A stretch of DNA of 64,000 nt from Wohlfahrtiimonas chitiniclastica DSM 18708 (GTDB lineage Bacteria; Pseudomonadota; Gammaproteobacteria; Cardiobacteriales; Wohlfahrtiimonadaceae): contig NZ_AQXD01000001.1 of the NCBI RefSeq assembly GCF_000375345.1, positions 388,600-452,599 on the forward strand, given 5' to 3'. Numbering within the stretch: position 1 is the first letter of the stretch; each line of letters opens with the position of its first letter. Shown here piece after piece: positions 1 to 64,000 of the stretch. Position numbers and translations under genes: made by a program. Below the pieces are notes generated by a model that saw nothing but the letters and a program-made list of their open reading frames with translations, had not been told where the DNA came from and searched no databases.

Positions 1-8
1 ATAGATTG

Positions 9-1685
9 ATGAAAACTTTATTTGTAAGCCCAATTGGACAAATCACCCATTTATATCCCATCACTTTTGCCTTGGTCAAAGCTTTGCGGGCAGAAGGTTT
101 AAAAGTCGGATACATCAAGCCCATCAGTCAAACCCATCATGACACAGCCGTGTTGTATAAATATGTTTTTGATGAAACAGCGCCCATTTCATTGAATATG
201 AATGAGGTGGAAGCCCTCATTTTAAAAGATGATTATGACACCATTTTAGAAAAGTCCATTGAACTTGTGGTGGATGCTCAGAAAAATCATGATGTTGTGG
301 TGATCGAAGGGGTGGAATTCAATGCACGTAATCCATTTACAGAAAAGCTCAACTTAGATTTAGCCTCAACCTTTCAATCGGGTGTGATTTTTGCAGGCAA
401 TGCTGGGCACAATTCTTTATGTGAAATCGGCGAGTATTTGAATCTCTACATTAAGCGCTTTGCGCCACTGAAAAATTGGATTGCCGGTTACATCGCCAAC
501 AAAATGGCGGATCAAGTGTTGACCACAGAAGAGATGGCGTGCCAAATCCTCACAGATCAAAGCATTGCTTGCCTTGGCTTGATTGAGGAGAATCCTGTGC
601 TCACGGATGTCAAAGATGTGGTGCGCTTCATTGAAGGACATTTACAATTACACTCTGTGATTGCCCATTTAAATGAGATGGTAGAGCATCCGATCACAAC
701 GCCGGCATTTTTCAAATATCGCCTCATGGAAAAAGCCCGTGAAGCCAATCAACGTATTGTATTACCAGAAGGTGATGAGCCGCGCACATTAAAAGCGGCC
801 TTGATTTGTCATGAACGTCAATTGGCGCAATGTGTGTTATTGGGCGAGCGTGCAAAAATTGAGGCCGTGGCAGCAAGTGAAGGTTTAACCTTGCCAGAGG
901 GCTTAGAGATTGTTGAACCACTCAATGTGTGTGATCAATATGTGGATACATTGGTGAAGCTCCGTCAGCACAAAGGCATGACCGAAGAGAAGGCACAAGC
1001 GCAGGTCAAAGACAGCGTGGTGCTTGGCACACTAATGTTGGCAAACGATGATGTCGATGGTTTGGTCTCTGGCGCTGTACACACAACAGCGGACACCATT
1101 CGCCCTGCGTTGCAATTGTTGGGCACAGATCAAAATTCCTCCATCGTCTCGAGCATCTTTTTTATGCTGATGCCAGAAGGTGCGCATGTGTACGGCGATT
1201 GTGCTGTGAACCCGAATCCAACGCCTGAACAGTTGGCCAATATTGCCATTCAATCGGCAAACTCTGCAAAAGCCTTTGACATTGAGCCACGGGTTGCTAT
1301 GATTTCGTACTCGACGGGAAGCTCAGGCTCAGGTGTGGATGTAGAAGCGGTGGCAGAAGCCACAAAAATCGCTCAAACACAAGCGCCCGATTTGATGATT
1401 GACGGACCGATCCAATTTGATGCAGCATATGTGCCATCTGTGGGTAAACAAAAGTTACCGAACAGTCCGGTTGCAGGGCGCGCCACGGTGTTTATTTTCC
1501 CTGATTTAAATACGGGCAATACCACCTATAAAGCGGTGCAGCGCAGTGCAAATCTCATCAGTATTGGTCCTGTTTTACAAGGATTGGCAAAACCTGTGAA
1601 TGATCTTTCTCGTGGTGCATTAGTGGAAGATATTGTCTACACAATTGCGATCACCGCAGTGCAGGCAGCACAACAGAAGAAGTAA
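9..1685 (+). CDS. pta: Phosphate acetyltransferase, short form
   Basis: Interconverts acetyl-CoA and acetyl phosphate in the cytoplasm, normally with acetate kinase. The C-terminal catalytic PTA/PTB domain (about residues 235-555) is well preserved, starting near the VLPEGDEPR motif. The N-terminal 200 residues resemble the P-loop-like domain of long Pta enzymes, but the glycine-rich nucleotide loop is not recognisable. The middle DRTGG domain of the roughly 714-residue E. coli enzyme seems absent, giving about 558 residues. The ATG at 9 is chosen over an adjacent TTG at 6. The frame is open to the window edge, so an upstream start cannot be excluded. Probably the first visible gene of a run with ratA and rnfH. 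Confidence 0.93.
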   Translation: MKTLFVSPIGQITHLYPITFALVKALRAEGLKVGYIKPISQTHHDTAVLYKYVFDETAPISLNMNEVEALILKDDYDTILEKSIELVVDAQKNHDVVVIEGVEFNARNPFTEKLNLDLASTFQSGVIFAGNAGHNSLCEIGEYLNLYIKRFAPLKNWIAGYIANKMADQVLTTEEMACQILTDQSIACLGLIEENPVLTDVKDVVRFIEGHLQLHSVIAHLNEMVEHPITTPAFFKYRLMEKAREANQRIVLPEGDEPRTLKAALICHERQLAQCVLLGERAKIEAVAASEGLTLPEGLEIVEPLNVCDQYVDTLVKLRQHKGMTEEKAQAQVKDSVVLGTLMLANDDVDGLVSGAVHTTADTIRPALQLLGTDQNSSIVSSIFFMLMPEGAHVYGDCAVNPNPTPEQLANIAIQSANSAKAFDIEPRVAMISYSTGSSGSGVDVEAVAEATKIAQTQAPDLMIDGPIQFDAAYVPSVGKQKLPNSPVAGRATVFIFPDLNTGNTTYKAVQRSANLISIGPVLQGLAKPVNDLSRGALVEDIVYTIAITAVQAAQQKK

Positions 1686-1697
1686 CAGGAGTTTTCT

Positions 1698-2135
1698 TTG
1701 CCAATTATTCGTAAAAGTAAAGTCGTGCCATATTCAGCAGCACAGATGTTTGATCTGGTCAATGATGTGGAAAAATACCCAGAATATCTGCCATGGTGCA
1801 AAACCGTGCGGATTTTACGCAACGCAACCACAGAGATGGATGTCTCTGTGGGGGTATTGATGGGGCCCGTGAATAAAACCTTCACCACGCGCAATCGTAT
1901 GGTGGATCATGAAAGCATTGAGATGTCATTGCTCAATGGGCCGTTTAAAAAACTCAATGGTGAGTGGCGCTTTGTTTCGATCAATGAGAATGAGTGCCGC
2001 ATTGAATTTGAGCTCGACTTTACCTTAGCCATCGGCTTATTGTCCGGGATGCTGAGTCCCATTTTTGAAAACATGTATGGCTCGATGATTAAAGCCTTTT
2101 CAGATCGTGCGAAGGTGATTTATGGCGAGCATTAA
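1698..2135 (+). CDS. ratA: RatA / coenzyme Q-binding START-domain protein
   Basis: Small START/SRPBCC-fold protein of the RatA/YfjG family, 145 residues. Members bind ubiquinone or assist respiratory ubiquinone use; E. coli RatA was also reported to inhibit ribosome subunit association. The whole protein is one domain, opening with the conserved segment VPYSAAQMFDLVNDVEKYP. Translation starts at TTG with an AGGAG site six bases upstream (1687-1691); no ATG fits as well. It lies 12 bases after pta and overlaps rnfH by 14 bases, the usual ratA-rnfH coupling. Confidence 0.93.
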   Translation: MPIIRKSKVVPYSAAQMFDLVNDVEKYPEYLPWCKTVRILRNATTEMDVSVGVLMGPVNKTFTTRNRMVDHESIEMSLLNGPFKKLNGEWRFVSINENECRIEFELDFTLAIGLLSGMLSPIFENMYGSMIKAFSDRAKVIYGEH

Positions 2136-2418
2136 AATTGAGTATGTGCTTGCTTTGCCAGAGATGCAGTCGCAAGAGTATCAAATCTTGAATGAAGGGA
2201 CGACATTAGGTGCCGCCTTGCCATATTTTGCATTAGATCAAAAGGCAAAAGCATTGATTGAAACGCCAGTGTATGGGATTTTTAATCAGATCGTGGATTT
2301 AGATTATGTTCTGCAAGCAGGCGATCGCATTGAAGTGTATCGCCCATTGCAGATTGATCCGAAAACAGCCCGTAAGATTAGGGCAGAGCGCAAAAAGCGT
2401 CTTAACTCAACGAAGTAA
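2122..2418 (+). CDS. rnfH: RnfH/RatB family ubiquitin-like protein
   Basis: A 98-residue protein of the RnfH family (beta-grasp, ubiquitin-like fold), whose precise biochemical role is unsettled. The family pattern is visible: an N-terminal beta strand ([10 protein letters not shown]), a central VYGIFNQ segment and the C-terminal [15 protein letters not shown] motif followed by a basic tail ([10 protein letters not shown]). Its start lies inside the end of ratA, so the two are translationally coupled. Its last 17 bases overlap the end of the convergent trmL gene, leaving no room for a separate terminator. Confidence 0.92.
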
Positions 2419-2872
2419 AATCGAGCTGACGCCAAGCTTCATAAATGGAGATGGCAACGCTATTAGATAAATTGAGACTTCTGCCATTGCCGCTCATCGG
2501 TAAGCGGCAGAGGGTTTCATGCGGACGGCTCTCTAAAAAACTCATGGGCAAGCCACGGGTTTCAGGGCCAAAGATTAAGGCGTCATTGTCTGAAAACTTC
2601 ACATCAAAAAATGAACGCGTACCTTTTGTGGTCATTGCATAAGCATTGTTTGGCTGAATGAAGGCTAAGCACTCATCTAAGCTGTCCCATGTTTTAAGAT
2701 CTGCCCATTCATGGTAATCAAGACCCGCGCGGCGCAGTGCTTTGTCTTCAAGCTCAAAGCCTAAAGGTTTAATTAAATGAAGTTTTGCCCCAGTATTGGC
2801 GCACAAACGGATGATGTTGCCTGTATTCGGTGGAATCTCAGGCTCAAATAAAATGATGGATAAACGACTCAT
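2402..2872 (-). CDS. trmL: tRNA (cytidine/uridine-34-2'-O)-methyltransferase
   Basis: SPOUT-class methyltransferase that 2'-O-methylates the wobble base of tRNA-Leu isoacceptors using S-adenosylmethionine. The 156-residue protein has the family's start ([22 protein letters not shown]), the internal FGPETRGLP loop and the C-terminal knot segment [17 protein letters not shown]. Length matches E. coli TrmL (157). It is the last gene of a minus-strand run pyrG, lipoprotein, trmL, with only two bases separating it from the lipoprotein gene. Confidence 0.95.
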
Positions 2873-2874
2873 TA

Positions 2875-3252
2875 TTATGACTTATGTTTTGCGCAACCTC
2901 GATAGGTTTGCTGATTGATTTTTGCGGTGGCTGTGTGGGTAAACTCTTTACCTGCAACCGTACATGCTTCTTCTTTAAGGACAATGCTTGCTTGTTTATT
3001 GTCAGATACTAAAGTGGTTTTGTGGCCTTTTTCAGTGACTGACCAACCCATCATACGGCCTTCATAACGCCCGGGAAAAGAGCCATGGAAACGCTCACCA
3101 TTGATGCTGATGTGCCATTCAGGTCCACGGCCTTCCATCTCCCAAAGGGTTTTTAAGGCCTCGGAATCCACTGTAGAAGGCGGTGCTTTACTCTGTGTGG
3201 CACAGCCCGCTAAACAAATGATCGCCAGTGTGATTCCGAAGGGTTTAAACAT
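2875..3252 (-). CDS. Small lipoprotein of unknown function
   Basis: A 125-residue predicted lipoprotein. The N-terminus has a short hydrophobic segment and a clean lipobox LAGC with the lipidated Cys at residue 17, followed by a polar linker. The rest carries two further cysteines (EEACTV and RGCAKH), which could form a disulfide in the periplasm. The repeated short beta-like segments and the ending YRGCAKH resemble COG3650-type envelope proteins, but I cannot assign a function. It sits between pyrG and trmL on the same strand with gaps of 15 and 2 bases, so it is probably co-transcribed. Confidence 0.8.
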
Positions 3253-3267
3253 AAAAAGTCCTATGAA

Positions 3268-4917
3268 TTAGTGTGATGCCTTATTGTGATGCTTAACAGC
3301 TGCTTCAATGAAGCTGTTGAACAATGGATGGCCATCACGTGGGCTTGAGTTGAATTCAGGATGTGCTTGACATGCGATGAACCAAGGATGCTCAGGGATC
3401 TCGATGAATTCAGCCAATTCTTTATCTTTAGACCAACCAGCAAAACGAAGGCCTGCTTGTTTTAACACATTGAGATAATCATTGTTGAATTCATAACGGT
3501 GTCTGTGGCGCTCAGAGATCTCATCTTTTTGATAGATGCTGTACACTTTTGAATCTTGCTCTAACACACACGTTTGCGCACCTAAACGCATGGTGCCACC
3601 GATGTCAGATTTAGCAGTTCTGTGTTCAGTTTGGCCAGCAGCATTGGTGAATTCCGTGATTAAACCAATCACAGGATGCGGCGTATCTGAACGGATTTCT
3701 GTGCTGTTTGCATCTGTTAAACCAGCCACATTACGTGCATATTCAATCACCGCCATTTGCATGCCTAAGCAGATGCCTAAATAAGGCACTTTATTTTCAC
3801 GGGCATAACGCACAGCTTTGATCTTACCTTCTGTACCGCGTGAACCAAAACCGCCGGGCACTAAGATGGCATCAATGTTTTCAAAGTATTGTGCCAATTG
3901 CTCATCATTTTCAGCCGTCTCTAATGTTTCAGAGTCTAAATACTGAATGTTGACTTTGACTGAGTTTTGAATGCCTGCATGGAACAATGCTTCATTGACA
4001 GATTTATAAGCATCCGCCAATTCAATGTATTTACCCACCATGAGCACATTAATTTGTGCCGTTGGGGCCAAGATTTTCTCAACCACATGATCCCATTCAG
4101 ATAAATCTGCCGCTGGTGCAGACAGTTTTAAATAATCTAAAACGATGCGATCTAAGCCTTCTTCATGCAAAATGCGTGGCAATTCATAAATGGTGCGCGC
4201 ATCTAAACATTGAATCACGGCATCTTTAGAAACGTTCGTAAAGAGGGCAATCTTGCTTCTTTCATCTTCAGGAATGGGGGCTTCAGAGCGACAGATCAAA
4301 ATGTCTGGTTGAATACCAATGGAGCGCAGCTCTTTAACAGAATGTTGTGTGGGCTTAGTTTTAAGCTCGCCAGAGGCACGCAAATAAGGCACCAATGTTA
4401 AGTGCATGAATAAGGATTGATCACGACCCAATTCAGAGCGCAATTGACGAATCGCTTCTAAGAAAGGTAAAGATTCGATGTCACCTACGGTGCCGCCAAT
4501 TTCGATCAAGGCAATATCAGCATCACCTGCCGCTTGACGAATACAGGTTTTGATTTCGTTGGTGATGTGTGGAATCACTTGCACAGTGCCACCTAAGTAG
4601 TCACCACGGCGTTCGCGTTGGATCACATTTAAATACACACGACCTGCACTGACACTGTTTTTGCGCGTCGCAGTCATGCGAATGAAGCGCTCATAGTGAC
4701 CGAGGTCTAAGTCAGTTTCTGCGCCATCTTCTGTCACATAAACTTCACCATGTTGAAATGGGCTCATTGTTCCAGGATCCACGTTGATGTATGGATCCAA
4801 TTTCATCATGGTTACTTTAAGTTTGCGCGATTCTAAAATAGCGCCAAGAGAGGCAGCAGCAATGCCTTTACCGAGTGATGAAACAACACCACCAGTCACA
4901 AAGATAAAACGAGTCAT
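3268..4917 (-). CDS. pyrG: CTP synthase
   Basis: Makes CTP from UTP, ATP and glutamine, the last step of pyrimidine nucleotide synthesis. The 549-residue protein shows both halves: the N-terminal synthetase domain with [13 protein letters not shown] at residues 7-19, and a C-terminal class I glutamine amidotransferase with the nucleophile Cys in GICLGMQ and the His of the HPEF segment near the end. Length matches E. coli PyrG (545). It is the first gene of the pyrG-lipoprotein-trmL run. The region upstream (4918-5113) separates it from a divergent SDR gene. Confidence 0.98.
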
Positions 4918-5113
4918 GAAATAGTTCCTGATTTGGATAAAAATGTATATATATCAGGGATTGCATTGTACTATACCCCCGCCGATTTTGCGATAGACAA
5001 TTGAGAGAAATTTATACGAATTGCTGATTGACTGTGCAATTGATCCGCAATACACCGGACGGCATGCGTTGAAGTTGTGTATAATTCGCCCTTTGAATTG
5101 ATGAGTACATGGC

Positions 5114-5935
5114 ATGAAAAAAATTTCTGTGGTGGGTTTAGGTTGGTTAGGATTGCCCTTAGCGCAAGCATTATTGGCAAATGGGCATCAGGTGCAAGGT
5201 TCAAAGAGCTCAAGTGAAGGGGTAGAACAGGCCCAAAGTGAAGGTGTTGAGTGTCAATTGTTCAACACAACCCTTGATTTTTCATTGCGCAATCCTAAGG
5301 TTAAATCTCTCTTCAGTGTTGATACACTCGTGCTCACGTTGCCGCCAACGGGGCATCATGGGCATGCAAAATATCCAATGATTATGGCAGCTTTGGCAAA
5401 AACAGCTGAATATTGCGGCGCAAAACAGATCATCTTTACAAGCTCAACATCTGTGTATGGTCAATATATGGATGTGGTCAATGAATTTTCCATGACATTA
5501 CCCATCACAGAGTCCGCCAAAGCTGTTTTAAAGGCAGAGCAAGCCATTTTAGCGGCCGTCAAAATTCCCGTCACCATTGTGCGTTTAGGGGGATTATTAG
5601 GCGGTGAACGTACGCCAATGGCATGGATGGCGCGTAAAAATACGTTTGATCGTCCGCATCAATGTGTCAATTTAGTGGATCGCAAAGATGCCGTTGCCGC
5701 CATTTGTGCCATCATTGAGGCTGAGCCGAATCGTGCCATTTATAATGTGGTCTCTCCAATTCATCCGACACGTTATGAGTATTATACGCGCATTGCCGTG
5801 GATCATCGCTTACCATTGCCAACGTTTACGGAAGAGGCACATCATGGCTTGATGAGCAAAGCGCCTTATGTGGATGGGCAGCGCATTTGTCAGGCGCTGC
5901 CATTTAATTATCAGTACTCGATTTATCCTGCCTAA
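5114..5935 (+). CDS. NAD(P)-dependent SDR/epimerase-like protein (YeeZ type)
   Basis: A 273-residue Rossmann-fold protein of the atypical/extended short-chain dehydrogenase group, similar in style to E. coli YeeZ. The dinucleotide-binding loop GLGWLG is at residues 8-13. The TSSTSVYG segment typical of nucleoside-sugar epimerase-like SDRs follows in mid-sequence, and IVRLGGLLGG later. Its substrate is not known and cannot be read from context. Divergent from pyrG. A TATAAT hexamer at 5080-5085 may serve as its -10 element, but no good -35 is seen. Confidence 0.85.
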   Translation: MKKISVVGLGWLGLPLAQALLANGHQVQGSKSSSEGVEQAQSEGVECQLFNTTLDFSLRNPKVKSLFSVDTLVLTLPPTGHHGHAKYPMIMAALAKTAEYCGAKQIIFTSSTSVYGQYMDVVNEFSMTLPITESAKAVLKAEQAILAAVKIPVTIVRLGGLLGGERTPMAWMARKNTFDRPHQCVNLVDRKDAVAAICAIIEAEPNRAIYNVVSPIHPTRYEYYTRIAVDHRLPLPTFTEEAHHGLMSKAPYVDGQRICQALPFNYQYSIYPA

Positions 5936-5939
5936 TGGA

Positions 5940-6119
5940 TCAATGATGATGGGCGCGCGCTTCGATGGACAATTGGCGAATCATGTGCTCAAAATCTGAA
6001 TGGCGTTCGCGATTTTGATGGGCAATTGTGGCATATAGGCACACAATTGTGATCAACATCGCGATCATAATCTTTTCCGGCAGTGTCAGTGTGTGTAATT
6101 TTTGCATGGCCATACTCAT
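5940..6119 (-). CDS. Small single-TM membrane protein, hypothetical
   Basis: Possible 59-residue protein: a short amphipathic start, one clear transmembrane helix (about residues 14-34, hydrophobic run MIAMLITIVCLYATIA) and a charged tail ending in ARAHHH. The frame also continues upstream to 6158; the Met-Ser-Met start at 6119 was chosen because the extension is AT-rich and unlike coding sequence, but the ribosome site is weak either way. It ends four bases from the convergent SDR gene. Coding status is uncertain and function unknown. Confidence 0.45.
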   Translation of the reverse strand: MSMAMQKLHTLTLPEKIMIAMLITIVCLYATIAHQNRERHSDFEHMIRQLSIEARAHHH

Positions 6120-6250
6120 CAACTTTACATAAATATAATATATGACTTCATTATACATACAAATTTACAATAAATAACACATTGCGTGAATTATTTATTA
6201 ATTAACTGAAAAATATAGAAAAAATATTTAAAATCAATGATTGAATTGCA

Positions 6251-7162
6251 TCAGTGTTGGTTTTTGTCAAGCTCGGTGAATTCATTTTCTAAATGGTCTA
6301 GGAAACTGCGCACTGCTGGAATCACACCGCGGCGCGATGGATACACCGCATGCACCACTTCATCTTCAAAGCGCCAGTTTGGCAACAATTGCACCAATTG
6401 ACCCGCCGCCAGCTCTTCTTGAATGATCATTGCAGGCAGTTTGACGGCACCAATGCCATTGACGGCGGCTTTTTTCAATAAAGAGAGATCTGTGGTCATG
6501 AATTTAGGCGTGAAGGGAATGAGGGTAGAAACATTGTGGTTGTCTAACAGTTCCCATTGATTGCGATCCCGATATTGACTGTGCACCATTGATGGATAAC
6601 GAAAGAGATCTTTTGGGTGGTTGATCACGCCGATCTCTTCGATGAGATCGGGGCTGGCCACCAATAATTGTTGGCGCATGCTTAAGCGCTTCATGACATA
6701 TTCACTGTCTTTAAAAGGTGGGGTTGAGACCCTTAAAGCGATGTCAATGCCTTCATGTACCAGATCAATGCGTCGGTTGGTGGCATCGACAATCATGTCC
6801 ACTTCTGGATTGTTCTTTAAAAAGCTTGTGATCATCTCTTCCACAGAAAGATGCAGCAATGTGATGGGGCAGGTGATGCGGATCAATCCGCGTGGCTTTG
6901 CTTGGGCTTCCATGATGGAGGCTTGGGCAATTTCTGCTTTATCGAGCATCGATTGACAGTGGGCGTAATAGGTTTGCCCAATGTCTGTGACAGAAAAATG
7001 GCGCGTGGTGCGATGAATGAGGCGCACGCCTAACTCCTCTTCTAAAGCAGCCAAATGACGGCTGAGTTTAGACTTAGGCACGCGCAAATGTTTACTCGCC
7101 TCGCTAATGCCGCCATGTTCTACGATTTTGGCAAAATAATATAGCTGGTTGAGGTCTATCAT
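6251..7162 (-). CDS. LysR family transcriptional regulator
   Basis: A 303-residue LTTR: winged helix-turn-helix in the first 60 residues (LNQLYYFAKIVEHGGISEASKHLRV is the start of the domain, read in pieces) followed by the periplasmic-binding-like effector domain from about residue 90. Members of this subgroup (AaeR/DmlR-like) usually control a neighbouring gene, but here the gene starts 16 bases after the dnaE stop on the same strand, so no divergent target is obvious. It may be partly transcribed from dnaE. Effector unknown. Confidence 0.9.
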   Translation of the reverse strand: MIDLNQLYYFAKIVEHGGISEASKHLRVPKSKLSRHLAALEEELGVRLIHRTTRHFSVTDIGQTYYAHCQSMLDKAEIAQASIMEAQAKPRGLIRITCPITLLHLSVEEMITSFLKNNPEVDMIVDATNRRIDLVHEGIDIALRVSTPPFKDSEYVMKRLSMRQQLLVASPDLIEEIGVINHPKDLFRYPSMVHSQYRDRNQWELLDNHNVSTLIPFTPKFMTTDLSLLKKAAVNGIGAVKLPAMIIQEELAAGQLVQLLPNWRFEDEVVHAVYPSRRGVIPAVRSFLDHLENEFTELDKNQH

Positions 7163-7178
7163 TGACGCGTGATCCTAT

Positions 7179-10100
7179 TTAATACTTAACTTTAACAGAG
7201 ACATCATGGAACGCACGGGTGACATTTTCCAATAAATCATCACTGAGGCGCACTGTCCAAGAGGGTCCTAATTTTATCAAGATATTGGCGTCATGGTTTT
7301 GAAATTTTAAATAAATGGGTTTGCCTTCTGCCGCTCTAAAATTAGCCACCGTTTCGATCAGTTGTTCGATGCGTGCCACATCAATGGAGGTTTTATTGTG
7401 CAAAATCAAGGCGCGCGCCATTGTATTTCTCGTGCTTTCAATCGTTTCGATGCTCAATGGGCGAGTGCGCATGCCATTGTTGAATTCATCCCACATTAAA
7501 GAGCCTTTGACCACTAAGATGCTTTTTGTCGATAAGGGCTCATTTAAATTTTCTAAATGCTCATCATAAAGACGCAGTTCCATGCGTCCTGTGCGGTCAT
7601 CTAAAGTGACAAATGTCATCTTTTGACCCTTTTGATTGATTTTTGTGCGCATTTGAATCACGATGCCAGCAATGGTGCATTCAGGCTCAGCAGCGCGCGC
7701 GACACGGTAACCGGGCTGCGTCATAGTGAGCACTTCACCGATGGAGTGGCTCGTGATGGCTTTGATCTCATGGCGGTAGCGGTTGATGGGGTGTGTGGTG
7801 AGATAAAAGCCTAAGGTGGCACTTTCATGCTCGAGTAACATGCGTTCAGACCATGCATCACCACGTTTGAGCGGTGTTGTGATGGTCACAGTACTGCCTG
7901 CATCATCGCCAAATAAACCAAAGAGATCTTCTTGCCCTGAATTTTGATTGCGGTGATGCTGCTCTGCTGAATGAATGGCATCCGGCAAGGTTTCTAAAAG
8001 ATCGGCACGGAATTGACAGCGCGCCTCCACTGATTGAACGGCAGGATCTAAACCATCTAATGCGCCTGCTTTGATCAAAGTTTCCACAACGCGGCGATTC
8101 ATTTTGGATAAATCAATGCGGCGACAAAAATCAAACAGATCCACAAAGCGACCATTGTTTTGTCTTTCATCAATGGCTTGTAATGCAGCCGCTTCACCGA
8201 CGCCCTTAATGGCGCCAAGGCCATAGATGATCTCGCCTTTGTCGCTGACGGTGAATTTATAATGGGAGCGATTGACATCTGGCGGTAAAATTTTGAGCCC
8301 CATGTCTTCGCACTCTTCAATGAAGGTCACCACTTTTTCGGTGTTGTCCATGTCAGAAGATAAAACAGCCGCCATGAATTCAGCGGGATAATGGGCTTTG
8401 AGATACGCCGTTTGATAAGAGACCAACGCATACGCAGCAGAGTGGGATTTGTTAAAGCCGTAGCCTGCGAATTTTTCCATCAAATCAAAGAGGGCACCGG
8501 CTTTTTCTTTATCAAAGCCCAATTCTTCTGCCCCTTGCATGAATAATCCACGCTGTTTTTCCATCTCTTCAGGCAATTTTTTACCCATCGCACGGCGCAA
8601 TAAATCCGCGCCGCCTAAGGTGTAATTACCGATGACTTGGGAAATCTGCATCACTTGCTCTTGATACACGATGACGCCATAAGTGGGCGCAAGGACTGTT
8701 TCAAGCTCAGGGAAGGGATATTCAATTTCTGCGCGACCATGTTTACGGTTGATGAAGTCCTCCACCATGCCAGATTCTAGCGGGCCCGGTCTAAAGAGCG
8801 CCACAAGAGCGATGATGTCCTCAAAGGTATCGGGCTGTAAACGACGGATCAAATCCTTCATGCCGCGGGATTCTAGCTGGAAAACGGCGGTTGTTTTACA
8901 GGATTTTAAAAGATCAAAGGCCGCTTTATCATCCAGCGGAATGTCGAGAATGTTGATCTCAAGGCCATGAGTTTTTTGGATGTTCTGAATGGCCCAGTTG
9001 ATGATGGTGAGCGTACGTAATCCCAAGAAGTCAAACTTCACAAGCCCAGCCGATTCCACATCACTTTTATCATATTGTGCCACCAAAGCTTCACTGCCTT
9101 CTTCACAGTATAAAGGTGAGAAGTCAGTGATGGTGGTGGGGGAAATCACAACGCCACCGGCGTGGCGCCCAACGGATTTGGTCAAGCCTTCTAATTGTTT
9201 GGCATAATCAATGAGTTCTTTAACTTCTTCATCTTTTTCATAAAGATCATGGAGTTCAGGCTCTTGCATTAAGGCCTTATCTAAAGTGATGCCAAGATCA
9301 AAAGGAATGAGTTTAGCAATGCGATCCACAAAACCATAAGGATGGCCAAGGGCGCGCCCCACATCACGAATCACCGCTTTTGCTGCCATGGTGCCATGCG
9401 TGGCAATTTGGGAGACGGCATCGCGGCCATATTTTTCTGCCACATATTCAATCACGCGGTCGCGGCCTTCCATACAAAAGTCCACGTCAAAGTCCGGCAT
9501 TGAAACACGTTCAGGATTCAAGAAACGCTCAAAGAGTAAATCATAAGGGAGTGGATCTAAATCTGTGATTTTCAGTGCCCATGCCACCAATGAGCCTGCA
9601 CCTGAACCACGGCCGGGTCCCACAGGAATGTCATGATCTTTTGACCATTGAATGAAGTCCGCAACGATTAAGAAGTAACCTGGGAAACCCATGTTGATGA
9701 TCACATCGAGCTCAATTTTAAGGCGCTCTTCATAGGCTTTTTGTTGTGGGTGATTCTCCCCAATGCGGTATTTAAGCCCTTCATAGGAAAGATGACGGAA
9801 ATAATCATCCATTGTCATGCCTTCAGGCACGGGGAAATTGGGCAAACAAGGCTTCCCTAAAGAGAGCTCAACGGTGCAGCGTTTGGCGATCTCCACTGTA
9901 TTTTCAATGGCTTCAGGGATGTCTGAAAAGAGCGCGATCATCTCTTCAGGGGACTTTAAATATTGCTCAGGGCTGTATAAACGGGGGCGTTTATTGTCAG
10001 AGATGACATTGCCAGCTTGGATACACGTGCGGATTTCATGTGCATCAAAGTCACTTTTATGTAAAAAGCGCACATTATTCACGGCTACAAGCGGCAATTG

Positions 10101-10655
10101 ATGGCTGATTGCTAGGCGCTTTGCTGCAAGGATGAAGGCTTCATCATTGTCTTGCTCAGTGCGGGATAAGCCTAAATATAAACGATCTTTAAAGGCGGCA
10201 AAGGGCGCTAAAGATTTGCCCCAATCTTCTTCTTTAAGGGTGAGGAGCATTGTGCCAATCGGGCTCTCTTTACCCGCAATGAGGATTAAACCTTCATTGA
10301 ATTCATTGAGCCATTCATAGGTAATGTGAGGCACGCCGCGCTCTTGCCCGTGACGATAGCCTTCACTCAATAATTTAGAGAGATTCAAATAACCTGTATA
10401 GTTTTGCGCAAGGAGCGTCATGCGTCCTAAGTATTCATGCCCATTTTTGAGGTGGCACTCTGCGCCAATGATGGGTTTGATGCCATTTTTAAGGGCCGTT
10501 TCGTAAAACTTAATGGCGGCAAAGGCATTGCCCATGTCCGTTAAGGCAACACACTCCACATGTTGTTCTTTCAGCTGACCAAATAATGGTTTAATGCGGA
10601 TCAAACCATCGCTGATGGAGAACTCCGTATGTAGATTGAGGTGGACAAAGCGCAT
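7179..10655 (-). CDS. dnaE: DNA polymerase III alpha subunit
   Basis: Catalytic subunit of the replicative polymerase. The 1158-residue length is nearly that of E. coli DnaE (1160). An N-terminal PHP domain (FVHLNLHTEFSISDGL start) is followed by the polymerase core with the PDFDVDF aspartate motif near residue 400, then the helix-hairpin-helix region and an OB fold near the C-terminus. The frame extends 15 codons upstream, but the start at 10655 is preferred because AAGGA lies six bases upstream and family homology begins there. A LysR gene follows after 16 bases. Confidence 0.97.
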   Translation of the reverse strand: MRFVHLNLHTEFSISDGLIRIKPLFGQLKEQHVECVALTDMGNAFAAIKFYETALKNGIKPIIGAECHLKNGHEYLGRMTLLAQNYTGYLNLSKLLSEGYRHGQERGVPHITYEWLNEFNEGLILIAGKESPIGTMLLTLKEEDWGKSLAPFAAFKDRLYLGLSRTEQDNDEAFILAAKRLAISHQLPLVAVNNVRFLHKSDFDAHEIRTCIQAGNVISDNKRPRLYSPEQYLKSPEEMIALFSDIPEAIENTVEIAKRCTVELSLGKPCLPNFPVPEGMTMDDYFRHLSYEGLKYRIGENHPQQKAYEERLKIELDVIINMGFPGYFLIVADFIQWSKDHDIPVGPGRGSGAGSLVAWALKITDLDPLPYDLLFERFLNPERVSMPDFDVDFCMEGRDRVIEYVAEKYGRDAVSQIATHGTMAAKAVIRDVGRALGHPYGFVDRIAKLIPFDLGITLDKALMQEPELHDLYEKDEEVKELIDYAKQLEGLTKSVGRHAGGVVISPTTITDFSPLYCEEGSEALVAQYDKSDVESAGLVKFDFLGLRTLTIINWAIQNIQKTHGLEINILDIPLDDKAAFDLLKSCKTTAVFQLESRGMKDLIRRLQPDTFEDIIALVALFRPGPLESGMVEDFINRKHGRAEIEYPFPELETVLAPTYGVIVYQEQVMQISQVIGNYTLGGADLLRRAMGKKLPEEMEKQRGLFMQGAEELGFDKEKAGALFDLMEKFAGYGFNKSHSAAYALVSYQTAYLKAHYPAEFMAAVLSSDMDNTEKVVTFIEECEDMGLKILPPDVNRSHYKFTVSDKGEIIYGLGAIKGVGEAAALQAIDERQNNGRFVDLFDFCRRIDLSKMNRRVVETLIKAGALDGLDPAVQSVEARCQFRADLLETLPDAIHSAEQHHRNQNSGQEDLFGLFGDDAGSTVTITTPLKRGDAWSERMLLEHESATLGFYLTTHPINRYRHEIKAITSHSIGEVLTMTQPGYRVARAAEPECTIAGIVIQMRTKINQKGQKMTFVTLDDRTGRMELRLYDEHLENLNEPLSTKSILVVKGSLMWDEFNNGMRTRPLSIETIESTRNTMARALILHNKTSIDVARIEQLIETVANFRAAEGKPIYLKFQNHDANILIKLGPSWTVRLSDDLLENVTRAFHDVSVKVKY

Positions 10656-10740
10656 GAAAATCCTTGTGAATTTGATCGTTAAAGCCGAATATTGTAACAC
10701 GATGCCGGCAAAGGGATAAGCATTGCGCGCGATAAAAGCA

Positions 10741-10761
10741 AAAGGGCAGAGATTGCCCTTT
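10741..10761 (-). terminator. Rho-independent terminator after the 87-residue gene
   Basis: Perfect 8-bp stem AAAGGGCA/TGCCCTTT with a five-base loop, followed on the minus strand by TGCTTTT. It lies 15 bases after the stop of the small gene and ahead of dnaE, isolating the two transcripts. Confidence 0.75.
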
Positions 10762-10775
10762 GTGAGGGGTTGATT

Positions 10776-11039
10776 TTATGCTGCATGCAGCGTGCGAGAT
10801 AGGTGAGACATCATGGCATAACGCAGTGCGGCATAACGTGTGGCATGATGAATGCGCTGTTTTTTCAAGCGAAAGGTGCGCATTGCTTCTGTGGCATGAT
10901 AGTGACAAGCACGCATGAGATCGCTCACGCTGCTATTTTGAAATTGCACACTCAATTCAATGGCGGTGCGCACAATGTTATCTTTCTCAGTTTGAGGCAG
11001 TGAGTTAAAAAGTTGATAAAAACGTTCTTGCTTAATCAT
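10776..11039 (-). CDS. 87-residue basic protein under S24-repressor-type operators
   Basis: Unrecognised protein, 87 residues, predicted mostly helical. The C-terminal half is rich in Arg, His, Met and Ala (MRTFRLKKQRIHHATRY region), without a TM segment or signal peptide. The ATG has GAGGTG seven bases upstream. Its promoter is very good (TTGACT at 11101-11106, 16-base spacer, TATAAT at 11079-11084, minus strand) and is filled with GTTAT/ATAAC inverted repeats also found at the promoter of the adjacent S24 repressor gene. The gene is therefore inferred to be held off by that repressor and released by damage or another inducing signal. Function unknown; basic composition would fit nucleic-acid binding or an inhibitor, but this is conjecture. 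Confidence 0.75.
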   Translation of the reverse strand: MIKQERFYQLFNSLPQTEKDNIVRTAIELSVQFQNSSVSDLMRACHYHATEAMRTFRLKKQRIHHATRYAALRYAMMSHLSRTLHAA

Positions 11040-11060
11040 CGAATCACCTCGAGCTTATGG

Positions 11061-11106
11061 GTTATAAAATATAACTTAATTATAACTTTGGTTATGAGGA
11101 AGTCAA
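11061..11106 (-). promoter_or_regulatory. Promoter with double operator upstream of the 87-residue gene
   Basis: Minus-strand -35 TTGACT (11101-11106) and -10 TATAAT (11079-11084), spacer 16. Superimposed are GTTAT-N5-ATAAC (11061-11075) and ATAAC-N4-GTTAT (11082-11095). The same pentamers occur at 11849-11881 before the S24 repressor gene. Occupation of these sites would cover the -10 and the spacer, so repression is the expected effect. Confidence 0.7.
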
Positions 11107-11130
11107 TAAAATTGCAACAAAGCACATAAT

Positions 11131-11160
11131 AAAAACCCTCTGATCAATGAGATGAGAGGG
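11131..11160 (-). terminator. Terminator after the S24 repressor gene
   Basis: CCCTCT/AGAGGG stem (11136-11141 with 11155-11160) followed on the minus strand by a run TTTTTATT. It lies about 30 bases after the repressor stop codon. Confidence 0.7.
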
Positions 11161-11188
11161 CAATGAATAGGATGGAGAGTCCTGAATG

Positions 11189-11830
11189 TTATAACAATGT
11201 CGCGTACCAAAACACGCGGCCAATGACGGTGATCTGCTCTAACGGCACATCAAAGGCGGGATATTCCTCGCGGTTGTAGGATTCAACCGTAATGAGGCTG
11301 CCGGTTTTGTGCTTGAGTTTTTTCATTTGTAATAAGCCGTCATTGTTAATGGCGTAAACATCGCCATCAATGATTTTTTGATGGGTTAAATCAATGCCCA
11401 CCGTCGAGCCATTTTTAAACACAGGCTCCATGCTATCACCTTTGACCGTGACGCAAATGGCATCTTTTGGCGAGACATTACCTTCTCTGAGCATGCTGCG
11501 AGAAAAGCGAATAGTGCGCCCTTCATAATCATCAAGTTCAGTGGCACCATGTCCTGCGGACAATTGCACATCTTTATAAAACGGAATGAGCACATCGTCA
11601 TCATCTTCTGTCGGGGCTTTGCTGCTAAACTGTTCTTCCCCAAACAATAACCAATGTTCTGGCACATTAAAATAGTTGGCAATTTGTGGTAAATAGCGGC
11701 TGCGCTTTGTTCTGCCTTGACAAATTTTTGAGATGGCAGCTTGAGAAATTCCCACATCATGGGCGAGAATTTCTTGAGAAATTTTACGTTCATCAATCAA
11801 TAAATTGATGCGATCGGCAATGTTTTGCAT
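11189..11830 (-). CDS. Phage-type repressor, XRE HTH plus S24 (LexA-like) peptidase domain
   Basis: A 213-residue repressor of the lambda cI/LexA type. An XRE helix-turn-helix spans residues 1-60 (LAHDVGISQAAISKICQG as recognition region). A linker then leads to an S24 domain with the likely self-cleavage Ala92-Gly93 (LSAGHG), catalytic Ser133 (GDSMEP) and Lys170 (LQMKKL). All residues needed for RecA-stimulated autocleavage appear present. The ATG at 11830 is preferred over the longer frame because AAGGAG lies just upstream and the domain begins there. The own promoter holds GTTAT/ATAAC repeats, so autoregulation is likely. No other phage genes are nearby, so this is either a domesticated remnant or a stand-alone switch. 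Confidence 0.9.
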   Translation of the reverse strand: MQNIADRINLLIDERKISQEILAHDVGISQAAISKICQGRTKRSRYLPQIANYFNVPEHWLLFGEEQFSSKAPTEDDDDVLIPFYKDVQLSAGHGATELDDYEGRTIRFSRSMLREGNVSPKDAICVTVKGDSMEPVFKNGSTVGIDLTHQKIIDGDVYAINNDGLLQMKKLKHKTGSLITVESYNREEYPAFDVPLEQITVIGRVFWYATLL

Positions 11831-11848
11831 ATAGACTCTCCTTGTGAA

Positions 11849-11881
11849 GTTATCAATATAATTTAAAGTTATAAAAATAAC
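11849..11881 (-). promoter_or_regulatory. Autoregulatory promoter/operator of the S24 repressor
   Basis: Minus-strand promoter TTGTTA, 17-base spacer, TATATT. Within it lies GTTAT-N4-ATAAC (11868-11881), and a further GTTAT half-site at 11849-11853. The half-sites match those at the 87-residue gene promoter. Confidence 0.6.
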
Positions 11882-11934
11882 AAGGCAAAAGGCGCATGGC
11901 AACGGGATTTTGCCCATAATGTATAATTTTTTCG

Positions 11935-11963
11935 CTTGAAAAAAAGAGAAGCCGACCCATATT
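11935..11963 (+). promoter_or_regulatory. Sigma-32 (heat-shock) type promoter of htpG
   Basis: CTTGAAA (11935-11941), a 14-base spacer, then CCCATATT (11956-11963). This fits the RpoH consensus CTTGAAA-N(11-16)-CCCCATNT with one base missing from the second box, and lies 50 bases before the htpG start. Confidence 0.75.
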
Positions 11964-12013
11964 GATAGACGTTAAATTATCGACATTCAATTTATTGGAC
12001 ACTTGGAGACATT

Positions 12014-13909
12014 ATGAGCCAAAAAGAGACCTTACAATTTCAAACAGAAGTCAATCAATTACTCAAACTCATGATCCATTCCCTTTATTCGAATCATGAG
12101 ATTTTTTTGCGCGAACTGATTTCAAATGCCTCCGATGCATTAGATAAGCGCCGTTTTGAAGGCTTGACCAATGCTGCATTGATCGAAAATCAAGGCAACC
12201 CTGAGATTTTAATTCAGATGGATAAAGCCGAGAAAACTTTAACCATCAGCGATAACGGCATTGGCATGACGCGTGATGAGGTGATTGAAAACATCGGCAC
12301 CATCGCAAAATCTGGCACAAAAGCCTTTTTAGAGCAATTAACCGATGAAGATAAAGACGCTTCGCAATTGATTGGTCAATTTGGTGTGGGTTTTTATTCT
12401 GCCTTCATTGTGGCCGATCACGTGACTTTAACCACACGTAAAGCGGGCGAGCCTGAAAACAGCGCGGTGATTTGGTCATCGGCTGGGGAAGGGGAGTTCT
12501 CGTTAGAAGCCACCACAAAAGCGCGCGCAGGGACAGAGATTGTGTTACACATGCGCGATGAGCACAGTAACTTATTGAATGAATGGTCTTTAAAACAGAT
12601 CATCACCAAATATTCTGACCACATTGCCTATCCTGTGATGATGGAAGTGGAAAAAGTGGAAACAGTGCCCGCAGAAAAAGAGGGCGAAGAACCCACAACC
12701 ACAACAACGGTTGCCATTGAACAAGTGAACTCTGCCACATCCATTTGGCAGCGTGATAAAAAAGATGTGCCAGATGCGGATTATGAAGCATTTTATCAAC
12801 ACATCAGCCATGATTATGACAAGCCTTTGACATGGTCACGCAATAAGGTGGAAGGGAAAGTCTCTTACACATCTTTATTGTACATCCCAAGCCATTCTGC
12901 ACAGAACATGTGGGAACAAAACAGTGAATATGGCTTACAGTTGTATGTGCGCCGCGTGTTCATTATGAATGCGAATGAAAAATTGTTGCCCCGTTATTTG
13001 CGCTTTGTCAAAGGTGTGGTGGATACAGCAGATTTGCCGCTGAATGTGTCGCGTGAGATTTTACAATCCTCTTCAACCTTAGATGCCATCAAGCAAGGTG
13101 TGACGCGTCGCGTATTGTCGATGATTGAAGCATTGGCAAATACGGAGCAAGAGAAATTTACGCAGTTTTATCAAGCCTTCAGCCGCATTTTAAAAGAGGG
13201 CATTGGCGAAGATCACAGCAATAAAGAGAAAATTGCCGGCTTATTGCGCTTTGCTTCCACGCAAACGGATGAAGAGCAGGTTTCTTTTGCCGATTACATC
13301 AGCCGCATGAAAGAAGGGCAGGAGAACATTTACTTCATCACCACCGATAATCTCAATACAGCAAAAAATAGCCCGCACTTAGAGATTTATCGTGAAAAAG
13401 GTTATGAAGTGATCCTCATGACGGATGTGATCGATGATTGGATGATGGGTTATTTATCTGAATTTGAAGGTAAAAAATTCGTCAATATCGCCAAAGGTGA
13501 TGTGCATTTAGACAATGATGAGAAAAAAGAGGATGAAGAACCTCAATTAGATCATGAAGAGAAGGCCATCATTGATAAATTGACTCATGTGTTAGGCAAC
13601 CATGTGGAAAAAGTGAAGGTGTCTAAACGCTTGACCAATTCAGCTTCTGTGCTTGTGCGTAATGAATATGCATTGAGCAGTCACTTTGAGAAAATGCTCA
13701 AAGAAGCGGGGCATGATGTGCCAAATATGAAACCTTGGTTAGAGGTGAATGTGAAGCATCCGCTCGTTGAACGCATCGCAAGAGAGACAGACAATGCGGT
13801 TGCCGATGATTTGGCGATGCTGATCTATGAAGAGGCATTATTATTAGAGGGATCACAGCTTGAAAATCCATCAGAATTCGTCAATCGTCTCAATCGATTG
13901 ATGAAGTAA
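12014..13909 (+). CDS. htpG: Molecular chaperone HtpG (Hsp90)
   Basis: Cytosolic Hsp90 homologue, an ATP-dependent dimeric chaperone. The 631-residue protein has the GHKL ATPase domain at the N-terminus (LISNASDALDK, then DNGIGMT and the GQFGVGFYS lid segment), the middle client-binding domain (YVRRVFIMN, NVSREILQ) and the C-terminal dimerisation domain. Length is close to E. coli HtpG (624). GGAG lies seven bases before the ATG. A sigma-32 type promoter 50 bases upstream indicates heat-shock control. Confidence 0.98.
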   Translation: MSQKETLQFQTEVNQLLKLMIHSLYSNHEIFLRELISNASDALDKRRFEGLTNAALIENQGNPEILIQMDKAEKTLTISDNGIGMTRDEVIENIGTIAKSGTKAFLEQLTDEDKDASQLIGQFGVGFYSAFIVADHVTLTTRKAGEPENSAVIWSSAGEGEFSLEATTKARAGTEIVLHMRDEHSNLLNEWSLKQIITKYSDHIAYPVMMEVEKVETVPAEKEGEEPTTTTTVAIEQVNSATSIWQRDKKDVPDADYEAFYQHISHDYDKPLTWSRNKVEGKVSYTSLLYIPSHSAQNMWEQNSEYGLQLYVRRVFIMNANEKLLPRYLRFVKGVVDTADLPLNVSREILQSSSTLDAIKQGVTRRVLSMIEALANTEQEKFTQFYQAFSRILKEGIGEDHSNKEKIAGLLRFASTQTDEEQVSFADYISRMKEGQENIYFITTDNLNTAKNSPHLEIYREKGYEVILMTDVIDDWMMGYLSEFEGKKFVNIAKGDVHLDNDEKKEDEEPQLDHEEKAIIDKLTHVLGNHVEKVKVSKRLTNSASVLVRNEYALSSHFEKMLKEAGHDVPNMKPWLEVNVKHPLVERIARETDNAVADDLAMLIYEEALLLEGSQLENPSEFVNRLNRLMK

Positions 13910-13915
13910 TGCGCA

Positions 13916-13955
13916 AAAGGCAAAAACGATCATTAATTAATCAGTTTTTGCCTTT
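13916..13955 (+). terminator. htpG terminator overlapping the tRNA-Ser promoter
   Basis: AAAGGCAAAAAC (13916-13927) pairs perfectly with GTTTTTGCCTTT (13944-13955) around a 16-base loop, immediately after the htpG stop. The 3' arm overlaps a possible TTTACT -35 element for the tRNA-Ser promoter. Confidence 0.65.
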
Positions 13956-13980
13956 ACTTTTTGAAAAAGTCCCTTATAAT
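13953..13980 (+). promoter_or_regulatory. Probable tRNA-Ser promoter
   Basis: TTTACT (13953-13958), 16-base spacer and a perfect TATAAT (13975-13980), ending 17 bases before the mature tRNA 5' end. Confidence 0.6.
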
Positions 13981-13997
13981 ACATGCTTCCTGATTAC

Positions 13998-14088
13998 GGA
14001 GAAGTGGCCGAGAGGCTGAAGGCGCGCCCCTGCTAAGGGCGTATACGTTAATAGCGTATCGAGGGTTCGAATCCCTCCTTCTCCGCCA
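13998..14088 (+). tRNA. tRNA-Ser (anticodon GCT)
   Basis: Class II tRNA of 91 nt with acceptor GGAGAAG/CTTCTCC, discriminator G and encoded CCA. The anticodon loop CTGCTAA gives GCT, which reads AGC/AGU serine codons. A long variable arm (GCGTATACGTTAATAGCG region) and the T-loop GGTTCGAATCC are present. Confidence 0.97.
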
Positions 14089-14099
14089 GTTAGATTGTT

Positions 14100-14126
14100 A
14101 AAAGCCCCATTTTATGGGGCTTTTGC
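14100..14126 (+). terminator. Terminator after tRNA-Ser
   Basis: AAAAGCCCC/GGGGCTTTT perfect stem (14100-14108 with 14116-14124) around loop ATTTTAT, ending in a T-run. Confidence 0.85.
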
Positions 14127-14267
14127 ATATTTAGCGTTTAGAAATACTCATTACTGTACTCATTAATATTTTTCTTAAGTACCATAAAGTTTTAAATGAT
14201 CAAACCATCGATAATAATCAACCTTAAGTGCGATTTTGATCATCATAACTAAATTAAGCGGTGGTGT

Positions 14268-15017
14268 ATGAAAAGTGAAAAATGTTGGCGTCATAAAATA
14301 TATGGAATAATATTGGCGCTGATTGTCGTGTTTTTAATTTGTATGTTTCTGTTTCCATCCGTTGGCGTTCAGCAAATTGAAAATTGTATTCATCGCCATG
14401 GATCATTGATTGCAGGTTTAATTGCTCTAGGTGTTGCATTTTATACTGTGTCTGCGCATAAGGCTCAAGCTAAAAAGGAGCTTGCAGAAAAGGATAGAAA
14501 AGAGGCGTTGATAGCGCTCATGGATATTGAAATTCAAGTTAAATTTCTGAGTAATGAATTACTTCAAAATCCTGTCGATTTACCTATGAGCAAAACTTTA
14601 GAAGCGGCCAGTGTTCAATTATTCAGATGTGCTGTAATTGTAGATAATTACCTAATGCATAGTCAGGATGAAGTTGCTAAACTTCAATCGGATTTGATAC
14701 TTAAGCAATCGTTACTGTTTCAAAGATATTTATTGCATATCAAGGTATTGAAACAATATCCAGAAATGCTTAAGCAAGAAACCATTCGATGGAGGGCTGA
14801 AGAGTTAAATGAATATCTCAGAGCAGTTAATTTAATTATTGATGAACTCAACATGTTAGATACTCGTGGAGAACATATTGATTTGTATGAATCAAATTCT
14901 GTTTTTAAAAAAAAGTTGAAAAATAATTGTGATGTAGGACAAGCCTTTGGCGATCTTCATCGATCAGTGATCATTAAATTGATAGAAAAAGTTAGACGAA
15001 TCAATGAAATAAGATAG
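14268..15017 (+). CDS. Two-TM membrane protein, unknown, paralogue A
   Basis: A 249-residue protein not recognised as a named family. Two transmembrane helices (about residues 12-32 and 43-64) are followed by a long charged, helical, probably cytoplasmic region of about 180 residues. The second helix includes HGSLIAGLIALGVAFYTV, and the next gene has HGSLMAGFMALIAAIIAFYS in the same position, so the two are tandem paralogues despite low similarity elsewhere. AT-rich compared with housekeeping neighbours, which suggests transfer. The ribosome site is weak (GGTGGTG). It lies between tRNA-Ser and a giant autotransporter gene; whether it works with that adhesin is unknown. Confidence 0.7.
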   Translation: MKSEKCWRHKIYGIILALIVVFLICMFLFPSVGVQQIENCIHRHGSLIAGLIALGVAFYTVSAHKAQAKKELAEKDRKEALIALMDIEIQVKFLSNELLQNPVDLPMSKTLEAASVQLFRCAVIVDNYLMHSQDEVAKLQSDLILKQSLLFQRYLLHIKVLKQYPEMLKQETIRWRAEELNEYLRAVNLIIDELNMLDTRGEHIDLYESNSVFKKKLKNNCDVGQAFGDLHRSVIIKLIEKVRRINEIR

Positions 15018-15059
15018 CATAGTAAGTGTAAAAAAATATAATGTATATATAAAAAACTG

Positions 15060-15689
15060 ATGATGAAGAAAGAAAAATATTGCTCAGTCTTAATGACCAC
15101 TTTGATGATTGGCATTCCTTTGGGTGCTGTCTTGATCCTGATCGTTTATGCATTTGGTTTTATGACGGTGCCTGAGGGTAAATCCACATATGACTTTATA
15201 GTGGATCATGGCTCATTAATGGCGGGCTTCATGGCTTTGATCGCCGCAATCATTGCTTTTTACTCTCAAAAACAATCTACTCACAAGCAGATAGATGCAC
15301 AAAGATATTTAGCATTAGAAAGCTTAAGAATTTCTAAAATAGAAGAATTATATAGCGTTGTAGAAGGGTTGAGGATTAAGATTATCTTAACTCGGTCTGA
15401 CAAGGTGAAAGACCCTGTCACGGATATAGATGTATTTATTCATGATCTTAGTAAAGTCATCATGTTGTGTCAATTGCATAGTATCGTCGATGATGATTTA
15501 TTAAATAAGTATAAAAACAGTGTTCACGCACTTTTGTCAGTATGGAAAACTTGCGCGGATCAAATGTTGAATGGGGAAAAATTATCTGAGGAAGATGCTG
15601 ATGAGTTCCAAAAAAATAGCTTACTTTTCTTGGAAAATACAGATCAGTTTCTTAGTCATTTGAGCTCTTTGAGCCGATCGAATGGCTAA
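15060..15689 (+). CDS. Two-TM membrane protein, unknown, paralogue B
   Basis: A 209-residue protein with two transmembrane helices (about residues 9-35 and 49-70) and a charged helical tail of about 135 residues. It shares with the preceding gene the DHGSLxAGxxALxxAxxxFY helix, the two-helix N-terminus and the overall layout, indicating an old tandem duplication. The gap between them is 42 bases, so co-transcription is likely. No catalytic motif is visible. An ATG-ATG pair leaves the start uncertain by one codon. AT-rich like its partner. Confidence 0.7.
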   Translation: MMKKEKYCSVLMTTLMIGIPLGAVLILIVYAFGFMTVPEGKSTYDFIVDHGSLMAGFMALIAAIIAFYSQKQSTHKQIDAQRYLALESLRISKIEELYSVVEGLRIKIILTRSDKVKDPVTDIDVFIHDLSKVIMLCQLHSIVDDDLLNKYKNSVHALLSVWKTCADQMLNGEKLSEEDADEFQKNSLLFLENTDQFLSHLSSLSRSNG

Positions 15690-15871
15690 TGTTTATATGA
15701 TAGCTTTTGCATTATTTTGATTGTTGAGCGTATTTTTTAGCGCCTAAATCTCCAATCATCCATTAAATTATAATTTAATTATCTAAATCAAATTATTATT
15801 TTTTACTTATTGATTTTTAAAAACTTGATTATAAAATTAACTCATGAGATATATGTTAATATAAAATATTG

Positions 15872-15913
15872 ATTTACAAAGAGTTGATTGGGCTGCACAT
15901 GAGTTTTGTAAAT
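15872..15913 (+). promoter_or_regulatory. Inverted repeat in the autotransporter leader region
   Basis: ATTTACAAA (15872-15880) and its exact complement TTTGTAAAT (15905-15913) flank 24 bases, 35 bases before the autotransporter start codon. It could be an operator or an mRNA hairpin. The remaining upstream sequence from 15690 is very AT-rich with several possible -10 elements but no clear promoter. Confidence 0.45.
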
Positions 15914-15948
15914 ACCTGAAAACATTGCAAGATTATTAAGGGCTGACT

Positions 15949-18900
15949 ATGAATAAAGTATATAAAATTGTTTGGAATAAAAAAATTAATCAATGGGTTG
16001 TGGCCAGTGAATTGGCAAAAGGGATGCAAAATGCATCGACATCTGTGGCGCGTGTCGATGACAACCCATTCACTTTTTTTAAGAAGGGTTTTATATGCAT
16101 GGCGTTGTTGAGCGTCCTTTCAGGTGTTAACGCGCAGTCGATCACAGTCAATACAGCCGCTGAATTTAAAACAGCTGTTGAAGGGGGCGCTTATGATCAC
16201 ATTACTTTAGGCAATAACATTACGCTTGGTAGCTATATTGCAGTCAACTTTTCTCAAAAAAACAATATCGTCATTGATGGTAATCATCAATATGAATTGA
16301 AAGTCACCAGTGGCGGCAGTAATGGTTTAAGCATTAATAAGGGTGGTGGTACACTGATTTTACAAAACATGTCCATTGATACTGCGAACTACTACAGTAT
16401 GGTGAGGGTAGAAAGCACAGATCCCGACATCAATGTTGTGTATGACAATATTAAAAATTTTTCTGCCTCTCAACATACATTCATGCGTGGCAGTGGTGGT
16501 AATTCAAATGCCATTGCAACGATGGGAAATATGGGAGTGGTTGCCCCAGTGACACGTCAAGAAATTGGCGAGATCAATAAAATAATTTTTACGGGTCAAT
16601 ATCATGTGGTTCATTCCAATCCAATATTTGTATCATTTCAAAATAGTAGCGCGGTGATTAATACCGCCACGATGGATTTTAAAAAGGGTGCGGATGTTAA
16701 AATTGATCGCACAGGCACAACAGCTAACATCACGAATACAGACAATCGTGCTTTTATGTATACTTTTGAGGATGGTGCTAAGTTTGAATTGATTGCGGCG
16801 CAAAATATTTTATTGGGCACCAATACAAACCGCGGTTTTAGCATCGGTACCTATGATGATAAGGGTTTTGGCGCTGGGGCAAGCATCATTTTAAATCAAA
16901 CAAATACAGGTGCTGCCTATGCAAATGGCATTGATAATGCCACCACCAATACGACAGGCATTAACCACAATGCAACAGGCACAGATCATGTCGTCTTTAA
17001 CTTAGGTGATGAAACAGATTTAAGGATGACGGGCACAGGCATTAGTGCAAGTAAGACAACCGGTTCTGGCGGTATTTACGCCCGAAATGCTGGGAAAATT
17101 GATGCGGATATCGGCATGCACATTGAACACAATAATGGCGAAAATGGTGAGGTTGTACTCGCCAATCAAGGCACCATCACCAGTCAAACAGCAGGCATTG
17201 AATTATTATCCACCGCCAATAAAACCATGAAGCTTGATGGCACATCGGGCAGTTTAACCGCATTAAGTGGCGCAGGCATTAAAGTCGGTCATGCGCAGGA
17301 AAATGGCGATCTCAATCTAGCTTTAGTGGGCGGCGAAATTAATGTATCAGAAGGTGCCACCGGCATAGAATTCAATGGCAACACGGCCAATGTACATACA
17401 ATCACGGGCACAACCATCAATGCAAATGGCACAACGAGCACAGCAATTGAGCATAACAATGCGAATGCTCACATTACGTTTAAAGATACACACATCAATA
17501 TTGAAGATGGCATCGGTTTTAGTGACCTCAACAATAAGACCTTTGCAAAAGGTGATGCGGGCGGAACTAATCAGCTGACTGTGAAAGGCAAAGGCACAGC
17601 ACTGCGTTTAGCTCAGGATCTTTCACAATTAGCGGGTGCACATTTGAACATTAATGTGACGGATCATACAGGTGTTGTGGGCACAACGGGCGCGGGTGTT
17701 GGCGTAGAAATCACGGGGGGCACCGTTGCAGATGTCATTAAGGTTGAGGATGGCGTTAACATTAATGCCACTGGGGCGACTGCTCTTAAAATCTTGGGCA
17801 CGGTTGAAAGAGAGCTCGTCAATCAAGGCGTGATCACGGGATATATACGTTTTGACAATGGTGATGTGAACAACACCATCACCAATACAGGGGCGATTGA
17901 TCATCTCATCACTCATGGCGGGGATGATACCTTAACGATTGAAAGTGGCGCATCACTATTGGGCATCGCGAATTTAGGTGAGGGTCAAAATAAAGTTTAT
18001 ATCAATAATCCTAGCCAGATCCATGGCGTGATGACGGGCAGCGGTGATGATCTCTTTGAATTAAGCAACATTGATTCAAATCATCATGCTGTGATTATTA
18101 ATCAATTAGATGCCGGGGCAGGTACAAATACACTGAATGTGAAAGATTCCATCTTTAAAACCCAAGCCGATACAAAATTTGAAAATTTTGCAAATATCCA
18201 TTTAGACAAAACGGCGCTCACTTTAGCCGCATCAAACAATATTGCAACGGGCACTGTTCATATTGATCAGTTAAGCGCACTCACTTTAGGCGATCAATAT
18301 ACGGGCGATTTTTCAGCCTCTGTGGTTGGGGATGGCACGGTGACAATTGATAAAGGTGCGACAGTCACGCTCACAGGTATCAACACTGGGCTCACAGGCA
18401 ATTTAACTGTGGCAGCGGGTGGCACTTTAAATACCAATCATCTCAATCAATTCGGTTCTGGCACGACAGAAGTTGCCGGTACGCTGAATCACACAGCGAA
18501 TGCGCTAAAAACACATTTAACGGGGGCAGGGCAACTCAATTTAACGGGTGATCAGTCTGCATTTAATTTTGATGATAATGTGGGTTCAGATTTCACAGGC
18601 AATGTGCGTTTACAGAATAATACGTTTAATTTAAGTGGAACAAATACCGATACTTTAGCCAATAGTACGTTATCTTTAAGCTCTGGCAACACCACGACAG
18701 TTGAAGAGCAAAATCAGGCAGTTAAAAATTTAGAATTAGATGGCGCAACGCTGGTGTTTAAGGATGCAGGCAGCATCGTCACTGATCATTTGTCAAACAC
18801 TGCAAAGAATAGTGTGATTCAAGTGGATGTGACAGATACAGAATCTGTGAACGTCATTGATCAAAACTCAGGTGTGGGTAAGCAGTTGATTACTGCCAAC

Positions 18901-21900
18901 ACCAGTGCGATCAATCTTGATCATTTATCATTACAAGATTTTGCGGGACAAGTGCTTGGTGCGGGTACGGAACTTGAAATTAAGCAAAATGGTCATGCAG
19001 TTGCTGAGGGCACTTATCACTACACATTAAAAGAGCATCATGGTTTAGCTTTGAATTATGGCTTAAGCAAAATCGATATCCATGAGGATAAAATCTTAGA
19101 ATTAAACTCAACGACTTCAACCAGTCGAGTGATGAATGCGCAGTTAACTGGGCTTGGCGGCATTAATTTAACGAGTACTGCCGCAGGATTGACGATTGAT
19201 AATGCACTCAATGATTATCAAGGTGCCACGAATGTCACCGCAGGCATGGTGACGCTGGGCAGTGATCATGCTTTGGGTCAAACCGCTCATTTAAATTTAG
19301 CAGCTGGCACAACTGTTGATTTAAGTGGTCACAAACAAACCATTGGTGGCTTAACGAATGCGGGCAGTTTAGACATTGCAGGCGGGAGTTTAACGCTCAC
19401 AGGCAACGGAGCATCAAGCGCTAAGGATGGTTTGCGTGGTGCAGGTCAGTTAAATATTGCTGGGGGCGATTTATCTGTTTCAGCTGAGAATGCCAATTTA
19501 AGTGCCAATGTCTCGATTGCATCCGGTTCGGCATTAACGCTCATTAAAAATGCGACAGTGGGCAGCGGTCACATTGCCATCGCGGGTGCTTTAAAGCTCC
19601 AGACGATGGATACAGCTTTAAACAATACCATGAGCGACGCGGGCTCAATCAATGTGTCTGACCATTCTGATGTGCGTTTGACTGCGGACAATACAGGGTT
19701 TGCAGGAACATTTGCTATTGATGGCACGAGTCACTTAAACGTTACTAAACTGAGCCAATTGGGTTCAGGAAGTGTGGCAGCTGCTGAATCAGGTGCTGTG
19801 AACCTCAATAAGATCACTGGAGAACTCACGAATATAATCAGTGGTGCAGGGAATTTAAATTTATCTGGTACAAATTTGTCATTGAATACAAGCAATACCA
19901 AGCTGAAAAATTTAACAGGTACAATACATCTAACAACTGGATCTAATCTAACATTGGTAGAAAATGGTCAATTAAATGATGCCGCTAAAGTGAATATTAC
20001 TGCAGTTGGTGACAGCATCACTGTGAATTCAAGTGGTGATTTTAACTTTAATAATCACCTTACTGGCTCTGGCTTATTAGATGTTAAAACGGCTGGCAAT
20101 AGTTTTAACTTTGGCAAAGATGTCGGCAGTGACTTTGCAGGGACTGTGAATTTATCGAACAGCACATTTAGTTTAAGCAGTAATAATACAGCAGCACTAA
20201 AAAATGCAACATTGGTGGTTGGTAAAGGCAATACAACCACAGTTGATACGGATAATCAGACCATTGGGAACTTAACATTGGATGGTGGCCAAGCAGTATT
20301 TAAAGGCAAAGGCTCCATTGCCACAGATACTTTGGCAAGTAATAGCACAAGTATAATTCAGGTGGATTTAGATTCCATTGCGCCAACAGATGGCACTGCT
20401 GCGAACTTGTTTGATCAAAATCGTGGCCAGAATCATCAGTTAATTACGGCTAACAATAATGGTGGCCTGAAACTCTCTGATTTAACTTTGCAAGAGCTCA
20501 ATGGCAGTGCAGTAGGCGAAGGCACCATCAGAAATATTGATCAAAATGATCAAAAAGTTGCAGAAGGCACCTACAATTATGCTCTCAATAATGCAGGTGG
20601 TTTAGGTGTTAGTTATGGTTTAAGTGCCTTGAATATTGTGGATGGGCAAACATTGACGTTAGATGCAACAGGTGCCACCAATAAAAATATGACAGCAACC
20701 TTGACTGGCACAGGGAACTTAACCTTAATCAGTGATGATAAGGGGCTAACTTTAACCAATGAAAAGAATGCTTATACAGGTGCCACAAATGTAACAGCTG
20801 GCTTAGTGACGGCGGGTAGTGACAATGCTTTTGGGCAAACTTCCCAGTTAAATTTAGCAGCCGGTACAACCATTGATTTAAATGGTAAAACTCAAGCCGT
20901 TGGTAGCCTAACGAATGAGGGTAAAGTTGATTTTGCTGGTGGTACATTAACCATCATGAATGCGGGTGGTGCTGCATCAACATCATCAGGTGAATTGTCT
21001 GGCATAGGTAATTTAATCATTTCAGCGGGTGATTTAAGCATCACATCGGTAAACAATGATTTAGACGCCAGTATAGATATTCATTCAGGTGCGTCAATGT
21101 CATTATCAGATACGGGTACTTTAGGTTCTAGCCAAATTGCTGTAGATGGTGCACTGAATTTAAATGCTGACGCTACTTTTGGAAATACCTTAGCAGGATC
21201 AGGTGTAGTTAATACAAATGCAGATATTGCATTAACTGGTGATAACTCAGGCTTCACAGGTGCGCAAAATATAGGGAATCAAGCTTCTTTAACCGTTGGC
21301 AGTCAATCTGCATTAGGATTAGGGCAAGTGAATTTTGGTTCAGAAACATCCACGCTGAACTTAAATAGAGTGACTTCAGCGGTTCAGAATGTGTTACATG
21401 GTTCTGGTATGGTGAATATTTCTGATCAATCTTTCGTGAGCTTTAGTTCTGATAACAAAGACTTTACAGGGACATTTGCAGTCGATGGTATAAGCAGTTT
21501 AACAACCACAGATTTTAGCCAACTGGGCAAAGGTTCAGTCAGCATTGTGCAAGGTGGTACCGTTAATTTAGATAAGATGACTGGAGAACTCACGAATATA
21601 ATCAGTGGAACTGGGAGTTTGAATTTATCCGGTTCTAATTTGTCATTGAATACAGGCAACACTAATCTTAAGGATTTAACAGGGACTGTCAATCTCACAA
21701 CTGGCTCTACTCTAACATTAGCGGAAAATGGTCAATTAAATGATTCGGCTAAAGTTAATATTGCTGCAGTTGGTGACAGTGTCATAGTCAATTCAAGCGG
21801 TGATTTTAGCTTTAATAATTATCTCACTGGCTCTGGTTTATTGGATGTTAAAACAACAGGAAATATCTTTAACTTTGGCAAAGATGTGGGCAGTGACTTT

Positions 21901-24900
21901 GCAGGGATTGTGAATTTAGCAAACAGCACCTTTCACTTAACTGGTAATAATACAGCAGCACTAAAAAATGCAACATTAGTAACTGGTACGGGTAACACAA
22001 CTACAATCGATACAGCTAACCAAACCATTGGAAATTTGACATTAGAGGGCGGTCAAACCGTATTTAAAGGCACGGGCTCCATTACCACAAATACTTTGGC
22101 AAACAATGGCTCAAGTATCATCCAAGTGGATTTGGATGCGATTTCGCCAACAGATGGCACTGCTGCGAACTTGTTTGATCAAAACAGTGGTCAGAATCAT
22201 CAATTAATCACAGCTACAAATAATGATGGCCTGAAACTCTCTGATTTAACTTTGCAAGGGCTCAATGGTAGCACTGTGGGCACTGGCACCATTAGAAATA
22301 TTGATCAAAATGACCAAAAAGTTGCAGAAGGTACTTACAATTATGCCCTTAATAATACAGGTGGTTTGGGCGTTAGTTATGGTTTGAGCGCTTTGAATAT
22401 TGTGGATGGTCAAACATTGACGCTCGATTCAACAAGTGCTGCCAATAAAAACATGACAGCAACCTTGACTGGCACAGGGAACTTGGCATTAATCAGTGAT
22501 GATAAGGGGCTAACTTTAACCAATGAAAAGAATGCTTATACAGGTGCCACAAATGTAACAGCTGGCTTAGTGACGGTGGGTAGTGACAATGCCTTTGCGC
22601 AAACATCACAGTTAAATTTAGCAGCCGGTACAACCGTTGATTTAAACGGTAACAAACAAACCGTTGGTAGCCTAGCAAATGATGGTAAAGTTAATTTTGC
22701 AGATGGCACATTAACCATCACGAATGCAGGTGGTGTTTCAACATCATCAGGTGAATTGTCTGGCATAGGTAATTTAATCATTTCAGCGGGTGATTTAAGT
22801 ATCACGACAGCGAATAAGGATTTAGATGCCAGCATAGGCATTCATTCCGGTGCGTCAATGTCATTATCAGATGCAGGCACTTTAGGTACTAGCCAAGTGG
22901 CTGTGGATGGTGCACTGAATTTAAATGCTGACGCTACTTTTGGAAATACCTTAGCAGGATCAGGTGTAGTTAATACAAATGCAGATATTGCATTAACAGC
23001 CGATAACTCAGGCTTTATGGGTGCGCATAATATAGGTAATCAAGCTTCTTTAACTGTTAGCAATCAATCAGCTTTAGGATTAGGGCAAATTAATTTTGGT
23101 TCAGAAACATCAACGCTGAACTTAAATAACGTTACTTCAGCCGTTCAGAATGTCTTACATGGCTCAGGAATTGTGAATATTACAGATAATGCCACTGTTA
23201 ATTTTAGTAGCGATAATAAAGACTTTGCGGGAATATTTGCAGTCGATGCTACAAGTAGCTTAACAACTACGGAATTCAGCCAACTAGGCAAAGGTTCAGT
23301 CAGCATTGTGCAAGGTGGTACCGTTAATTTAGATAAGATGACTGGAGAACTCACGAATATAATCAGTGGAGATGGAAATTTAAATTTATCTGGCTCTAAT
23401 TTGTCATTAAATGCAGGTAATACTCATCTTAAGGATTTGACAGGTACCCTCAACATTGCAATGGGTTCTAAACTAACATTGATAGAAAATGGTCAATTAA
23501 ATGATGCCGCAAAATTCAACATTGCCGCGGTTGGTGACAGTGTCACAGTGAATTCAAGCAGTGATTTTAGCTTTAACAATAATCTTACGGGTTCAGGTCT
23601 ATTAGATGTCCAAACAGCCGGCAATCGCTTTAACTTTGGCAAAGATGTGGGCAGTGATTTTGCTGGGACTGTGAATCTGGAGAATACGCAATTTCATCTA
23701 TCGGGTGATAATACTCAAGCATTACAAAATGCCAATATATCTCTGGGTGCTGGCAATGTTACAACGGTGGGTGCAGGTACTCAAACCATCGGCGGCTTAA
23801 CATTGAATGGCGGTCATTTGTCATTCAATGGTGACAAAGAAACGATTGCTACAGGCACTTTAAGTTCGACGGGTGTTAACACGACAGTCATGATCAATAC
23901 TGAATATATCCCACGTGTTGATGTGAATGAGTCACCGAACTTATTTGATCAATTAACAGGTTTAGTCACCAATATTATTACAGCGAAGGATTCAAGTGGC
24001 TTGAATGTGAACGATTTAACCCTTAAGGATCAACATGGCAAAGAAATCTTGGACAATGTGCATCATGACATTGTGCTAAACGGCGAGAAAATTGCAGATT
24101 CGACATACAACTATCACTTGGTGGAAAATAAAGGTCTAGGCGTGACGTATGGCTTGGTGGCGCTTGATATTCTCGATGGTAAAACACTGACGCTTGATTC
24201 TACGACCATTAATCGTGGCAACAATCAAATGACGGCTAAAATCACGGGGCAAGGTAATTTAAACCTAACGAGTGATGATCAAGGCATGATTGTAGACAAT
24301 AGTCACAATGCTTATACAGGTGTAACGAATGTAACAGCAGGCTTAGTGACGGCTGGCAGTGACAATGCCTTTGGGCAAACTTCCCAGTTAAATTTAGCGA
24401 CGGCTACAACCGTTGATTTAAATGGTCAACAACAAACCATTGGCCGTTTGACGAATGCGGGAACATTGAATCTTGCCGGTGGATCATTGACCATGACGGA
24501 AAAAGGATCCACCTCTTCAGGCGCATTAATGGGCGCAGGGGATTTGATCATCTCTGGTGGTGATTTAAACATCACAACAGCCAACATGGATTTAATGGCC
24601 AATGTTGCGATTCATTCAGGCGCTGCAATTCAGTTGTCTGAAACGGGGTCGTTAGGCAATGGCGCCATTGATGTCGGTGGCACATTAGACATTAACAATG
24701 GACACGTAAATTTTAAAAATGGATTGTCAGGTTCAGGCAAGATCAATATTAATGACAATGTCGCTTTAACCGCGGATGCCAATACATTTTCTGGGACTTT
24801 GAATGTCAATGATCAAACATTGTCAGTCACCTCTGAAAAACAGCTCGGCACTGCGAAGATTGTCAATCATGGCACGGTTGATCTGAATCTATTGGCAGAC

Positions 24901-26571
24901 GGTCGATGGGTGAATCAGATGACGGGCACCGGTGATTTCATTAAATCAGGCAATGGCACGTTAAGGATTGCGAATCAGTTGTTACATACGGGCAATACTG
25001 AGATTAAGGCCGGAACTGTGTTCTTAGAAAAAGGTGCCGTATTAGGTGGCACCAATCAGAAGTCACGTGCAAGCATGGCAGGCACTTTAAACATTGCTCA
25101 AGGCAGTACATTGGCAGGGACCGGTACAGTGAATCAAACTGTCAATAACTATGGCACCATCGATGTGAATTTACGAGATGTCAGACAGAGCCCTGATCGA
25201 GATTATGCACAAGGCAATGCCACATTAACAGTGAATCATGATGTGAATAACCACAATAAGATTTATATCGGCAATGCCAATACGACGGCGGGCAATCGCT
25301 TGATCATTAAGGGTAACTACACAGCGGGTGACAATGCTGTGCTGTATATGAATACAGACCTTGGCAATCAAACGACGAGTTTAGCGGATCAGTTGATTGT
25401 CTCTGGCAATATTTCGGGCAAAACAAAATTACACATCACGGATATTGGCAATGTTGCAGGCGGCATGACATCGCCTTTGGGCATCAAAATCATTGATGCA
25501 GGCTCATCGGATGACAATGCTTTTGAATTACAAAATACCGTGGTCAAAGGCATCAACGAGTATGTTTTATCGAGAAATGCAGAGGATCAAGACTGGTATT
25601 TAACCTCGTATCGAGATTTATATCGCCCGGATGTGGGCAGCACCATCGCAAATAGCATGGGGACCATTCGATCTCAATTGCCGGGTTATGGTTCACACAT
25701 TTCAGGCGCACTGGCCGCCGGTTCTGGTGGCTTGCGTGCTTTAGATCGAAACATGACGGCAGATGGCCAATATCTCGGTTCGGTTTGGTTCAATGAAACG
25801 GGCACCCATGATAAAGGCAACATTGCAGGTGATCAGATCCATTACACTTATAAAGGGTTTGCTTCTGTATTAGGGGCAGACACTGGCTTTAGAACAGGGG
25901 ATGGCTTGGTGATTGTCGGCGGAATGATCTCAACAAGTTCGATGGATTCTAAAGGCTGGAATCGCATCACAGAATCACGCAGCACAGGTTCTATCTCAGG
26001 GCAAAGCATCGGCTTATATGGCAGTTGGTTTAAGAATGCGGACGATGCGTTAAGTCCATTCATTGATTACACGATTTCATATGGCAAGTATGATAATACA
26101 GTGACAACCCTCAATAATGCTTCAAGCTCATATGATTCACGATTGTGGACGGTGAGTGTGCAGGGCGGTTATCCGATGGCCATTGGTGAAAATTTGGTGG
26201 TGGAACCGCAAGCACAAATCAGCTATATCGATTATAAGGTGGACAATTATCGTGATTTTAATGGCACTGACATCCGTGAACAGCAAAAAGGTCATGTGAT
26301 TTCAAGAGTGGGGGCATATGTTTACCCCAAAACAGGTGATGTCAAATCTTATGCAGCGTTTAACCTTTGGTATGACGACATTGCCTCTAAAGTGAGCTAC
26401 GATGATCGAAGTTTATCTTCTGGTAAACCTGGCTTATTCTACGAAGCAAAGCTTGGCGTACAAGCTAAGATGAATGAGAATTTTACGATCAATTCTGAGA
26501 TCAATTATCGTCAAGGCAAACATAAGCATAAAAATTACAACTTTAACATTGGTTTTAAATACCAATTCTAA
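15949..26571 (+). CDS. Giant type Va autotransporter adhesin (3540 residues)
   Basis: Secreted surface protein of the AIDA-I/pertactin-like kind. Residues 1-25 form an extended signal peptide region (MNKVYKIVWNKKINQWVVAS), then a hydrophobic core and probable cleavage after Ala62 (GVNA). The passenger (about 63-3210) is rich in N, G, T, S and L with beta-helix repeats. It contains three full and one partial copies of a unit of roughly 520-590 residues. I saw no cysteine after the signal peptide, usual for autotransporters. The C-terminal 270 residues form the outer-membrane beta-barrel, ending in NIGFKYQF with the terminal Phe that Bam recognises. The 10.6-kb frame is intact. A weak AAGG lies before the ATG and a strong terminator follows. 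Likely role: adhesion, aggregation or biofilm (family inference); ligand unknown. Confidence 0.93.
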   Translation: MNKVYKIVWNKKINQWVVASELAKGMQNASTSVARVDDNPFTFFKKGFICMALLSVLSGVNAQSITVNTAAEFKTAVEGGAYDHITLGNNITLGSYIAVNFSQKNNIVIDGNHQYELKVTSGGSNGLSINKGGGTLILQNMSIDTANYYSMVRVESTDPDINVVYDNIKNFSASQHTFMRGSGGNSNAIATMGNMGVVAPVTRQEIGEINKIIFTGQYHVVHSNPIFVSFQNSSAVINTATMDFKKGADVKIDRTGTTANITNTDNRAFMYTFEDGAKFELIAAQNILLGTNTNRGFSIGTYDDKGFGAGASIILNQTNTGAAYANGIDNATTNTTGINHNATGTDHVVFNLGDETDLRMTGTGISASKTTGSGGIYARNAGKIDADIGMHIEHNNGENGEVVLANQGTITSQTAGIELLSTANKTMKLDGTSGSLTALSGAGIKVGHAQENGDLNLALVGGEINVSEGATGIEFNGNTANVHTITGTTINANGTTSTAIEHNNANAHITFKDTHINIEDGIGFSDLNNKTFAKGDAGGTNQLTVKGKGTALRLAQDLSQLAGAHLNINVTDHTGVVGTTGAGVGVEITGGTVADVIKVEDGVNINATGATALKILGTVERELVNQGVITGYIRFDNGDVNNTITNTGAIDHLITHGGDDTLTIESGASLLGIANLGEGQNKVYINNPSQIHGVMTGSGDDLFELSNIDSNHHAVIINQLDAGAGTNTLNVKDSIFKTQADTKFENFANIHLDKTALTLAASNNIATGTVHIDQLSALTLGDQYTGDFSASVVGDGTVTIDKGATVTLTGINTGLTGNLTVAAGGTLNTNHLNQFGSGTTEVAGTLNHTANALKTHLTGAGQLNLTGDQSAFNFDDNVGSDFTGNVRLQNNTFNLSGTNTDTLANSTLSLSSGNTTTVEEQNQAVKNLELDGATLVFKDAGSIVTDHLSNTAKNSVIQVDVTDTESVNVIDQNSGVGKQLITANTSAINLDHLSLQDFAGQVLGAGTELEIKQNGHAVAEGTYHYTLKEHHGLALNYGLSKIDIHEDKILELNSTTSTSRVMNAQLTGLGGINLTSTAAGLTIDNALNDYQGATNVTAGMVTLGSDHALGQTAHLNLAAGTTVDLSGHKQTIGGLTNAGSLDIAGGSLTLTGNGASSAKDGLRGAGQLNIAGGDLSVSAENANLSANVSIASGSALTLIKNATVGSGHIAIAGALKLQTMDTALNNTMSDAGSINVSDHSDVRLTADNTGFAGTFAIDGTSHLNVTKLSQLGSGSVAAAESGAVNLNKITGELTNIISGAGNLNLSGTNLSLNTSNTKLKNLTGTIHLTTGSNLTLVENGQLNDAAKVNITAVGDSITVNSSGDFNFNNHLTGSGLLDVKTAGNSFNFGKDVGSDFAGTVNLSNSTFSLSSNNTAALKNATLVVGKGNTTTVDTDNQTIGNLTLDGGQAVFKGKGSIATDTLASNSTSIIQVDLDSIAPTDGTAANLFDQNRGQNHQLITANNNGGLKLSDLTLQELNGSAVGEGTIRNIDQNDQKVAEGTYNYALNNAGGLGVSYGLSALNIVDGQTLTLDATGATNKNMTATLTGTGNLTLISDDKGLTLTNEKNAYTGATNVTAGLVTAGSDNAFGQTSQLNLAAGTTIDLNGKTQAVGSLTNEGKVDFAGGTLTIMNAGGAASTSSGELSGIGNLIISAGDLSITSVNNDLDASIDIHSGASMSLSDTGTLGSSQIAVDGALNLNADATFGNTLAGSGVVNTNADIALTGDNSGFTGAQNIGNQASLTVGSQSALGLGQVNFGSETSTLNLNRVTSAVQNVLHGSGMVNISDQSFVSFSSDNKDFTGTFAVDGISSLTTTDFSQLGKGSVSIVQGGTVNLDKMTGELTNIISGTGSLNLSGSNLSLNTGNTNLKDLTGTVNLTTGSTLTLAENGQLNDSAKVNIAAVGDSVIVNSSGDFSFNNYLTGSGLLDVKTTGNIFNFGKDVGSDFAGIVNLANSTFHLTGNNTAALKNATLVTGTGNTTTIDTANQTIGNLTLEGGQTVFKGTGSITTNTLANNGSSIIQVDLDAISPTDGTAANLFDQNSGQNHQLITATNNDGLKLSDLTLQGLNGSTVGTGTIRNIDQNDQKVAEGTYNYALNNTGGLGVSYGLSALNIVDGQTLTLDSTSAANKNMTATLTGTGNLALISDDKGLTLTNEKNAYTGATNVTAGLVTVGSDNAFAQTSQLNLAAGTTVDLNGNKQTVGSLANDGKVNFADGTLTITNAGGVSTSSGELSGIGNLIISAGDLSITTANKDLDASIGIHSGASMSLSDAGTLGTSQVAVDGALNLNADATFGNTLAGSGVVNTNADIALTADNSGFMGAHNIGNQASLTVSNQSALGLGQINFGSETSTLNLNNVTSAVQNVLHGSGIVNITDNATVNFSSDNKDFAGIFAVDATSSLTTTEFSQLGKGSVSIVQGGTVNLDKMTGELTNIISGDGNLNLSGSNLSLNAGNTHLKDLTGTLNIAMGSKLTLIENGQLNDAAKFNIAAVGDSVTVNSSSDFSFNNNLTGSGLLDVQTAGNRFNFGKDVGSDFAGTVNLENTQFHLSGDNTQALQNANISLGAGNVTTVGAGTQTIGGLTLNGGHLSFNGDKETIATGTLSSTGVNTTVMINTEYIPRVDVNESPNLFDQLTGLVTNIITAKDSSGLNVNDLTLKDQHGKEILDNVHHDIVLNGEKIADSTYNYHLVENKGLGVTYGLVALDILDGKTLTLDSTTINRGNNQMTAKITGQGNLNLTSDDQGMIVDNSHNAYTGVTNVTAGLVTAGSDNAFGQTSQLNLATATTVDLNGQQQTIGRLTNAGTLNLAGGSLTMTEKGSTSSGALMGAGDLIISGGDLNITTANMDLMANVAIHSGAAIQLSETGSLGNGAIDVGGTLDINNGHVNFKNGLSGSGKININDNVALTADANTFSGTLNVNDQTLSVTSEKQLGTAKIVNHGTVDLNLLADGRWVNQMTGTGDFIKSGNGTLRIANQLLHTGNTEIKAGTVFLEKGAVLGGTNQKSRASMAGTLNIAQGSTLAGTGTVNQTVNNYGTIDVNLRDVRQSPDRDYAQGNATLTVNHDVNNHNKIYIGNANTTAGNRLIIKGNYTAGDNAVLYMNTDLGNQTTSLADQLIVSGNISGKTKLHITDIGNVAGGMTSPLGIKIIDAGSSDDNAFELQNTVVKGINEYVLSRNAEDQDWYLTSYRDLYRPDVGSTIANSMGTIRSQLPGYGSHISGALAAGSGGLRALDRNMTADGQYLGSVWFNETGTHDKGNIAGDQIHYTYKGFASVLGADTGFRTGDGLVIVGGMISTSSMDSKGWNRITESRSTGSISGQSIGLYGSWFKNADDALSPFIDYTISYGKYDNTVTTLNNASSSYDSRLWTVSVQGGYPMAIGENLVVEPQAQISYIDYKVDNYRDFNGTDIREQQKGHVISRVGAYVYPKTGDVKSYAAFNLWYDDIASKVSYDDRSLSSGKPGLFYEAKLGVQAKMNENFTINSEINYRQGKHKHKNYNFNIGFKYQF
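19144..20700 (+). repeat. Autotransporter internal repeat, unit 1 (519 codons)
   Basis: Begins with the LTGLGGINLTS segment and runs to the next equivalent position. It includes the GATNVTAG motif, the FNFGKDVGSDFAG motif and the LFDQNRGQ segment. More diverged and about 70 codons shorter than units 2 and 3. Confidence 0.7.
20701..22464 (+). repeat. Autotransporter internal repeat, unit 2 (588 codons)
   Basis: Starts at LTGTGNLTLISDDKG. Very close to unit 3 even at nucleotide level; stretches of more than 70 identical bases are shared (for example 21170-21240 with 22919-22989, and about 21526-21608 with 23288-23370). Confidence 0.8.
22465..24240 (+). repeat. Autotransporter internal repeat, unit 3 (592 codons)
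   Basis: Starts at LTGTGNLALISDDKG, nearly a copy of unit 2 for most of its length. The last third (from about 23690) diverges toward different strand sequences before unit 4. Confidence 0.8.
24241..24900 (+). repeat. Autotransporter internal repeat, partial unit 4
   Basis: Starts at ITGQGNLNLTSDDQG and includes VTNVTAGLVTAGSDNAFGQ, matching units 2-3. It fades into the passenger C-terminal region after about 220 codons, so the end is approximate. Confidence 0.6.
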
Positions 26572-26585
26572 GCATCATTGAGATT

Positions 26586-26624
26586 AAAACACCCCAAAGT
26601 GAGTTAAACTTTGGGGTGTTTTTG
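26586..26624 (+). terminator. Autotransporter terminator
   Basis: Perfect 15-bp stem, AAAACACCCCAAAGT (26586-26600) with its complement at 26608-26622, ending in a T-run. It lies 14 bases after the autotransporter stop. Confidence 0.9.
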
Positions 26625-26758
26625 ATGTGTGTAGGCATCCTTTTCATCATTGGCCATTATCAATATTGTCACTGGAGAAATGGCGAAAAATATACGCCAA
26701 GATCATGCAAAGTTGTGACGGCGATTGTCAATACAGTCACGGGGATGAAATAGAGATA

Positions 26759-28150
26759 TCATAATCCCCCAATGGAGAGATATTTGGTTTCAAGATAAGG
26801 TTCAATGCCTTCTGAGCCACCTTCGCTGCCAATGCCGCTCTCTTTCATGCCGCCAAATGGCGCTTGCGCGGTGCTCGGTAAACCATCGTTCCACCCCAAA
26901 ATGCCAAAGTCAAGATTCTCTTGGAAATGGATGCCGCGGCGATAATCTTGTGTAAAAAAGTAAGCGGCTAAGCCAAAGGGGGTACCATTGGCAATGTCTA
27001 CGGCTTCTTGATCATCTTTAAAGGTCATGATGGGTGCAACCGGCCCAAATGTCTCTTCATGCATGATGTCCATCTCAAGAGTGACATTGCCAAGCACAGT
27101 TGGATGAATGAAGAAAAAGCCTTTGTCTGCATCATGATGAGTTGTGCCGCCTGCTAAGACTGTTGCACCTTTGCGTTTGGCATCTTCAATTTGTGCCACA
27201 ATTTTATCAAAACCTTTTTGATTGATGACAGGACCGACATCCACATCGGGCAATAAACCATTGCCCACTTTGAGATTTTTGGCTGCATTGGCAAATTTTT
27301 CGCTGAATACATCTACGATTGCTTCATGCACTAAAAAACGATTGGCGCATACGCAGGTTTGGCCAGCATTGCGAAACTTAGAGGCTAAGGCTGCACTGAC
27401 GGCCGCATCAATATCCGCATCTTCACAGATAATGAAAGGTGCATGGCCGCCTAATTCCATTGAAACACCTTTAACCGTCTCCGCGGACTCTTTGATCAAC
27501 AATTTACCTACGGGCGTTGAGCCAGTGAAGGTGATTTTGCGCACGTATGGGCTTTTTGTGAAAAGTGGGCCCACATCGGCGCCGCGCCCATTGACGATTT
27601 GCACCACATTTTCGGGAATGCCGGCTTCATGGGCGAGCTCGACTAAGCGGATCATGGTCAGTGGTGTATCTTCAGCAGGTTTGACAATGAAGGTACAGCC
27701 CGCGGCCAAAGCAGGGCCTGCTTTTCGCGTCATCATGGCTGCCGGAAAGTTCCAAGGTGTAATCGCCGCCACAAGGCCAATGGCTTGACGCGTGACAATG
27801 AGGCGTTTGTCTGTGCCATTAGCGGGCACGGTGCGGCCATATAGGCGTTTGGCTTCTTCTGCAAACCATGTCAGGTAACTGGCCGCATATGCCACTTCAC
27901 CGCGGGATTCAGCGAGGGGTTTACCATTTTCTTGTGTCATCAATGTGGCCAGGGATTCTTGATTTTCTAGCACCAGTTCAGCCCAACGATTCAATAGGGC
28001 AGCGCGCGCATATGCACTGGTTTTACTGAAGGTTTTAAAGGCCTCGTGTCCCGCTTTGAGTTTACGCTCAATGGTGGATTCGGTGTCTAATTCGATATTC
28101 GCCAGCACATCGCCAGTGGCTGGATTGGTCACGGTTAATAATTCATTCAT
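26759..28150 (-). CDS. NAD(P)-dependent aldehyde dehydrogenase (malic semialdehyde dehydrogenase by context)
   Basis: A 463-residue aldehyde dehydrogenase of the succinate-semialdehyde dehydrogenase subgroup. Catalytic residues are in place: Asn134 (TPWNFP), Lys157 (VKPAE), Glu232 (MELGGHAP) and nucleophile Cys266 (GQTCVCANR). The coenzyme loop FTGSTPVGK is also present. By sequence alone it would be called GabD-like. Next to cntA/cntB and the malate dehydrogenase gene, oxidation of malic semialdehyde to malate is more likely, as known for carnitine clusters. It follows the LysR gene on the same strand, but the 130-base gap contains a promoter and a copy of the GTAAAC/GTTTAC operator, so it is probably separately controlled. 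Confidence 0.88.
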
Positions 28151-28219
28151 ACATTCTCCTTAGGTGTCGTCGTTTTTGTGATCTTTCTATTTTGATACCA
28201 TTTTTTTATAGAATGTTCA

Positions 28220-28261
28220 ATTGTAGTTTACAAAATTGTTAAATGTAAACTTAAAGTTTAT
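28220..28261 (-). promoter_or_regulatory. Promoter and carnitine-locus operator before the aldehyde dehydrogenase gene
   Basis: GTAAAC-N5-GTTTAT at 28245-28261, one base from a perfect palindrome, with an extra GTTTAC at 28226-28231. A minus-strand promoter TTTACA (28244-28249), 18-base spacer, TACAAT (28220-28225) overlaps it. The same palindrome occurs upstream of cntA. Confidence 0.6.
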
Positions 28262-28280
28262 TTTGAATGATTCAGTGCCC

Positions 28281-29201
28281 TCAATCACTTTGCTTCAGTC
28301 GATCAGGCAGGTGTGCTGCCAAAAAGTTGACGCAACTTTTGAGCTTTGCCGAGTGATTCAGACGCGTGGGGTAAACGGCCCAGATGTCCGCATCTTGCCA
28401 GTAATCGTCTAATACGCGGATGAGTGAACCTTGACACAAATCCTCATGAATGTCCCATTGTGAGCGCAGCATAATGCCATGGCCATCGAGAGCCCATTGT
28501 CGAATGAGTTCGCCATTGTTTGAGGACAATTTTCCGCTCACTTTGATCTGTTGCTCACCCATTGCGGATGTGAATTTCCAAAGGGCATAGGGTGCATCAC
28601 GCTCTTCGATGATGAGGCAATCGTGGTTCAGCAAATCTGTCAGATGCTCAGGTTTCCCGCAGCGCTCAAGATATTGTGGGGATGCGCACAAAATGCGGCG
28701 ATTGTGGGCTAAGCGCTTTGCGATCATGTCTGGGGCAATGTGGTTGCCGATGTGAATGTCTAAATCCACATGTTCAGCAATCAAATCTTGCAATTGGTCA
28801 ATGGTGTCAAAACGCAGTGTGATGTTAGGGTATTGTGTGACAAAGTCGGACAACAGTGGCGCAACATAGCGCCGCCCAAAGCCTAAGCTGCTGGTGATGG
28901 TTAAATGTCCTTGAGGTTGATGGCTGTTTTCGGTCAGATCTTCAGCCATTTGCTGCACATTGAGTAAAATCTCTTGTGCCCATTGATGGGCTTTTTCTCC
29001 TTGCGGTGTGAGGGCGAGTGTGCGCGTGGTGCGGTGCAGCAATTGATACCCTAAATTTGTTTCCAATGTTTGAATGCGTTTAGAGATGTAAGCGCGAGAG
29101 ACGCCAAGGGCATCGGCGGTTTGTATGAAGCTGCGGTTTTTCACCACCATGAGAAAGATATATAAATCATTGGTTTGTGGAAAATTTTGAAAATGATTCA
29201 T
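28281..29201 (-). CDS. LysR family regulator, DmlR-like, of the carnitine/malate locus
   Basis: LTTR of about 306 residues. The N-terminal helix-turn-helix (SFIQTADALGVSRAYISKRI, the recognition part) is followed by HRTTRTLALTPQG and an effector domain from about residue 90. It lies divergent to the D-malate/tartrate dehydrogenase gene, the same arrangement as dmlR-dmlA in E. coli, and upstream of the aldehyde dehydrogenase gene. Control of one or both is therefore likely, with malate, carnitine or an intermediate as effector (inference). The ATG at 29201 is used; the frame also allows TTG at 29216, five codons earlier. Confidence 0.9.
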   Translation of the reverse strand: MNHFQNFPQTNDLYIFLMVVKNRSFIQTADALGVSRAYISKRIQTLETNLGYQLLHRTTRTLALTPQGEKAHQWAQEILLNVQQMAEDLTENSHQPQGHLTITSSLGFGRRYVAPLLSDFVTQYPNITLRFDTIDQLQDLIAEHVDLDIHIGNHIAPDMIAKRLAHNRRILCASPQYLERCGKPEHLTDLLNHDCLIIEERDAPYALWKFTSAMGEQQIKVSGKLSSNNGELIRQWALDGHGIMLRSQWDIHEDLCQGSLIRVLDDYWQDADIWAVYPTRLNHSAKLKSCVNFLAAHLPDRLKQSD

Positions 29202-29375
29202 GGGCAGTTTTCTCAAAAATGGATGGCCAATAACTTAACGATTTTTTCAGGCATTGTCACGGATTGTTTCCATTATGGAGAGAGTCAGTTTCTAAAATGT
29301 GACTGATGAGTGTGATTTTTTCTGTCATGATTCATACACAACAGACAACATAATCACCCATTTAAGGAGAAAGGC

Positions 29376-30473
29376 ATGAGCCGCACATTTAAAATTGCAG
29401 TATTGGCAGGAGATGGCATTGGTAAAGAGGTGATGCCTGAAGGATTAAAGGTTTTAGAGCGCGTGATGGCACTGTATGATCTTCATCTATCGTTTGAAGT
29501 GTTTGATTGGGCAAACTGCGACTATTATGCGCAGCATGGCTCGATGATGCCAGAAGATTGGTTTGAAACCTTACAATCATTTGATGCCATTTATTATGGT
29601 GCCGTCGGTTGGCCAGAATTGGTGCCCGATCACATCTCCTTGTGGGGCTCTTTACTGCAATTTAGACGCCGATTTGATCAATACGTGAATCTTCGTCCTG
29701 TGCGACTGTTTCCGGGCGTGACGTCACCTTTGGCGAACAAAGCACCTGGGGACATTGATTTTTACGTGATCCGTGAAAATACAGAAGGGGAGTATTCAGC
29801 CATTGGTGGCAAAGTGTTCGAAGGCACAGAGCATGAATTTGTCTTGCAGGAATCTGTGTTCAGTAAGCGTGGAATTGATCGCATTTTGCGTTATGCGTTT
29901 GAGTTTGCGAAAAAGCGTGAGCGCAAGCAATTGACGAGTGCCACAAAATCCAATGGCTTAGCGTTAAGCATGCCTTATTGGGATGAGCGCGTTGAGGCCA
30001 TGGCAGCGAATTATCCTGAGATTACATGCGATAAGCAGCACATTGATATTTTATGTGCCCGCTTTGTGATGCGTCCTGAGCAGTTTGATGTGGTGGTGGC
30101 ATCGAATCTATTTGGTGACATTTTATCTGACTTAGGGCCCGCTTGCACGGGCACAATGGGGCTTGCACCTTCTGCAAACATCAATCCTGAGCGCAATTTC
30201 CCATCCTTGTTTGAACCTGTGCATGGTTCTGCGCCAGACATTTATGGGCAAAACATTGCCAACCCGATTGCCATGATTTGGTCGGGGGCGATGATGCTCA
30301 ATTTCTTTGGTGATTTAGAGGGCTGTGAGCGTTATCAAGCGGCGCATGATGCGATCTTGCAAGCCATTGAGCAAGTGCTCGCCACAGGTCCTTATACAAA
30401 AGACATGGGCGGCAATGAGTCCACACAATCTATGGGGGATGCCATCGTGCGCATCATAGAAGCCCACGCATAG
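29376..30473 (+). CDS. dmlA: D-malate / tartrate dehydrogenase (decarboxylating)
   Basis: A 365-residue member of the isocitrate/isopropylmalate dehydrogenase family, closely similar throughout to E. coli DmlA (361 residues). It oxidises D-malate to pyruvate and CO2 with NAD and often acts on tartrate. Seen: GDGIGKEV near the start, the NLRPVRLFPGV and IRENTEGEYS substrate segments, and the metal-binding region DILSDLGPACTGT. The ATG has AAGGAG upstream. In this locus it would convert malate made from carnitine into pyruvate. The older name TtuC describes the same family. A terminator follows directly. Confidence 0.92.
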   Translation: MSRTFKIAVLAGDGIGKEVMPEGLKVLERVMALYDLHLSFEVFDWANCDYYAQHGSMMPEDWFETLQSFDAIYYGAVGWPELVPDHISLWGSLLQFRRRFDQYVNLRPVRLFPGVTSPLANKAPGDIDFYVIRENTEGEYSAIGGKVFEGTEHEFVLQESVFSKRGIDRILRYAFEFAKKRERKQLTSATKSNGLALSMPYWDERVEAMAANYPEITCDKQHIDILCARFVMRPEQFDVVVASNLFGDILSDLGPACTGTMGLAPSANINPERNFPSLFEPVHGSAPDIYGQNIANPIAMIWSGAMMLNFFGDLEGCERYQAAHDAILQAIEQVLATGPYTKDMGGNESTQSMGDAIVRIIEAHA

Positions 30474-30491
30474 TGATGAATCGTTGTCATT

Positions 30492-30526
30492 GCCCTGAAA
30501 GAGGAAGCCTTTTTCAGGGCTTTTTT
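30492..30526 (+). terminator. Terminator after the malate dehydrogenase gene
   Basis: GCCCTGAAA (30492-30500) pairs with TTTCAGGGC (30512-30520), followed by six T. Confidence 0.88.
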
Positions 30527-30584
30527 GATGGGGGTGATTTTTTCTTGGCCATGAACACGGTAGAATGGGCGGGCATTCATCATT

Positions 30585-30605
30585 ATAATTGAGAATGAGA
30601 ATTAT
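30585..30605 (+). promoter_or_regulatory. Fur-box-like palindrome
   Basis: ATAATT-GAGAATGAG-AATTAT, a perfect 6-bp inverted repeat with a core resembling the GATAATGATAAT Fur consensus. It lies 120 bases before the XRE-PAS gene. Iron control is only suggested. Confidence 0.4.
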
Positions 30606-30724
30606 CTGCATTTAAAAGACATGGATGCATCAGAGATGGTAGAATCATCAAACCCTCAATGGAGGGCAGGGCAATCTTCACTGCGTGAGGATTGAATGGA
30701 TCATGACGCAATGGGAAACATTTC

Positions 30725-31639
30725 ATGAATAAAGAGACATTTGGAGATCGATTGCTTCAGTTATTAAAACATAAGCGCTGGAGCCAGCGTAAAGTGTCTG
30801 AAGCTTTAGGCATCTCGAGAACAGCCGTGAATAAATGGACCAAAGGCGGCATGATCGATGATGCAAATTTAGAACGCTTGGCCGCATTTTTGGATGTGGA
30901 TAAAATTTGGCTCAAATATGGTGAGTATTATGGCAGCGCGGAAAAAGATGAGAATCAACAGCTGTTAGCGCGTCACATCAATGATTTTTATCTGCATGAA
31001 TCCAATCAGATTGTGACATGGGATTGGGACATTCTTACCGATGAGGTGCGCTATTCTGACAACGTTGAACAAGTGTATGGCATGGCAATTCACAGCAATG
31101 ATGACTTTTTATCCTTGATGACGGAAAAATCCCGCGACAGATTGTTGGCCGGTTATACCAAAATTATTCAAAATGGCGGTGCGCATGAGCTTGATTTTAA
31201 AATTCACCAAAATGGTGAGTCGCGCTGGATTAAATCAAGGGCGGCCGGCGTAAAAGGCCCAAATGGTAAAATCACCAAGATTGTGGGCATCAGTTTAGAT
31301 TACACCAAGCAAAAGAAAGAAGAGATTGCACTGCGTCAGCAACACTGTTTTTTTGAGTTTTTTTTACAGCAGCAAACGGAATTGGTGGTGTTCATGGATC
31401 AAAAGGGCGGCATTATGGCAAGCAACTGTGCGGCGCATCAATTAGATTTTTTAAAGCTGCAAGCCTTTTTGTATCAATGGGCGATGGATGCGGCACAAGC
31501 ATTGGCAGACATTGTTTCAATGGGGCAAGGCACCCTTGAGTATCAGGGCAAATCATTGCAGTTAAGCGTAGGGTGTGATGACAGTGGCCGACATTTTTTA
31601 ATGCTCAAAAGCGTGCCTGATGCTTGGCGCGAATCTTAG
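30725..31639 (+). CDS. XRE-family DNA-binding protein with PAS sensor domain
   Basis: A 304-residue protein with an unusual architecture. An XRE helix-turn-helix at residues 5-65 (RKVSEALGISRTAVNKWTKG) is fused to a PAS fold with PAC at about 95-200 (VTWDWDILTDEVRYSDN start, ending KIVGISLDYTKQKKEE). A C-terminal part of about 100 residues may be a degenerate second PAS domain (TELVVFMDQKGGIMASN). No kinase, receiver or S24 domain. It lies between dmlA and the cntB/cntA genes, convergent with them, so it is a candidate sensor-regulator of the carnitine genes; the ligand (haem, flavin, small molecule or none) cannot be read. Confidence 0.82.
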   Translation: MNKETFGDRLLQLLKHKRWSQRKVSEALGISRTAVNKWTKGGMIDDANLERLAAFLDVDKIWLKYGEYYGSAEKDENQQLLARHINDFYLHESNQIVTWDWDILTDEVRYSDNVEQVYGMAIHSNDDFLSLMTEKSRDRLLAGYTKIIQNGGAHELDFKIHQNGESRWIKSRAAGVKGPNGKITKIVGISLDYTKQKKEEIALRQQHCFFEFFLQQQTELVVFMDQKGGIMASNCAAHQLDFLKLQAFLYQWAMDAAQALADIVSMGQGTLEYQGKSLQLSVGCDDSGRHFLMLKSVPDAWRES

Positions 31640-31645
31640 ACCCTA

Positions 31646-31670
31646 AAAAAATGGGAGGCATTCGCCTCCC
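31646..31670 (-). terminator. Terminator of the cntA-cntB transcript
   Basis: GGGAGGC/GCCTCCC stem (31653-31659 with 31664-31670). The T-run follows on the minus strand, so it terminates transcription arriving from cntB. Confidence 0.82.
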
Positions 31671-31695
31671 GAAGGGCTAGGATGATTCACAAAAA

Positions 31696-32646
31696 TTATA
31701 AGTCGAGCACAAGGCGTTTGCCTTTAGCGCGGGAGACGCAGATCATCATGGTCTTTTGTTCGGCTTGTTCATCTTCATCGAGATAAAGGTCACGATGATC
31801 CGCCTCGCCTTCTAAAATGGCAGTTTCACACGTGCCACAGACGCCATTGCGACACAGACATTCTACATTGATGCGTTTATCTGCCTCGATTGCTTGTAAA
31901 ATGGAGGTGTTTTCATCCACCATTAAGCTAAAGCCTGAGCGGTTAAACACCACTTCGAAGGCATCGCCCGTGCTGCCTGTTTCAGTAAAATTCTCAAAAT
32001 GTACATGGTCTGCCCCAAGGATCGATGTGCCAGCGTCAATGACGGCATTAATCAAAGATTGCGGGCCGCACACATACACATGGCTGTGTTTAGGCTGCTG
32101 CTCGATCAATGTTTGCACATTGAGTTGTTGATCTTGAGAATTGTCATAAATAAAGAGCTGATCCTTCAGTGCCGTTTTTAGGTGGTCAATAAAGGCGGCA
32201 TTTTGACCATCACGAAACGTGTAGTGGAGCTCAAAGGGTAGCCCTAAGGATTTGACGGTGTATAAATAGGAAAGAAAGGGCGTGATGCCGATGCCACCTG
32301 CAATGAAAAGATGTTTTGCTGTGGGATCTTCATTTAAAGGAAAGAAGTTATCCGCCGGTGAAATCTCAATGATGTCACCTTCTTGCACACCGTGATGCAT
32401 ATGGTGTGAGCCACCTGCTGATTGTTCTGCATGCAGCACCGCAATTTGATAATGCTCAGGATTGTTCGGATCACTGATGAGGGAATAGGCTTTGGTCATC
32501 TCAATGGCATCTAAATGCAGACGAATGTGGCTGCCCGCGCTAAAGGGCAGCAGCGGTGCATCGATGGGATGAAATTCAAATTGTTTAATGGTTGGGGTCA
32601 ACGGCACAATTTTGCCAACTTTGACTGGAATTTTAGCGGAAACCAT
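31696..32646 (-). CDS. cntB: Carnitine monooxygenase reductase subunit
   Basis: Electron-transfer partner of CntA (YeaX family), 316 residues. A ferredoxin reductase-type FMN/FAD and NAD(P)H module comes first (AYSLISDP, HLFIAGGIGITPFLSYL, YVCGPQSLINAV). A C-terminal plant-type [2Fe-2S] ferredoxin domain has the ligands in CLCRNGVCGTC and the last Cys in MMICVSRAKG. The ATG at 32646 is chosen because AGAGG lies close upstream and homology begins at VKVGKI. The frame also runs 19 codons further up. It lies downstream of cntA on the same strand (77 bases), as in known carnitine operons. Confidence 0.92.
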   Translation of the reverse strand: MVSAKIPVKVGKIVPLTPTIKQFEFHPIDAPLLPFSAGSHIRLHLDAIEMTKAYSLISDPNNPEHYQIAVLHAEQSAGGSHHMHHGVQEGDIIEISPADNFFPLNEDPTAKHLFIAGGIGITPFLSYLYTVKSLGLPFELHYTFRDGQNAAFIDHLKTALKDQLFIYDNSQDQQLNVQTLIEQQPKHSHVYVCGPQSLINAVIDAGTSILGADHVHFENFTETGSTGDAFEVVFNRSGFSLMVDENTSILQAIEADKRINVECLCRNGVCGTCETAILEGEADHRDLYLDEDEQAEQKTMMICVSRAKGKRLVLDL

Positions 32647-32723
32647 AAAAGCCTCTTTATCTCGATGATTGTGATGATTAAGCCGCGAGTGAGGATGGCT
32701 CACTCGCCTTTTCAGTTGAATAT

Positions 32724-33851
32724 TTATTGTTCGTGGGCACGGGCAACGTGCTGATGGAAGTGGGCAACGCCATGTTCGCTGATGCCACTGCGCTGACGAT
32801 CCGCCATGATTCGACCTTGACCACGATAACCCCTTGAGGTTAAACCTTTTTGCACCCCTTCGACTAAACGTAAATCTTCAGGACGGAACACAGTGCGATA
32901 CCATTCGATCAAGTTCTTTTGATACTCCGTGAGTTCCTCATTGAGGAAATAGATGTCGTAAAATTGTAGTGTCTCACCTGCGCTGACCGGGAATTCATAA
33001 ATGACTGTCATAAAATCGCCGCCTGGAGGCATGTTGAACATGGTGCATGGCCAAATCCAAAAACCGTAGAATTTCGGGTCTTTGACAGATTCATCAAATT
33101 GATAAGAGGATTCTGATGGTTTGGCTTGCCCGATTTGTACCGTCCAATTGTCATATAAATTGTGTTCATACACATTGACGTCCACAGAACTTGCAAAGCT
33201 CACATGATTTGTTGGGCAGTGGTAGCATTCAATGTAGTTATCGACGATGGTTTTCCAGTTGGCCGCCGTAGGATTGACAAAGCGTGCGGCTAATTTCAAA
33301 TCTTTGATCGATGGGCAAGCATTTTCCATTTGCTCTTTTAAGCCAGGTAGTTGCGCTTCGATGGGTTGTGGTTCACCTTGTGTGAGATTGATGTAAACAA
33401 AGCCTGCATACTCTGTGACATGAAAGCTGCTTAAACTCATGGCAGAGGCATCAAAGTTGGCAACGTTTTCACAGTTGGTTGCATGGGCTAATTCACCATC
33501 TAATTTAAATGCCCATGCATGATACGGGCATGTGATGACATTTTTTGCTTTACCACCTTCGCCACTCAATAATTGATGACCACGATGGGGGCAAACGTTG
33601 TAAAAGCCGCGCAATACATTGTCACGGCCTCTGACTAAAATTAAGCTCTCCCCGATGATTTCTCGGATGATGTAGGCATTTTTCTCTGCCAATTCGCTGA
33701 TGTGTGCCACACAAATCCAAGAATTCGCAAAGATGCGTTCTTTTTCCGTTTCAAAAATCTCCTCAGATGTGTAGTACTGCGCAGGCATTGTCCATGCGTT
33801 GTCTAAGTCAATATGATCTTGAATGGATATGTTTTTTTTTGTCATTGTCAT
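32724..33851 (-). CDS. cntA: Carnitine monooxygenase oxygenase subunit (Rieske)
   Basis: Rieske non-haem iron oxygenase that cleaves L-carnitine to trimethylamine and malic semialdehyde (CntA/YeaW family), 375 residues. Rieske [2Fe-2S] ligands are Cys87/His89 (CPHRGH) and Cys108/His111 (CPYHAW). The mononuclear iron site lies in DNYIECYHCPTNH with His211 and His216. Glu208 takes the place where most Rieske oxygenases have the bridging Asp, the CntA signature. Length and order fit CntA (about 371). The related YeaW and GbcA/stachydrine enzymes are alternatives, but the neighbouring BCCT, ALDH and malate dehydrogenase genes favour carnitine. Confidence 0.93.
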   Translation of the reverse strand: MTMTKKNISIQDHIDLDNAWTMPAQYYTSEEIFETEKERIFANSWICVAHISELAEKNAYIIREIIGESLILVRGRDNVLRGFYNVCPHRGHQLLSGEGGKAKNVITCPYHAWAFKLDGELAHATNCENVANFDASAMSLSSFHVTEYAGFVYINLTQGEPQPIEAQLPGLKEQMENACPSIKDLKLAARFVNPTAANWKTIVDNYIECYHCPTNHVSFASSVDVNVYEHNLYDNWTVQIGQAKPSESSYQFDESVKDPKFYGFWIWPCTMFNMPPGGDFMTVIYEFPVSAGETLQFYDIYFLNEELTEYQKNLIEWYRTVFRPEDLRLVEGVQKGLTSRGYRGQGRIMADRQRSGISEHGVAHFHQHVARAHEQ

Positions 33852-33879
33852 ACTCTCGCCTCTCCTCTGTAGTTTAAAT

Positions 33880-33933
33880 GTAAACTTTAGGTTTACTTTT
33901 GATGATCCTATAACAAGATTTCTAAGGGGTCAA
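33880..33933 (-). promoter_or_regulatory. cntA promoter with perfect GTAAAC/GTTTAC operator
   Basis: Minus-strand promoter TTGACC (33928-33933), 17-base spacer, TAGGAT (33905-33910). The palindrome GTAAACTTTAGGTTTAC (33880-33896) begins eight bases downstream of the -10 and would cover about +2 to +18, a repressor-like position. Confidence 0.65.
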
Positions 33934-34044
33934 TGCTCTTTTGAAAATTCTTTAAAATATTTTTGCAAGTGAATAAAATCACTAAATTTTGATTGGTATC
34001 ATAGGTTAGTGGTTAATTTACCAGGAAATTTTTGATCAAAATCA

Positions 34045-34126
34045 ATGTAGGTAGGACTACATATGACAAACATAACTATTGACGTCGAGGTTGATCATGA
34101 GTTAAAAGTGTAAACCTTGGGTGTCA
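34045..34126 (+). promoter_or_regulatory. Promoter region of the BCCT transporter gene
   Basis: The 318-base gap between cntA and the transporter gene holds two promoters. For the transporter: TTGACG (34079-34084), 17-base spacer, TTAAAA (34102-34107), then GTAAACCTTGG... at 34110, a half-conserved copy of the cntA operator at the same distance from the -10. A separate inverted repeat ATGTAG-N6-CTACAT (34045-34062) is centred about 60 bases before the expected start, a position typical for LysR activator sites. Confidence 0.55.
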
Positions 34127-34169
34127 AATTGATGCTCAGAATAAGAAAATATAATGGAGGAGTGTGTGA

Positions 34170-35714
34170 ATGATGCGGAGTAAGAATGCGGTATTTTATG
34201 TCTCGTTAGGGTTGAGCTTAATTGTGATCGCCCTAGGGGTCATCATACCAGAGCAGGTGGAGGCATTTTCAAAGGGATCTTTAGGGTTCATCTATAACAA
34301 TCTTGGGTGGTTCATCTTAGGTTCAGTCTTGGTGTTTTTCCTATTTTGTATGTATTTGGCCATTACACGTTTTGGTCACATTCGATTAGGAGATGACGAC
34401 GACCGACCGGAATACAGCACATTAACATGGGTGGCGATGTTATTCAGCGCATCGATTGGCATCAGTTTAGTATTTTGGGGCGTGGCAGAACCGGTTTCTT
34501 ATTACATTTCACCCCCTGTCGGTGAGGGGCACACAGAGGAAGCAGCAAAAACAGCCATGCAATATGTGTATCTCCATTGGGGGGTCTCTGCGTGGGCATG
34601 TTACGCTTTAGTGGGTGTGTCGTTGGCATATTTTCAATTTAGAAAAAAATTGCCAGCCTCTTTGAGCTCTGTTTTTTATCCATTGGTGGGTGATCGCATT
34701 TATGGCACATTTGGCAAATGGATCAACATTCTGGTGATTTTCTCAGTGGTGATCGGCATTGCCACATCTTTAGGTTTTGGGACACTACAGGTCAACAGTG
34801 GACTCAATATTTTATGGGACATTCCGGTGTCAACGCAGGTACAGTTTTTTATCATTGCTGTGGTTTCCATCATTTACATTGCTTCCACCATTTCAGGTTT
34901 GCAAGGGGCGATTAAGCATTTATCTAATTTAAACATGTTGTTGGCATTTGCGATGCTGGGTTTTGTGCTGTTTTTAGGGCCTACGCAAACCATTTTTAAA
35001 GTTTTGTTCCAAGGCATTGGTGATTATGCGCAAAACTTCATCAATATGTCTTTGCGGACAGAGCCTTATGGCAATGGCGATTGGATTGCAAATTGGACGC
35101 TCTTCTATTTTGGTTGGTGGATTGCATGGTCACCGTTGGTGGGTAGTTTTGTGGCGCGCATCTCAAAAGGCAGAACCATTCGTGAATTTATGGTGGGCGC
35201 GGTGTTCATTCCTGTGTTGGGGTCATTTTTCTGGTTTGCGGTGATGGGCGGCAGTGCGATTCACATCATCCAAAATCTTGGACAAACGGCATTGGCATCT
35301 GTGGTGGCAGAAGATGTGACCTCCGCTTTCTTTGTCTTTTTAGAGAACTTCCCATATCCTGTTTTTACCAGCATTTTAACCATTGTATTGGTGATGATCT
35401 TCTTCATTACATCGGCAAACTCAGCGTTATTCGTGTTGGGTATGGTGAGTGAAAATGGTAATCCAAATCCGACAAATCGCGTGAAGATCATTTGGGGTGT
35501 GGTGATCGGCGCGATTTCCACGGTATTGATTGTGTCAGGTGGTTTAGCAGGCTTGCAATCGGCATTGGTGGCGATGTCTGTGCCTTTAGCGGTGATGATG
35601 TTGGTGATCTGTATCTCCACATATAAGGGGCTCAAAGGTGAGTTAAAACCGGTGCAGCATACGTATCTACAAGCAGAAACAGTGGCGGTTAAGCCCGCGC
35701 CCACAGTGGATTAG
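34170..35714 (+). CDS. BCCT family carnitine/betaine transporter
   Basis: A 514-residue transporter of the betaine-choline-carnitine family with about 12 membrane helices. Family marks seen: SASIGISLVFWGVAEPVSYY near residues 93-112 and the substrate-helix signature FYFGWWIAWSPLVGSFVARI in mid-protein, followed by SKGRTIREF. The N- and C-tails are short, without the long osmosensing extensions of BetP. Position next to cntA makes carnitine (or a carnitine precursor) the likely substrate. Whether it is Na-coupled or an antiporter like CaiT cannot be decided by eye. Two Met codons at the start; the first is used, after GGAGG-like AGGAGTG. Confidence 0.92.
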   Translation: MMRSKNAVFYVSLGLSLIVIALGVIIPEQVEAFSKGSLGFIYNNLGWFILGSVLVFFLFCMYLAITRFGHIRLGDDDDRPEYSTLTWVAMLFSASIGISLVFWGVAEPVSYYISPPVGEGHTEEAAKTAMQYVYLHWGVSAWACYALVGVSLAYFQFRKKLPASLSSVFYPLVGDRIYGTFGKWINILVIFSVVIGIATSLGFGTLQVNSGLNILWDIPVSTQVQFFIIAVVSIIYIASTISGLQGAIKHLSNLNMLLAFAMLGFVLFLGPTQTIFKVLFQGIGDYAQNFINMSLRTEPYGNGDWIANWTLFYFGWWIAWSPLVGSFVARISKGRTIREFMVGAVFIPVLGSFFWFAVMGGSAIHIIQNLGQTALASVVAEDVTSAFFVFLENFPYPVFTSILTIVLVMIFFITSANSALFVLGMVSENGNPNPTNRVKIIWGVVIGAISTVLIVSGGLAGLQSALVAMSVPLAVMMLVICISTYKGLKGELKPVQHTYLQAETVAVKPAPTVD

Positions 35715-35730
35715 TTGAGATTGATTGGTC

Positions 35731-35764
35731 AAAGCCCTTGCAGAGCATTGCAGGGGCTTTTTTG
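35731..35764 (+). terminator. Terminator after the BCCT gene
   Basis: AAAGCCCTTGCA with TGCAGGGGCTTT (one G-T pair), loop GAGCAT, then a T-run. Confidence 0.85.
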
Positions 35765-35821
35765 TTCGTTATAATGGTCGTTACATTCCACTGATTATGA
35801 TGCGTTCATCATAAAGTACAT

Positions 35822-36532
35822 ATGAAAAATTTTGCCATCATGCCCATTCACACCGCAACATCACCTGCAATGCGCAATGTCATTTTCATCAATGGCTTTT
35901 TAAATGAAACCCATGCTGATTTTACCGAATGGCTGACAAGCGAATCGGCATTAGATGCCACATCAAATGTGTATGGCGTTCAGTGGCCGTCTCAATCGAT
36001 GGCGGACATCAGCGAGATGATGAATGCATTATTGCAACGCAAATGGGGTGCATTATTGAAAAACCCATGGCACCGCGCGATGAAGAATGCAGAGAAGGCG
36101 GGGCATGCGCTTGGGGCTGCATTGTCACAGATGACATTGCCAATCACTTTAGTGGGGCATTCGTTGGGTTGCCGCGTGATTTATTATGCACTGTGTCATG
36201 CGCAGTATTCTGTTGAGGATGTGATTTTATTAGGTGGCGCCGTTGGCAATCAGAGTCAAGATTGGGAGAATGCTGCGCGTATGGTGAATGGACGGATTTA
36301 TAATTGTCACTCAATGCATGATGATGTGCTTAAATACTCTTATCGAACTTCAATGGCCTGGCTCAGTGCACCGATTGGCTATGCGCCCATTGCAACACAA
36401 CATCCGAAGATTGCCAACATCGATTGTAGTAAGATCATTACCCGTCATGGTCAATGGAAGCGGCATTATGGGACGATTTATGATCAATTGTATAAAAATT
36501 ATCAAAATCTTGATTCGTTGTTTACTAAATGA
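35822..36532 (+). CDS. DUF726 (TMCO4-like) alpha/beta hydrolase
   Basis: A 236-residue alpha/beta-hydrolase-fold protein. The nucleophile elbow is GHSLG (LVGHSLGCRVIYYAL, near residue 112). The segments VEDVILLGGAVG, MVNGRIYNCHSMHDDVLKYSYR (acid and following loop, read in pieces) and the late TRHGQWKRHY with a probable catalytic His match the DUF726 pattern. That family includes eukaryotic TMCO4-like proteins and bacterial members of unknown substrate. No signal peptide or TM helix. Stand-alone gene with its own terminator downstream; function unknown beyond probable esterase/lipase-type hydrolysis. Confidence 0.82.
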   Translation: MKNFAIMPIHTATSPAMRNVIFINGFLNETHADFTEWLTSESALDATSNVYGVQWPSQSMADISEMMNALLQRKWGALLKNPWHRAMKNAEKAGHALGAALSQMTLPITLVGHSLGCRVIYYALCHAQYSVEDVILLGGAVGNQSQDWENAARMVNGRIYNCHSMHDDVLKYSYRTSMAWLSAPIGYAPIATQHPKIANIDCSKIITRHGQWKRHYGTIYDQLYKNYQNLDSLFTK

Positions 36533-36628
36533 CACAACCGTGCAAAGATAAATGGTATTATCTATTCATAATGTAATTAATGAATGAATATAAGAAAATA
36601 ATAAAGTGAATATATTGGAATCAATGAG

Positions 36629-36657
36629 CCCTAATCTGATCAAGATTGGGGTTTTTT
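36629..36657 (+). terminator. Terminator after the DUF726 gene
   Basis: CCCTAATCT (36629-36637) pairs with AGATTGGGG (36643-36651, one G-T pair), then six T. Confidence 0.75.
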
Positions 36658-36716
36658 ATTTTATTCATCAGTTATATAATAACTATAAAATAAATCCAAT
36701 AATGATAAGGAAAACC

Positions 36717-36854
36717 ATGCCGATCCCATTGAAAACCCCCATCGTTCTTGAGTGCCAAAATTGTCACTTTACCTTTAAAATCATCGGTGATGATTTAAGT
36801 TTTCCGCATCAGTGCCCAAAATGTGGCGTGGATGATTGGCAAATCAAGGGATGA
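36717..36854 (+). CDS. Mini zinc-ribbon protein (45 residues)
   Basis: A 45-residue protein consisting almost only of a zinc ribbon: CQNC at residues 13-16 and CPKC at 33-36. The ATG at 36717 has AAGGAAAA upstream. The frame extends 37 codons further up but passes through the terminator, so the short form is preferred. It ends three bases before the WYL regulator gene and is surely co-transcribed with it. Similar tiny ribbons (FmdB/rubredoxin-like) are poorly described; role unknown, perhaps a partner or cofactor of the regulator. Confidence 0.7.
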   Translation: MPIPLKTPIVLECQNCHFTFKIIGDDLSFPHQCPKCGVDDWQIKG

Positions 36855-36857
36855 ACC

Positions 36858-37751
36858 ATGAAAACAAAAAATACACAATTGGCCCATCGTCTAGGGGAGA
36901 TTTTAGCGAAACTCAACCTTGGGGATCGCTTACAAGTGGCAATGCTTGCGGAAGAGTTTAATGTCACAGAGCGCACGATCATTCGCGATTTAAAAGAGCG
37001 TCTGGTTTTTCTTGATTGGGAAGAGCAAGGGCCAAAGTATTACAGTCTGTCAAAGTCTTCATTGGGGCAGTTGTATCCTGAGGATGTGGATCGCTTTGCC
37101 CATTTTGCGAGCATTCAAAACCTATTTCCAAAACTTGATCGCGAGTTTTTCCAACAAAAGTTGACGCAAAGCGTGTGTGTTAAAGGGCACAATTATGAGG
37201 ACATCTCCCATAAAAAAGGGGATTTTGACCTCATTAAAGCGGCGATTGAGTCACAAAAGCTGTTGTGCTTTAGTTATTATAAAAATCAGTCAAAAAGCCA
37301 TAAGAGCTATCGCGTGGCGCCTTATATTTTGATCAACCGCTCGGGGATTTGGTATTTGATGGCCGATGATCAAGGGCAGATCAAAACCTTTTGTTTCTCA
37401 CGCATTGAAGGCATCAGTGTACAAAATGAGCATTTTACGTTGGATCAAGCCATTTTAGAGGACCTCAAAAACATTGACAGCGTCTATTATGGCAATCAGA
37501 TCAAAGCAGTGACAGTGTTCGTCCGTGGTGAGGTGGCGATCTATTTTAAGCGGCGCAAATTATTGCCCAATCAATCAATCATTGAAGAGAAAAACAATGG
37601 TGATTTGGTGGTGATGAGTGAACATGTCAGTGCCCAAGAGATATTAGCGTTGGTGCGTTATTGGGTTCCGAATGTCAAAATTCTCTCGCCTGCGGGTTTG
37701 CAAACAGAACTTGAGGAGGGGCTGCAAGCCTATTTGTTGAGCTCTGAGTGA
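36858..37751 (+). CDS. WYL-domain transcriptional regulator
   Basis: A 297-residue protein with an N-terminal DeoR/HTH_11-like winged helix (residues 8-60, AEEFNVTERTIIRDLKERL) and a WYL domain (about 145-225, with SYRVAPYILI, SGIWYLMAD and FCFSRIEGI). The C-terminal WCX-like extension includes the segment from about 230 on. WYL proteins sense nucleotides or nucleic acids and often control DNA repair or defence genes. No defence genes are visible here. Co-transcribed with the mini zinc ribbon upstream. Target unknown. Confidence 0.88.
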   Translation: MKTKNTQLAHRLGEILAKLNLGDRLQVAMLAEEFNVTERTIIRDLKERLVFLDWEEQGPKYYSLSKSSLGQLYPEDVDRFAHFASIQNLFPKLDREFFQQKLTQSVCVKGHNYEDISHKKGDFDLIKAAIESQKLLCFSYYKNQSKSHKSYRVAPYILINRSGIWYLMADDQGQIKTFCFSRIEGISVQNEHFTLDQAILEDLKNIDSVYYGNQIKAVTVFVRGEVAIYFKRRKLLPNQSIIEEKNNGDLVVMSEHVSAQEILALVRYWVPNVKILSPAGLQTELEEGLQAYLLSSE

Positions 37752-37792
37752 TCTTTCCTCTATAATGCTGCTTTAATCATCACTAGGATACT

Positions 37793-38725
37793 ATGCAAAC
37801 ACCGATCAACACGCACGAAGAGGGGACAACAGAGCTCGCGGCCGTTCTGATTGCCGTCACCGAGTCACAAGCAAAAGTGCTGACGGTGGCAGATGGCAAT
37901 TCGTTGCCTTGTGGCCCTTTGTCGCCCATTCATCGCTCTTTGCAGGCTGGTGTGCGCCAATGGGTGGAAACGCAAACGCATCAACCGCTTGGCTATGTTG
38001 AGCAGCTTTATACCTTTGTGGATACGCAGCGTAAAACGTCCTCCGGGCATTATCTGATTTACATCAGCTATTTAGGATTGGTGCGTGAAGAGCAAAATCA
38101 TTTAGAAACCGGAGCCATTTGGCGCAATTGGTATGATTATTTTCCGTGGGAAGATCATCGAGAAGGGCGACCAAGTTTTATTGATCAGCATCTGTTGCCA
38201 CTGTTTCGCCATTGGATCAATGCTGGCAATAGTGTCTCAGAGCAGCGTTTTCGTGAGGAGCATGTCAAATTGTGTTGGGGCATTGCGCCGTTTACATGGA
38301 ATGAAGAGTATGTGCTTCAGCGCTATGAGTTGATGTACGAAGTGGGCATGATTCCTGAATCGACGGCATCGGATGCACCATTGCCGCCCCAATATTCAGG
38401 GCAGCCGATGCACCATGATCATCGCCGTGTATTGGCCTCTGCGATGGCGCGTTTACGCGCGAAAATCAAATATCGCCCCGTAATTTTTGAGCTGTTGCCG
38501 CCAGCGTTTACATTACTACAACTACAACAAAGCATTGAGGCGCTCGGTGGTATTGTGCTCCATAAGCAGAATTTTCGCCGCTTTATATTGCAGCAAGCCC
38601 TCATTGAAGAAACAGGCACCTTTGATCACAATGGGCAAGGGCGACCGGCGCGATTGTATCAATTTAGGGATGATGTGCTCCTAGAACGCTCCTTATCCGG
38701 CAGTAAATTACCGATTGCCCGTTGA
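37793..38725 (+). CDS. nadQ: NadQ-type Nudix/winged-helix regulator of NAD synthesis
   Basis: A 310-residue protein of the COG4111 kind: a degenerate Nudix-like N-terminal domain (SLQAGVRQWVETQT, LGYVEQLYTFVDTQR) and a C-terminal winged helix (FTLLQLQQSIEALGG, NFRRFILQQALIEETG, GRPARLYQF). NadQ proteins repress nad biosynthesis genes in other proteobacteria, and NrtR shares the same two-domain plan. The gene abuts nadA tail to tail, and two identical-type palindromes lie between nadA and nadC, the expected operators. Intact Nudix catalytic residues (REXXEE) are not evident, so a sensor role is more likely than hydrolysis. Confidence 0.75.
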   Translation: MQTPINTHEEGTTELAAVLIAVTESQAKVLTVADGNSLPCGPLSPIHRSLQAGVRQWVETQTHQPLGYVEQLYTFVDTQRKTSSGHYLIYISYLGLVREEQNHLETGAIWRNWYDYFPWEDHREGRPSFIDQHLLPLFRHWINAGNSVSEQRFREEHVKLCWGIAPFTWNEEYVLQRYELMYEVGMIPESTASDAPLPPQYSGQPMHHDHRRVLASAMARLRAKIKYRPVIFELLPPAFTLLQLQQSIEALGGIVLHKQNFRRFILQQALIEETGTFDHNGQGRPARLYQFRDDVLLERSLSGSKLPIAR

Positions 38726-39748
38726 TTATGCAGGCCCAACATGATTGAAGAGCGCCGCATATTTTTGCGTATCGCTTTGCACTTGTAGATTCACTTTGCG
38801 CTGCTCTGCAAAGTCAAGCATGCGATCAATGCCACGTTTTGCTTGTTGAGCAATCATTGGATCGACCATGATTTCATGTTTAAAATCTGTGAGGGCAGCC
38901 TCAATTTTCTCTAAAGTATTCATCGCCATCCATGGGCAAAGGGCACAGCTTTTACAAGTGGCGCTGTTGCCGGCTGTGGGCGCGATGATCAATGTTTTAT
39001 CCGGCACGGCTTGCGAGAGTTTATAAAAAATGCCTTGATCTGTGGCGACAATCAGCGTGGGTGCCTGTAATTGTTTGGCAGCTGCAATGAGCTGCGAAGT
39101 TGAACCCACAATGTCCGCCTCTTGAATCACCGCTTCACTCGATTCAGGGTGCACAAGCACTTTGGCATTCGGATGTTGAGCTTTGAGCGCTTGCAGTTCA
39201 AAGGCTTTAAATTCATCATGCACAATGCAATGACCTTGCCAGAGCAGCATATCTGCATCTGTTTGCGCTTTGATGTAAGCCCCTAAATGACGATCAGGCC
39301 CCCAGATGATGGAATGCCCTTGTTGATGGAGTATGCGTACAATATCAACGCCGATGGCTGAAGTCACCACATAATCTGCCCGCGCTTTAACGGCTGCGCT
39401 GGTGTTGGCATACACCACAACGGTGCGATCCGGATGTTGATCACAAAAGTGAGAAAATTCATCAATCGGGCAGCTTAAATCTAACGAGCACGTTGCCTCT
39501 AAATCTGCCATTAAGACGCGTTTATGTGGGCTGAGAATTTTTGCCGTTTCCCCCATAAAGCGCACGCCAGCGACGATGAGGGTTTGTGCTTTGGCATCAC
39601 GACCAAATCGCGCCATCTCTAATGAATCTGCCACGCAGCCGCCTGTTGCTTCTGCCAGTGCCTGAATGGCTGGGTCAGTGTAGTAATGGGCAATCAGCAC
39701 AGCATCATGTGCGGCCAATTGCGCCTTGATTCTCTCAATCACAATCAC
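38726..39748 (-). CDS. nadA: Quinolinate synthase
   Basis: Condenses iminoaspartate and dihydroxyacetone phosphate to quinolinate in de novo NAD synthesis. The 340-residue protein has the three [4Fe-4S] ligands expected from homologues: Cys87 (EATCSLD), Cys174 ([11 protein letters not shown]) and Cys271 in the [13 protein letters not shown] motif. HYYTDPAIQ near the start is also typical. Divergent from nadC across a 151-base region with two palindromic operators. The partner nadB (aspartate oxidase) is not in the window. Confidence 0.97.
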
Positions 39749-39770
39749 TCCTATCCTCTGTGGGTTTTAT

Positions 39771-39878
39771 TATACTCATTTTGAGCATAACTTTTTTATT
39801 CTGCCTTGGCAATCCCTTTTGCATTGATTTATTTTGTTGTGATTCAACGGTTAAAAATATATACTCAAAATGAGTATA
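39771..39878. promoter_or_regulatory. Two NadQ-type operators between nadA and nadC
   Basis: A perfect palindrome TATACTCAAAATGAGTATA at 39860-39878, close to the nadC start, and a one-mismatch copy TATACTCA-TTT-TGAGCATA at 39771-39789, close to the nadA start. Same half-sites and same three-base spacer, one before each divergent gene. This is strong internal evidence for a shared repressor, most simply the neighbouring NadQ-like protein. Confidence 0.8.
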
Positions 39879-39899
39879 AATAATCAGGGAGGATGAAAA

Positions 39900-40757
39900 A
39901 TGATTGCCCCATTGCCAGATGTATTGTTAGCACCTTATGTAGATGCAGCATTGGCCGAGGATTTAGGCCGCCGCGGTGATGTCACAAGTTTAGCCACCAT
40001 CAGTGAGGATCAACAGGCCACATTGCATGTCATCGCTAGGGAAGATGGCATCGTTGCAGGTATGGATTTAGCGCGCTTAGCGTGGTTGCGTTTTGATGAA
40101 AATATCTGCTATACGCCGCACGTCAAAGATGGTGATACCATGACGCCAAACATGTGTTTAGCCACAGTGACGGGCGCTGCGCGTTCATTATTGGCAGCAG
40201 AACGTACGGCGCTGAACTTTATGACGCATTTAAGCGGCATTGCGACACAAGTCAATAAAATTGTGATGATGGTCAAAGATGAAAAGGCACAAATCACTTG
40301 TACGCGTAAGACATTGCCGGGCTTACGGACATTACAAAAATATGCGGTGCGCGTTGGCGGTGGGCGCAATCATCGCATGGGATTAGATGATGCCATTTTG
40401 ATTAAGGATAATCACATTGCGATCGCAGGCAGTCTCACAAAAGCAATTATGGATGCAAAAGCTTATGCAGGGCATCTGATTCCGATTGAAGTGGAAGTGG
40501 ATACCTTAACACAATTAAAAGAAGCATTGGCAGCAGGCGTGCATTTAGTTTTGTTAGATAATATGGACACGGCAACATTAACGCAAGCGGTGCGCTTATG
40601 TGAAGGCAAGTGCCAAACAGAAGCATCGGGCGGCATTACGCAGGAGAATGTATTGAATGTGGCTAAAACTGGCGTGGACTTCATTGCCATCGGTGCATTG
40701 ACACACAGCGTACGCTCGGTGGACATCGGCTTAGATTTTATACCGAAAGCTCCATAA
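39900..40757 (+). CDS. nadC: Nicotinate-nucleotide pyrophosphorylase (carboxylating)
   Basis: Quinolinate phosphoribosyltransferase, turning quinolinate and PRPP into nicotinate mononucleotide. The 285-residue protein shows LAEDLGRRGDVTS at the start, TCTRKTLPGLR and GGGRNHRMGLDDAILIKDNH (substrate and PRPP-binding), EVEVDTL, LLDNM and the late ASGGI phosphate-binding strand. GGGAGG lies eight bases before the ATG. Regulated most likely by the adjacent palindrome at 39860-39878. Confidence 0.97.
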   Translation: MIAPLPDVLLAPYVDAALAEDLGRRGDVTSLATISEDQQATLHVIAREDGIVAGMDLARLAWLRFDENICYTPHVKDGDTMTPNMCLATVTGAARSLLAAERTALNFMTHLSGIATQVNKIVMMVKDEKAQITCTRKTLPGLRTLQKYAVRVGGGRNHRMGLDDAILIKDNHIAIAGSLTKAIMDAKAYAGHLIPIEVEVDTLTQLKEALAAGVHLVLLDNMDTATLTQAVRLCEGKCQTEASGGITQENVLNVAKTGVDFIAIGALTHSVRSVDIGLDFIPKAP

Positions 40758-40780
40758 AAAATGCCCGATGATTCGGGCAT
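40756..40780 (-). terminator. Terminator of the flavocytochrome operon, shared with the nadC end
   Basis: ATGCCCGA (40761-40768) pairs with TCGGGCAT (40773-40780). The T-run follows on the minus strand (AAAAAA at 40756-40761 on plus), so it chiefly ends the minus-strand operon, but it may also stop nadC transcription. Confidence 0.75.
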
Positions 40781-40805
40781 GATCTTTAATAGGATGATTT
40801 AAGAT

Positions 40806-41630
40806 TTAAGCATGGCTTCTCGCAAAGCTTGATGCCTCTTTAATCAAATCGATTGATGGACGAACGCCCGTATAAAGCACAAATTGTTCAAGGGCTTGAA
40901 TCACAGCCACATCCGCACCGCTGATGATGGTTTTATTGAGGGTACGCGCCAATTGAATCATCGGCGTTTCCACCGGCAATGCCACCACATCAAAAATTGT
41001 CTCTGCCGTTTCAATATGAATGGGGCTAAAGGCTAAAGCATCGGCTTCTTTACCGCCTTGCATGCCGAGCGGTGTCACATTGATGAGCATCATGCCTTCT
41101 GTGGAGGCAATGACCTCTTCATCATCCATCCATTCATAACCATACAAATCTGCTAGGGCTTGGCCTTTAACAGCATTGCGCGCAATGATGGTGCCGTGCT
41201 TAAAGCCTTGATCATACAAAGCGCCGGCCACCGCTTTGGCCATGCCGCCGCTGCCTTTGAGTAAAAAAGGTGTGGCAGGATCAATGGCATAATCTTGCAA
41301 TAAATTTGCCACAGCGATGTAATCTGTATTGTAAGCGGTCAAATGCCCATCGGTATTGACGATGGTATTGACAGACTCAATCGCCGCAGCAGATGGCGCC
41401 AATTCATCCACAAGCTCAATCACCGCTTCCTTAAAGGGCATCGAGATGGCGCAGCCCCGTATGCCAAGGGCACGCACGCCGCCAATTGCCGCTGTTAGAT
41501 CAGATGTGGTGAACGCTTTATAAATGTAATCGAGCTTAAGCTGATCATACAAATAGTTGTGAAAAAGCGTCCCAAAGTTGCCGGGGCGTGCGGCAAGTGA
41601 CATGCACAATTGTGTCTGTTTAGTGATCAT
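40806..41630 (-). CDS. Shikimate dehydrogenase-like protein (HI0607/SdhL type)
   Basis: A 274-residue AroE-family protein. Probable catalytic Lys67 (SMPFKE), Asn88 (ESVNTIV) and Asp103 (YNTDYIAV) are present, followed by the NADP-loop region LKGSGGMAKAVAG. The N-terminal shikimate-anchoring Ser-x-Ser is replaced by ARPGNFGT, typical of the HI0607-like paralogues with weak or different activity, so it is unlikely to be the housekeeping AroE. The ATG at 41630 has GGAGG upstream; the longer frame is not needed. Its start overlaps the cytochrome c gene end by 11 bases, making it the last member of the flavocytochrome dehydrogenase operon. Its role there is unknown. Confidence 0.8.
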   Translation of the reverse strand: MITKQTQLCMSLAARPGNFGTLFHNYLYDQLKLDYIYKAFTTSDLTAAIGGVRALGIRGCAISMPFKEAVIELVDELAPSAAAIESVNTIVNTDGHLTAYNTDYIAVANLLQDYAIDPATPFLLKGSGGMAKAVAGALYDQGFKHGTIIARNAVKGQALADLYGYEWMDDEEVIASTEGMMLINVTPLGMQGGKEADALAFSPIHIETAETIFDVVALPVETPMIQLARTLNKTIISGADVAVIQALEQFVLYTGVRPSIDLIKEASSFARSHA

Positions 41631-43038
41631 CTTTGCCTCCTCGTTTTTTACGGCTGACCACAGCGATGATGCCACCGAGCACAACGGCAATCAAGAAAAT
41701 CATGCCGGGCAATAGATAAGGTTGCAGCTTCATCAATGCGGGCGCAGCACCCCCTGCACGAATTTCTTTGACCATCTCTTCAGTCACCCCTACAGTGGGG
41801 TTGCCATATTGTTGATAGACAAATTGCACAATTTTGGCAATCTGTTCATCAGACAGCGCTTGTGTGGCGGACTGTGGGCCAAAGCTTGGCATGTAGATCT
41901 CTTTGCCATCCACTTTCTTATTGACGCCATATAAAACTGCGGCAATCGCATTGCTTGGATTCACATCACCGGTTGCGGTGTTGTGAAAGAGCGATGGATA
42001 GAATTGATCTTCAGTGCCTGAACCTGTATTTTGATGGCAACTTGAACAGTAAGCACTGTACAGCGCTTCGCCACTTTTCAGATTTTGATACGCATCCACA
42101 GGCGCAGTACCACGTAATAAGAGATCCACATCAAACGGCTCGCCATATGTATCGCGTGGCGCACTTTGGGCAGGATTGTCTAAAGCAGGCACGGAGCGAA
42201 TGTATGTGGCGATCGCTTCAAGATCTTTGGCATCCACATGTTGGAAGCTGTCCACAACGGCTTCACCCATTGGGCCCGCGGCTTGTGCTTTACCTTTGAG
42301 GTGACCTTTTTGTAGATAAGTGATCAAATCAGCATTTTGCCATGAACCAATCCCGCCATTGATGCTTGAGGTAATGTTTGGCGCAAACCAAGGACCTAAG
42401 CTACTGCCGCCTAAATAATGGTCTTTCTCTTCTGCCATCATAAAGTTACGCGGTGTGTGGCACGTGCTACAGTGGGCAAGGGCTTCGACAATATACGCAC
42501 CGCGATTCCACTCATCACTTTGATTAGGATCGGCTTTAAAAGGCGTATTGTCCAAGTATAATGCATTCCACACTGCCATCACAGAGCGCATGCCAAAAGG
42601 AAAGGGCAATTCTGTGGTGTGCTTAGGCGGCTCATCGACAGGTTGAACAGATGTCATGAAATACGCATAGAGATCTTTAATGTCCGCATCGGTGAGTTTA
42701 GCGTACGATGGATAGGGCATCGCAGGATAGAGATGCTCGCCATCTTTACGAATCCCATCGCGCAGTGCACGAGTAAAATCTTCAAGAGAGTAGCTGCCAA
42801 TCCCGTATGTTTTAGAGGGCGTAATGTTTGATGAGTAAATGTCGCCCATCGGTGAGCTGATGGGATAGCCGCCGGCAAACGGTTCGCCATCCCCTGCTTT
42901 ATCAGTATGGCACGCTTGGCAATCGCCTAAAATGGCGAGTGTTTCACCGCGCGCCGCATTGCCATCATCGGCAAGCGCTGCACTCATCATTGGCGTACTG
43001 AGGAGCGCCGCTGTTAAGAGGGTTCGAATGATTTTCAT
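41620..43038 (-). CDS. Tri-haem cytochrome c subunit of a membrane flavodehydrogenase
   Basis: A 472-residue cytochrome with a signal peptide (residues 1-23, ending ALA), three CxxCH haem sites at Cys40 (CQACH), Cys190 (CSTCH) and Cys331 (CSSCH), and one C-terminal membrane anchor (about 445-463, LPGMIFLIAVVLGGIIAVV) with a basic cytoplasmic tail. It takes electrons from the FAD subunit and passes them to ubiquinone or an oxidase on the periplasmic side. The same plan is found in gluconate, fructose and sorbitol dehydrogenases. It overlaps the GMC gene by four bases. Confidence 0.92.
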   Translation of the reverse strand: MKIIRTLLTAALLSTPMMSAALADDGNAARGETLAILGDCQACHTDKAGDGEPFAGGYPISSPMGDIYSSNITPSKTYGIGSYSLEDFTRALRDGIRKDGEHLYPAMPYPSYAKLTDADIKDLYAYFMTSVQPVDEPPKHTTELPFPFGMRSVMAVWNALYLDNTPFKADPNQSDEWNRGAYIVEALAHCSTCHTPRNFMMAEEKDHYLGGSSLGPWFAPNITSSINGGIGSWQNADLITYLQKGHLKGKAQAAGPMGEAVVDSFQHVDAKDLEAIATYIRSVPALDNPAQSAPRDTYGEPFDVDLLLRGTAPVDAYQNLKSGEALYSAYCSSCHQNTGSGTEDQFYPSLFHNTATGDVNPSNAIAAVLYGVNKKVDGKEIYMPSFGPQSATQALSDEQIAKIVQFVYQQYGNPTVGVTEEMVKEIRAGGAAPALMKLQPYLLPGMIFLIAVVLGGIIAVVSRKKRGGKDDH

Positions 43039-44687
43039 TTCGCTAAGCTCCTTAACACGTCATCGGCTGCACGCAAACCTAAAGCAGCCATGGTTAATGT
43101 GGAATTGACGACACTTGAAGAGGGAATTGCACCGCCACCGGGTAACCATAAGTTTTCATGATCATGCGCACGGCAGTGGCTGTTGACGACGCTATTTTTG
43201 GGATCATCACCCATGATGCAGCCGCCCATGATGTGGTTATTCGGCACAAATTCTGAGGTGACATCTACATCTGTGCCACCAAAGAGATGGGCGATCTCAC
43301 GCAATTTTTCTTGTGCTGCGGTGCGGCCACGGCGCACATAATCACCCACATCATAATAGACATCCGGGCACGGTAAGCCCAGTGCATCTTTACGGGTTTT
43401 ACTTAAAGTGAGGCGATTGCTCTCTTCAGGAAGGACTTCAAGCATGATGTCCCAATACACTGAGTGAATGGTGCTCTCACGCACCGCTTCAGGCAAATGT
43501 TCGCCCATTGTGCCATCGGCCAACACTTTTTGGGTTTGGGCGAGGTTTCGATTTAAGTTGTTCATGATGATGAGGAATGCTGCGTGATCTTTTCTAAAAG
43601 AACCATCACGATAGCCCACCATGGCTGCACTTTGTGCAGGGCCACGACCAACCCACATCGGTTTTTTCGACGTGAATGAACAGTGAATGCCTGAGTGATC
43701 CATCATGTTGCGCCCAACGCAATCAGAGGTGTTATTAGCGATCCCGCGGGGATTTTGCTCATTGGCCGCCATTAACAATAAACGCGGCGTTTCGATGCCA
43801 TTGCAGGCAAAAACGAATTTTTGGGCGGTCACTTTATGGGATTTGCGCTCTTTGTCATAAAAATGGATGGCAGAGAGATTGTTTTTCTCATCGGTGTCCA
43901 CTTTATAAACCACTGCTTCAGACACAACAATCGTGCCATTGCGCTCTGCTTTTTCCACATGATGGATGCCATTGTACATCGCGCCAATTGGGCAGATGGG
44001 CATACAGTTGTTATTGCCACAACAGATGGGGCGATTTTCCCACACGCGTGTGCTACGTCCTTGTGGAATCGGCACTAAGTGGCAGCCAAAATCTTTGGTG
44101 GTGTCATAAACGGTGCGCTCAAAGTATGACCACGGTACCATCTCCATCGGATAAGGTTTGCTGCGTTCAGGCGGCGATTGCATGCTTTTATCCCTTGGGC
44201 CTGCCACACCAATGGCATATTCTGCGCGCGTATAATATGGTTCCATCTCATCATACGTGATCGGCCAATCGCGCCCAACGCCGTACAGTGTGTGCATTTT
44301 AAAGTCATTTGGTGCATGGCGCCATGAAGAGGCTGCCCAGTGCCATGTGGTGCCGCCCACAGTTTTCAAATAGTCTTGTGCATAGGCGGCGGCATTTGGG
44401 CCCGATAAACCCAAATAACCATTGTTGGGGAAATAGAGCGGAAAGGGTGCTAAGGGCGATTGAGGATAAAGGCTTTGATAATCGATGCCTGCACGGTTTT
44501 TTTCTGGCATATTGCGGGAATTTTCCACAATTTGTCCGCGCTCAACGCGTAAACCTGCATCTAACATTAAGACGCTGTAGCCTTTTGCTGAAATCTCTGT
44601 GGCCATCATTGCGCCCACAATGCCGCTGCCGACAATGACAACGTCTGCTTGCCAATCTCCGTTGGCCAATTGTTTTGCTTGATTCAT
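43035..44687 (-). CDS. GMC-family FAD dehydrogenase, catalytic subunit
   Basis: A 550-residue GMC oxidoreductase. The FAD loop is VIVGSGIVGA (residues 17-26). A cluster of cysteines at 222, 223, 228 and 232 (CCGNNNCMPICPIGA) is the [3Fe-4S] site known from FAD glucose and fructose dehydrogenases. The C-terminal part carries NHIMGGCIMG and LWLPGGGAIPSSSVVNS with the catalytic His/Asn region. It has no signal peptide and is probably exported together with the Tat-type small subunit. Substrate (gluconate, sugar alcohol, other) cannot be told by eye. Central gene of the operon. Confidence 0.92.
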   Translation of the reverse strand: MNQAKQLANGDWQADVVIVGSGIVGAMMATEISAKGYSVLMLDAGLRVERGQIVENSRNMPEKNRAGIDYQSLYPQSPLAPFPLYFPNNGYLGLSGPNAAAYAQDYLKTVGGTTWHWAASSWRHAPNDFKMHTLYGVGRDWPITYDEMEPYYTRAEYAIGVAGPRDKSMQSPPERSKPYPMEMVPWSYFERTVYDTTKDFGCHLVPIPQGRSTRVWENRPICCGNNNCMPICPIGAMYNGIHHVEKAERNGTIVVSEAVVYKVDTDEKNNLSAIHFYDKERKSHKVTAQKFVFACNGIETPRLLLMAANEQNPRGIANNTSDCVGRNMMDHSGIHCSFTSKKPMWVGRGPAQSAAMVGYRDGSFRKDHAAFLIIMNNLNRNLAQTQKVLADGTMGEHLPEAVRESTIHSVYWDIMLEVLPEESNRLTLSKTRKDALGLPCPDVYYDVGDYVRRGRTAAQEKLREIAHLFGGTDVDVTSEFVPNNHIMGGCIMGDDPKNSVVNSHCRAHDHENLWLPGGGAIPSSSVVNSTLTMAALGLRAADDVLRSLAK

Positions 44688-44696
44688 GATTGCTCC

Positions 44697-45215
44697 CTAA
44701 AATGTTGCCGGTACAGTGGGTTCACGCGTGATGCCAGGTGGCAATGCACTGAACCATAATTCACCTCTAAAACAGTAGGTGGGCACAGGCAAACCATCCG
44801 CCGTTGGGCGATACATTAAGGCATCTTTATAGGCAATGACTTCTACGGCATCGTCCTGATTAGGACCCACTGTGCCTGTGTACCATGCATGAGTGATGTG
44901 CATCGCCCATTCAGTGTTGCTTTTATTGTGAGCAATGCGGCTCATGACAGTTTCGCCATCGCCAAGGGCAGATAAGTGCGTCGCAAAGTCTGGGTAAAGG
45001 TTAAGCATTGCCGTCAGATAACGCTCTGCTAAGATGGGATTTAAATCCCCATAACCGGTGAGCTGTTCTGAAAGGCTGATGAAAGATGTCAGTTGGGATT
45101 CGGTGGGTTTGACTGCGGCAAAGGCGAAACGCCCCATTGGGGGGAAGAGTGCAGCGGATAGGAGAAGACCGCCAACACCAATGAGGCGACGCCGTTGTAA
45201 GTTAATCGTTTTCAT
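44697..45215 (-). CDS. Small Tat-exported subunit of the flavodehydrogenase (FAD-SLDH family)
   Basis: A 172-residue small subunit. A twin-arginine signal (QRRRLIGVGGLLLSAALF, cleavage after FAFA) is followed by a helical domain with LTGYGDLNP, AWYTGTVG and ALMYRPTADG. These are the marks of the small subunit of FAD sorbitol/fructose dehydrogenases (PF12318 type) and of gluconate dehydrogenase subunit 3. It is needed for folding or Tat export of the FAD subunit in known relatives. The ATG at 45215 has AGAGA upstream and starts right at the signal. First gene of the operon, nine bases before the GMC gene. Confidence 0.88.
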   Translation of the reverse strand: MKTINLQRRRLIGVGGLLLSAALFPPMGRFAFAAVKPTESQLTSFISLSEQLTGYGDLNPILAERYLTAMLNLYPDFATHLSALGDGETVMSRIAHNKSNTEWAMHITHAWYTGTVGPNQDDAVEVIAYKDALMYRPTADGLPVPTYCFRGELWFSALPPGITREPTVPATF

Positions 45216-45352
45216 AATAATCTCTCTATAATCTTGGATGCCATCATGAAGTAGGATCAACATCATTGAGATATTGATGCTTTTATTAATATAATATCTA
45301 TATCAGTTAAAGCAATATTAATCTAATTTATTATATAAATATTTTATAATTT

Positions 45353-46267
45353 TTATGAATTGGACGATTTTCGTTGATATTGAGAGATGCCTAAACCCAT
45401 CAGCACCAACAGAATGCCAAGGGCAGACAATAAGGTGATGTGCTCATGGAGAATGAGGGTTGAGAAGATCACCGTCACCATGGGCACAGCGTTGATGTAG
45501 AGGCTTGTTTTAATGGCACCAAGAATTTTAACGGCCAGATTCCATGTGACAAAGCAGAGGGCGGATGCGCCTAAACCTAAAAACAGAAGGTTGAACATCA
45601 CCACAGGTGATGCATATTGATGCACATAGTTTAAGAGAGCATCGTGAGAAAAATCTAGGCTTTGCCAAGAGATCATGGGCAACATAAAGAGTAAACCGTA
45701 CCAAAATGTGCGGCGCGTGGTTTGAATGGTGTTGTAACCAAAGCTGCCCATTTTTTTGGAGACAATGGCATAAATCGACCAAATGAAGGCGGCGCCAAGC
45801 GCCAATGCATCGCCTTTTAAGCTTAATTCAAAGGATTGTAAGCCACTGAAACTCATGAGCCCAACGCCCACAAACGAGAGCAGCATGCCCACATAAAATA
45901 TGGGGCGAATGCACTCTTCTTTTAAGAAGAAGCGGGCAAGCAGCACTGTAAAAAATGGGGAAGTTGAGGAGATGAGGGCTGCATTTGCCGCAAGCGTATA
46001 GAGCAATGCATGATTCTCAAACCAAAAATAGAAGGTGGTGCCACATAAACCGGCTAGGGCAAAACAGAGCTCTTCGCGCCATGTGGTGCCTTTTAAGCGT
46101 TTTGGATACAAGAGCATCAAAAAGCAAGCACCCAATAAAAAGCGCGCCCCGAGAATCTCTAAAGGCGAGAGATCGTGCTGTAACAAAATTTTGGTGGAGA
46201 CAAAAGTTGTCCCCCACAGCACAATCGTCAAGAGCGCCAATAAATGGCCGCGCGCTTCGGTGCTCAT
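45353..46267 (-). CDS. EamA/DMT family transporter
   Basis: A 304-residue drug/metabolite exporter with ten predicted membrane helices arranged as two EamA repeats (first ALLTIVLWGTTFVSTKILL; second starting near DALALGAAFIWSIYAIVSKK). Substrate unknown; relatives export amino acids or metabolites. It starts three bases after the cvfB stop on the same strand, so it is co-transcribed with that gene. No terminator was seen after it in the AT-rich gap to the dehydrogenase operon. Confidence 0.88.
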   Translation of the reverse strand: MSTEARGHLLALLTIVLWGTTFVSTKILLQHDLSPLEILGARFLLGACFLMLLYPKRLKGTTWREELCFALAGLCGTTFYFWFENHALLYTLAANAALISSTSPFFTVLLARFFLKEECIRPIFYVGMLLSFVGVGLMSFSGLQSFELSLKGDALALGAAFIWSIYAIVSKKMGSFGYNTIQTTRRTFWYGLLFMLPMISWQSLDFSHDALLNYVHQYASPVVMFNLLFLGLGASALCFVTWNLAVKILGAIKTSLYINAVPMVTVIFSTLILHEHITLLSALGILLVLMGLGISQYQRKSSNS

Positions 46268-46270
46268 GGA

Positions 46271-47125
46271 TTATTTTTGTAATTCAATGGCATCTTTATG
46301 GATGATGATTTTCTTGTTTTTATAAAGGGCGCCAATGGCACGTTTAAACGCCGCTTTACTGACGCCAAAATGGGACATGATCACATCCGGATCACTTTTA
46401 TCGCTCACGGGTAAACGACCCTCTTTATTCGCTTTCAGTGCCTTTAAAATGGCGCCTTCTAAGCCGTGGCGCGCTTCATTGGTTTTGATGATGGGAATCA
46501 TGGAAACATCGAGTTTACCATCTTCGCGCACAGGTTTAATGTAGCCTGTGAACTCATCACCAATGTGCATTTCGCCCACGATGTCACTTTGATAGACAAC
46601 GCCCCAATACGCATGATCCACAATCACTTTTAAACCAAGCGGTGTTTTGCTCTCCACCAATACAGACACTTTATCACCGGTTTTGTAGTTGGGCGCGGTG
46701 GCTTGTACATGGCGCTCATATTTCGTGGTGGCGGTGATTTTGTGCGTCACAGGATCAATGTAAGTGTACACGATGACAAAATCATCCACTTCTAAATCCA
46801 CCAGTGACTCACGAAAAGGCAATAAAAGATCCTTTGGCAATCCCCAATCTAAAAAGTAACCAAAACTCGCCACTTCCACCACTTGCAGATCCGCAAATTT
46901 ACCCACTTCTGTGTAGGGTTTATCTGTGGTGGCGATCAACTCTTCTTGGTTGTCCACATACACAAAGACTTCGAGTGGCTCACCAATGGTGACCACTAAA
47001 TCTTCAGGAATGGCGCGGTTGGGCAAAAAGACATTGCCCGCAAGCATTAAGCCGCGGGAGGTTTGTTGTTCGATGGTTAAGCGATTGATGTGTCCAACTT
47101 TGGGTGTAAATGGAGAATGAGACAT
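46271..47125 (-). CDS. cvfB: CvfB-like S1 RNA-binding protein
   Basis: A 284-residue protein of the CvfB/YitL family: tandem S1-like OB folds (VASFGYFLDWGLPKDLLLPF and LGLKVIVDHAYWGVVYQSDI as the typical strands) and a C-terminal winged helix (VIMSHFGVSKAAFKRAIGAL, then KNKKIIIHKDAIEL). It binds RNA and was described as a virulence regulator in Staphylococcus; its role in proteobacteria is unclear. Same strand as, and three bases from, the EamA gene. Confidence 0.92.
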   Translation of the reverse strand: MSHSPFTPKVGHINRLTIEQQTSRGLMLAGNVFLPNRAIPEDLVVTIGEPLEVFVYVDNQEELIATTDKPYTEVGKFADLQVVEVASFGYFLDWGLPKDLLLPFRESLVDLEVDDFVIVYTYIDPVTHKITATTKYERHVQATAPNYKTGDKVSVLVESKTPLGLKVIVDHAYWGVVYQSDIVGEMHIGDEFTGYIKPVREDGKLDVSMIPIIKTNEARHGLEGAILKALKANKEGRLPVSDKSDPDVIMSHFGVSKAAFKRAIGALYKNKKIIIHKDAIELQK

Positions 47126-47183
47126 TTGACCTTAATCTATAAATAAAAAATAATCGTGCCCCATTATAATCCTTAGTGCAAAA

Positions 47184-48299
47184 TCATTCAGAAAGATTTA
47201 TGCACAGCATGAAAAGGGCGGTGACCAATAACGTGCCTGCAAGATGTCCACTGATGGCGCTCAGCATCAACCCAAGCCCTAAGAGCAAATAGTACCCTAA
47301 ACCCAATAATGCGCCGGCAGTGCCCCGTGCGTTGTGATAATCATCGAGCACATGTGCCAGAATATTTGGGATGGCGATGCCATAGCAGAAGGTCATGATA
47401 CCCATTGGCAATAGTAACCACAGGGAATGACGTAAGCTAAAAGCCATCAAAGCGCTGATGAGCAGAACCATGGTGGCGATTCTAATTAATGTGCGTGCCG
47501 GCACGTGTGCTTGAGTACAGCGGCGATTAATGAGGGCACCAAGCAATGAGCCTGCCCCCAATAATAATCCTGTATAGCTGAAGAGTGTCATCGGATAACC
47601 TAAATCGGTGAGCCAAAAGGGTGCCAATTGATAATAACTAAAGAGCATCAGATTAAAGCCCGCAATCATCACCATGTGACGCAGTAAAACACCATCTTTA
47701 AGCATCACGCGGGCAATTGGTAGTAATGCCACTCGCTGCATGTTGTGTGGTCGTGTTTCTGGTAGGCTCAGAATCGTCCACAGCAGTAACATGAGGGCAA
47801 AGAGCACCAATGCCATAAAAATGGCACGATAACCCAAATGCATCTCGAGGAGAGTGCCCATAAAAATGCCCAACATGGGGCTGATGGCCATTAAAATGCC
47901 CACAATGGCAAAGGTTTTGCGAAGTGCTTCGCCGGAATAAGCATCACGCATTACGGTTTGTGTGCCAATTGAGCCAATCGCAGCACCTAGCGCCATCAAC
48001 ATGCGGCAGATCAAAAGGGCAGAAAAGTCCGTCACCCATAACGCCGTTACTGCACCCACCGTATACACAGACAGTGCAAGAATGAAGGTGATGCGCCGCC
48101 CGAGGCGATCACATAAATAGCCCCATAAGACAATACCAATGGCAAATGCCATAAAATAGAGGGATAAGGTTTGCCCAGCTGCCGCTTCAGAGACAGCAAA
48201 TGCCGAGCTCAAAGCCGGTAAAATCGGGCTGTAGAGAGTTTCCACAATTTGGGGGAACATCAGTAAAGCCATCAATAAAAGGCGTGTACTTTGTGTCAT
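47184..48299 (-). CDS. MFS exporter, Bcr/CflA type
   Basis: A 371-residue major facilitator with about 12 helices. The first cytoplasmic loop has GYLCDRLGRRI (the MFS motif A, DRxGRR), followed by QTVMRDAY and the P-E-T motif LSLPETRP at mid-protein, as in Bcr/CflA drug exporters. It is slightly short for the family (about 400) but shows no break. Next to a siderophore-interacting protein gene on the same strand (109 bases apart), so export of a siderophore or toxic compound is possible, not shown. Confidence 0.88.
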   Translation of the reverse strand: MTQSTRLLLMALLMFPQIVETLYSPILPALSSAFAVSEAAAGQTLSLYFMAFAIGIVLWGYLCDRLGRRITFILALSVYTVGAVTALWVTDFSALLICRMLMALGAAIGSIGTQTVMRDAYSGEALRKTFAIVGILMAISPMLGIFMGTLLEMHLGYRAIFMALVLFALMLLLWTILSLPETRPHNMQRVALLPIARVMLKDGVLLRHMVMIAGFNLMLFSYYQLAPFWLTDLGYPMTLFSYTGLLLGAGSLLGALINRRCTQAHVPARTLIRIATMVLLISALMAFSLRHSLWLLLPMGIMTFCYGIAIPNILAHVLDDYHNARGTAGALLGLGYYLLLGLGLMLSAISGHLAGTLLVTALFMLCINLSE

Positions 48300-48408
48300 G
48301 ATCTTCGGTTCTCAAGGAAAACCGCTAGGATAATGAAAAGTCGAATGTGATGTTTTATAAAAGATGACTGATTTATTACAAAATCAGTCAATGTTTCAGG
48401 GAATGGAA

Positions 48409-49206
48409 TTACTCTAAACGCTTGGTGCGCTCTTCATGCTCTTTTTTGCCAATTTGCCAATACGCACAGCCATAAAACTCATCTTTGGTGTAGCCCAATG
48501 TTTTGCGTAGATGATCGCGGAACTGTTTGACGGTATTGAATTCAGCCGTCACATGCACAAAATGGGCGGCATCTAGTGTATCAATCAAGGGCTTTGCGTG
48601 TTCAAAGAGATCACTGCCATTGTGTGGATAAAAATTGGTGTGCCAATGAAGCGTCAATGTTGCTGCACTTTGATAATGTTCAGGATAGATGTCCACCTCG
48701 CCGAGCACTTCTGTGATGATGGTGACATGGGCATCTTCTGGCAGTGTTGAAACAATGGCCGCAACGGCAGGAATGCCCGTCATGTCTGTCACAAATAGAT
48801 AATCTTTAACGTTGGGCACCAAAGGTTTATGAGATATTTTCATGGCATAGCCCACTTCATCGCCAATTTTGGCATTGAGCGCCCATTGGCAAGCCACAGA
48901 ATCGCCTTCATGGACTGCAAAATCGACACACAATTCTTTGGCATCTAAATCAAAAGCACGATGTGTATAAGTGCGCACCGTTGGGCGCAATGCTTCATCG
49001 ATCACTTCCCATTGTTGTGATTGTGCATTAAAAGTAGGCATTTGTACGGTAGATTGCCCAATTGGCGGGATAAATAGCTTATTATTTACGCCAATTGGCA
49101 CATCTTTGTAGCGCTCAGCGTCATCACACTTTAGAATAACGCGTAGAAAATTTGGGGTGATGAACTCTTTACGAGCAACACGAACAACGGTTCTATGAAC
49201 TTGCAT
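48409..49206 (-). CDS. Siderophore-interacting protein (ferric-siderophore reductase)
   Basis: A 265-residue member of the SIP/ViuB family: an N-terminal FAD-binding beta-barrel (RTYTHRAFD, VHEGDSVACQWA) and a C-terminal NAD(P)-binding SIP domain (FVTDMTGIPAVAAIVSTL, HVTAEFNTVKQFRDHL). It reduces ferric siderophore in the cytoplasm to release iron. Two Met codons at the start; the second (49206) is used. Divergent from an AraC regulator, with a Fur-box-like sequence between them, a usual iron-uptake arrangement. Confidence 0.9.
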   Translation of the reverse strand: MQVHRTVVRVARKEFITPNFLRVILKCDDAERYKDVPIGVNNKLFIPPIGQSTVQMPTFNAQSQQWEVIDEALRPTVRTYTHRAFDLDAKELCVDFAVHEGDSVACQWALNAKIGDEVGYAMKISHKPLVPNVKDYLFVTDMTGIPAVAAIVSTLPEDAHVTIITEVLGEVDIYPEHYQSAATLTLHWHTNFYPHNGSDLFEHAKPLIDTLDAAHFVHVTAEFNTVKQFRDHLRKTLGYTKDEFYGCAYWQIGKKEHEERTKRLE

Positions 49207-49261
49207 CAATGAAGATCCTCCTATCTGACGAATGGGGGTATCTTGCTGTATATTGTTATTA

Positions 49262-49284
49262 AATGCAAATGATTATTATTAATG
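49262..49284. promoter_or_regulatory. Fur-box-like site between SIP and AraC genes
   Basis: AATGCAAATGATTATTATTA and following bases resemble the GATAATGATTATCATTATC Fur consensus. It is placed in the 126-base divergent intergenic region, so it could control both genes. Confidence 0.5.
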
Positions 49285-49332
49285 TTTGTTTTTGCTCATG
49301 TTTGTTGAGCAATAGGATGAAAAGGTGAACAA

Positions 49333-50091
49333 GTGGCATGGATAGATGCAAAAACAGAATTTAACCCAGATGCGATGGATCAAGCCATCATTGGCATTGC
49401 ATCAGAATTGGTCAGACACGATTCGGGTGAGCATGTGCATCAAAAGGGACAATTTCTGTTTGCTCAAAAGGGCAGTATGCGCGTGATGATGAATCGACAA
49501 TTGTATGTCGTGCCGCCTCAACGTTTATTGTGGATACCTGCACATATGCCTCATCGCGTCTTTTTTACAGAAGTGGTGGGTTATCGCTCCATCTATTTAG
49601 ATGAGCGTGAAAGCATGCGTTTACCTGATCATCCGATGATTTGGGTGGCCACCAGTTTGATGCGTGCGGTGTTAGAAACCATCGCTTCTGCGCCGTGGGA
49701 CACTGATTGGCAATTGCCATCGCGTGGGTATCATTGGTTATTGGTGCTCTGGGATGAGTTGGTCAGCGCAAAACGTGAGCACATGTATTTGGATTATCCC
49801 GAGGATTATCGCCTGCAAAAATATGACTTATTGGCACAAGCGCCGCCTTTGTCAGAATTAGCCTTGCACGTTGGCGCAAGTGAACGCACGATTACGCGCA
49901 TTTTTCAAAAAGAGACGGGCATGAATTATCAATCGTGGCGCCAACAATGGCGTTTACTTAAAGCCATTGAGTTATTGAGTGAGCATCAGCCAATGATGGA
50001 GATTGCGTTATCCTTAGGCTTTGGCAGTTACAGCGCTTTCTCAACGTTCTTTAAGAACATGACGGGCATTTCCCCGAAAAAATATCTTTAA
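49333..50091 (+). CDS. AraC family transcriptional regulator
   Basis: A 252-residue AraC-type regulator. An N-terminal cupin (HVHQKGQFLFAQKGSMRV, VPPQRLLWIPAHMPHRV) is followed by a C-terminal double helix-turn-helix (LALHVGASERTITRIFQKE and ALSLGFGSYSAFSTFFKNM, ending GISPKKYL). This resembles the NimR/MtrA-like group and siderophore AraC regulators. Translation starts at GTG (49333) with AAAAGGTG upstream. Likely controls the divergent siderophore-interacting protein gene. Confidence 0.9.
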   Translation: MAWIDAKTEFNPDAMDQAIIGIASELVRHDSGEHVHQKGQFLFAQKGSMRVMMNRQLYVVPPQRLLWIPAHMPHRVFFTEVVGYRSIYLDERESMRLPDHPMIWVATSLMRAVLETIASAPWDTDWQLPSRGYHWLLVLWDELVSAKREHMYLDYPEDYRLQKYDLLAQAPPLSELALHVGASERTITRIFQKETGMNYQSWRQQWRLLKAIELLSEHQPMMEIALSLGFGSYSAFSTFFKNMTGISPKKYL

Positions 50092-50105
50092 GCCTAATCA
50101 TGACC

Positions 50106-50138
50106 ATAAAAAAAGCCCGGCATTTGTCGGGCTTTTTT
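50106..50138 (+). terminator. Terminator between araC-type gene and acnA
   Basis: AAAAAAGCCCG pairs with CGGGCTTTTTT around a short loop; A-run and T-run on both sides make it bidirectional for the convergent acnA gene. Confidence 0.85.
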
Positions 50139-50158
50139 AGATCACGGGGAAAATATGA

Positions 50159-52846
50159 TTATTTAGCCGCTTTTTGTTTTGCGATCAAGTCACGCAATAC
50201 GTAATGTAAGATACCGCCTGCTTTGAAGTAATCCACTTCGTTCAATGTATCAATGCGGCAAAGCACTGTGAACTGAGTTTCTTTACCTGTTTCAGGGTGA
50301 GTTGCTGTCACAACGATGTCTTGATGCGGTTTGATGTCATCATTAAATTCGATGTGGAAGCTTTCAGTGCCATCTAAACCTAAAGATTCAGCATTGTCAC
50401 CATTTTTGTATTGAAGCGCTAAAATGCCCATACCGATCAAGTTAGAACGGTGAATACGCTCATAGCTCTCTGCGATCACAGCTTTTACGCCCAATAAGTT
50501 AGGACCTTTTGCTGCCCAGTCACGGCTTGAACCTGAACCGTACTCTTTACCGGCTAAGATGATCAATGGTGTTTGATCTTCTTTATACTTCATCGCTGCA
50601 TCATAGATCGCCATCACTTCGCCAGAAGGTAGGTATTTAGTCAAACCACCTTCGATGCCAGGGATCATTTTGTTACGGATACGGATGTTTGCGAATGTAC
50701 CGCGCATCATCACTTCGTGGTTACCACGACGAGAACCGTATGAGTTGAAGTCTTCAGGTTTCACACCATGTTCGATCAAGTAACGACCCGCTGGGGAATC
50801 TTTCTTGATTGAACCGGCAGGTGAGATGTGATCCGTTGTGATGGAATCGCCAAACACTGCCAATACGCGTGCTTTATCAATCGCTTTCAATGCTTCAATC
50901 GGCTGATCAATGTGTTCAAAGTATGGTGGATGTTGAACGTATGTGGAGTTTGGATCCCATTCATACGTTTCGCTGTCAGTCACAGCGATGGATTGCCATT
51001 GCTCATCACCATCAAATACGCCTTCATAACCTTTGGCAAACATGTTGCTTGTGATCATTAAGACTTCTTTAGCGATCTCTTCGTTTGAAGGCCAGATGTC
51101 TTTTAAGAATACATCTTTACCGTTGGCATCTTGTGCAATTGGATCTTTGGTCAAGTCAATGTTGGTTGAACCTGCAATTGCGTAAGCCACAACCAATGGT
51201 GGAGACGCTAACCAGCTGCCGCGGATTTGTGGATGGATGCGGCCTTCAAAGTTACGGTTACCAGACAATACGCCAGAGACTGTCATGTTGTTTTCATCAA
51301 TGGCTTTGGCAACGGCAGGAATTAATGGGCCTGAGTTACCAATACAAGCTGTACAACCATAACCGGTTAAGTAGAAACCGATGTCTTCTAAATACTTCAT
51401 GAGGCCAGCTTTTTCTAAGTATTCGCTGGCCACTTTAGAGCCAGGGGCTAAAGATGTTTTCACCCATGGTTTACGAGTTAAACCAAGTGCTGCGGCTTTT
51501 TTCGCCACTAAACCTGCCGCCATCATCACGCTTGGGTTAGATGTATTTGTACAAGATGTGATGGCTGCAAACACAACATCACCGTGGTGCAATTTTTCTG
51601 CTTGACCATCGATGTTGATGTCTACCGCTAAATCAGGGTTTTCAACGCTGTCTGCGATGAATTTTTTGCTTGTTGCAGGTAAATCACCTAATACAACGCG
51701 ATCTTGTGGACGGCTTGGGCCTGCAATACTGGTTTCTACAGTGCCTAAATCTAATTCTAAAACATCTGTAAAGACAGGTTCGTCACCTTCATTGCGCCAT
51801 AAACCTTGTGCTTTAGCGTATGCTTCAACACGTTTAACCGTGTCATCAGAGCGGCCGGTTAAGCGCATGTAATCTAATGTGATTTCATCGACTGGGAAGA
51901 AGCCAACCGTTGCGCCGTATTCAGGTGCCATGTTAGAGATGGTTGCACGGTCTGCTAAAGGCAATTCAGCTAAGCCATCGCCAAAGTATTCAACGAATTT
52001 ACCCACCACGCCTTTTTTACGAAGCATTTGTACGATTGTTAAGACTAAGTCTGTTGCAGTCACGTGGCTGCGTAATTTACCTGTTAATTTAAAGCCCACA
52101 ACTTCAGGGATCAACATGGAGATGGGTTGACCTAAGATGGCAGCTTCTGCTTCAATACCACCGACGCCCCAACCTAAAACAGATAAACCGTTCACCATTG
52201 GTGTGTGTGAGTCTGTACCCACGCAAGTGTCAGGAATCACCCATTCTTTGCCATCCACTTTAGAAACCCAAGCGGTTTTTGCTAAGAATTCTAAGTTCAC
52301 TTGGTGACAAATCCCTGTGCCAGGAGGCACAACGCTGAAGTTATCAAAGGCTTTTTGCCCCCAACGTAAGAATGCATAACGCTCACCGTTGCGTTCCATT
52401 TCCATGTCTACGTTTTCAGTAAACGCATTGTTTGTACCGAAATGGTCGATCATTACAGAGTGGTCGATCACTAAGTCAACAGGGGACAATGGGTTGATGT
52501 TTTCTGGGTTTTCGCCCGCTTTTACCATTGCATCACGCATGGCAGCTAAGTCAACAACCGCAGGTACACCTGTGAAGTCTTGCATCAATACACGTGCAGG
52601 GCGGTATTGGATTTCGCGGTCAGATTTACGATCTTTCAACCAATCGCGGATCGCTTCGATGTCTTGAAGATTCACAGTTTTGTTATCTTCGTAACGTAAA
52701 AGGTTTTCTAATAAAACCTTCATGGATTTTGGTAATTGAGAAACATCCCCTAATGTTTCTGCCGCTTGTGCGATTGAGTGATAGAGATACTCTTTATCCC
52801 CAACTTTTAGCGTTGCTTTAGACTTCAAACTGTCGATATGACTCAT
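50159..52846 (-). CDS. acnA: Aconitate hydratase A
   Basis: Isomerises citrate to isocitrate in the TCA cycle with a [4Fe-4S] cluster. The 895-residue length and order match E. coli AcnA (891) and eukaryotic IRP1. Seen: DSHTPMVNGLSVLGWGVGG, the first cluster Cys in TSCTNTSNPSVMM, the second and third in GYGCTACIGNSGPL, and the swivel domain with YGSGSSRDWAAKG. The ATG has AAGGAG upstream. Convergent with the AraC gene and divergent from ahpD over about 294 bases. Confidence 0.98.
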   Translation of the reverse strand: MSHIDSLKSKATLKVGDKEYLYHSIAQAAETLGDVSQLPKSMKVLLENLLRYEDNKTVNLQDIEAIRDWLKDRKSDREIQYRPARVLMQDFTGVPAVVDLAAMRDAMVKAGENPENINPLSPVDLVIDHSVMIDHFGTNNAFTENVDMEMERNGERYAFLRWGQKAFDNFSVVPPGTGICHQVNLEFLAKTAWVSKVDGKEWVIPDTCVGTDSHTPMVNGLSVLGWGVGGIEAEAAILGQPISMLIPEVVGFKLTGKLRSHVTATDLVLTIVQMLRKKGVVGKFVEYFGDGLAELPLADRATISNMAPEYGATVGFFPVDEITLDYMRLTGRSDDTVKRVEAYAKAQGLWRNEGDEPVFTDVLELDLGTVETSIAGPSRPQDRVVLGDLPATSKKFIADSVENPDLAVDINIDGQAEKLHHGDVVFAAITSCTNTSNPSVMMAAGLVAKKAAALGLTRKPWVKTSLAPGSKVASEYLEKAGLMKYLEDIGFYLTGYGCTACIGNSGPLIPAVAKAIDENNMTVSGVLSGNRNFEGRIHPQIRGSWLASPPLVVAYAIAGSTNIDLTKDPIAQDANGKDVFLKDIWPSNEEIAKEVLMITSNMFAKGYEGVFDGDEQWQSIAVTDSETYEWDPNSTYVQHPPYFEHIDQPIEALKAIDKARVLAVFGDSITTDHISPAGSIKKDSPAGRYLIEHGVKPEDFNSYGSRRGNHEVMMRGTFANIRIRNKMIPGIEGGLTKYLPSGEVMAIYDAAMKYKEDQTPLIILAGKEYGSGSSRDWAAKGPNLLGVKAVIAESYERIHRSNLIGMGILALQYKNGDNAESLGLDGTESFHIEFNDDIKPHQDIVVTATHPETGKETQFTVLCRIDTLNEVDYFKAGGILHYVLRDLIAKQKAAK

Positions 52847-53029
52847 GCTCCACTCCTTATAGTACGTATGAATGACTAACCTAAAATCTTTATCTTGGAA
52901 AGATTACGGATGCCAACCACAATATGTTGTCAAAAAGTAATTTTTTCAAGACTCAATAATCTTGGTTTATTATAGGTGAACCTTGGGCTAATACAATCCT
53001 ATTTGAGGTAATGTTGATATTTGAAGTTA

Positions 53030-53072
53030 TTTATCAACCTGATCAAGATTATTAATATGACAAGTTGATAAA
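53030..53072. promoter_or_regulatory. Inverted repeat upstream of ahpD
   Basis: TTTATCAAC (53030-53038) and its perfect complement GTTGATAAA (53064-53072), 25 bases apart, in the divergent acnA/ahpD region about 70 bases before the ahpD start. It might be a two-site operator. The rest of the gap (52847-53140) is AT-rich and shows no further recognisable site. Confidence 0.45.
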
Positions 53073-53140
53073 AATTATGAATAATGGTTCCATCAAGTGG
53101 AAACACACACAATTTTTACAACATTTTTAAGGAGATTGAG

Positions 53141-53662
53141 ATGTCAATTGATGCATTAAAAGATATGTTACCTGCGTACGCTAAAGATATGCGTTTGAAT
53201 TTAAGCAACGTTTTGAGCGAAGCGGGCGCAGAAGGCTTGACTGAAAAGCAAATCGCAGCGATTGCAGTGGCGGTCTCTTTGAGCACACGCTCAAAAGCTT
53301 TGATTGAAAACATCGAAGCATTTGCAGCGCCAATTTTAACGGAAGAAGAGTTAAACGGTGCAAAAATTGCGTTCAGTATCATGAGCATGAATAACATTTA
53401 CTACCGCTTTGTTCACTTAACTAGCAACCAAGAGTATGCAACAATTCCTGCGCGTTTACGCATGAACAGCATGGCAAATCCTGGCATTGATAAAGTGACG
53501 TTTGAATTGGCCTCTATGGCAGTCTCTGCCGTGAACGGTTGCGGTATGTGCTTAGATTCACATGAGAAAAACCTACGTGATCACGGCGTCACCACACAAG
53601 CAATCCAATCGTCTGTGCGCATTGCTGCGGTATTGTTCTCAGTGGGTGCTACATTAAACTAA
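53141..53662 (+). CDS. ahpD: Alkyl hydroperoxidase AhpD
   Basis: A 174-residue member of the carboxymuconolactone decarboxylase/AhpD family, a peroxidase that uses lipoyl-type electron donors. The active site is seen as Glu122, Cys134 and Cys137 in VNGCGMCLDSHE, and His141. AAGGAG before the ATG at 53141 fixes the start (the frame is open for 19 more codons). The usual partner ahpC (peroxiredoxin) is not adjacent or in the window, so it may act alone or with a distant peroxiredoxin. Confidence 0.93.
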   Translation: MSIDALKDMLPAYAKDMRLNLSNVLSEAGAEGLTEKQIAAIAVAVSLSTRSKALIENIEAFAAPILTEEELNGAKIAFSIMSMNNIYYRFVHLTSNQEYATIPARLRMNSMANPGIDKVTFELASMAVSAVNGCGMCLDSHEKNLRDHGVTTQAIQSSVRIAAVLFSVGATLN

Positions 53663-53690
53663 CAAAATGGGGCTTTGTCCTCAATTGATC

Positions 53691-53719
53691 AAAAAAAGAG
53701 GCCAATGGCCTCTTTTTTT
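53691..53719 (+). terminator. Terminator after ahpD
   Basis: A 13-bp stem AAAAAAAGAGGCC/GGCCTCTTTTTTT with loop AAT; usable from both directions, also for the converging FUSC gene. Confidence 0.88.
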
Positions 53720-53778
53720 ATGGGTGTGTGGTTAAAAATATTTTGCATCAATCGCACAATTGTTGATGTGGATCAGCT

Positions 53779-55839
53779 TTAAGTATTCGCTTCCACCATC
53801 CAAATGAGCGGTTTGAGCTCTTGACCAGTAAAGGGTTTGGTTTTTTCACTGCTTGGAATGGTGGGATCTAAACGCAATTTTGTCAGCATGATGAGCTCGC
53901 TGAACTCAGGAATGCTGCTCGGATCTTTATGCAATTGCTCAAGAGAATACCCTAAAATTGCCAATTGTGAGAGCACCGATTGCTGGCGAATCATGAATTC
54001 ATTGTAATAATGAAAGTCCCCATGGAATTTTTGTGGCTCTTTTTGCATGCGGGTTAAAGAGTTTGACAGCTGAATGATTAAAGATTGCGTATCTTTGAGC
54101 TTAATGTAAAACTCAGAAGGCTCCACACTCTTTTTGATCCAAACAGCCTCTAAGGTTTCTAATACATCATAAATGTGATAGCGAATGCGTTCGGCTAAGC
54201 GCGGCGCCTCGCGTTTTTCCCAAGAGGGTAAAAAGTAGATGGTGAAGAAAATGGCAATGACGGCAGCGACAGCGGTATCAATCACCCGTTCAATGGCAAT
54301 CGAAGCCCCTGAGAGATCATCGGTCATATTGAGGGTCAGCAATACATAGATCGTCACAAACATCACGCACAGTTTATAGTCAAGATTCACCAAAGCATTG
54401 CTGAGGATGATGGACACCATAATATACATCACAATGTAAGAGAGGCTCGGCTCAAAGGAGACAATGATGCCAACGATGATGCACCCGAGCACCGTGCCAA
54501 TGATGCGCGCTTGACTGCGTTCACGCGTAATGCTAAATCCGGGGCGCATTAAGGTGACCAACGTAAAGGCAATCCAAAAGCTGTGGGCGAGAATCTGTTT
54601 TTGATCGAGCACCAAGCTGATAAAGGAGAGGGTGGCGAACATAGCCACTGCGGTACGAATGGAAAAACGCATGAAATCAGAAGAGAGGGTCAAATTCTCT
54701 TTGACAATGTTCCAAGACCAATGGCTGTGGGAGATGTGTTTTTTAAAGTGATCACCAAGGGTGGGGATCTCAGTTTGCCCAAGGAGCAATTCACGCACTT
54801 TATCTAATTGACGATTCATCACCCACGCTTTTCGATAATGGGCAGCCAATACACCATAGGCTTCTGAAGCCGCTTCATCTAACTCTGTATTTTTGAGAAT
54901 CTCAAGTTCAAACTCAAGGGCTCTGAGCTCTGCTTTAAAGCCTAAACGGCGAATCATCTCGCCACCGCCTAATGTATGTAGGCTCATCTCTTCTAAATTA
55001 TTGGCAGCCTTACGATAAAGATCCCGCAGGAAAATCTGAATGTCTGAATTCTCATACGATTGACGAATGGTGGTGAAGTCTTGAAACGGTGCCACCATGC
55101 GATCATACACATCCGTGAGCAGTGTCAATTCTCCAGCCATTTTCTGAATTTTTGGGTCAGACTGATTGGTGGTGCGATAAAGTAAATCACGGGTTTGTTG
55201 AAACTCTGCAATCAAAGTGGTTTGAGTTTCAATCAAATTGGCAAAAGACTTTTCTAAATCACTGTTTTGGCGATAACACTCTGAAATGGCTTGTAAATAG
55301 CGTGCTAAATGCACATAACAAGAAGAGAGCGTTTGGCGAATGATGTAGTTGGCAAAGACTTTAGAAAACAGCAGTGCATAGATCACATAAAAGATGGCAC
55401 CAATGGAAAAATCGATGATGTATTCGGTGACATTATAGGTATTTCGCCCAGTGATCATCGCGATGAAGATGAAGGTAAAGCCAATGGTGCCAGCTTTAGG
55501 GCCAAAGCAACTCATAAAGTTACTGAAAAACACCACAATTGATAGGGAAATGATGAACAAAAAGGGCATTGTACCCATAAATTGCGCAAAATAGATGGTG
55601 ATGAGTAATGTACCCACAAGCGTGATGAGCAGCTCATTGCGTTTATGTTTGAATGAGCCAATTTGGTCAGCAATGCCAATGGTTAAACTGGCATAGCCCA
55701 CCGTAATGAGATTTTTCGTCTCTCCACCCAATAAATAGACAATGAAGACCGGGAGAAACACACCGATGCCTTTGTATAAACCTATTGTGAAATCATAGCT
55801 GAAGAAGAAACGGTAGATGTTTGTGAGTGATCGATTCAT
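53779..55839 (-). CDS. FUSC family inner membrane protein (YccS/YhfK-like)
   Basis: A 686-residue membrane protein with two sets of about five to six membrane helices (residues 15-170 and 380-530) separated and followed by helical cytoplasmic domains, the plan of YccS/YhfK and of aromatic-acid exporters (FUSC). The C-terminal set has the conserved FWIAFTLVTLMRPGFS and TRERSQARIIGTVLGC segments. Transport substrate unknown. Terminator-like hairpin upstream at 55872-55897 belongs to the dsbD side. Confidence 0.88.
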   Translation of the reverse strand: MNRSLTNIYRFFFSYDFTIGLYKGIGVFLPVFIVYLLGGETKNLITVGYASLTIGIADQIGSFKHKRNELLITLVGTLLITIYFAQFMGTMPFLFIISLSIVVFFSNFMSCFGPKAGTIGFTFIFIAMITGRNTYNVTEYIIDFSIGAIFYVIYALLFSKVFANYIIRQTLSSCYVHLARYLQAISECYRQNSDLEKSFANLIETQTTLIAEFQQTRDLLYRTTNQSDPKIQKMAGELTLLTDVYDRMVAPFQDFTTIRQSYENSDIQIFLRDLYRKAANNLEEMSLHTLGGGEMIRRLGFKAELRALEFELEILKNTELDEAASEAYGVLAAHYRKAWVMNRQLDKVRELLLGQTEIPTLGDHFKKHISHSHWSWNIVKENLTLSSDFMRFSIRTAVAMFATLSFISLVLDQKQILAHSFWIAFTLVTLMRPGFSITRERSQARIIGTVLGCIIVGIIVSFEPSLSYIVMYIMVSIILSNALVNLDYKLCVMFVTIYVLLTLNMTDDLSGASIAIERVIDTAVAAVIAIFFTIYFLPSWEKREAPRLAERIRYHIYDVLETLEAVWIKKSVEPSEFYIKLKDTQSLIIQLSNSLTRMQKEPQKFHGDFHYYNEFMIRQQSVLSQLAILGYSLEQLHKDPSSIPEFSELIMLTKLRLDPTIPSSEKTKPFTGQELKPLIWMVEANT

Positions 55840-55871
55840 GCGAAGTTAAAGAACTTTAACTAGGAAGAGAT

Positions 55872-55897
55872 AAAGCTCATCATTATAGATGAGCTTT
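55872..55897 (-). terminator. Hairpin between dsbD and the FUSC gene
   Basis: AAAGCTCATC/GATGAGCTTT, a perfect 10-bp stem with a six-base loop, about 25 bases after the dsbD stop. There is no strong T-run, so termination may be partial. Confidence 0.55.
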
Positions 55898-55920
55898 AGG
55901 GGAGAGGCCATAGTCGGCGC

Positions 55921-57714
55921 TTAATTATTTTTTAAAATATAATCAAGATGTTCAATGAATTGATCCGCAGGCACAGCACCCATCACGCGGTATTGCGGAA
56001 TCTCATTGCCGGCGGCATCAAAAAAGAGCATCGCAGGTGGTCCAAAGAGATTAAAGTGCTTTTGTAATTGTTGATCCACTTTGTTGTTTTCTGTCACATC
56101 TGCTGTGATGAAGTTGAGTTCAGCCAAACGTGCTTTCACTTCAGGATCACTGAAGACATATTTTTCCATCTCTTTACACGCGACGCACCAATCAGCATTG
56201 AACTCAAGCAAAGTGATTTTGCCATGATTGTTCTGTAAGGCTTCATTGAGTCCTTTTAAGCCCACAATGGGTGTGGCCGCTAAGCTTTCATGGGTTTTTA
56301 AGCTTTCATACACAAAGTAGCCTGAAAATGCGAGGGATAAAAGGGCGAGGAGCATAAAGAACTTGGGCAATTGATGCATTTTAAATATTTTGATCACAAA
56401 CCAAAGGGCAAGCGAGAGCGAGATGAAGGCATAGAGCATGTTTTCCCAAAAGAGCGGTAAAATGCGCCCTAAGAAATAGGCGGCAACGGCTAAGAGGATA
56501 AAGCCAAAGAACTCTTTAATGGCGTTCATCCATGCGCCAGCTTTCGGCAAGAGATAACCAGAAGACACGCCAAGAATCATCAACGGTACGCCCATGCCTA
56601 AGCTCATGGCAAAGAGGGCAAAGCCACCTAAAACATAATCTTGCGTTTGGGCGATTAAGGTGATGATGCCAATGAGCGGCGCTGTGACGCAAGGACCCAC
56701 AATGAGGGCAGAAAGCGCACCCATAATCATCGCGCCAATGTATGTGCCACTTTTTGATTGACTCGCAAAGCGATTGAGATAATTTTGAATGAAAACGGGC
56801 GTTTGAATTTGATAAACGCCAAACATGCTCAATGACAAAATCACAAAGAGGGCAGCAAAGCCCATTAATACATATTTATTTTGAAACGCTGCCGCTAAAC
56901 CGCTGCCTAGCATCGCAGCGACAATACCAATGGTGGTATACACAAGCGCCATCGCAATGACATAGGAAAAAGAGATCATAAAGCCGCGGCGTTTTGTGAG
57001 GTTTTTTTCACCCGTTAAAATGCCCGATAAAATGGGTAGCATCGGTAAAACACACGGCGTAAAGGTCAATAAAATTCCGAGTAAGAAAAAGAGCGGGAGC
57101 GCGAGATACTGCTTTTCTAATAAAAATGAAGCCAAACGATCATGCTCATTTAAAAGGGGGGCTGCCGTTTCTGTTTTCAGTTGATCTGTCGTTGTTACAT
57201 CAGGATTCACGACCAATGTGCGAGACCATTGATGGGGCGGAAAACATAAGCCAGCTTTCGCACAGCCTTGCGCTTCAATCTCTAAATGAAGCGTATGGAC
57301 ATTGACTAAAGGCTGTTTAAAGCGCAGCGTCATTTCCATGGTGTGATTATAAATGGGTTGGCGGCCAAAGAATTCATCATCATGCATCACAGCGTCTGGC
57401 CAAATGATTTCGGCGATGTCGACATTTTGATTGAGCGGTGTGATGTGAATTTTATCTTTGTATAAATAATAGTCAGGATTGATCTCCCAAATGAGGTTGA
57501 TTTCTGACTCAGAAGCTTTAAAAATCTCAGGTTTAAAGACTTGCTCAGGCGGTAAGAAATCTTGGCGGGCAGCGGCAGGCAATGAAGGCGCATCTGCTTG
57601 TTTGTTCAATAAAGATTGGGAAAAACTTTGGGCAACACTTTGATTACTAAAGGTAATTAAGGCGAAAAAGAGCCACACTAAGGGGGCGATTTGTCTAATC
57701 GAGAGATGTTTCAA
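55921..57714 (-). CDS. dsbD: Thiol:disulfide interchange protein DsbD
   Basis: Carries reducing power from cytoplasmic thioredoxin to periplasmic DsbC/DsbE. An N-terminal signal (about residues 1-29) leads to the periplasmic alpha domain with its Cys pair (CAKAGLC), eight membrane helices starting with LFFLLGILLTFTPCVLPMLP, and a C-terminal thioredoxin domain with CVAC (DWCVACKEM). About 597 residues. Start: TTG at 57714 with AAAGG upstream gives a normal signal peptide. The frame also allows TTG at 57753, which would add 13 residues without a clear ribosome site. Confidence 0.95.
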   Translation of the reverse strand: MKHLSIRQIAPLVWLFFALITFSNQSVAQSFSQSLLNKQADAPSLPAAARQDFLPPEQVFKPEIFKASESEINLIWEINPDYYLYKDKIHITPLNQNVDIAEIIWPDAVMHDDEFFGRQPIYNHTMEMTLRFKQPLVNVHTLHLEIEAQGCAKAGLCFPPHQWSRTLVVNPDVTTTDQLKTETAAPLLNEHDRLASFLLEKQYLALPLFFLLGILLTFTPCVLPMLPILSGILTGEKNLTKRRGFMISFSYVIAMALVYTTIGIVAAMLGSGLAAAFQNKYVLMGFAALFVILSLSMFGVYQIQTPVFIQNYLNRFASQSKSGTYIGAMIMGALSALIVGPCVTAPLIGIITLIAQTQDYVLGGFALFAMSLGMGVPLMILGVSSGYLLPKAGAWMNAIKEFFGFILLAVAAYFLGRILPLFWENMLYAFISLSLALWFVIKIFKMHQLPKFFMLLALLSLAFSGYFVYESLKTHESLAATPIVGLKGLNEALQNNHGKITLLEFNADWCVACKEMEKYVFSDPEVKARLAELNFITADVTENNKVDQQLQKHFNLFGPPAMLFFDAAGNEIPQYRVMGAVPADQFIEHLDYILKNN

Positions 57715-57790
57715 AACAGCACCTTTCCGAGTTAATGAGTCACGAATGGGCAATTATCTCATAAAAAACTAAAATGACTAAATTCTATGC

Positions 57791-57818
57791 TTGACCTAAA
57801 AATTTTAGGCGCTATAAT
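57791..57818 (+). promoter_or_regulatory. tRNA-Gly promoter (first copy)
   Basis: TTGACC (57791-57796), 16-base spacer, TATAAT (57813-57818), 13 bases before the mature tRNA 5' end. Confidence 0.8.
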
Positions 57819-57831
57819 TACTTCACTTTCT

Positions 57832-57907
<76 letters not shown>

Positions 57908-57913
57908 AATTTT

Positions 57914-57941
57914 AAAACCTCATCTTTGATGAGGTTTTTTT
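57914..57941 (+). terminator. Terminator after tRNA-Gly copy 1
   Basis: AAAACCTCATC (57914-57924) pairs with GATGAGGTTTT (57928-57938), loop TTT, T-run follows. Confidence 0.88.
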
Positions 57942-57964
57942 ATTGCCTGAAAAAAAGCGCAACA

Positions 57965-57990
57965 AAAAAGCCTGAGTGTTCAGGCTTTTT
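57965..57990 (-). terminator. Terminator of the tatA-tatB-cmoA-cmoB operon
   Basis: AAAAAGCCTGA/TCAGGCTTTTT, perfect 11-bp stem with loop GTGT, A- and T-runs on both sides. It lies 12 bases after the cmoB stop. Confidence 0.88.
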
Positions 57991-58002
57991 GGATGTATTG
58001 AA

Positions 58003-58953
58003 TCATTGCTCAGCAATGATCACGGCACGCAGTGGGGCAGGATAGCCTTCAATGGTTTTATTGTGATCATTTGGATCTAAGAAATCTTCAAGGGAGAGAT
58101 AAGTCATCCAATCCGTTTTGCGTTGCTCTTCAATGCTTGTTTGATTGAGATCCACGCATCTGACATGTTTAAAGCCCACGCGCTTTAAGAAAATCTCAAG
58201 CATTTTGACCGATGGAATGAACCACACATTGCGCATTTGTGCATAGCGATCATGCGGAATGAGACAAGCATTTTCATCGCCTTCAATCACCATGGTTTCG
58301 AGTACCAAGGTGCCTTTTTTATTCAATAAGCGTTTAAGATCAGTTAAATGATCAATCGGTGAGCGGCGATGATAAAGGACACCCATGGAAAACACCGTAT
58401 CAAACCATGCCAATTCATCCGTGATGGCTTCTAGCCCAATGGGCAGCTGCCAAATGGGTAAATCTGGGGCATAATGTTTAAAGGCTTTAAATTGCGCCAA
58501 AAAGAGCCAATTTGGATCAATCCCGATGACGGATTTCGCACCTGCACCGAGCATACGCATGCCGTAATAACCATTGCCACAACCCACATCGAGCACATTT
58601 TTATGATGAAGATCGATGTGCGGTGCCACGCGCTCCCATTTCCAATCAGAATGCCATTCTGTATCAATGTGCGTGTCACAAAATTGCCAAGGGCCTTTGC
58701 GCCAAGGCATGAGCTTTCGCAATGATGCTTCTAATTGCGCTGAATCTGTAGCACCTTGCAAAATGGCACCATTGACCAAATCTAAGGTGCAATTGTCAAT
58801 TGCGGGCAATTGATCTAGCACCGCTTGCCAGTCATCAAAGTTGCCATGAATGTGTTCTTGAATGTATTCAGGTAACCACGTGGAAAGATTTTGCGTCCAT
58901 TGACGCAAGCCCGTGGGGCGATAAAACTCGGCAATAGCTGCGTAATCAATCAT
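58003..58953 (-). CDS. cmoB: tRNA U34 carboxymethyltransferase
   Basis: Transfers the carboxymethyl group of carboxy-SAM to 5-hydroxyuridine-34 of tRNAs, giving cmo5U. The 316-residue protein (E. coli 323) has the Rossmann methyltransferase loop VLDVGCGNGYYGMRML, the SMGVLYHRRSP segment that is specific for CmoB, and a C-terminal W-F-x-P-S motif (NVWFIPSVKMLEIFL). Immediately after cmoA (21 bases) in the same operon, so both enzymes of the pathway are made together. Confidence 0.96.
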   Translation of the reverse strand: MIDYAAIAEFYRPTGLRQWTQNLSTWLPEYIQEHIHGNFDDWQAVLDQLPAIDNCTLDLVNGAILQGATDSAQLEASLRKLMPWRKGPWQFCDTHIDTEWHSDWKWERVAPHIDLHHKNVLDVGCGNGYYGMRMLGAGAKSVIGIDPNWLFLAQFKAFKHYAPDLPIWQLPIGLEAITDELAWFDTVFSMGVLYHRRSPIDHLTDLKRLLNKKGTLVLETMVIEGDENACLIPHDRYAQMRNVWFIPSVKMLEIFLKRVGFKHVRCVDLNQTSIEEQRKTDWMTYLSLEDFLDPNDHNKTIEGYPAPLRAVIIAEQ

Positions 58954-58974
58954 AGGATTCTTGGAATAATGTGT

Positions 58975-59712
58975 TTAAGGTAAAGCGACGATGGAGATGA
59001 AGTTCAGGCACTGAAACCACTGATAAACACGCGTAAAGCCCGCTTCATGTAGGCGCGCTTTATGGATGGCAAAGGAGTCAATGCGCATCACATTTTCAAT
59101 GGCTTCGCGCTTTTGGGCAATCTCTAATTCTGAGTAGCCATTCGCACGTTTGAAGGCTAAATGCATGTCATCAAGCACGGATTGCTCATCAGCATCATCA
59201 AAATAGATTTTTTCTGATAAAAATAGGGCGCCTGTTGGCAGCAATGCTTGGCGAATTTTGGTGAGCAGTGCTAAACGCTCGGCTGGCTCAATGAATTGCA
59301 AGGTTAGATTTAACACAACAATGGCCGCGGGATCAAAGTCAATATGACGAATGTCTGCTTGTTTGAGCTCAATGGGAATGAGGCCATCGTGTACTTGATC
59401 TTGCAATTTAAAAAACTGTGTGGCTTTTTCGATCATGGGTGCTGAGTTATCGACAGCGATGATTTTCGTATTTTCTGTACGAATCGAATGGCGAAGGGCA
59501 TTAGATACCGCGCCAAGCGAGCAGCCAAGGTCATAAATGGTGGCATTGTCCTCTGCAAAGAGCGGAGCAAAGCGACCAATTTGCTCAACGATCATCGGGT
59601 AACCCGGTGCAGAGCGTTTGATCATGTCTGAGAAAACATTGACCACTTCTTCATTGAAGACAAAGTCAGTTTTCTTGCGTTTCTCAGAGAAAATGGTATC
59701 AACAGGCATCAT
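58975..59712 (-). CDS. cmoA: Carboxy-S-adenosyl-L-methionine synthase
   Basis: Makes carboxy-SAM from SAM and prephenate, the donor used by CmoB. The 245-residue protein shows the SAM loop IYDLGCSLGAVSNAL, the segment IIAVDNSAPMIEKA and LNLTLQFIEP. E. coli CmoA has 247 residues. The start overlaps the tatB end by four bases; a second Met at 59709 is the alternative start. Operon order tatA-tatB-cmoA-cmoB is unusual. Confidence 0.96.
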   Translation of the reverse strand: MMPVDTIFSEKRKKTDFVFNEEVVNVFSDMIKRSAPGYPMIVEQIGRFAPLFAEDNATIYDLGCSLGAVSNALRHSIRTENTKIIAVDNSAPMIEKATQFFKLQDQVHDGLIPIELKQADIRHIDFDPAAIVVLNLTLQFIEPAERLALLTKIRQALLPTGALFLSEKIYFDDADEQSVLDDMHLAFKRANGYSELEIAQKREAIENVMRIDSFAIHKARLHEAGFTRVYQWFQCLNFISIVALP

Positions 59713-60350
59713 GATTGATTGAGTTCAACTAAAGTGTCATGGTAACGATCAACAAGATTCGGTAAAGATTCTAAATGACGCGTTTTGGCATACTTTAATC
59801 GATAAGCAGTATAAGGTGCTGTTTCGCCTGCTAAGAACAGCTCAAGTTGGCGCGCACGACATTGATGAATCAAGGCATCTTCAGGCTCTGCGGCAACCGT
59901 GATGTCTGTCAATGCAGCCTGATAACCTTTAGGAGGTGCGGTAATGAGCGGGGCATCTTCATAATGGTAGTCATCATAAAAATGTTCCATCTCTGGCGTT
60001 GCAGCACTCGATGAATCAGATTTCAATGTTTGGTCGATGATGGCGCGAGAGTTGCGAAGGGTATCCTCTGTAGAGTGACGCGCTTCACGCAATGACTGCT
60101 TCACTTCATCTAATTGAGTGGTGTCATTGATCTGCTTTGTAAAACTCTGCTTTGTCTCCTCTATGGAGCGCTTGAGCTCATCGGTTTCGAACTCTTTTGA
60201 GACTTCATTTTTCACTTGATCTGCAAAAGAACGGATTTTATTGACGATACTGCCCACCGCACGAATGGTCTCTGGCAGCTTTTGTGGGCCAATGACGATC
60301 AATGCGACAATAAAGACAATCAGAAATTCGCTAAAACTAATACCAAACAT
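59709..60350 (-). CDS. tatB: Sec-independent translocase protein TatB
   Basis: Receptor component of the twin-arginine export system. A single N-terminal membrane helix (about 4-20, ISFSEFLIVFIVALIVIG) is followed by the amphipathic helix with LPETIRAVG and a long, charged C-terminal tail. At 213 residues it is longer than E. coli TatB (171), the extra being in the low-conservation tail. Substrate in this window: the small subunit of the flavodehydrogenase has a twin-arginine signal. No tatC follows; cmoA does. Confidence 0.93.
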   Translation of the reverse strand: MFGISFSEFLIVFIVALIVIGPQKLPETIRAVGSIVNKIRSFADQVKNEVSKEFETDELKRSIEETKQSFTKQINDTTQLDEVKQSLREARHSTEDTLRNSRAIIDQTLKSDSSSAATPEMEHFYDDYHYEDAPLITAPPKGYQAALTDITVAAEPEDALIHQCRARQLELFLAGETAPYTAYRLKYAKTRHLESLPNLVDRYHDTLVELNQS

Positions 60351-60359
60351 TGATGGACT

Positions 60360-60608
60360 TTACTGTACGTTGTCTTTTTTCGTTTCAGAAGCGTCTACTT
60401 TAGGTGCAGCTTCAGTAGATTTGTGCTCAACGGATTCAACTTTACCGTCTTTGTCACCCTCTTTTTTCTCATCTTCTTTCATGGCGTCTTTGAAGCCTTT
60501 TAACGCTGTGCCTAAATCACCACCCATGTTGCGCAGTTTTTTTGTACCAAAAATTGCCAATACGACGATTAATACAATGATCCAGTGCCAAATGCTAAAT
60601 GAACCCAT
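60360..60608 (-). CDS. tatA: Sec-independent translocase protein TatA
   Basis: Pore-forming/membrane-weakening Tat component, 82 residues. The membrane helix (about 6-20, [16 protein letters not shown]) is followed by the [20 protein letters not shown] amphipathic helix and an acidic-lysine tail ([12 protein letters not shown]). Nine bases before tatB, first gene of the operon. Confidence 0.95.
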
Positions 60609-60843
60609 AACAAGTACCTCTATATGATAAAGTCATTCTAAAAAATTCGATTCATTATAAAGGTAATGTGCCCTGAGGTATAGACTAACTTCAACTATTT
60701 TTATCCATCTGATGGATTCTGGGCAACATTTCACCAAAACCGATGGATTGCAGTTTTAATTTGATGTGCTATATTAATAAGGTCAGTAGTCGAGCGGTTT
60801 TGCGCATAAAGTGCACAAAACAAGAATTGTATAATAATTCATC

Positions 60844-60871
60844 TTGATTAATCATTTTAATCGCTTATAAT
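60844..60871 (+). promoter_or_regulatory. Promoter of the tRNA-Gly/tRNA-Cys/ffs unit
   Basis: TTGATT (60844-60849), 16-base spacer, TATAAT (60866-60871), 18 bases before the tRNA. The rest of the gap from 60609 is AT-rich and must also hold the tatA promoter, for which no clear hexamers stand out. Confidence 0.7.
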
Positions 60872-60889
60872 ACGCTTCTGATTTGCAGT

Positions 60890-60965
<76 letters not shown>

Positions 60966-60971
60966 AAAAAT

Positions 60972-61045
60972 GGCTGAATAGCATAGGGGTAATGCACCGG
61001 TTTGCAAAACCGTGTACGCCAGTTCGATTCTGGCTTCAGCCTCCA
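60972..61045 (+). tRNA. tRNA-Cys (anticodon GCA)
   Basis: 74 nt with acceptor GGCTGAA/TTCAGCC, discriminator T (U73, the cysteine identity base), encoded CCA. The anticodon loop TTTGCAAA gives GCA; T-loop GTTCGATTC is present. Confidence 0.96.
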
Positions 61046-61056
61046 AAAAATATTAT

Positions 61057-61170
61057 GGTGACCCACATTGGTTTCCTCGCAGTGAATTATTACGCACCGT
61101 GTCAGGTCCGGAAGGAAGCAGCACACGTATTAGGTTTGCGTGCAGAGGGTGAGCTGGTGTGGGTCATCTC
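61057..61170 (+). ncRNA. ffs: 4.5S signal recognition particle RNA
   Basis: RNA of about 114 nt that binds Ffh to form the bacterial signal recognition particle. The highly conserved domain IV loop GTCAGGTCCGGAAGGAAGCA is at 61099-61120, and the outer ends GGTGACCCACA and TGTGGGTCATC pair. Located just before dnaX as in many bacteria. Ends are set from the terminal stem and are accurate to a few bases. Confidence 0.92.
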
Positions 61171-61204
61171 CATTTTGGGCAGGAAATATTAGGAGTTCAT
61201 CCCC

Positions 61205-63088
61205 ATGGCAACTCAAGCCTTAGCGCGTAAATGGCGCCCGAAAAACTTTCACGAAGTTGTTGGTCAAAAGCACGTTGTCACTGCCTTAACAAACGGTCTC
61301 GATAATAATCGTCTTCATCATGCCTTTTTACTCACCGGTACTCGCGGTGTCGGTAAAACAACGCTTGCGCGCATTTTAGCGAAATCCTTAAACTGTGAAC
61401 AAGGGGTCAGCTCTCATCCTTGTGGCGTTTGCAGCATTTGTCAGGAAGTCGATCAAGGTCGTTTTGTGGATCTGATCGAAATCGATGCGGCATCGCGCAC
61501 AAAAGTGGAAGATACTCGCGAAATTTTAGACAATGTCCAATATGCGCCAACGTGCGGTCGTTATAAGGTTTACCTCATCGATGAGGTGCACATGCTCTCA
61601 AACAGCAGCTTCAATGCCTTATTAAAAACATTAGAAGAGCCGCCAGAGCATGTTAAATTCATTTTAGCCACCACCGATCCACAAAAATTACCGGTGACGG
61701 TTTTATCGCGCTGCTTACGGTTTCATTTAAAAAAAATCCCAGCCCCTGAAATTACCAGCTACTTAACGCACATCATGGATGCTGAAGGCATCGATTATCA
61801 AAATAAAGCGCTAGAACTGATTGCCAAAGCCGGGGCAGGGAGCATGCGTGACAGCTTGTCTCTATTAGATCAAGGCATTGCATACACCAATGGTCATGTG
61901 GCATTTGAACCGATTCAAACCATGCTTGGGCTCATTGATGATCAATATGCACTGCTGATTCTGCGTGCCTTAGCAACCCTTGATCAATCTGCATTACTTG
62001 CGGCATCTAAGCAAGTGATGGATTCAGGTGCAGATCCTTATGCATTATTAGAAGCTTTGATTGAGGCTTTCCATCAATTGACGCTGTTACAAATTGATGC
62101 CAGCTTTATTGATTTAGATGATACGCATCAAGATGCATGGCAAGCGCTGGCAACGGCGATGAGTGCAGAAGATCTCCAACTGTATTATCAAATTGCACTT
62201 CATGGCCGCAAAGATTTAGAAATGCATCCTGAGCCATTGATTGGGCTTGAGATGACATTGCTGCGCATGTTGCTCTTTACACCAAAAGGTGCGCCACAAA
62301 AATCATCCGCGCCGTCCGTCAAAACGCAGCCATCTACAACGCCGATTGTCCATGCACCGCAAAGGCACAATGAACCGACAGTTTCATTGGCGACATTGTT
62401 AGATGAGGTACAAGCTGCGCCAGAGGTTGTTACTAAAGTTGAGCCTGTTGCAGAGCCGCCTGTGGTTGAAGAAATAAAAATAGCAGAGCCAACGCCTGAG
62501 ATAGAACCTGAGCCTGAAATCATACCTATGAATGATGCACCTACGATGGATGATGTGCCGCCGTGGATTGATGCTGAGCAATATGAATCCATCACAGCGG
62601 TTGCGCTAGAACCCATTGAGCCAGAAATTGCAGTGCCTGTGGCATCAACGCCTGCTGAATCGGTCGCTGCTAGATCTCAAGCCGATTATCCTTTAAATAA
62701 CAATGAAGATTGGCTTGAAATTGTGCGCAATCTATCCATTTCAGGATTGACGCTGGGCATTGTTCGTAACTTAGTGCTCGAACGATTTTCCGATGATTGG
62801 TTGGTGCTAAAACGCTCAAGAGAAGATCATGCCTTTAACATTCCGGATGCCGAAGCAAACATTGCAAAAGCGGTGAGTGAGCTTCTTGGTCGCGACATTC
62901 GTTGCTCCATTGTGGCCACAGAACAGATGATTGAAGAGGATGATTTTAATCATCGGGCCGAAAAAGAGTTAGAAGCGCGTAAAGTGCAAGTGTTGGCTGA
63001 CATTCATGCGGATCCTGTTGTGCAATTTTTGGTCAATACGTGTGATGCAGAAGTGTTAGATTCAACCCTTAAGCTCAAACACGAATAG
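61205..63088 (+). CDS. dnaX: DNA polymerase III subunits tau/gamma
   Basis: Clamp-loader ATPase that also ties the two core polymerases together. The 627-residue protein (E. coli tau 643) has Walker A GTRGVGKTT (residues 45-53), a zinc module with Cys64, Cys73, Cys76 and Cys79, the DEVHMLS Walker B and the SRC sensor. Then a Pro/Glu-rich linker (about 360-490) and a C-terminal tau domain (NEDWLEIVRNLSISG) binding the polymerase. No A-AAA-AAG frameshift heptamer was found in the linker. ATG after GGAG. First gene of dnaX-ybaB-recR. Confidence 0.96.
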   Translation: MATQALARKWRPKNFHEVVGQKHVVTALTNGLDNNRLHHAFLLTGTRGVGKTTLARILAKSLNCEQGVSSHPCGVCSICQEVDQGRFVDLIEIDAASRTKVEDTREILDNVQYAPTCGRYKVYLIDEVHMLSNSSFNALLKTLEEPPEHVKFILATTDPQKLPVTVLSRCLRFHLKKIPAPEITSYLTHIMDAEGIDYQNKALELIAKAGAGSMRDSLSLLDQGIAYTNGHVAFEPIQTMLGLIDDQYALLILRALATLDQSALLAASKQVMDSGADPYALLEALIEAFHQLTLLQIDASFIDLDDTHQDAWQALATAMSAEDLQLYYQIALHGRKDLEMHPEPLIGLEMTLLRMLLFTPKGAPQKSSAPSVKTQPSTTPIVHAPQRHNEPTVSLATLLDEVQAAPEVVTKVEPVAEPPVVEEIKIAEPTPEIEPEPEIIPMNDAPTMDDVPPWIDAEQYESITAVALEPIEPEIAVPVASTPAESVAARSQADYPLNNNEDWLEIVRNLSISGLTLGIVRNLVLERFSDDWLVLKRSREDHAFNIPDAEANIAKAVSELLGRDIRCSIVATEQMIEEDDFNHRAEKELEARKVQVLADIHADPVVQFLVNTCDAEVLDSTLKLKHE

Positions 63089-63123
63089 TGTATAATACAA
63101 TTTTTTAATCAAGGAAAACGATT

Positions 63124-63456
63124 ATGATGATGAAAGGCGGAATTGCTGGGATGATGAAAAAAGCCCAGAAAATGCAAGAAGATATGGTGAAAGCACAAGA
63201 AGAATTGGCGGACATCTCTGTGACGGGTGAATCTGGTGCAGGTTTAGTGAAAATCGAAATGTCTTGCCGCCACGTTGTGCGTAAAATTGAAATTGATGAT
63301 TCATTGTTATCAGATGATAAAGAGATGCTTGAAGATTTAATCGGTGCAGCGTTTAACGATGCATTGGCGAAAGTTGAAGTGGCTTCTCAAGAAAAAATGA
63401 AATCTGTGACCGGTGGCTTTGAATTGCCAGCGGGCATGAAATTGCCTGGTTTTTAA
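63124..63456 (+). CDS. ybaB: YbaB/EbfC nucleoid-associated protein
   Basis: A 110-residue DNA-binding protein of the YbaB/EbfC family, a tweezer-like dimer. The Met- and Lys-rich helix ([20 protein letters not shown]) and the central beta segment ([19 protein letters not shown]) are typical, as is the ending [10 protein letters not shown]. Several ATG codons in a row (63124 onward) leave the start open by two codons. Lies between dnaX and recR as usual. Confidence 0.95.
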
Positions 63457-64000
63457 TGAGCCATACACTGTATCCGAAAGCCCTTAAAGCATTGGTGGAT
63501 GCCTTAAGGGTTTTGCCCGGTGTGGGGCAAAAGTCAGCGCTGAGAATGGCGCTGCATTTGCTTGAGCGCAATCGAACGGGTGCTTTGCAGCTGAGCGAAG
63601 CCATTACGGGTGCATTGAATCACATACAAAAATGCAGCATTTGCCGCAATTTATCTGATGAGGCTGTGTGTTCGATCTGCCAAGATCCAAAGCGCGATGA
63701 ATCATTGTTGTGTGTGGTGGAAAACCCGATGGATGTGTTTGCACTTTCCCAATCGGTGGATTATAAAGGTCGTTACTTTGTGCTTATGGGCAATTTATCA
63801 CCGTTAGATGGCATTGGCCCTGAAGAAGTGGGGCTTGATCTGCTTGAAGCGCGCTTGCGTGAAGGAGTGATCAAAGAGCTGATTTTAGCCACCAATCCAA
63901 CGGTTGAAGGTGAAGCGACGGCGTTTTACATTGATGAAATGGCCAAGCCCTATCAAGTGATCGTCACCCGCATTGCACATGGCGTGCCAATGGGCGGCGA
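63456..64000 (+). CDS. recR: Recombination protein RecR, 3' end cut by the window
   Basis: Works with RecF and RecO in loading RecA onto gaps. First 181 codons are visible; the full protein is normally about 200. Helix-hairpin-helix [13 protein letters not shown] at residues 20-32, a C4 zinc finger with Cys60, Cys63, Cys72 and Cys75, and a Toprim domain from about residue 80 ([27 protein letters not shown]). The ATG overlaps the ybaB stop by one base (TAATG), so it is coupled to ybaB. Confidence 0.95.

What the first reader, a model, noticed from the sequence alone, without database searches (positions are those of the whole stretch)
10776..11881. Orphan S24 repressor and an unknown 87-residue gene share one operator type
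The promoter of the 87-residue gene (TTGACT-N16-TATAAT) and that of the S24 repressor both hold GTTAT/ATAAC inverted repeats with 4-5 base spacers. Cleavage and catalytic residues (Ala92-Gly93, Ser133, Lys170) look intact. No other phage genes are present. It looks like a two-gene DNA-damage-responsive switch that releases a small basic protein of unknown function: sequence seen directly, switch inferred. It might be a domesticated prophage immunity remnant or a small defence/toxin module.
Basis: partly seen in the sequence, partly recalled or inferred. Interest (0 to 1): 0.6.

Follow-up and report, generated by a model that had tools for sequence, protein, structure and literature searches.

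The report
Captured phage repressor probably controlling recA
In Wohlfahrtiimonas, bacteria in which the usual DNA-damage repressor LexA was not found, a repressor gene captured from a phage sits beside an unknown small gene, and the same unusual DNA-binding site marks that small gene and recA in all six species examined, which suggests the phage repressor has taken over a small SOS-type damage response.

Summary
The window is from Wohlfahrtiimonas. The S24 gene (11189-11830, -) and the 87-residue gene (10776-11039, -) lie between htpG and dnaE. The only two GTTAT/ATAAC clusters in the 64 kb are at their promoters (simulated expectation 0.075). Both genes occur in all six held Wohlfahrtiimonas genomes and are under purifying selection; the small gene is absent elsewhere in the order. 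Both operators are far better conserved than their flanks. 'Two-gene switch' is too narrow. No lexA was found in the genus. Scored against the small gene's 17-base operator alone (GTTATAATTAAGTTATA), the recA promoter is the unique next-best match genome-wide in five of six species, tied in the sixth; recA promoters of other genera lack it. Best reading: a co-opted phage CI-type repressor acting as a LexA substitute, controlling itself, the 87-residue gene and probably recA, released by RecA-driven self-cleavage (inferred, untested). The small protein is a predicted four-helix protein with no detectable relatives; defence, toxin or decaying-prophage readings find no support. Captured phage repressors running damage responses are known (Francisella FddR, Streptococcus HdiR, Bacteroidetes), so this is a new member of a known kind with an uncharacterised small partner.

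The parts
11189..11830 (-). S24-family phage CI-type repressor gene, 213 aa (HTH 7-64, peptidase 84-207; A92-G93 cleavage site, S133/K170 dyad)
   Evidence: Pfam, PHROG phrog_4 E=6.9e-52, 434-repressor HTH in PDB; invariant catalytic residues; dN/dS 0.003-0.07 where dS could be estimated
10776..11039 (-). 87-residue gene, predicted four-helix protein without detectable relatives outside the genus
   Evidence: Present in six of six Wohlfahrtiimonas, absent in 26 other genomes of the order; dN/dS 0.02-0.15 where dS could be estimated; AlphaFold pLDDT 85; no fold match
11061..11095 (-). Operator of the 87-residue gene: ATAAC-N4-GTTAT-N6-GTTAT(-N5-ATAAC, last arm not conserved); conserved core 11068-11095
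   Evidence: 26/28 columns invariant in six species; the 17-mer GTTATAATTAAGTTATA recurs, with 1-2 changes, at recA
11079..11106 (-). Promoter of the 87-residue gene, TTGACT-N16-TATAAT, overlapped by the operator
   Evidence: TTGACA in four other species
11849..11883 (-). Operator in the S24 gene's own promoter (GTTAT-N4-ATAAC, ATAAC-N5-(A/G)TTAT, ATAAC); a perfect palindrome TATAACTATAAGTTATA in W. populi
   Evidence: 28/31 columns (11853-11883) invariant in five species
10741..10761 (-). Terminator-like hairpin after the 87-residue gene, before dnaE
11127..11161 (-). Terminator-like inverted repeat after the S24 gene (CCCTCT...AGAGGGTTTTTATTAT), so the two genes are probably separate transcripts
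   Evidence: read directly from sequence; not flagged by the scan, which allows loops of at most 8 bases

Best explanation
A prophage CI-type S24 repressor, captured before the six Wohlfahrtiimonas species diverged, serves as a LexA substitute. Undamaged cell: it binds GTTAT/ATAAC half-sites spaced about one helical turn apart and represses its own gene, the 87-residue gene and recA. DNA damage: RecA filaments trigger self-cleavage at A92-G93 by S133/K170, and all three genes are released. The 87-residue helical protein is a damage-induced accessory protein, most likely a modulator of the response (comparable in position, not in sequence, to Acinetobacter DdrR). Shown here: genes, conservation, operators, the shared recA site, absence of a detectable lexA. 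Inferred: binding, cleavage, induction, the protein's role.
For: Pair in all six species, same site where the contig allows. Operators conserved far above flanks and unique in the window. Scored against the small-gene 17-mer alone, the recA promoter is the unique next-best match genome-wide in five of six genomes, tied with three others in W. larvae; GTTAT-N6-GTTATA occurs exactly twice in G000 and in G002, at the small gene and at recA. The recA motif has 16/17 invariant columns against 37/110 elsewhere upstream. By my reading the -10 lies in different halves of the 17-mer at the two promoters, so shared promoter architecture does not explain it. recA promoters read from other genera of the order lack it. 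No lexA: TIGR00498 none over cut-off in 21 genomes, 24 bits at best in G000 against 110.95; PF01726 none in the genus. The other full S24 repressors read from the genus look prophage-borne. A prophage CI of W. sp. G9077 (38% identical) has the same half-sites in a similar arrangement between CI and Cro. S24 identity between G001 and G005 is 1.00 despite dS 1.29.
Against: No binding, cleavage or expression data. recA carries only the direct-repeat part (GTTAT-N6-GTTAT), not the ATAAC-N4/5-GTTAT palindrome expected for a 434-like dimer, and the S24 promoter lacks that direct repeat; only the small gene holds both. No other classical SOS gene was found with the site, though only strict patterns could be searched. 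The six species are related, so conserved sites are not six independent events.
Confidence: 0.58

Rival explanations
1. Two circuits overlap at the small gene: S24 binds only the ATAAC-N4/5-GTTAT palindromes (its own and the small gene's promoter), while an unidentified second regulator binds the GTTAT-N6-GTTAT direct repeat at the small gene and recA. The small gene is then co-regulated with recA, but S24 is not recA's repressor.
For: The recA promoter has only the direct repeat and the S24 promoter only palindromic pairs.
Against: The prophage CI-Cro region with the same half-site also mixes ATAAC-N4-GTTAT, GTTAT-N7-GTTAT and GTTAT-N5-ATAAC, so one CI-type repressor plausibly reads both; no second syntenic LexA-like candidate was found.
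Confidence: 0.2
2. Self-contained two-gene switch: S24 controls only itself and the small gene; the recA resemblance is coincidence.
For: Perfect palindromic sites are rare, and those read elsewhere lie at gene ends, inside genes or in prophage.
Against: recA is the next-best match to the small-gene site out of about 2 Mb in five of six species, and the recA site is itself conserved.
Confidence: 0.13
3. The S24 gene is kept as resident immunity: it binds operators of incoming phages that use the same half-sites, and the small protein is its passenger or partner.
For: A prophage fragment in W. sp. G9077 has CI-Cro operators built from the same half-sites; phage genes lie beyond the tRNA-Ser next to htpG in other strains.
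Against: Immunity genes usually diversify quickly (own knowledge); S24 is as conserved as dnaE/htpG and in the same place across the genus. Does not explain the recA site.
Confidence: 0.07

Closest known systems
FddR of Francisella (PMC13148647)
   Same: Co-opted phage S24 repressor conserved across a genus, autoregulated, paired with a neighbouring gene that may be uncharacterised; Ala-Gly and Ser-Lys intact; proposed to rebuild an SOS-like response.
   Different: FddR sits in divergent pairs and binds GTG-N11-CAC; recA is not induced there. Here the genes are tandem, the half-site is GTTAT, and recA seems recruited.
UmuDAb-DdrR of Acinetobacter (PMC11332147, PMC7273328)
   Same: LexA-less gammaproteobacteria; an S24-family repressor next to a small genus-specific protein whose gene it represses.
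   Different: UmuDAb derives from UmuD, not phage CI, and controls umuDC genes; the two genes are divergent. Homology between the 87-residue protein and DdrR was not tested (no DdrR sequence at hand).
HdiR of Streptococcaceae and LexA-like repressors of Bacteroidetes (PMC8565304)
   Same: Phage-like S24 repressors replacing LexA; HdiR is reported there to regulate cinA-recA in Streptococcus thermophilus.
   Different: Unrelated lineages and operators; no small partner gene described in what I read.
PrtR-PrtN of Pseudomonas
   Same: From my own knowledge: a CI-type repressor represses an adjacent small activator gene, released through RecA.
   Different: The 87-residue protein matched no Pfam family credibly, and no pyocin activator family was named.
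Phage CI repressors (PHROG phrog_4; 434 repressor HTH)
   Same: S24 protein matches phrog_4 over 1-209 and is 36-38% identical to full CI proteins; the ATAAC-N4-GTTAT palindrome is 14 bp, like the 434 operator (the latter from my own knowledge).
   Different: No cro, integrase or replication genes alongside; fixed chromosomal site between htpG and dnaE.

Membership tests
Self-cleaving S24 repressor (LexA/CI/HdiR superfamily) | HTH domain plus S24 peptidase domain | tested here: met
   PF00717 E=8.5e-23, HTH_19 and HTH_3 above cut-off
Self-cleaving S24 repressor (LexA/CI/HdiR superfamily) | Ala-Gly scissile bond and Ser/Lys dyad | tested here: met
   A92-G93, S133, K170 invariant in five species
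Self-cleaving S24 repressor (LexA/CI/HdiR superfamily) | RecA-stimulated self-cleavage | not testable with these tools
   needs purified protein
Canonical LexA | TIGR00498 above cut-off / LexA winged HTH (PF01726) | tested here: not met
   No TIGR00498 match over cut-off in any of 21 genomes; no PF01726 match in the genus; the HTH is Cro/CI-type
Co-opted phage repressor acting as SOS regulator (FddR/HdiR kind) | Closest relatives are phage repressors | tested here: met
   phrog_4 E=6.9e-52; phage CI hits 36-38% over full length; 46-49% over the peptidase part of prophage-like CI genes in same-family genomes. No tree was built
Co-opted phage repressor acting as SOS regulator (FddR/HdiR kind) | Conserved across the genus outside prophages, lexA absent | tested here: met
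Co-opted phage repressor acting as SOS regulator (FddR/HdiR kind) | Operator in its own promoter and in promoters of damage genes | tested here: inconclusive
   Conserved sites in the S24 and small-gene promoters; recA carries only the direct-repeat part of the small-gene operator; binding not tested
Co-opted phage repressor acting as SOS regulator (FddR/HdiR kind) | Damage-inducible expression of targets | not testable with these tools
   needs RT-qPCR or RNA-seq
DdrR (Acinetobacter corepressor) | Sequence homology to DdrR | not tested
   no DdrR sequence was available
PrtN pyocin activator | Match to its Pfam family | tested here: not met
   no such family among the Pfam matches up to E=10
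Known anti-phage defence system | PADLOC match for the small protein | tested here: not met
   0 families

The most novel reading that the evidence does not exclude
An independent capture of a phage repressor as SOS regulator in a LexA-less branch of Gammaproteobacteria (Wohlfahrtiimonas), in which recA itself has been recruited through a GTTATAWTTAWGTTATA box and a genus-specific four-helix protein is a new damage-induced effector or co-regulator.
Probability: 0.5. Interest if true: 0.7.

Novelty: new member of a known kind. Interest (0 to 1): 0.58.

Why it matters
How SOS networks are rebuilt after LexA is lost is an open question; several known replacements control mostly themselves, polymerases or uncharacterised neighbours. 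A case with very few targets, one of them recA, would catch the rebuilding at an early step and is easy to test. I found no described damage regulator for Wohlfahrtiimonas (one genome paper of the genus was read), and the link would give the 87-residue protein a concrete function to test.

Tried and rejected
Perfect TATAAC-N4/5-GTTATA palindromes elsewhere in the genus as extra operators: most of those read lie at or near 3' ends of genes or in a prophage, so not counted. Other ATAAC-N4/5-GTTAT sites in G000: inside coding genes. Other S24 proteins as recA regulator: those with readable context look prophage-borne. Homologues of the small protein in phages, plasmids, Pfam, PHROGs, NCBIfam, PADLOC, PDB and predicted viral folds: nothing significant; the two IMG/VR hits look like host DNA beside a prophage at tRNA-Ser. 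AlphaFold of the S24 protein from three sequences was poor (pLDDT 49) and not used. A third site (248-residue exported protein before pnuC, four species) is absent upstream of the orthologue in G000 and G002 and kept as a lead only.

Full report
What is there. The window belongs to Wohlfahrtiimonas (Cardiobacteriales): the record titles of its nearest relatives are W. sp. G9077, W. populi and W. larvae. On the minus strand, between htpG and dnaE, lie an S24 repressor gene (11189-11830) and an 87-residue gene (10776-11039). Each has its own promoter and terminator-like repeat, so they are probably separate transcripts. The repressor has an HTH and a peptidase domain, matches the phage repressor family phrog_4 (E=6.9e-52), and its HTH is nearest to the 434 repressor among solved structures. 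A92-G93, S133 and K170 are invariant in the five species with a full-length gene; in W. larvae the contig begins inside the gene.

More than chance. The two promoters hold the only two clusters of three or more GTTAT/ATAAC half-sites within 40 bases in the 64-kb window; first-order Markov sequence with the window's dinucleotide frequencies averages 0.075. At the small gene the order is ATAAC-N4-GTTAT-N6-GTTAT-N5-ATAAC, overlapping the -10 and the expected start of transcription. At the S24 promoter it is GTTAT-N4-ATAAC-N5-(A/G)TTAT-N4-ATAAC, the last arm varying between species. In W. populi the S24 site is a perfect palindrome, TATAACTATAAGTTATA.

The pair is a genus trait. Both genes occur in all six held species, with dnaE, and with htpG wherever the contig reaches. 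The small gene is absent from the 26 other genomes of the order. S24 changes no faster than dnaE and htpG (83-84% identity against 80-84%), and between two species with dS 1.29 its identity is 1.00; the small gene is less conserved (60-63%), with dN/dS of 0.02-0.15 where dS could be estimated. This is not a decaying remnant.

The recA link. Six whole genomes were searched with a 17-base pattern covering the small-gene site and allowing two mismatches, and every hit was re-scored against the small-gene sequence GTTATAATTAAGTTATA alone. The recA promoter is the unique next-best match in five genomes (1-2 mismatches) and is tied with three others in W. larvae. Halves only (GTTAT-N6-GTTATA) occur exactly twice in G000 and in G002: small gene and recA. 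In the recA promoter the motif is invariant at 16 of 17 columns, against 37 of 110 in the remaining upstream sequence. By my reading the -10 falls in the first half at the small gene and in the second half at recA, so common promoter architecture does not explain the match. recA promoters read from other genera of the order lack it. No lexA was found in any Wohlfahrtiimonas: no TIGR00498 match above cut-off and no LexA DNA-binding domain, while both searches rang in control genomes.

Origin. Full-length relatives are phage CI repressors (36-38%) and prophage-like CI genes of the same bacterial family (46-49% over the peptidase part). A prophage fragment in W. sp. G9077 has a CI (38% identical) whose CI-Cro region reads TATAACAATAGTTATTG and GTTATAATCATTGTTATTTTCAATAAC: the same half-sites in a similar arrangement of palindrome, direct repeat and palindrome. 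This supports both a phage origin and the idea that a CI-type repressor reads the direct repeat found at recA.

The small protein. Predicted four helices (pLDDT 85); no family, phage, plasmid, PDB or viral-fold relative. Its role is unknown; by position it resembles a damage-induced accessory or co-regulator such as DdrR, but homology was not tested.

Mechanism and doubts. The best reading is a LexA substitute that represses itself, the small gene and probably recA, released by RecA-driven cleavage. Weak points: recA has only the direct repeat while the S24 promoter has only palindromic pairs, so a second regulator on the direct repeat is possible; the genomes are related; no experiment exists; and no full promoter scan was possible.

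Known comparisons. Co-opted phage repressors running damage responses are described in Francisella (FddR, PMC13148647, where recA is not induced), Streptococcaceae (HdiR) and Bacteroidetes (PMC8565304); Acinetobacter uses UmuDAb with the small protein DdrR (PMC11332147, PMC7273328). This is therefore a new member of a known kind. The one W. chitiniclastica genome paper read (PMC9301364) does not mention lexA, SOS or recA.

Noticed in passing
recA promoters of several same-family (genus g4) genomes, loci L114-L116, L123, L127: A direct repeat ACTTAAATGTAAT flanks the recA -10 (variant ACATAAATGTAAT upstream in L128, L130); possibly the operator of a different damage regulator in that genus, which also lacks canonical LexA in most genomes.
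   Followed up: partly
L096, L097, L103, L104 around position 1501: ATAAC-N5-GTTATA-N5-GTTATA conserved upstream of a 248-residue exported protein of unknown family followed by pnuC in four Wohlfahrtiimonas species; absent upstream of the orthologue in G000 and G002.
   Followed up: partly
window 13998-14088: tRNA-Ser next to htpG; in two other strains (IMG/VR L074, L075) phage-like genes (ssb, excisionase-like) start just beyond it, so it is probably a prophage attachment site.
   Followed up: partly
window 15949-26571: A single 3540-residue autotransporter-like ORF with many internal repeats, just downstream of two small predicted membrane proteins.
   Followed up: no
L057, L061, L064, L067: Identical perfect palindromes TATAACTTTAAGTTATA (or its complement) at or near the 3' ends of genes in several species; look like terminators or chance rather than operators.
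   Followed up: partly
order Cardiobacteriales: Only 2 of 32 genomes have a LexA DNA-binding domain match and none of the 21 genomes searched has a TIGR00498 match above cut-off, so LexA loss seems widespread in the order.
   Followed up: partly
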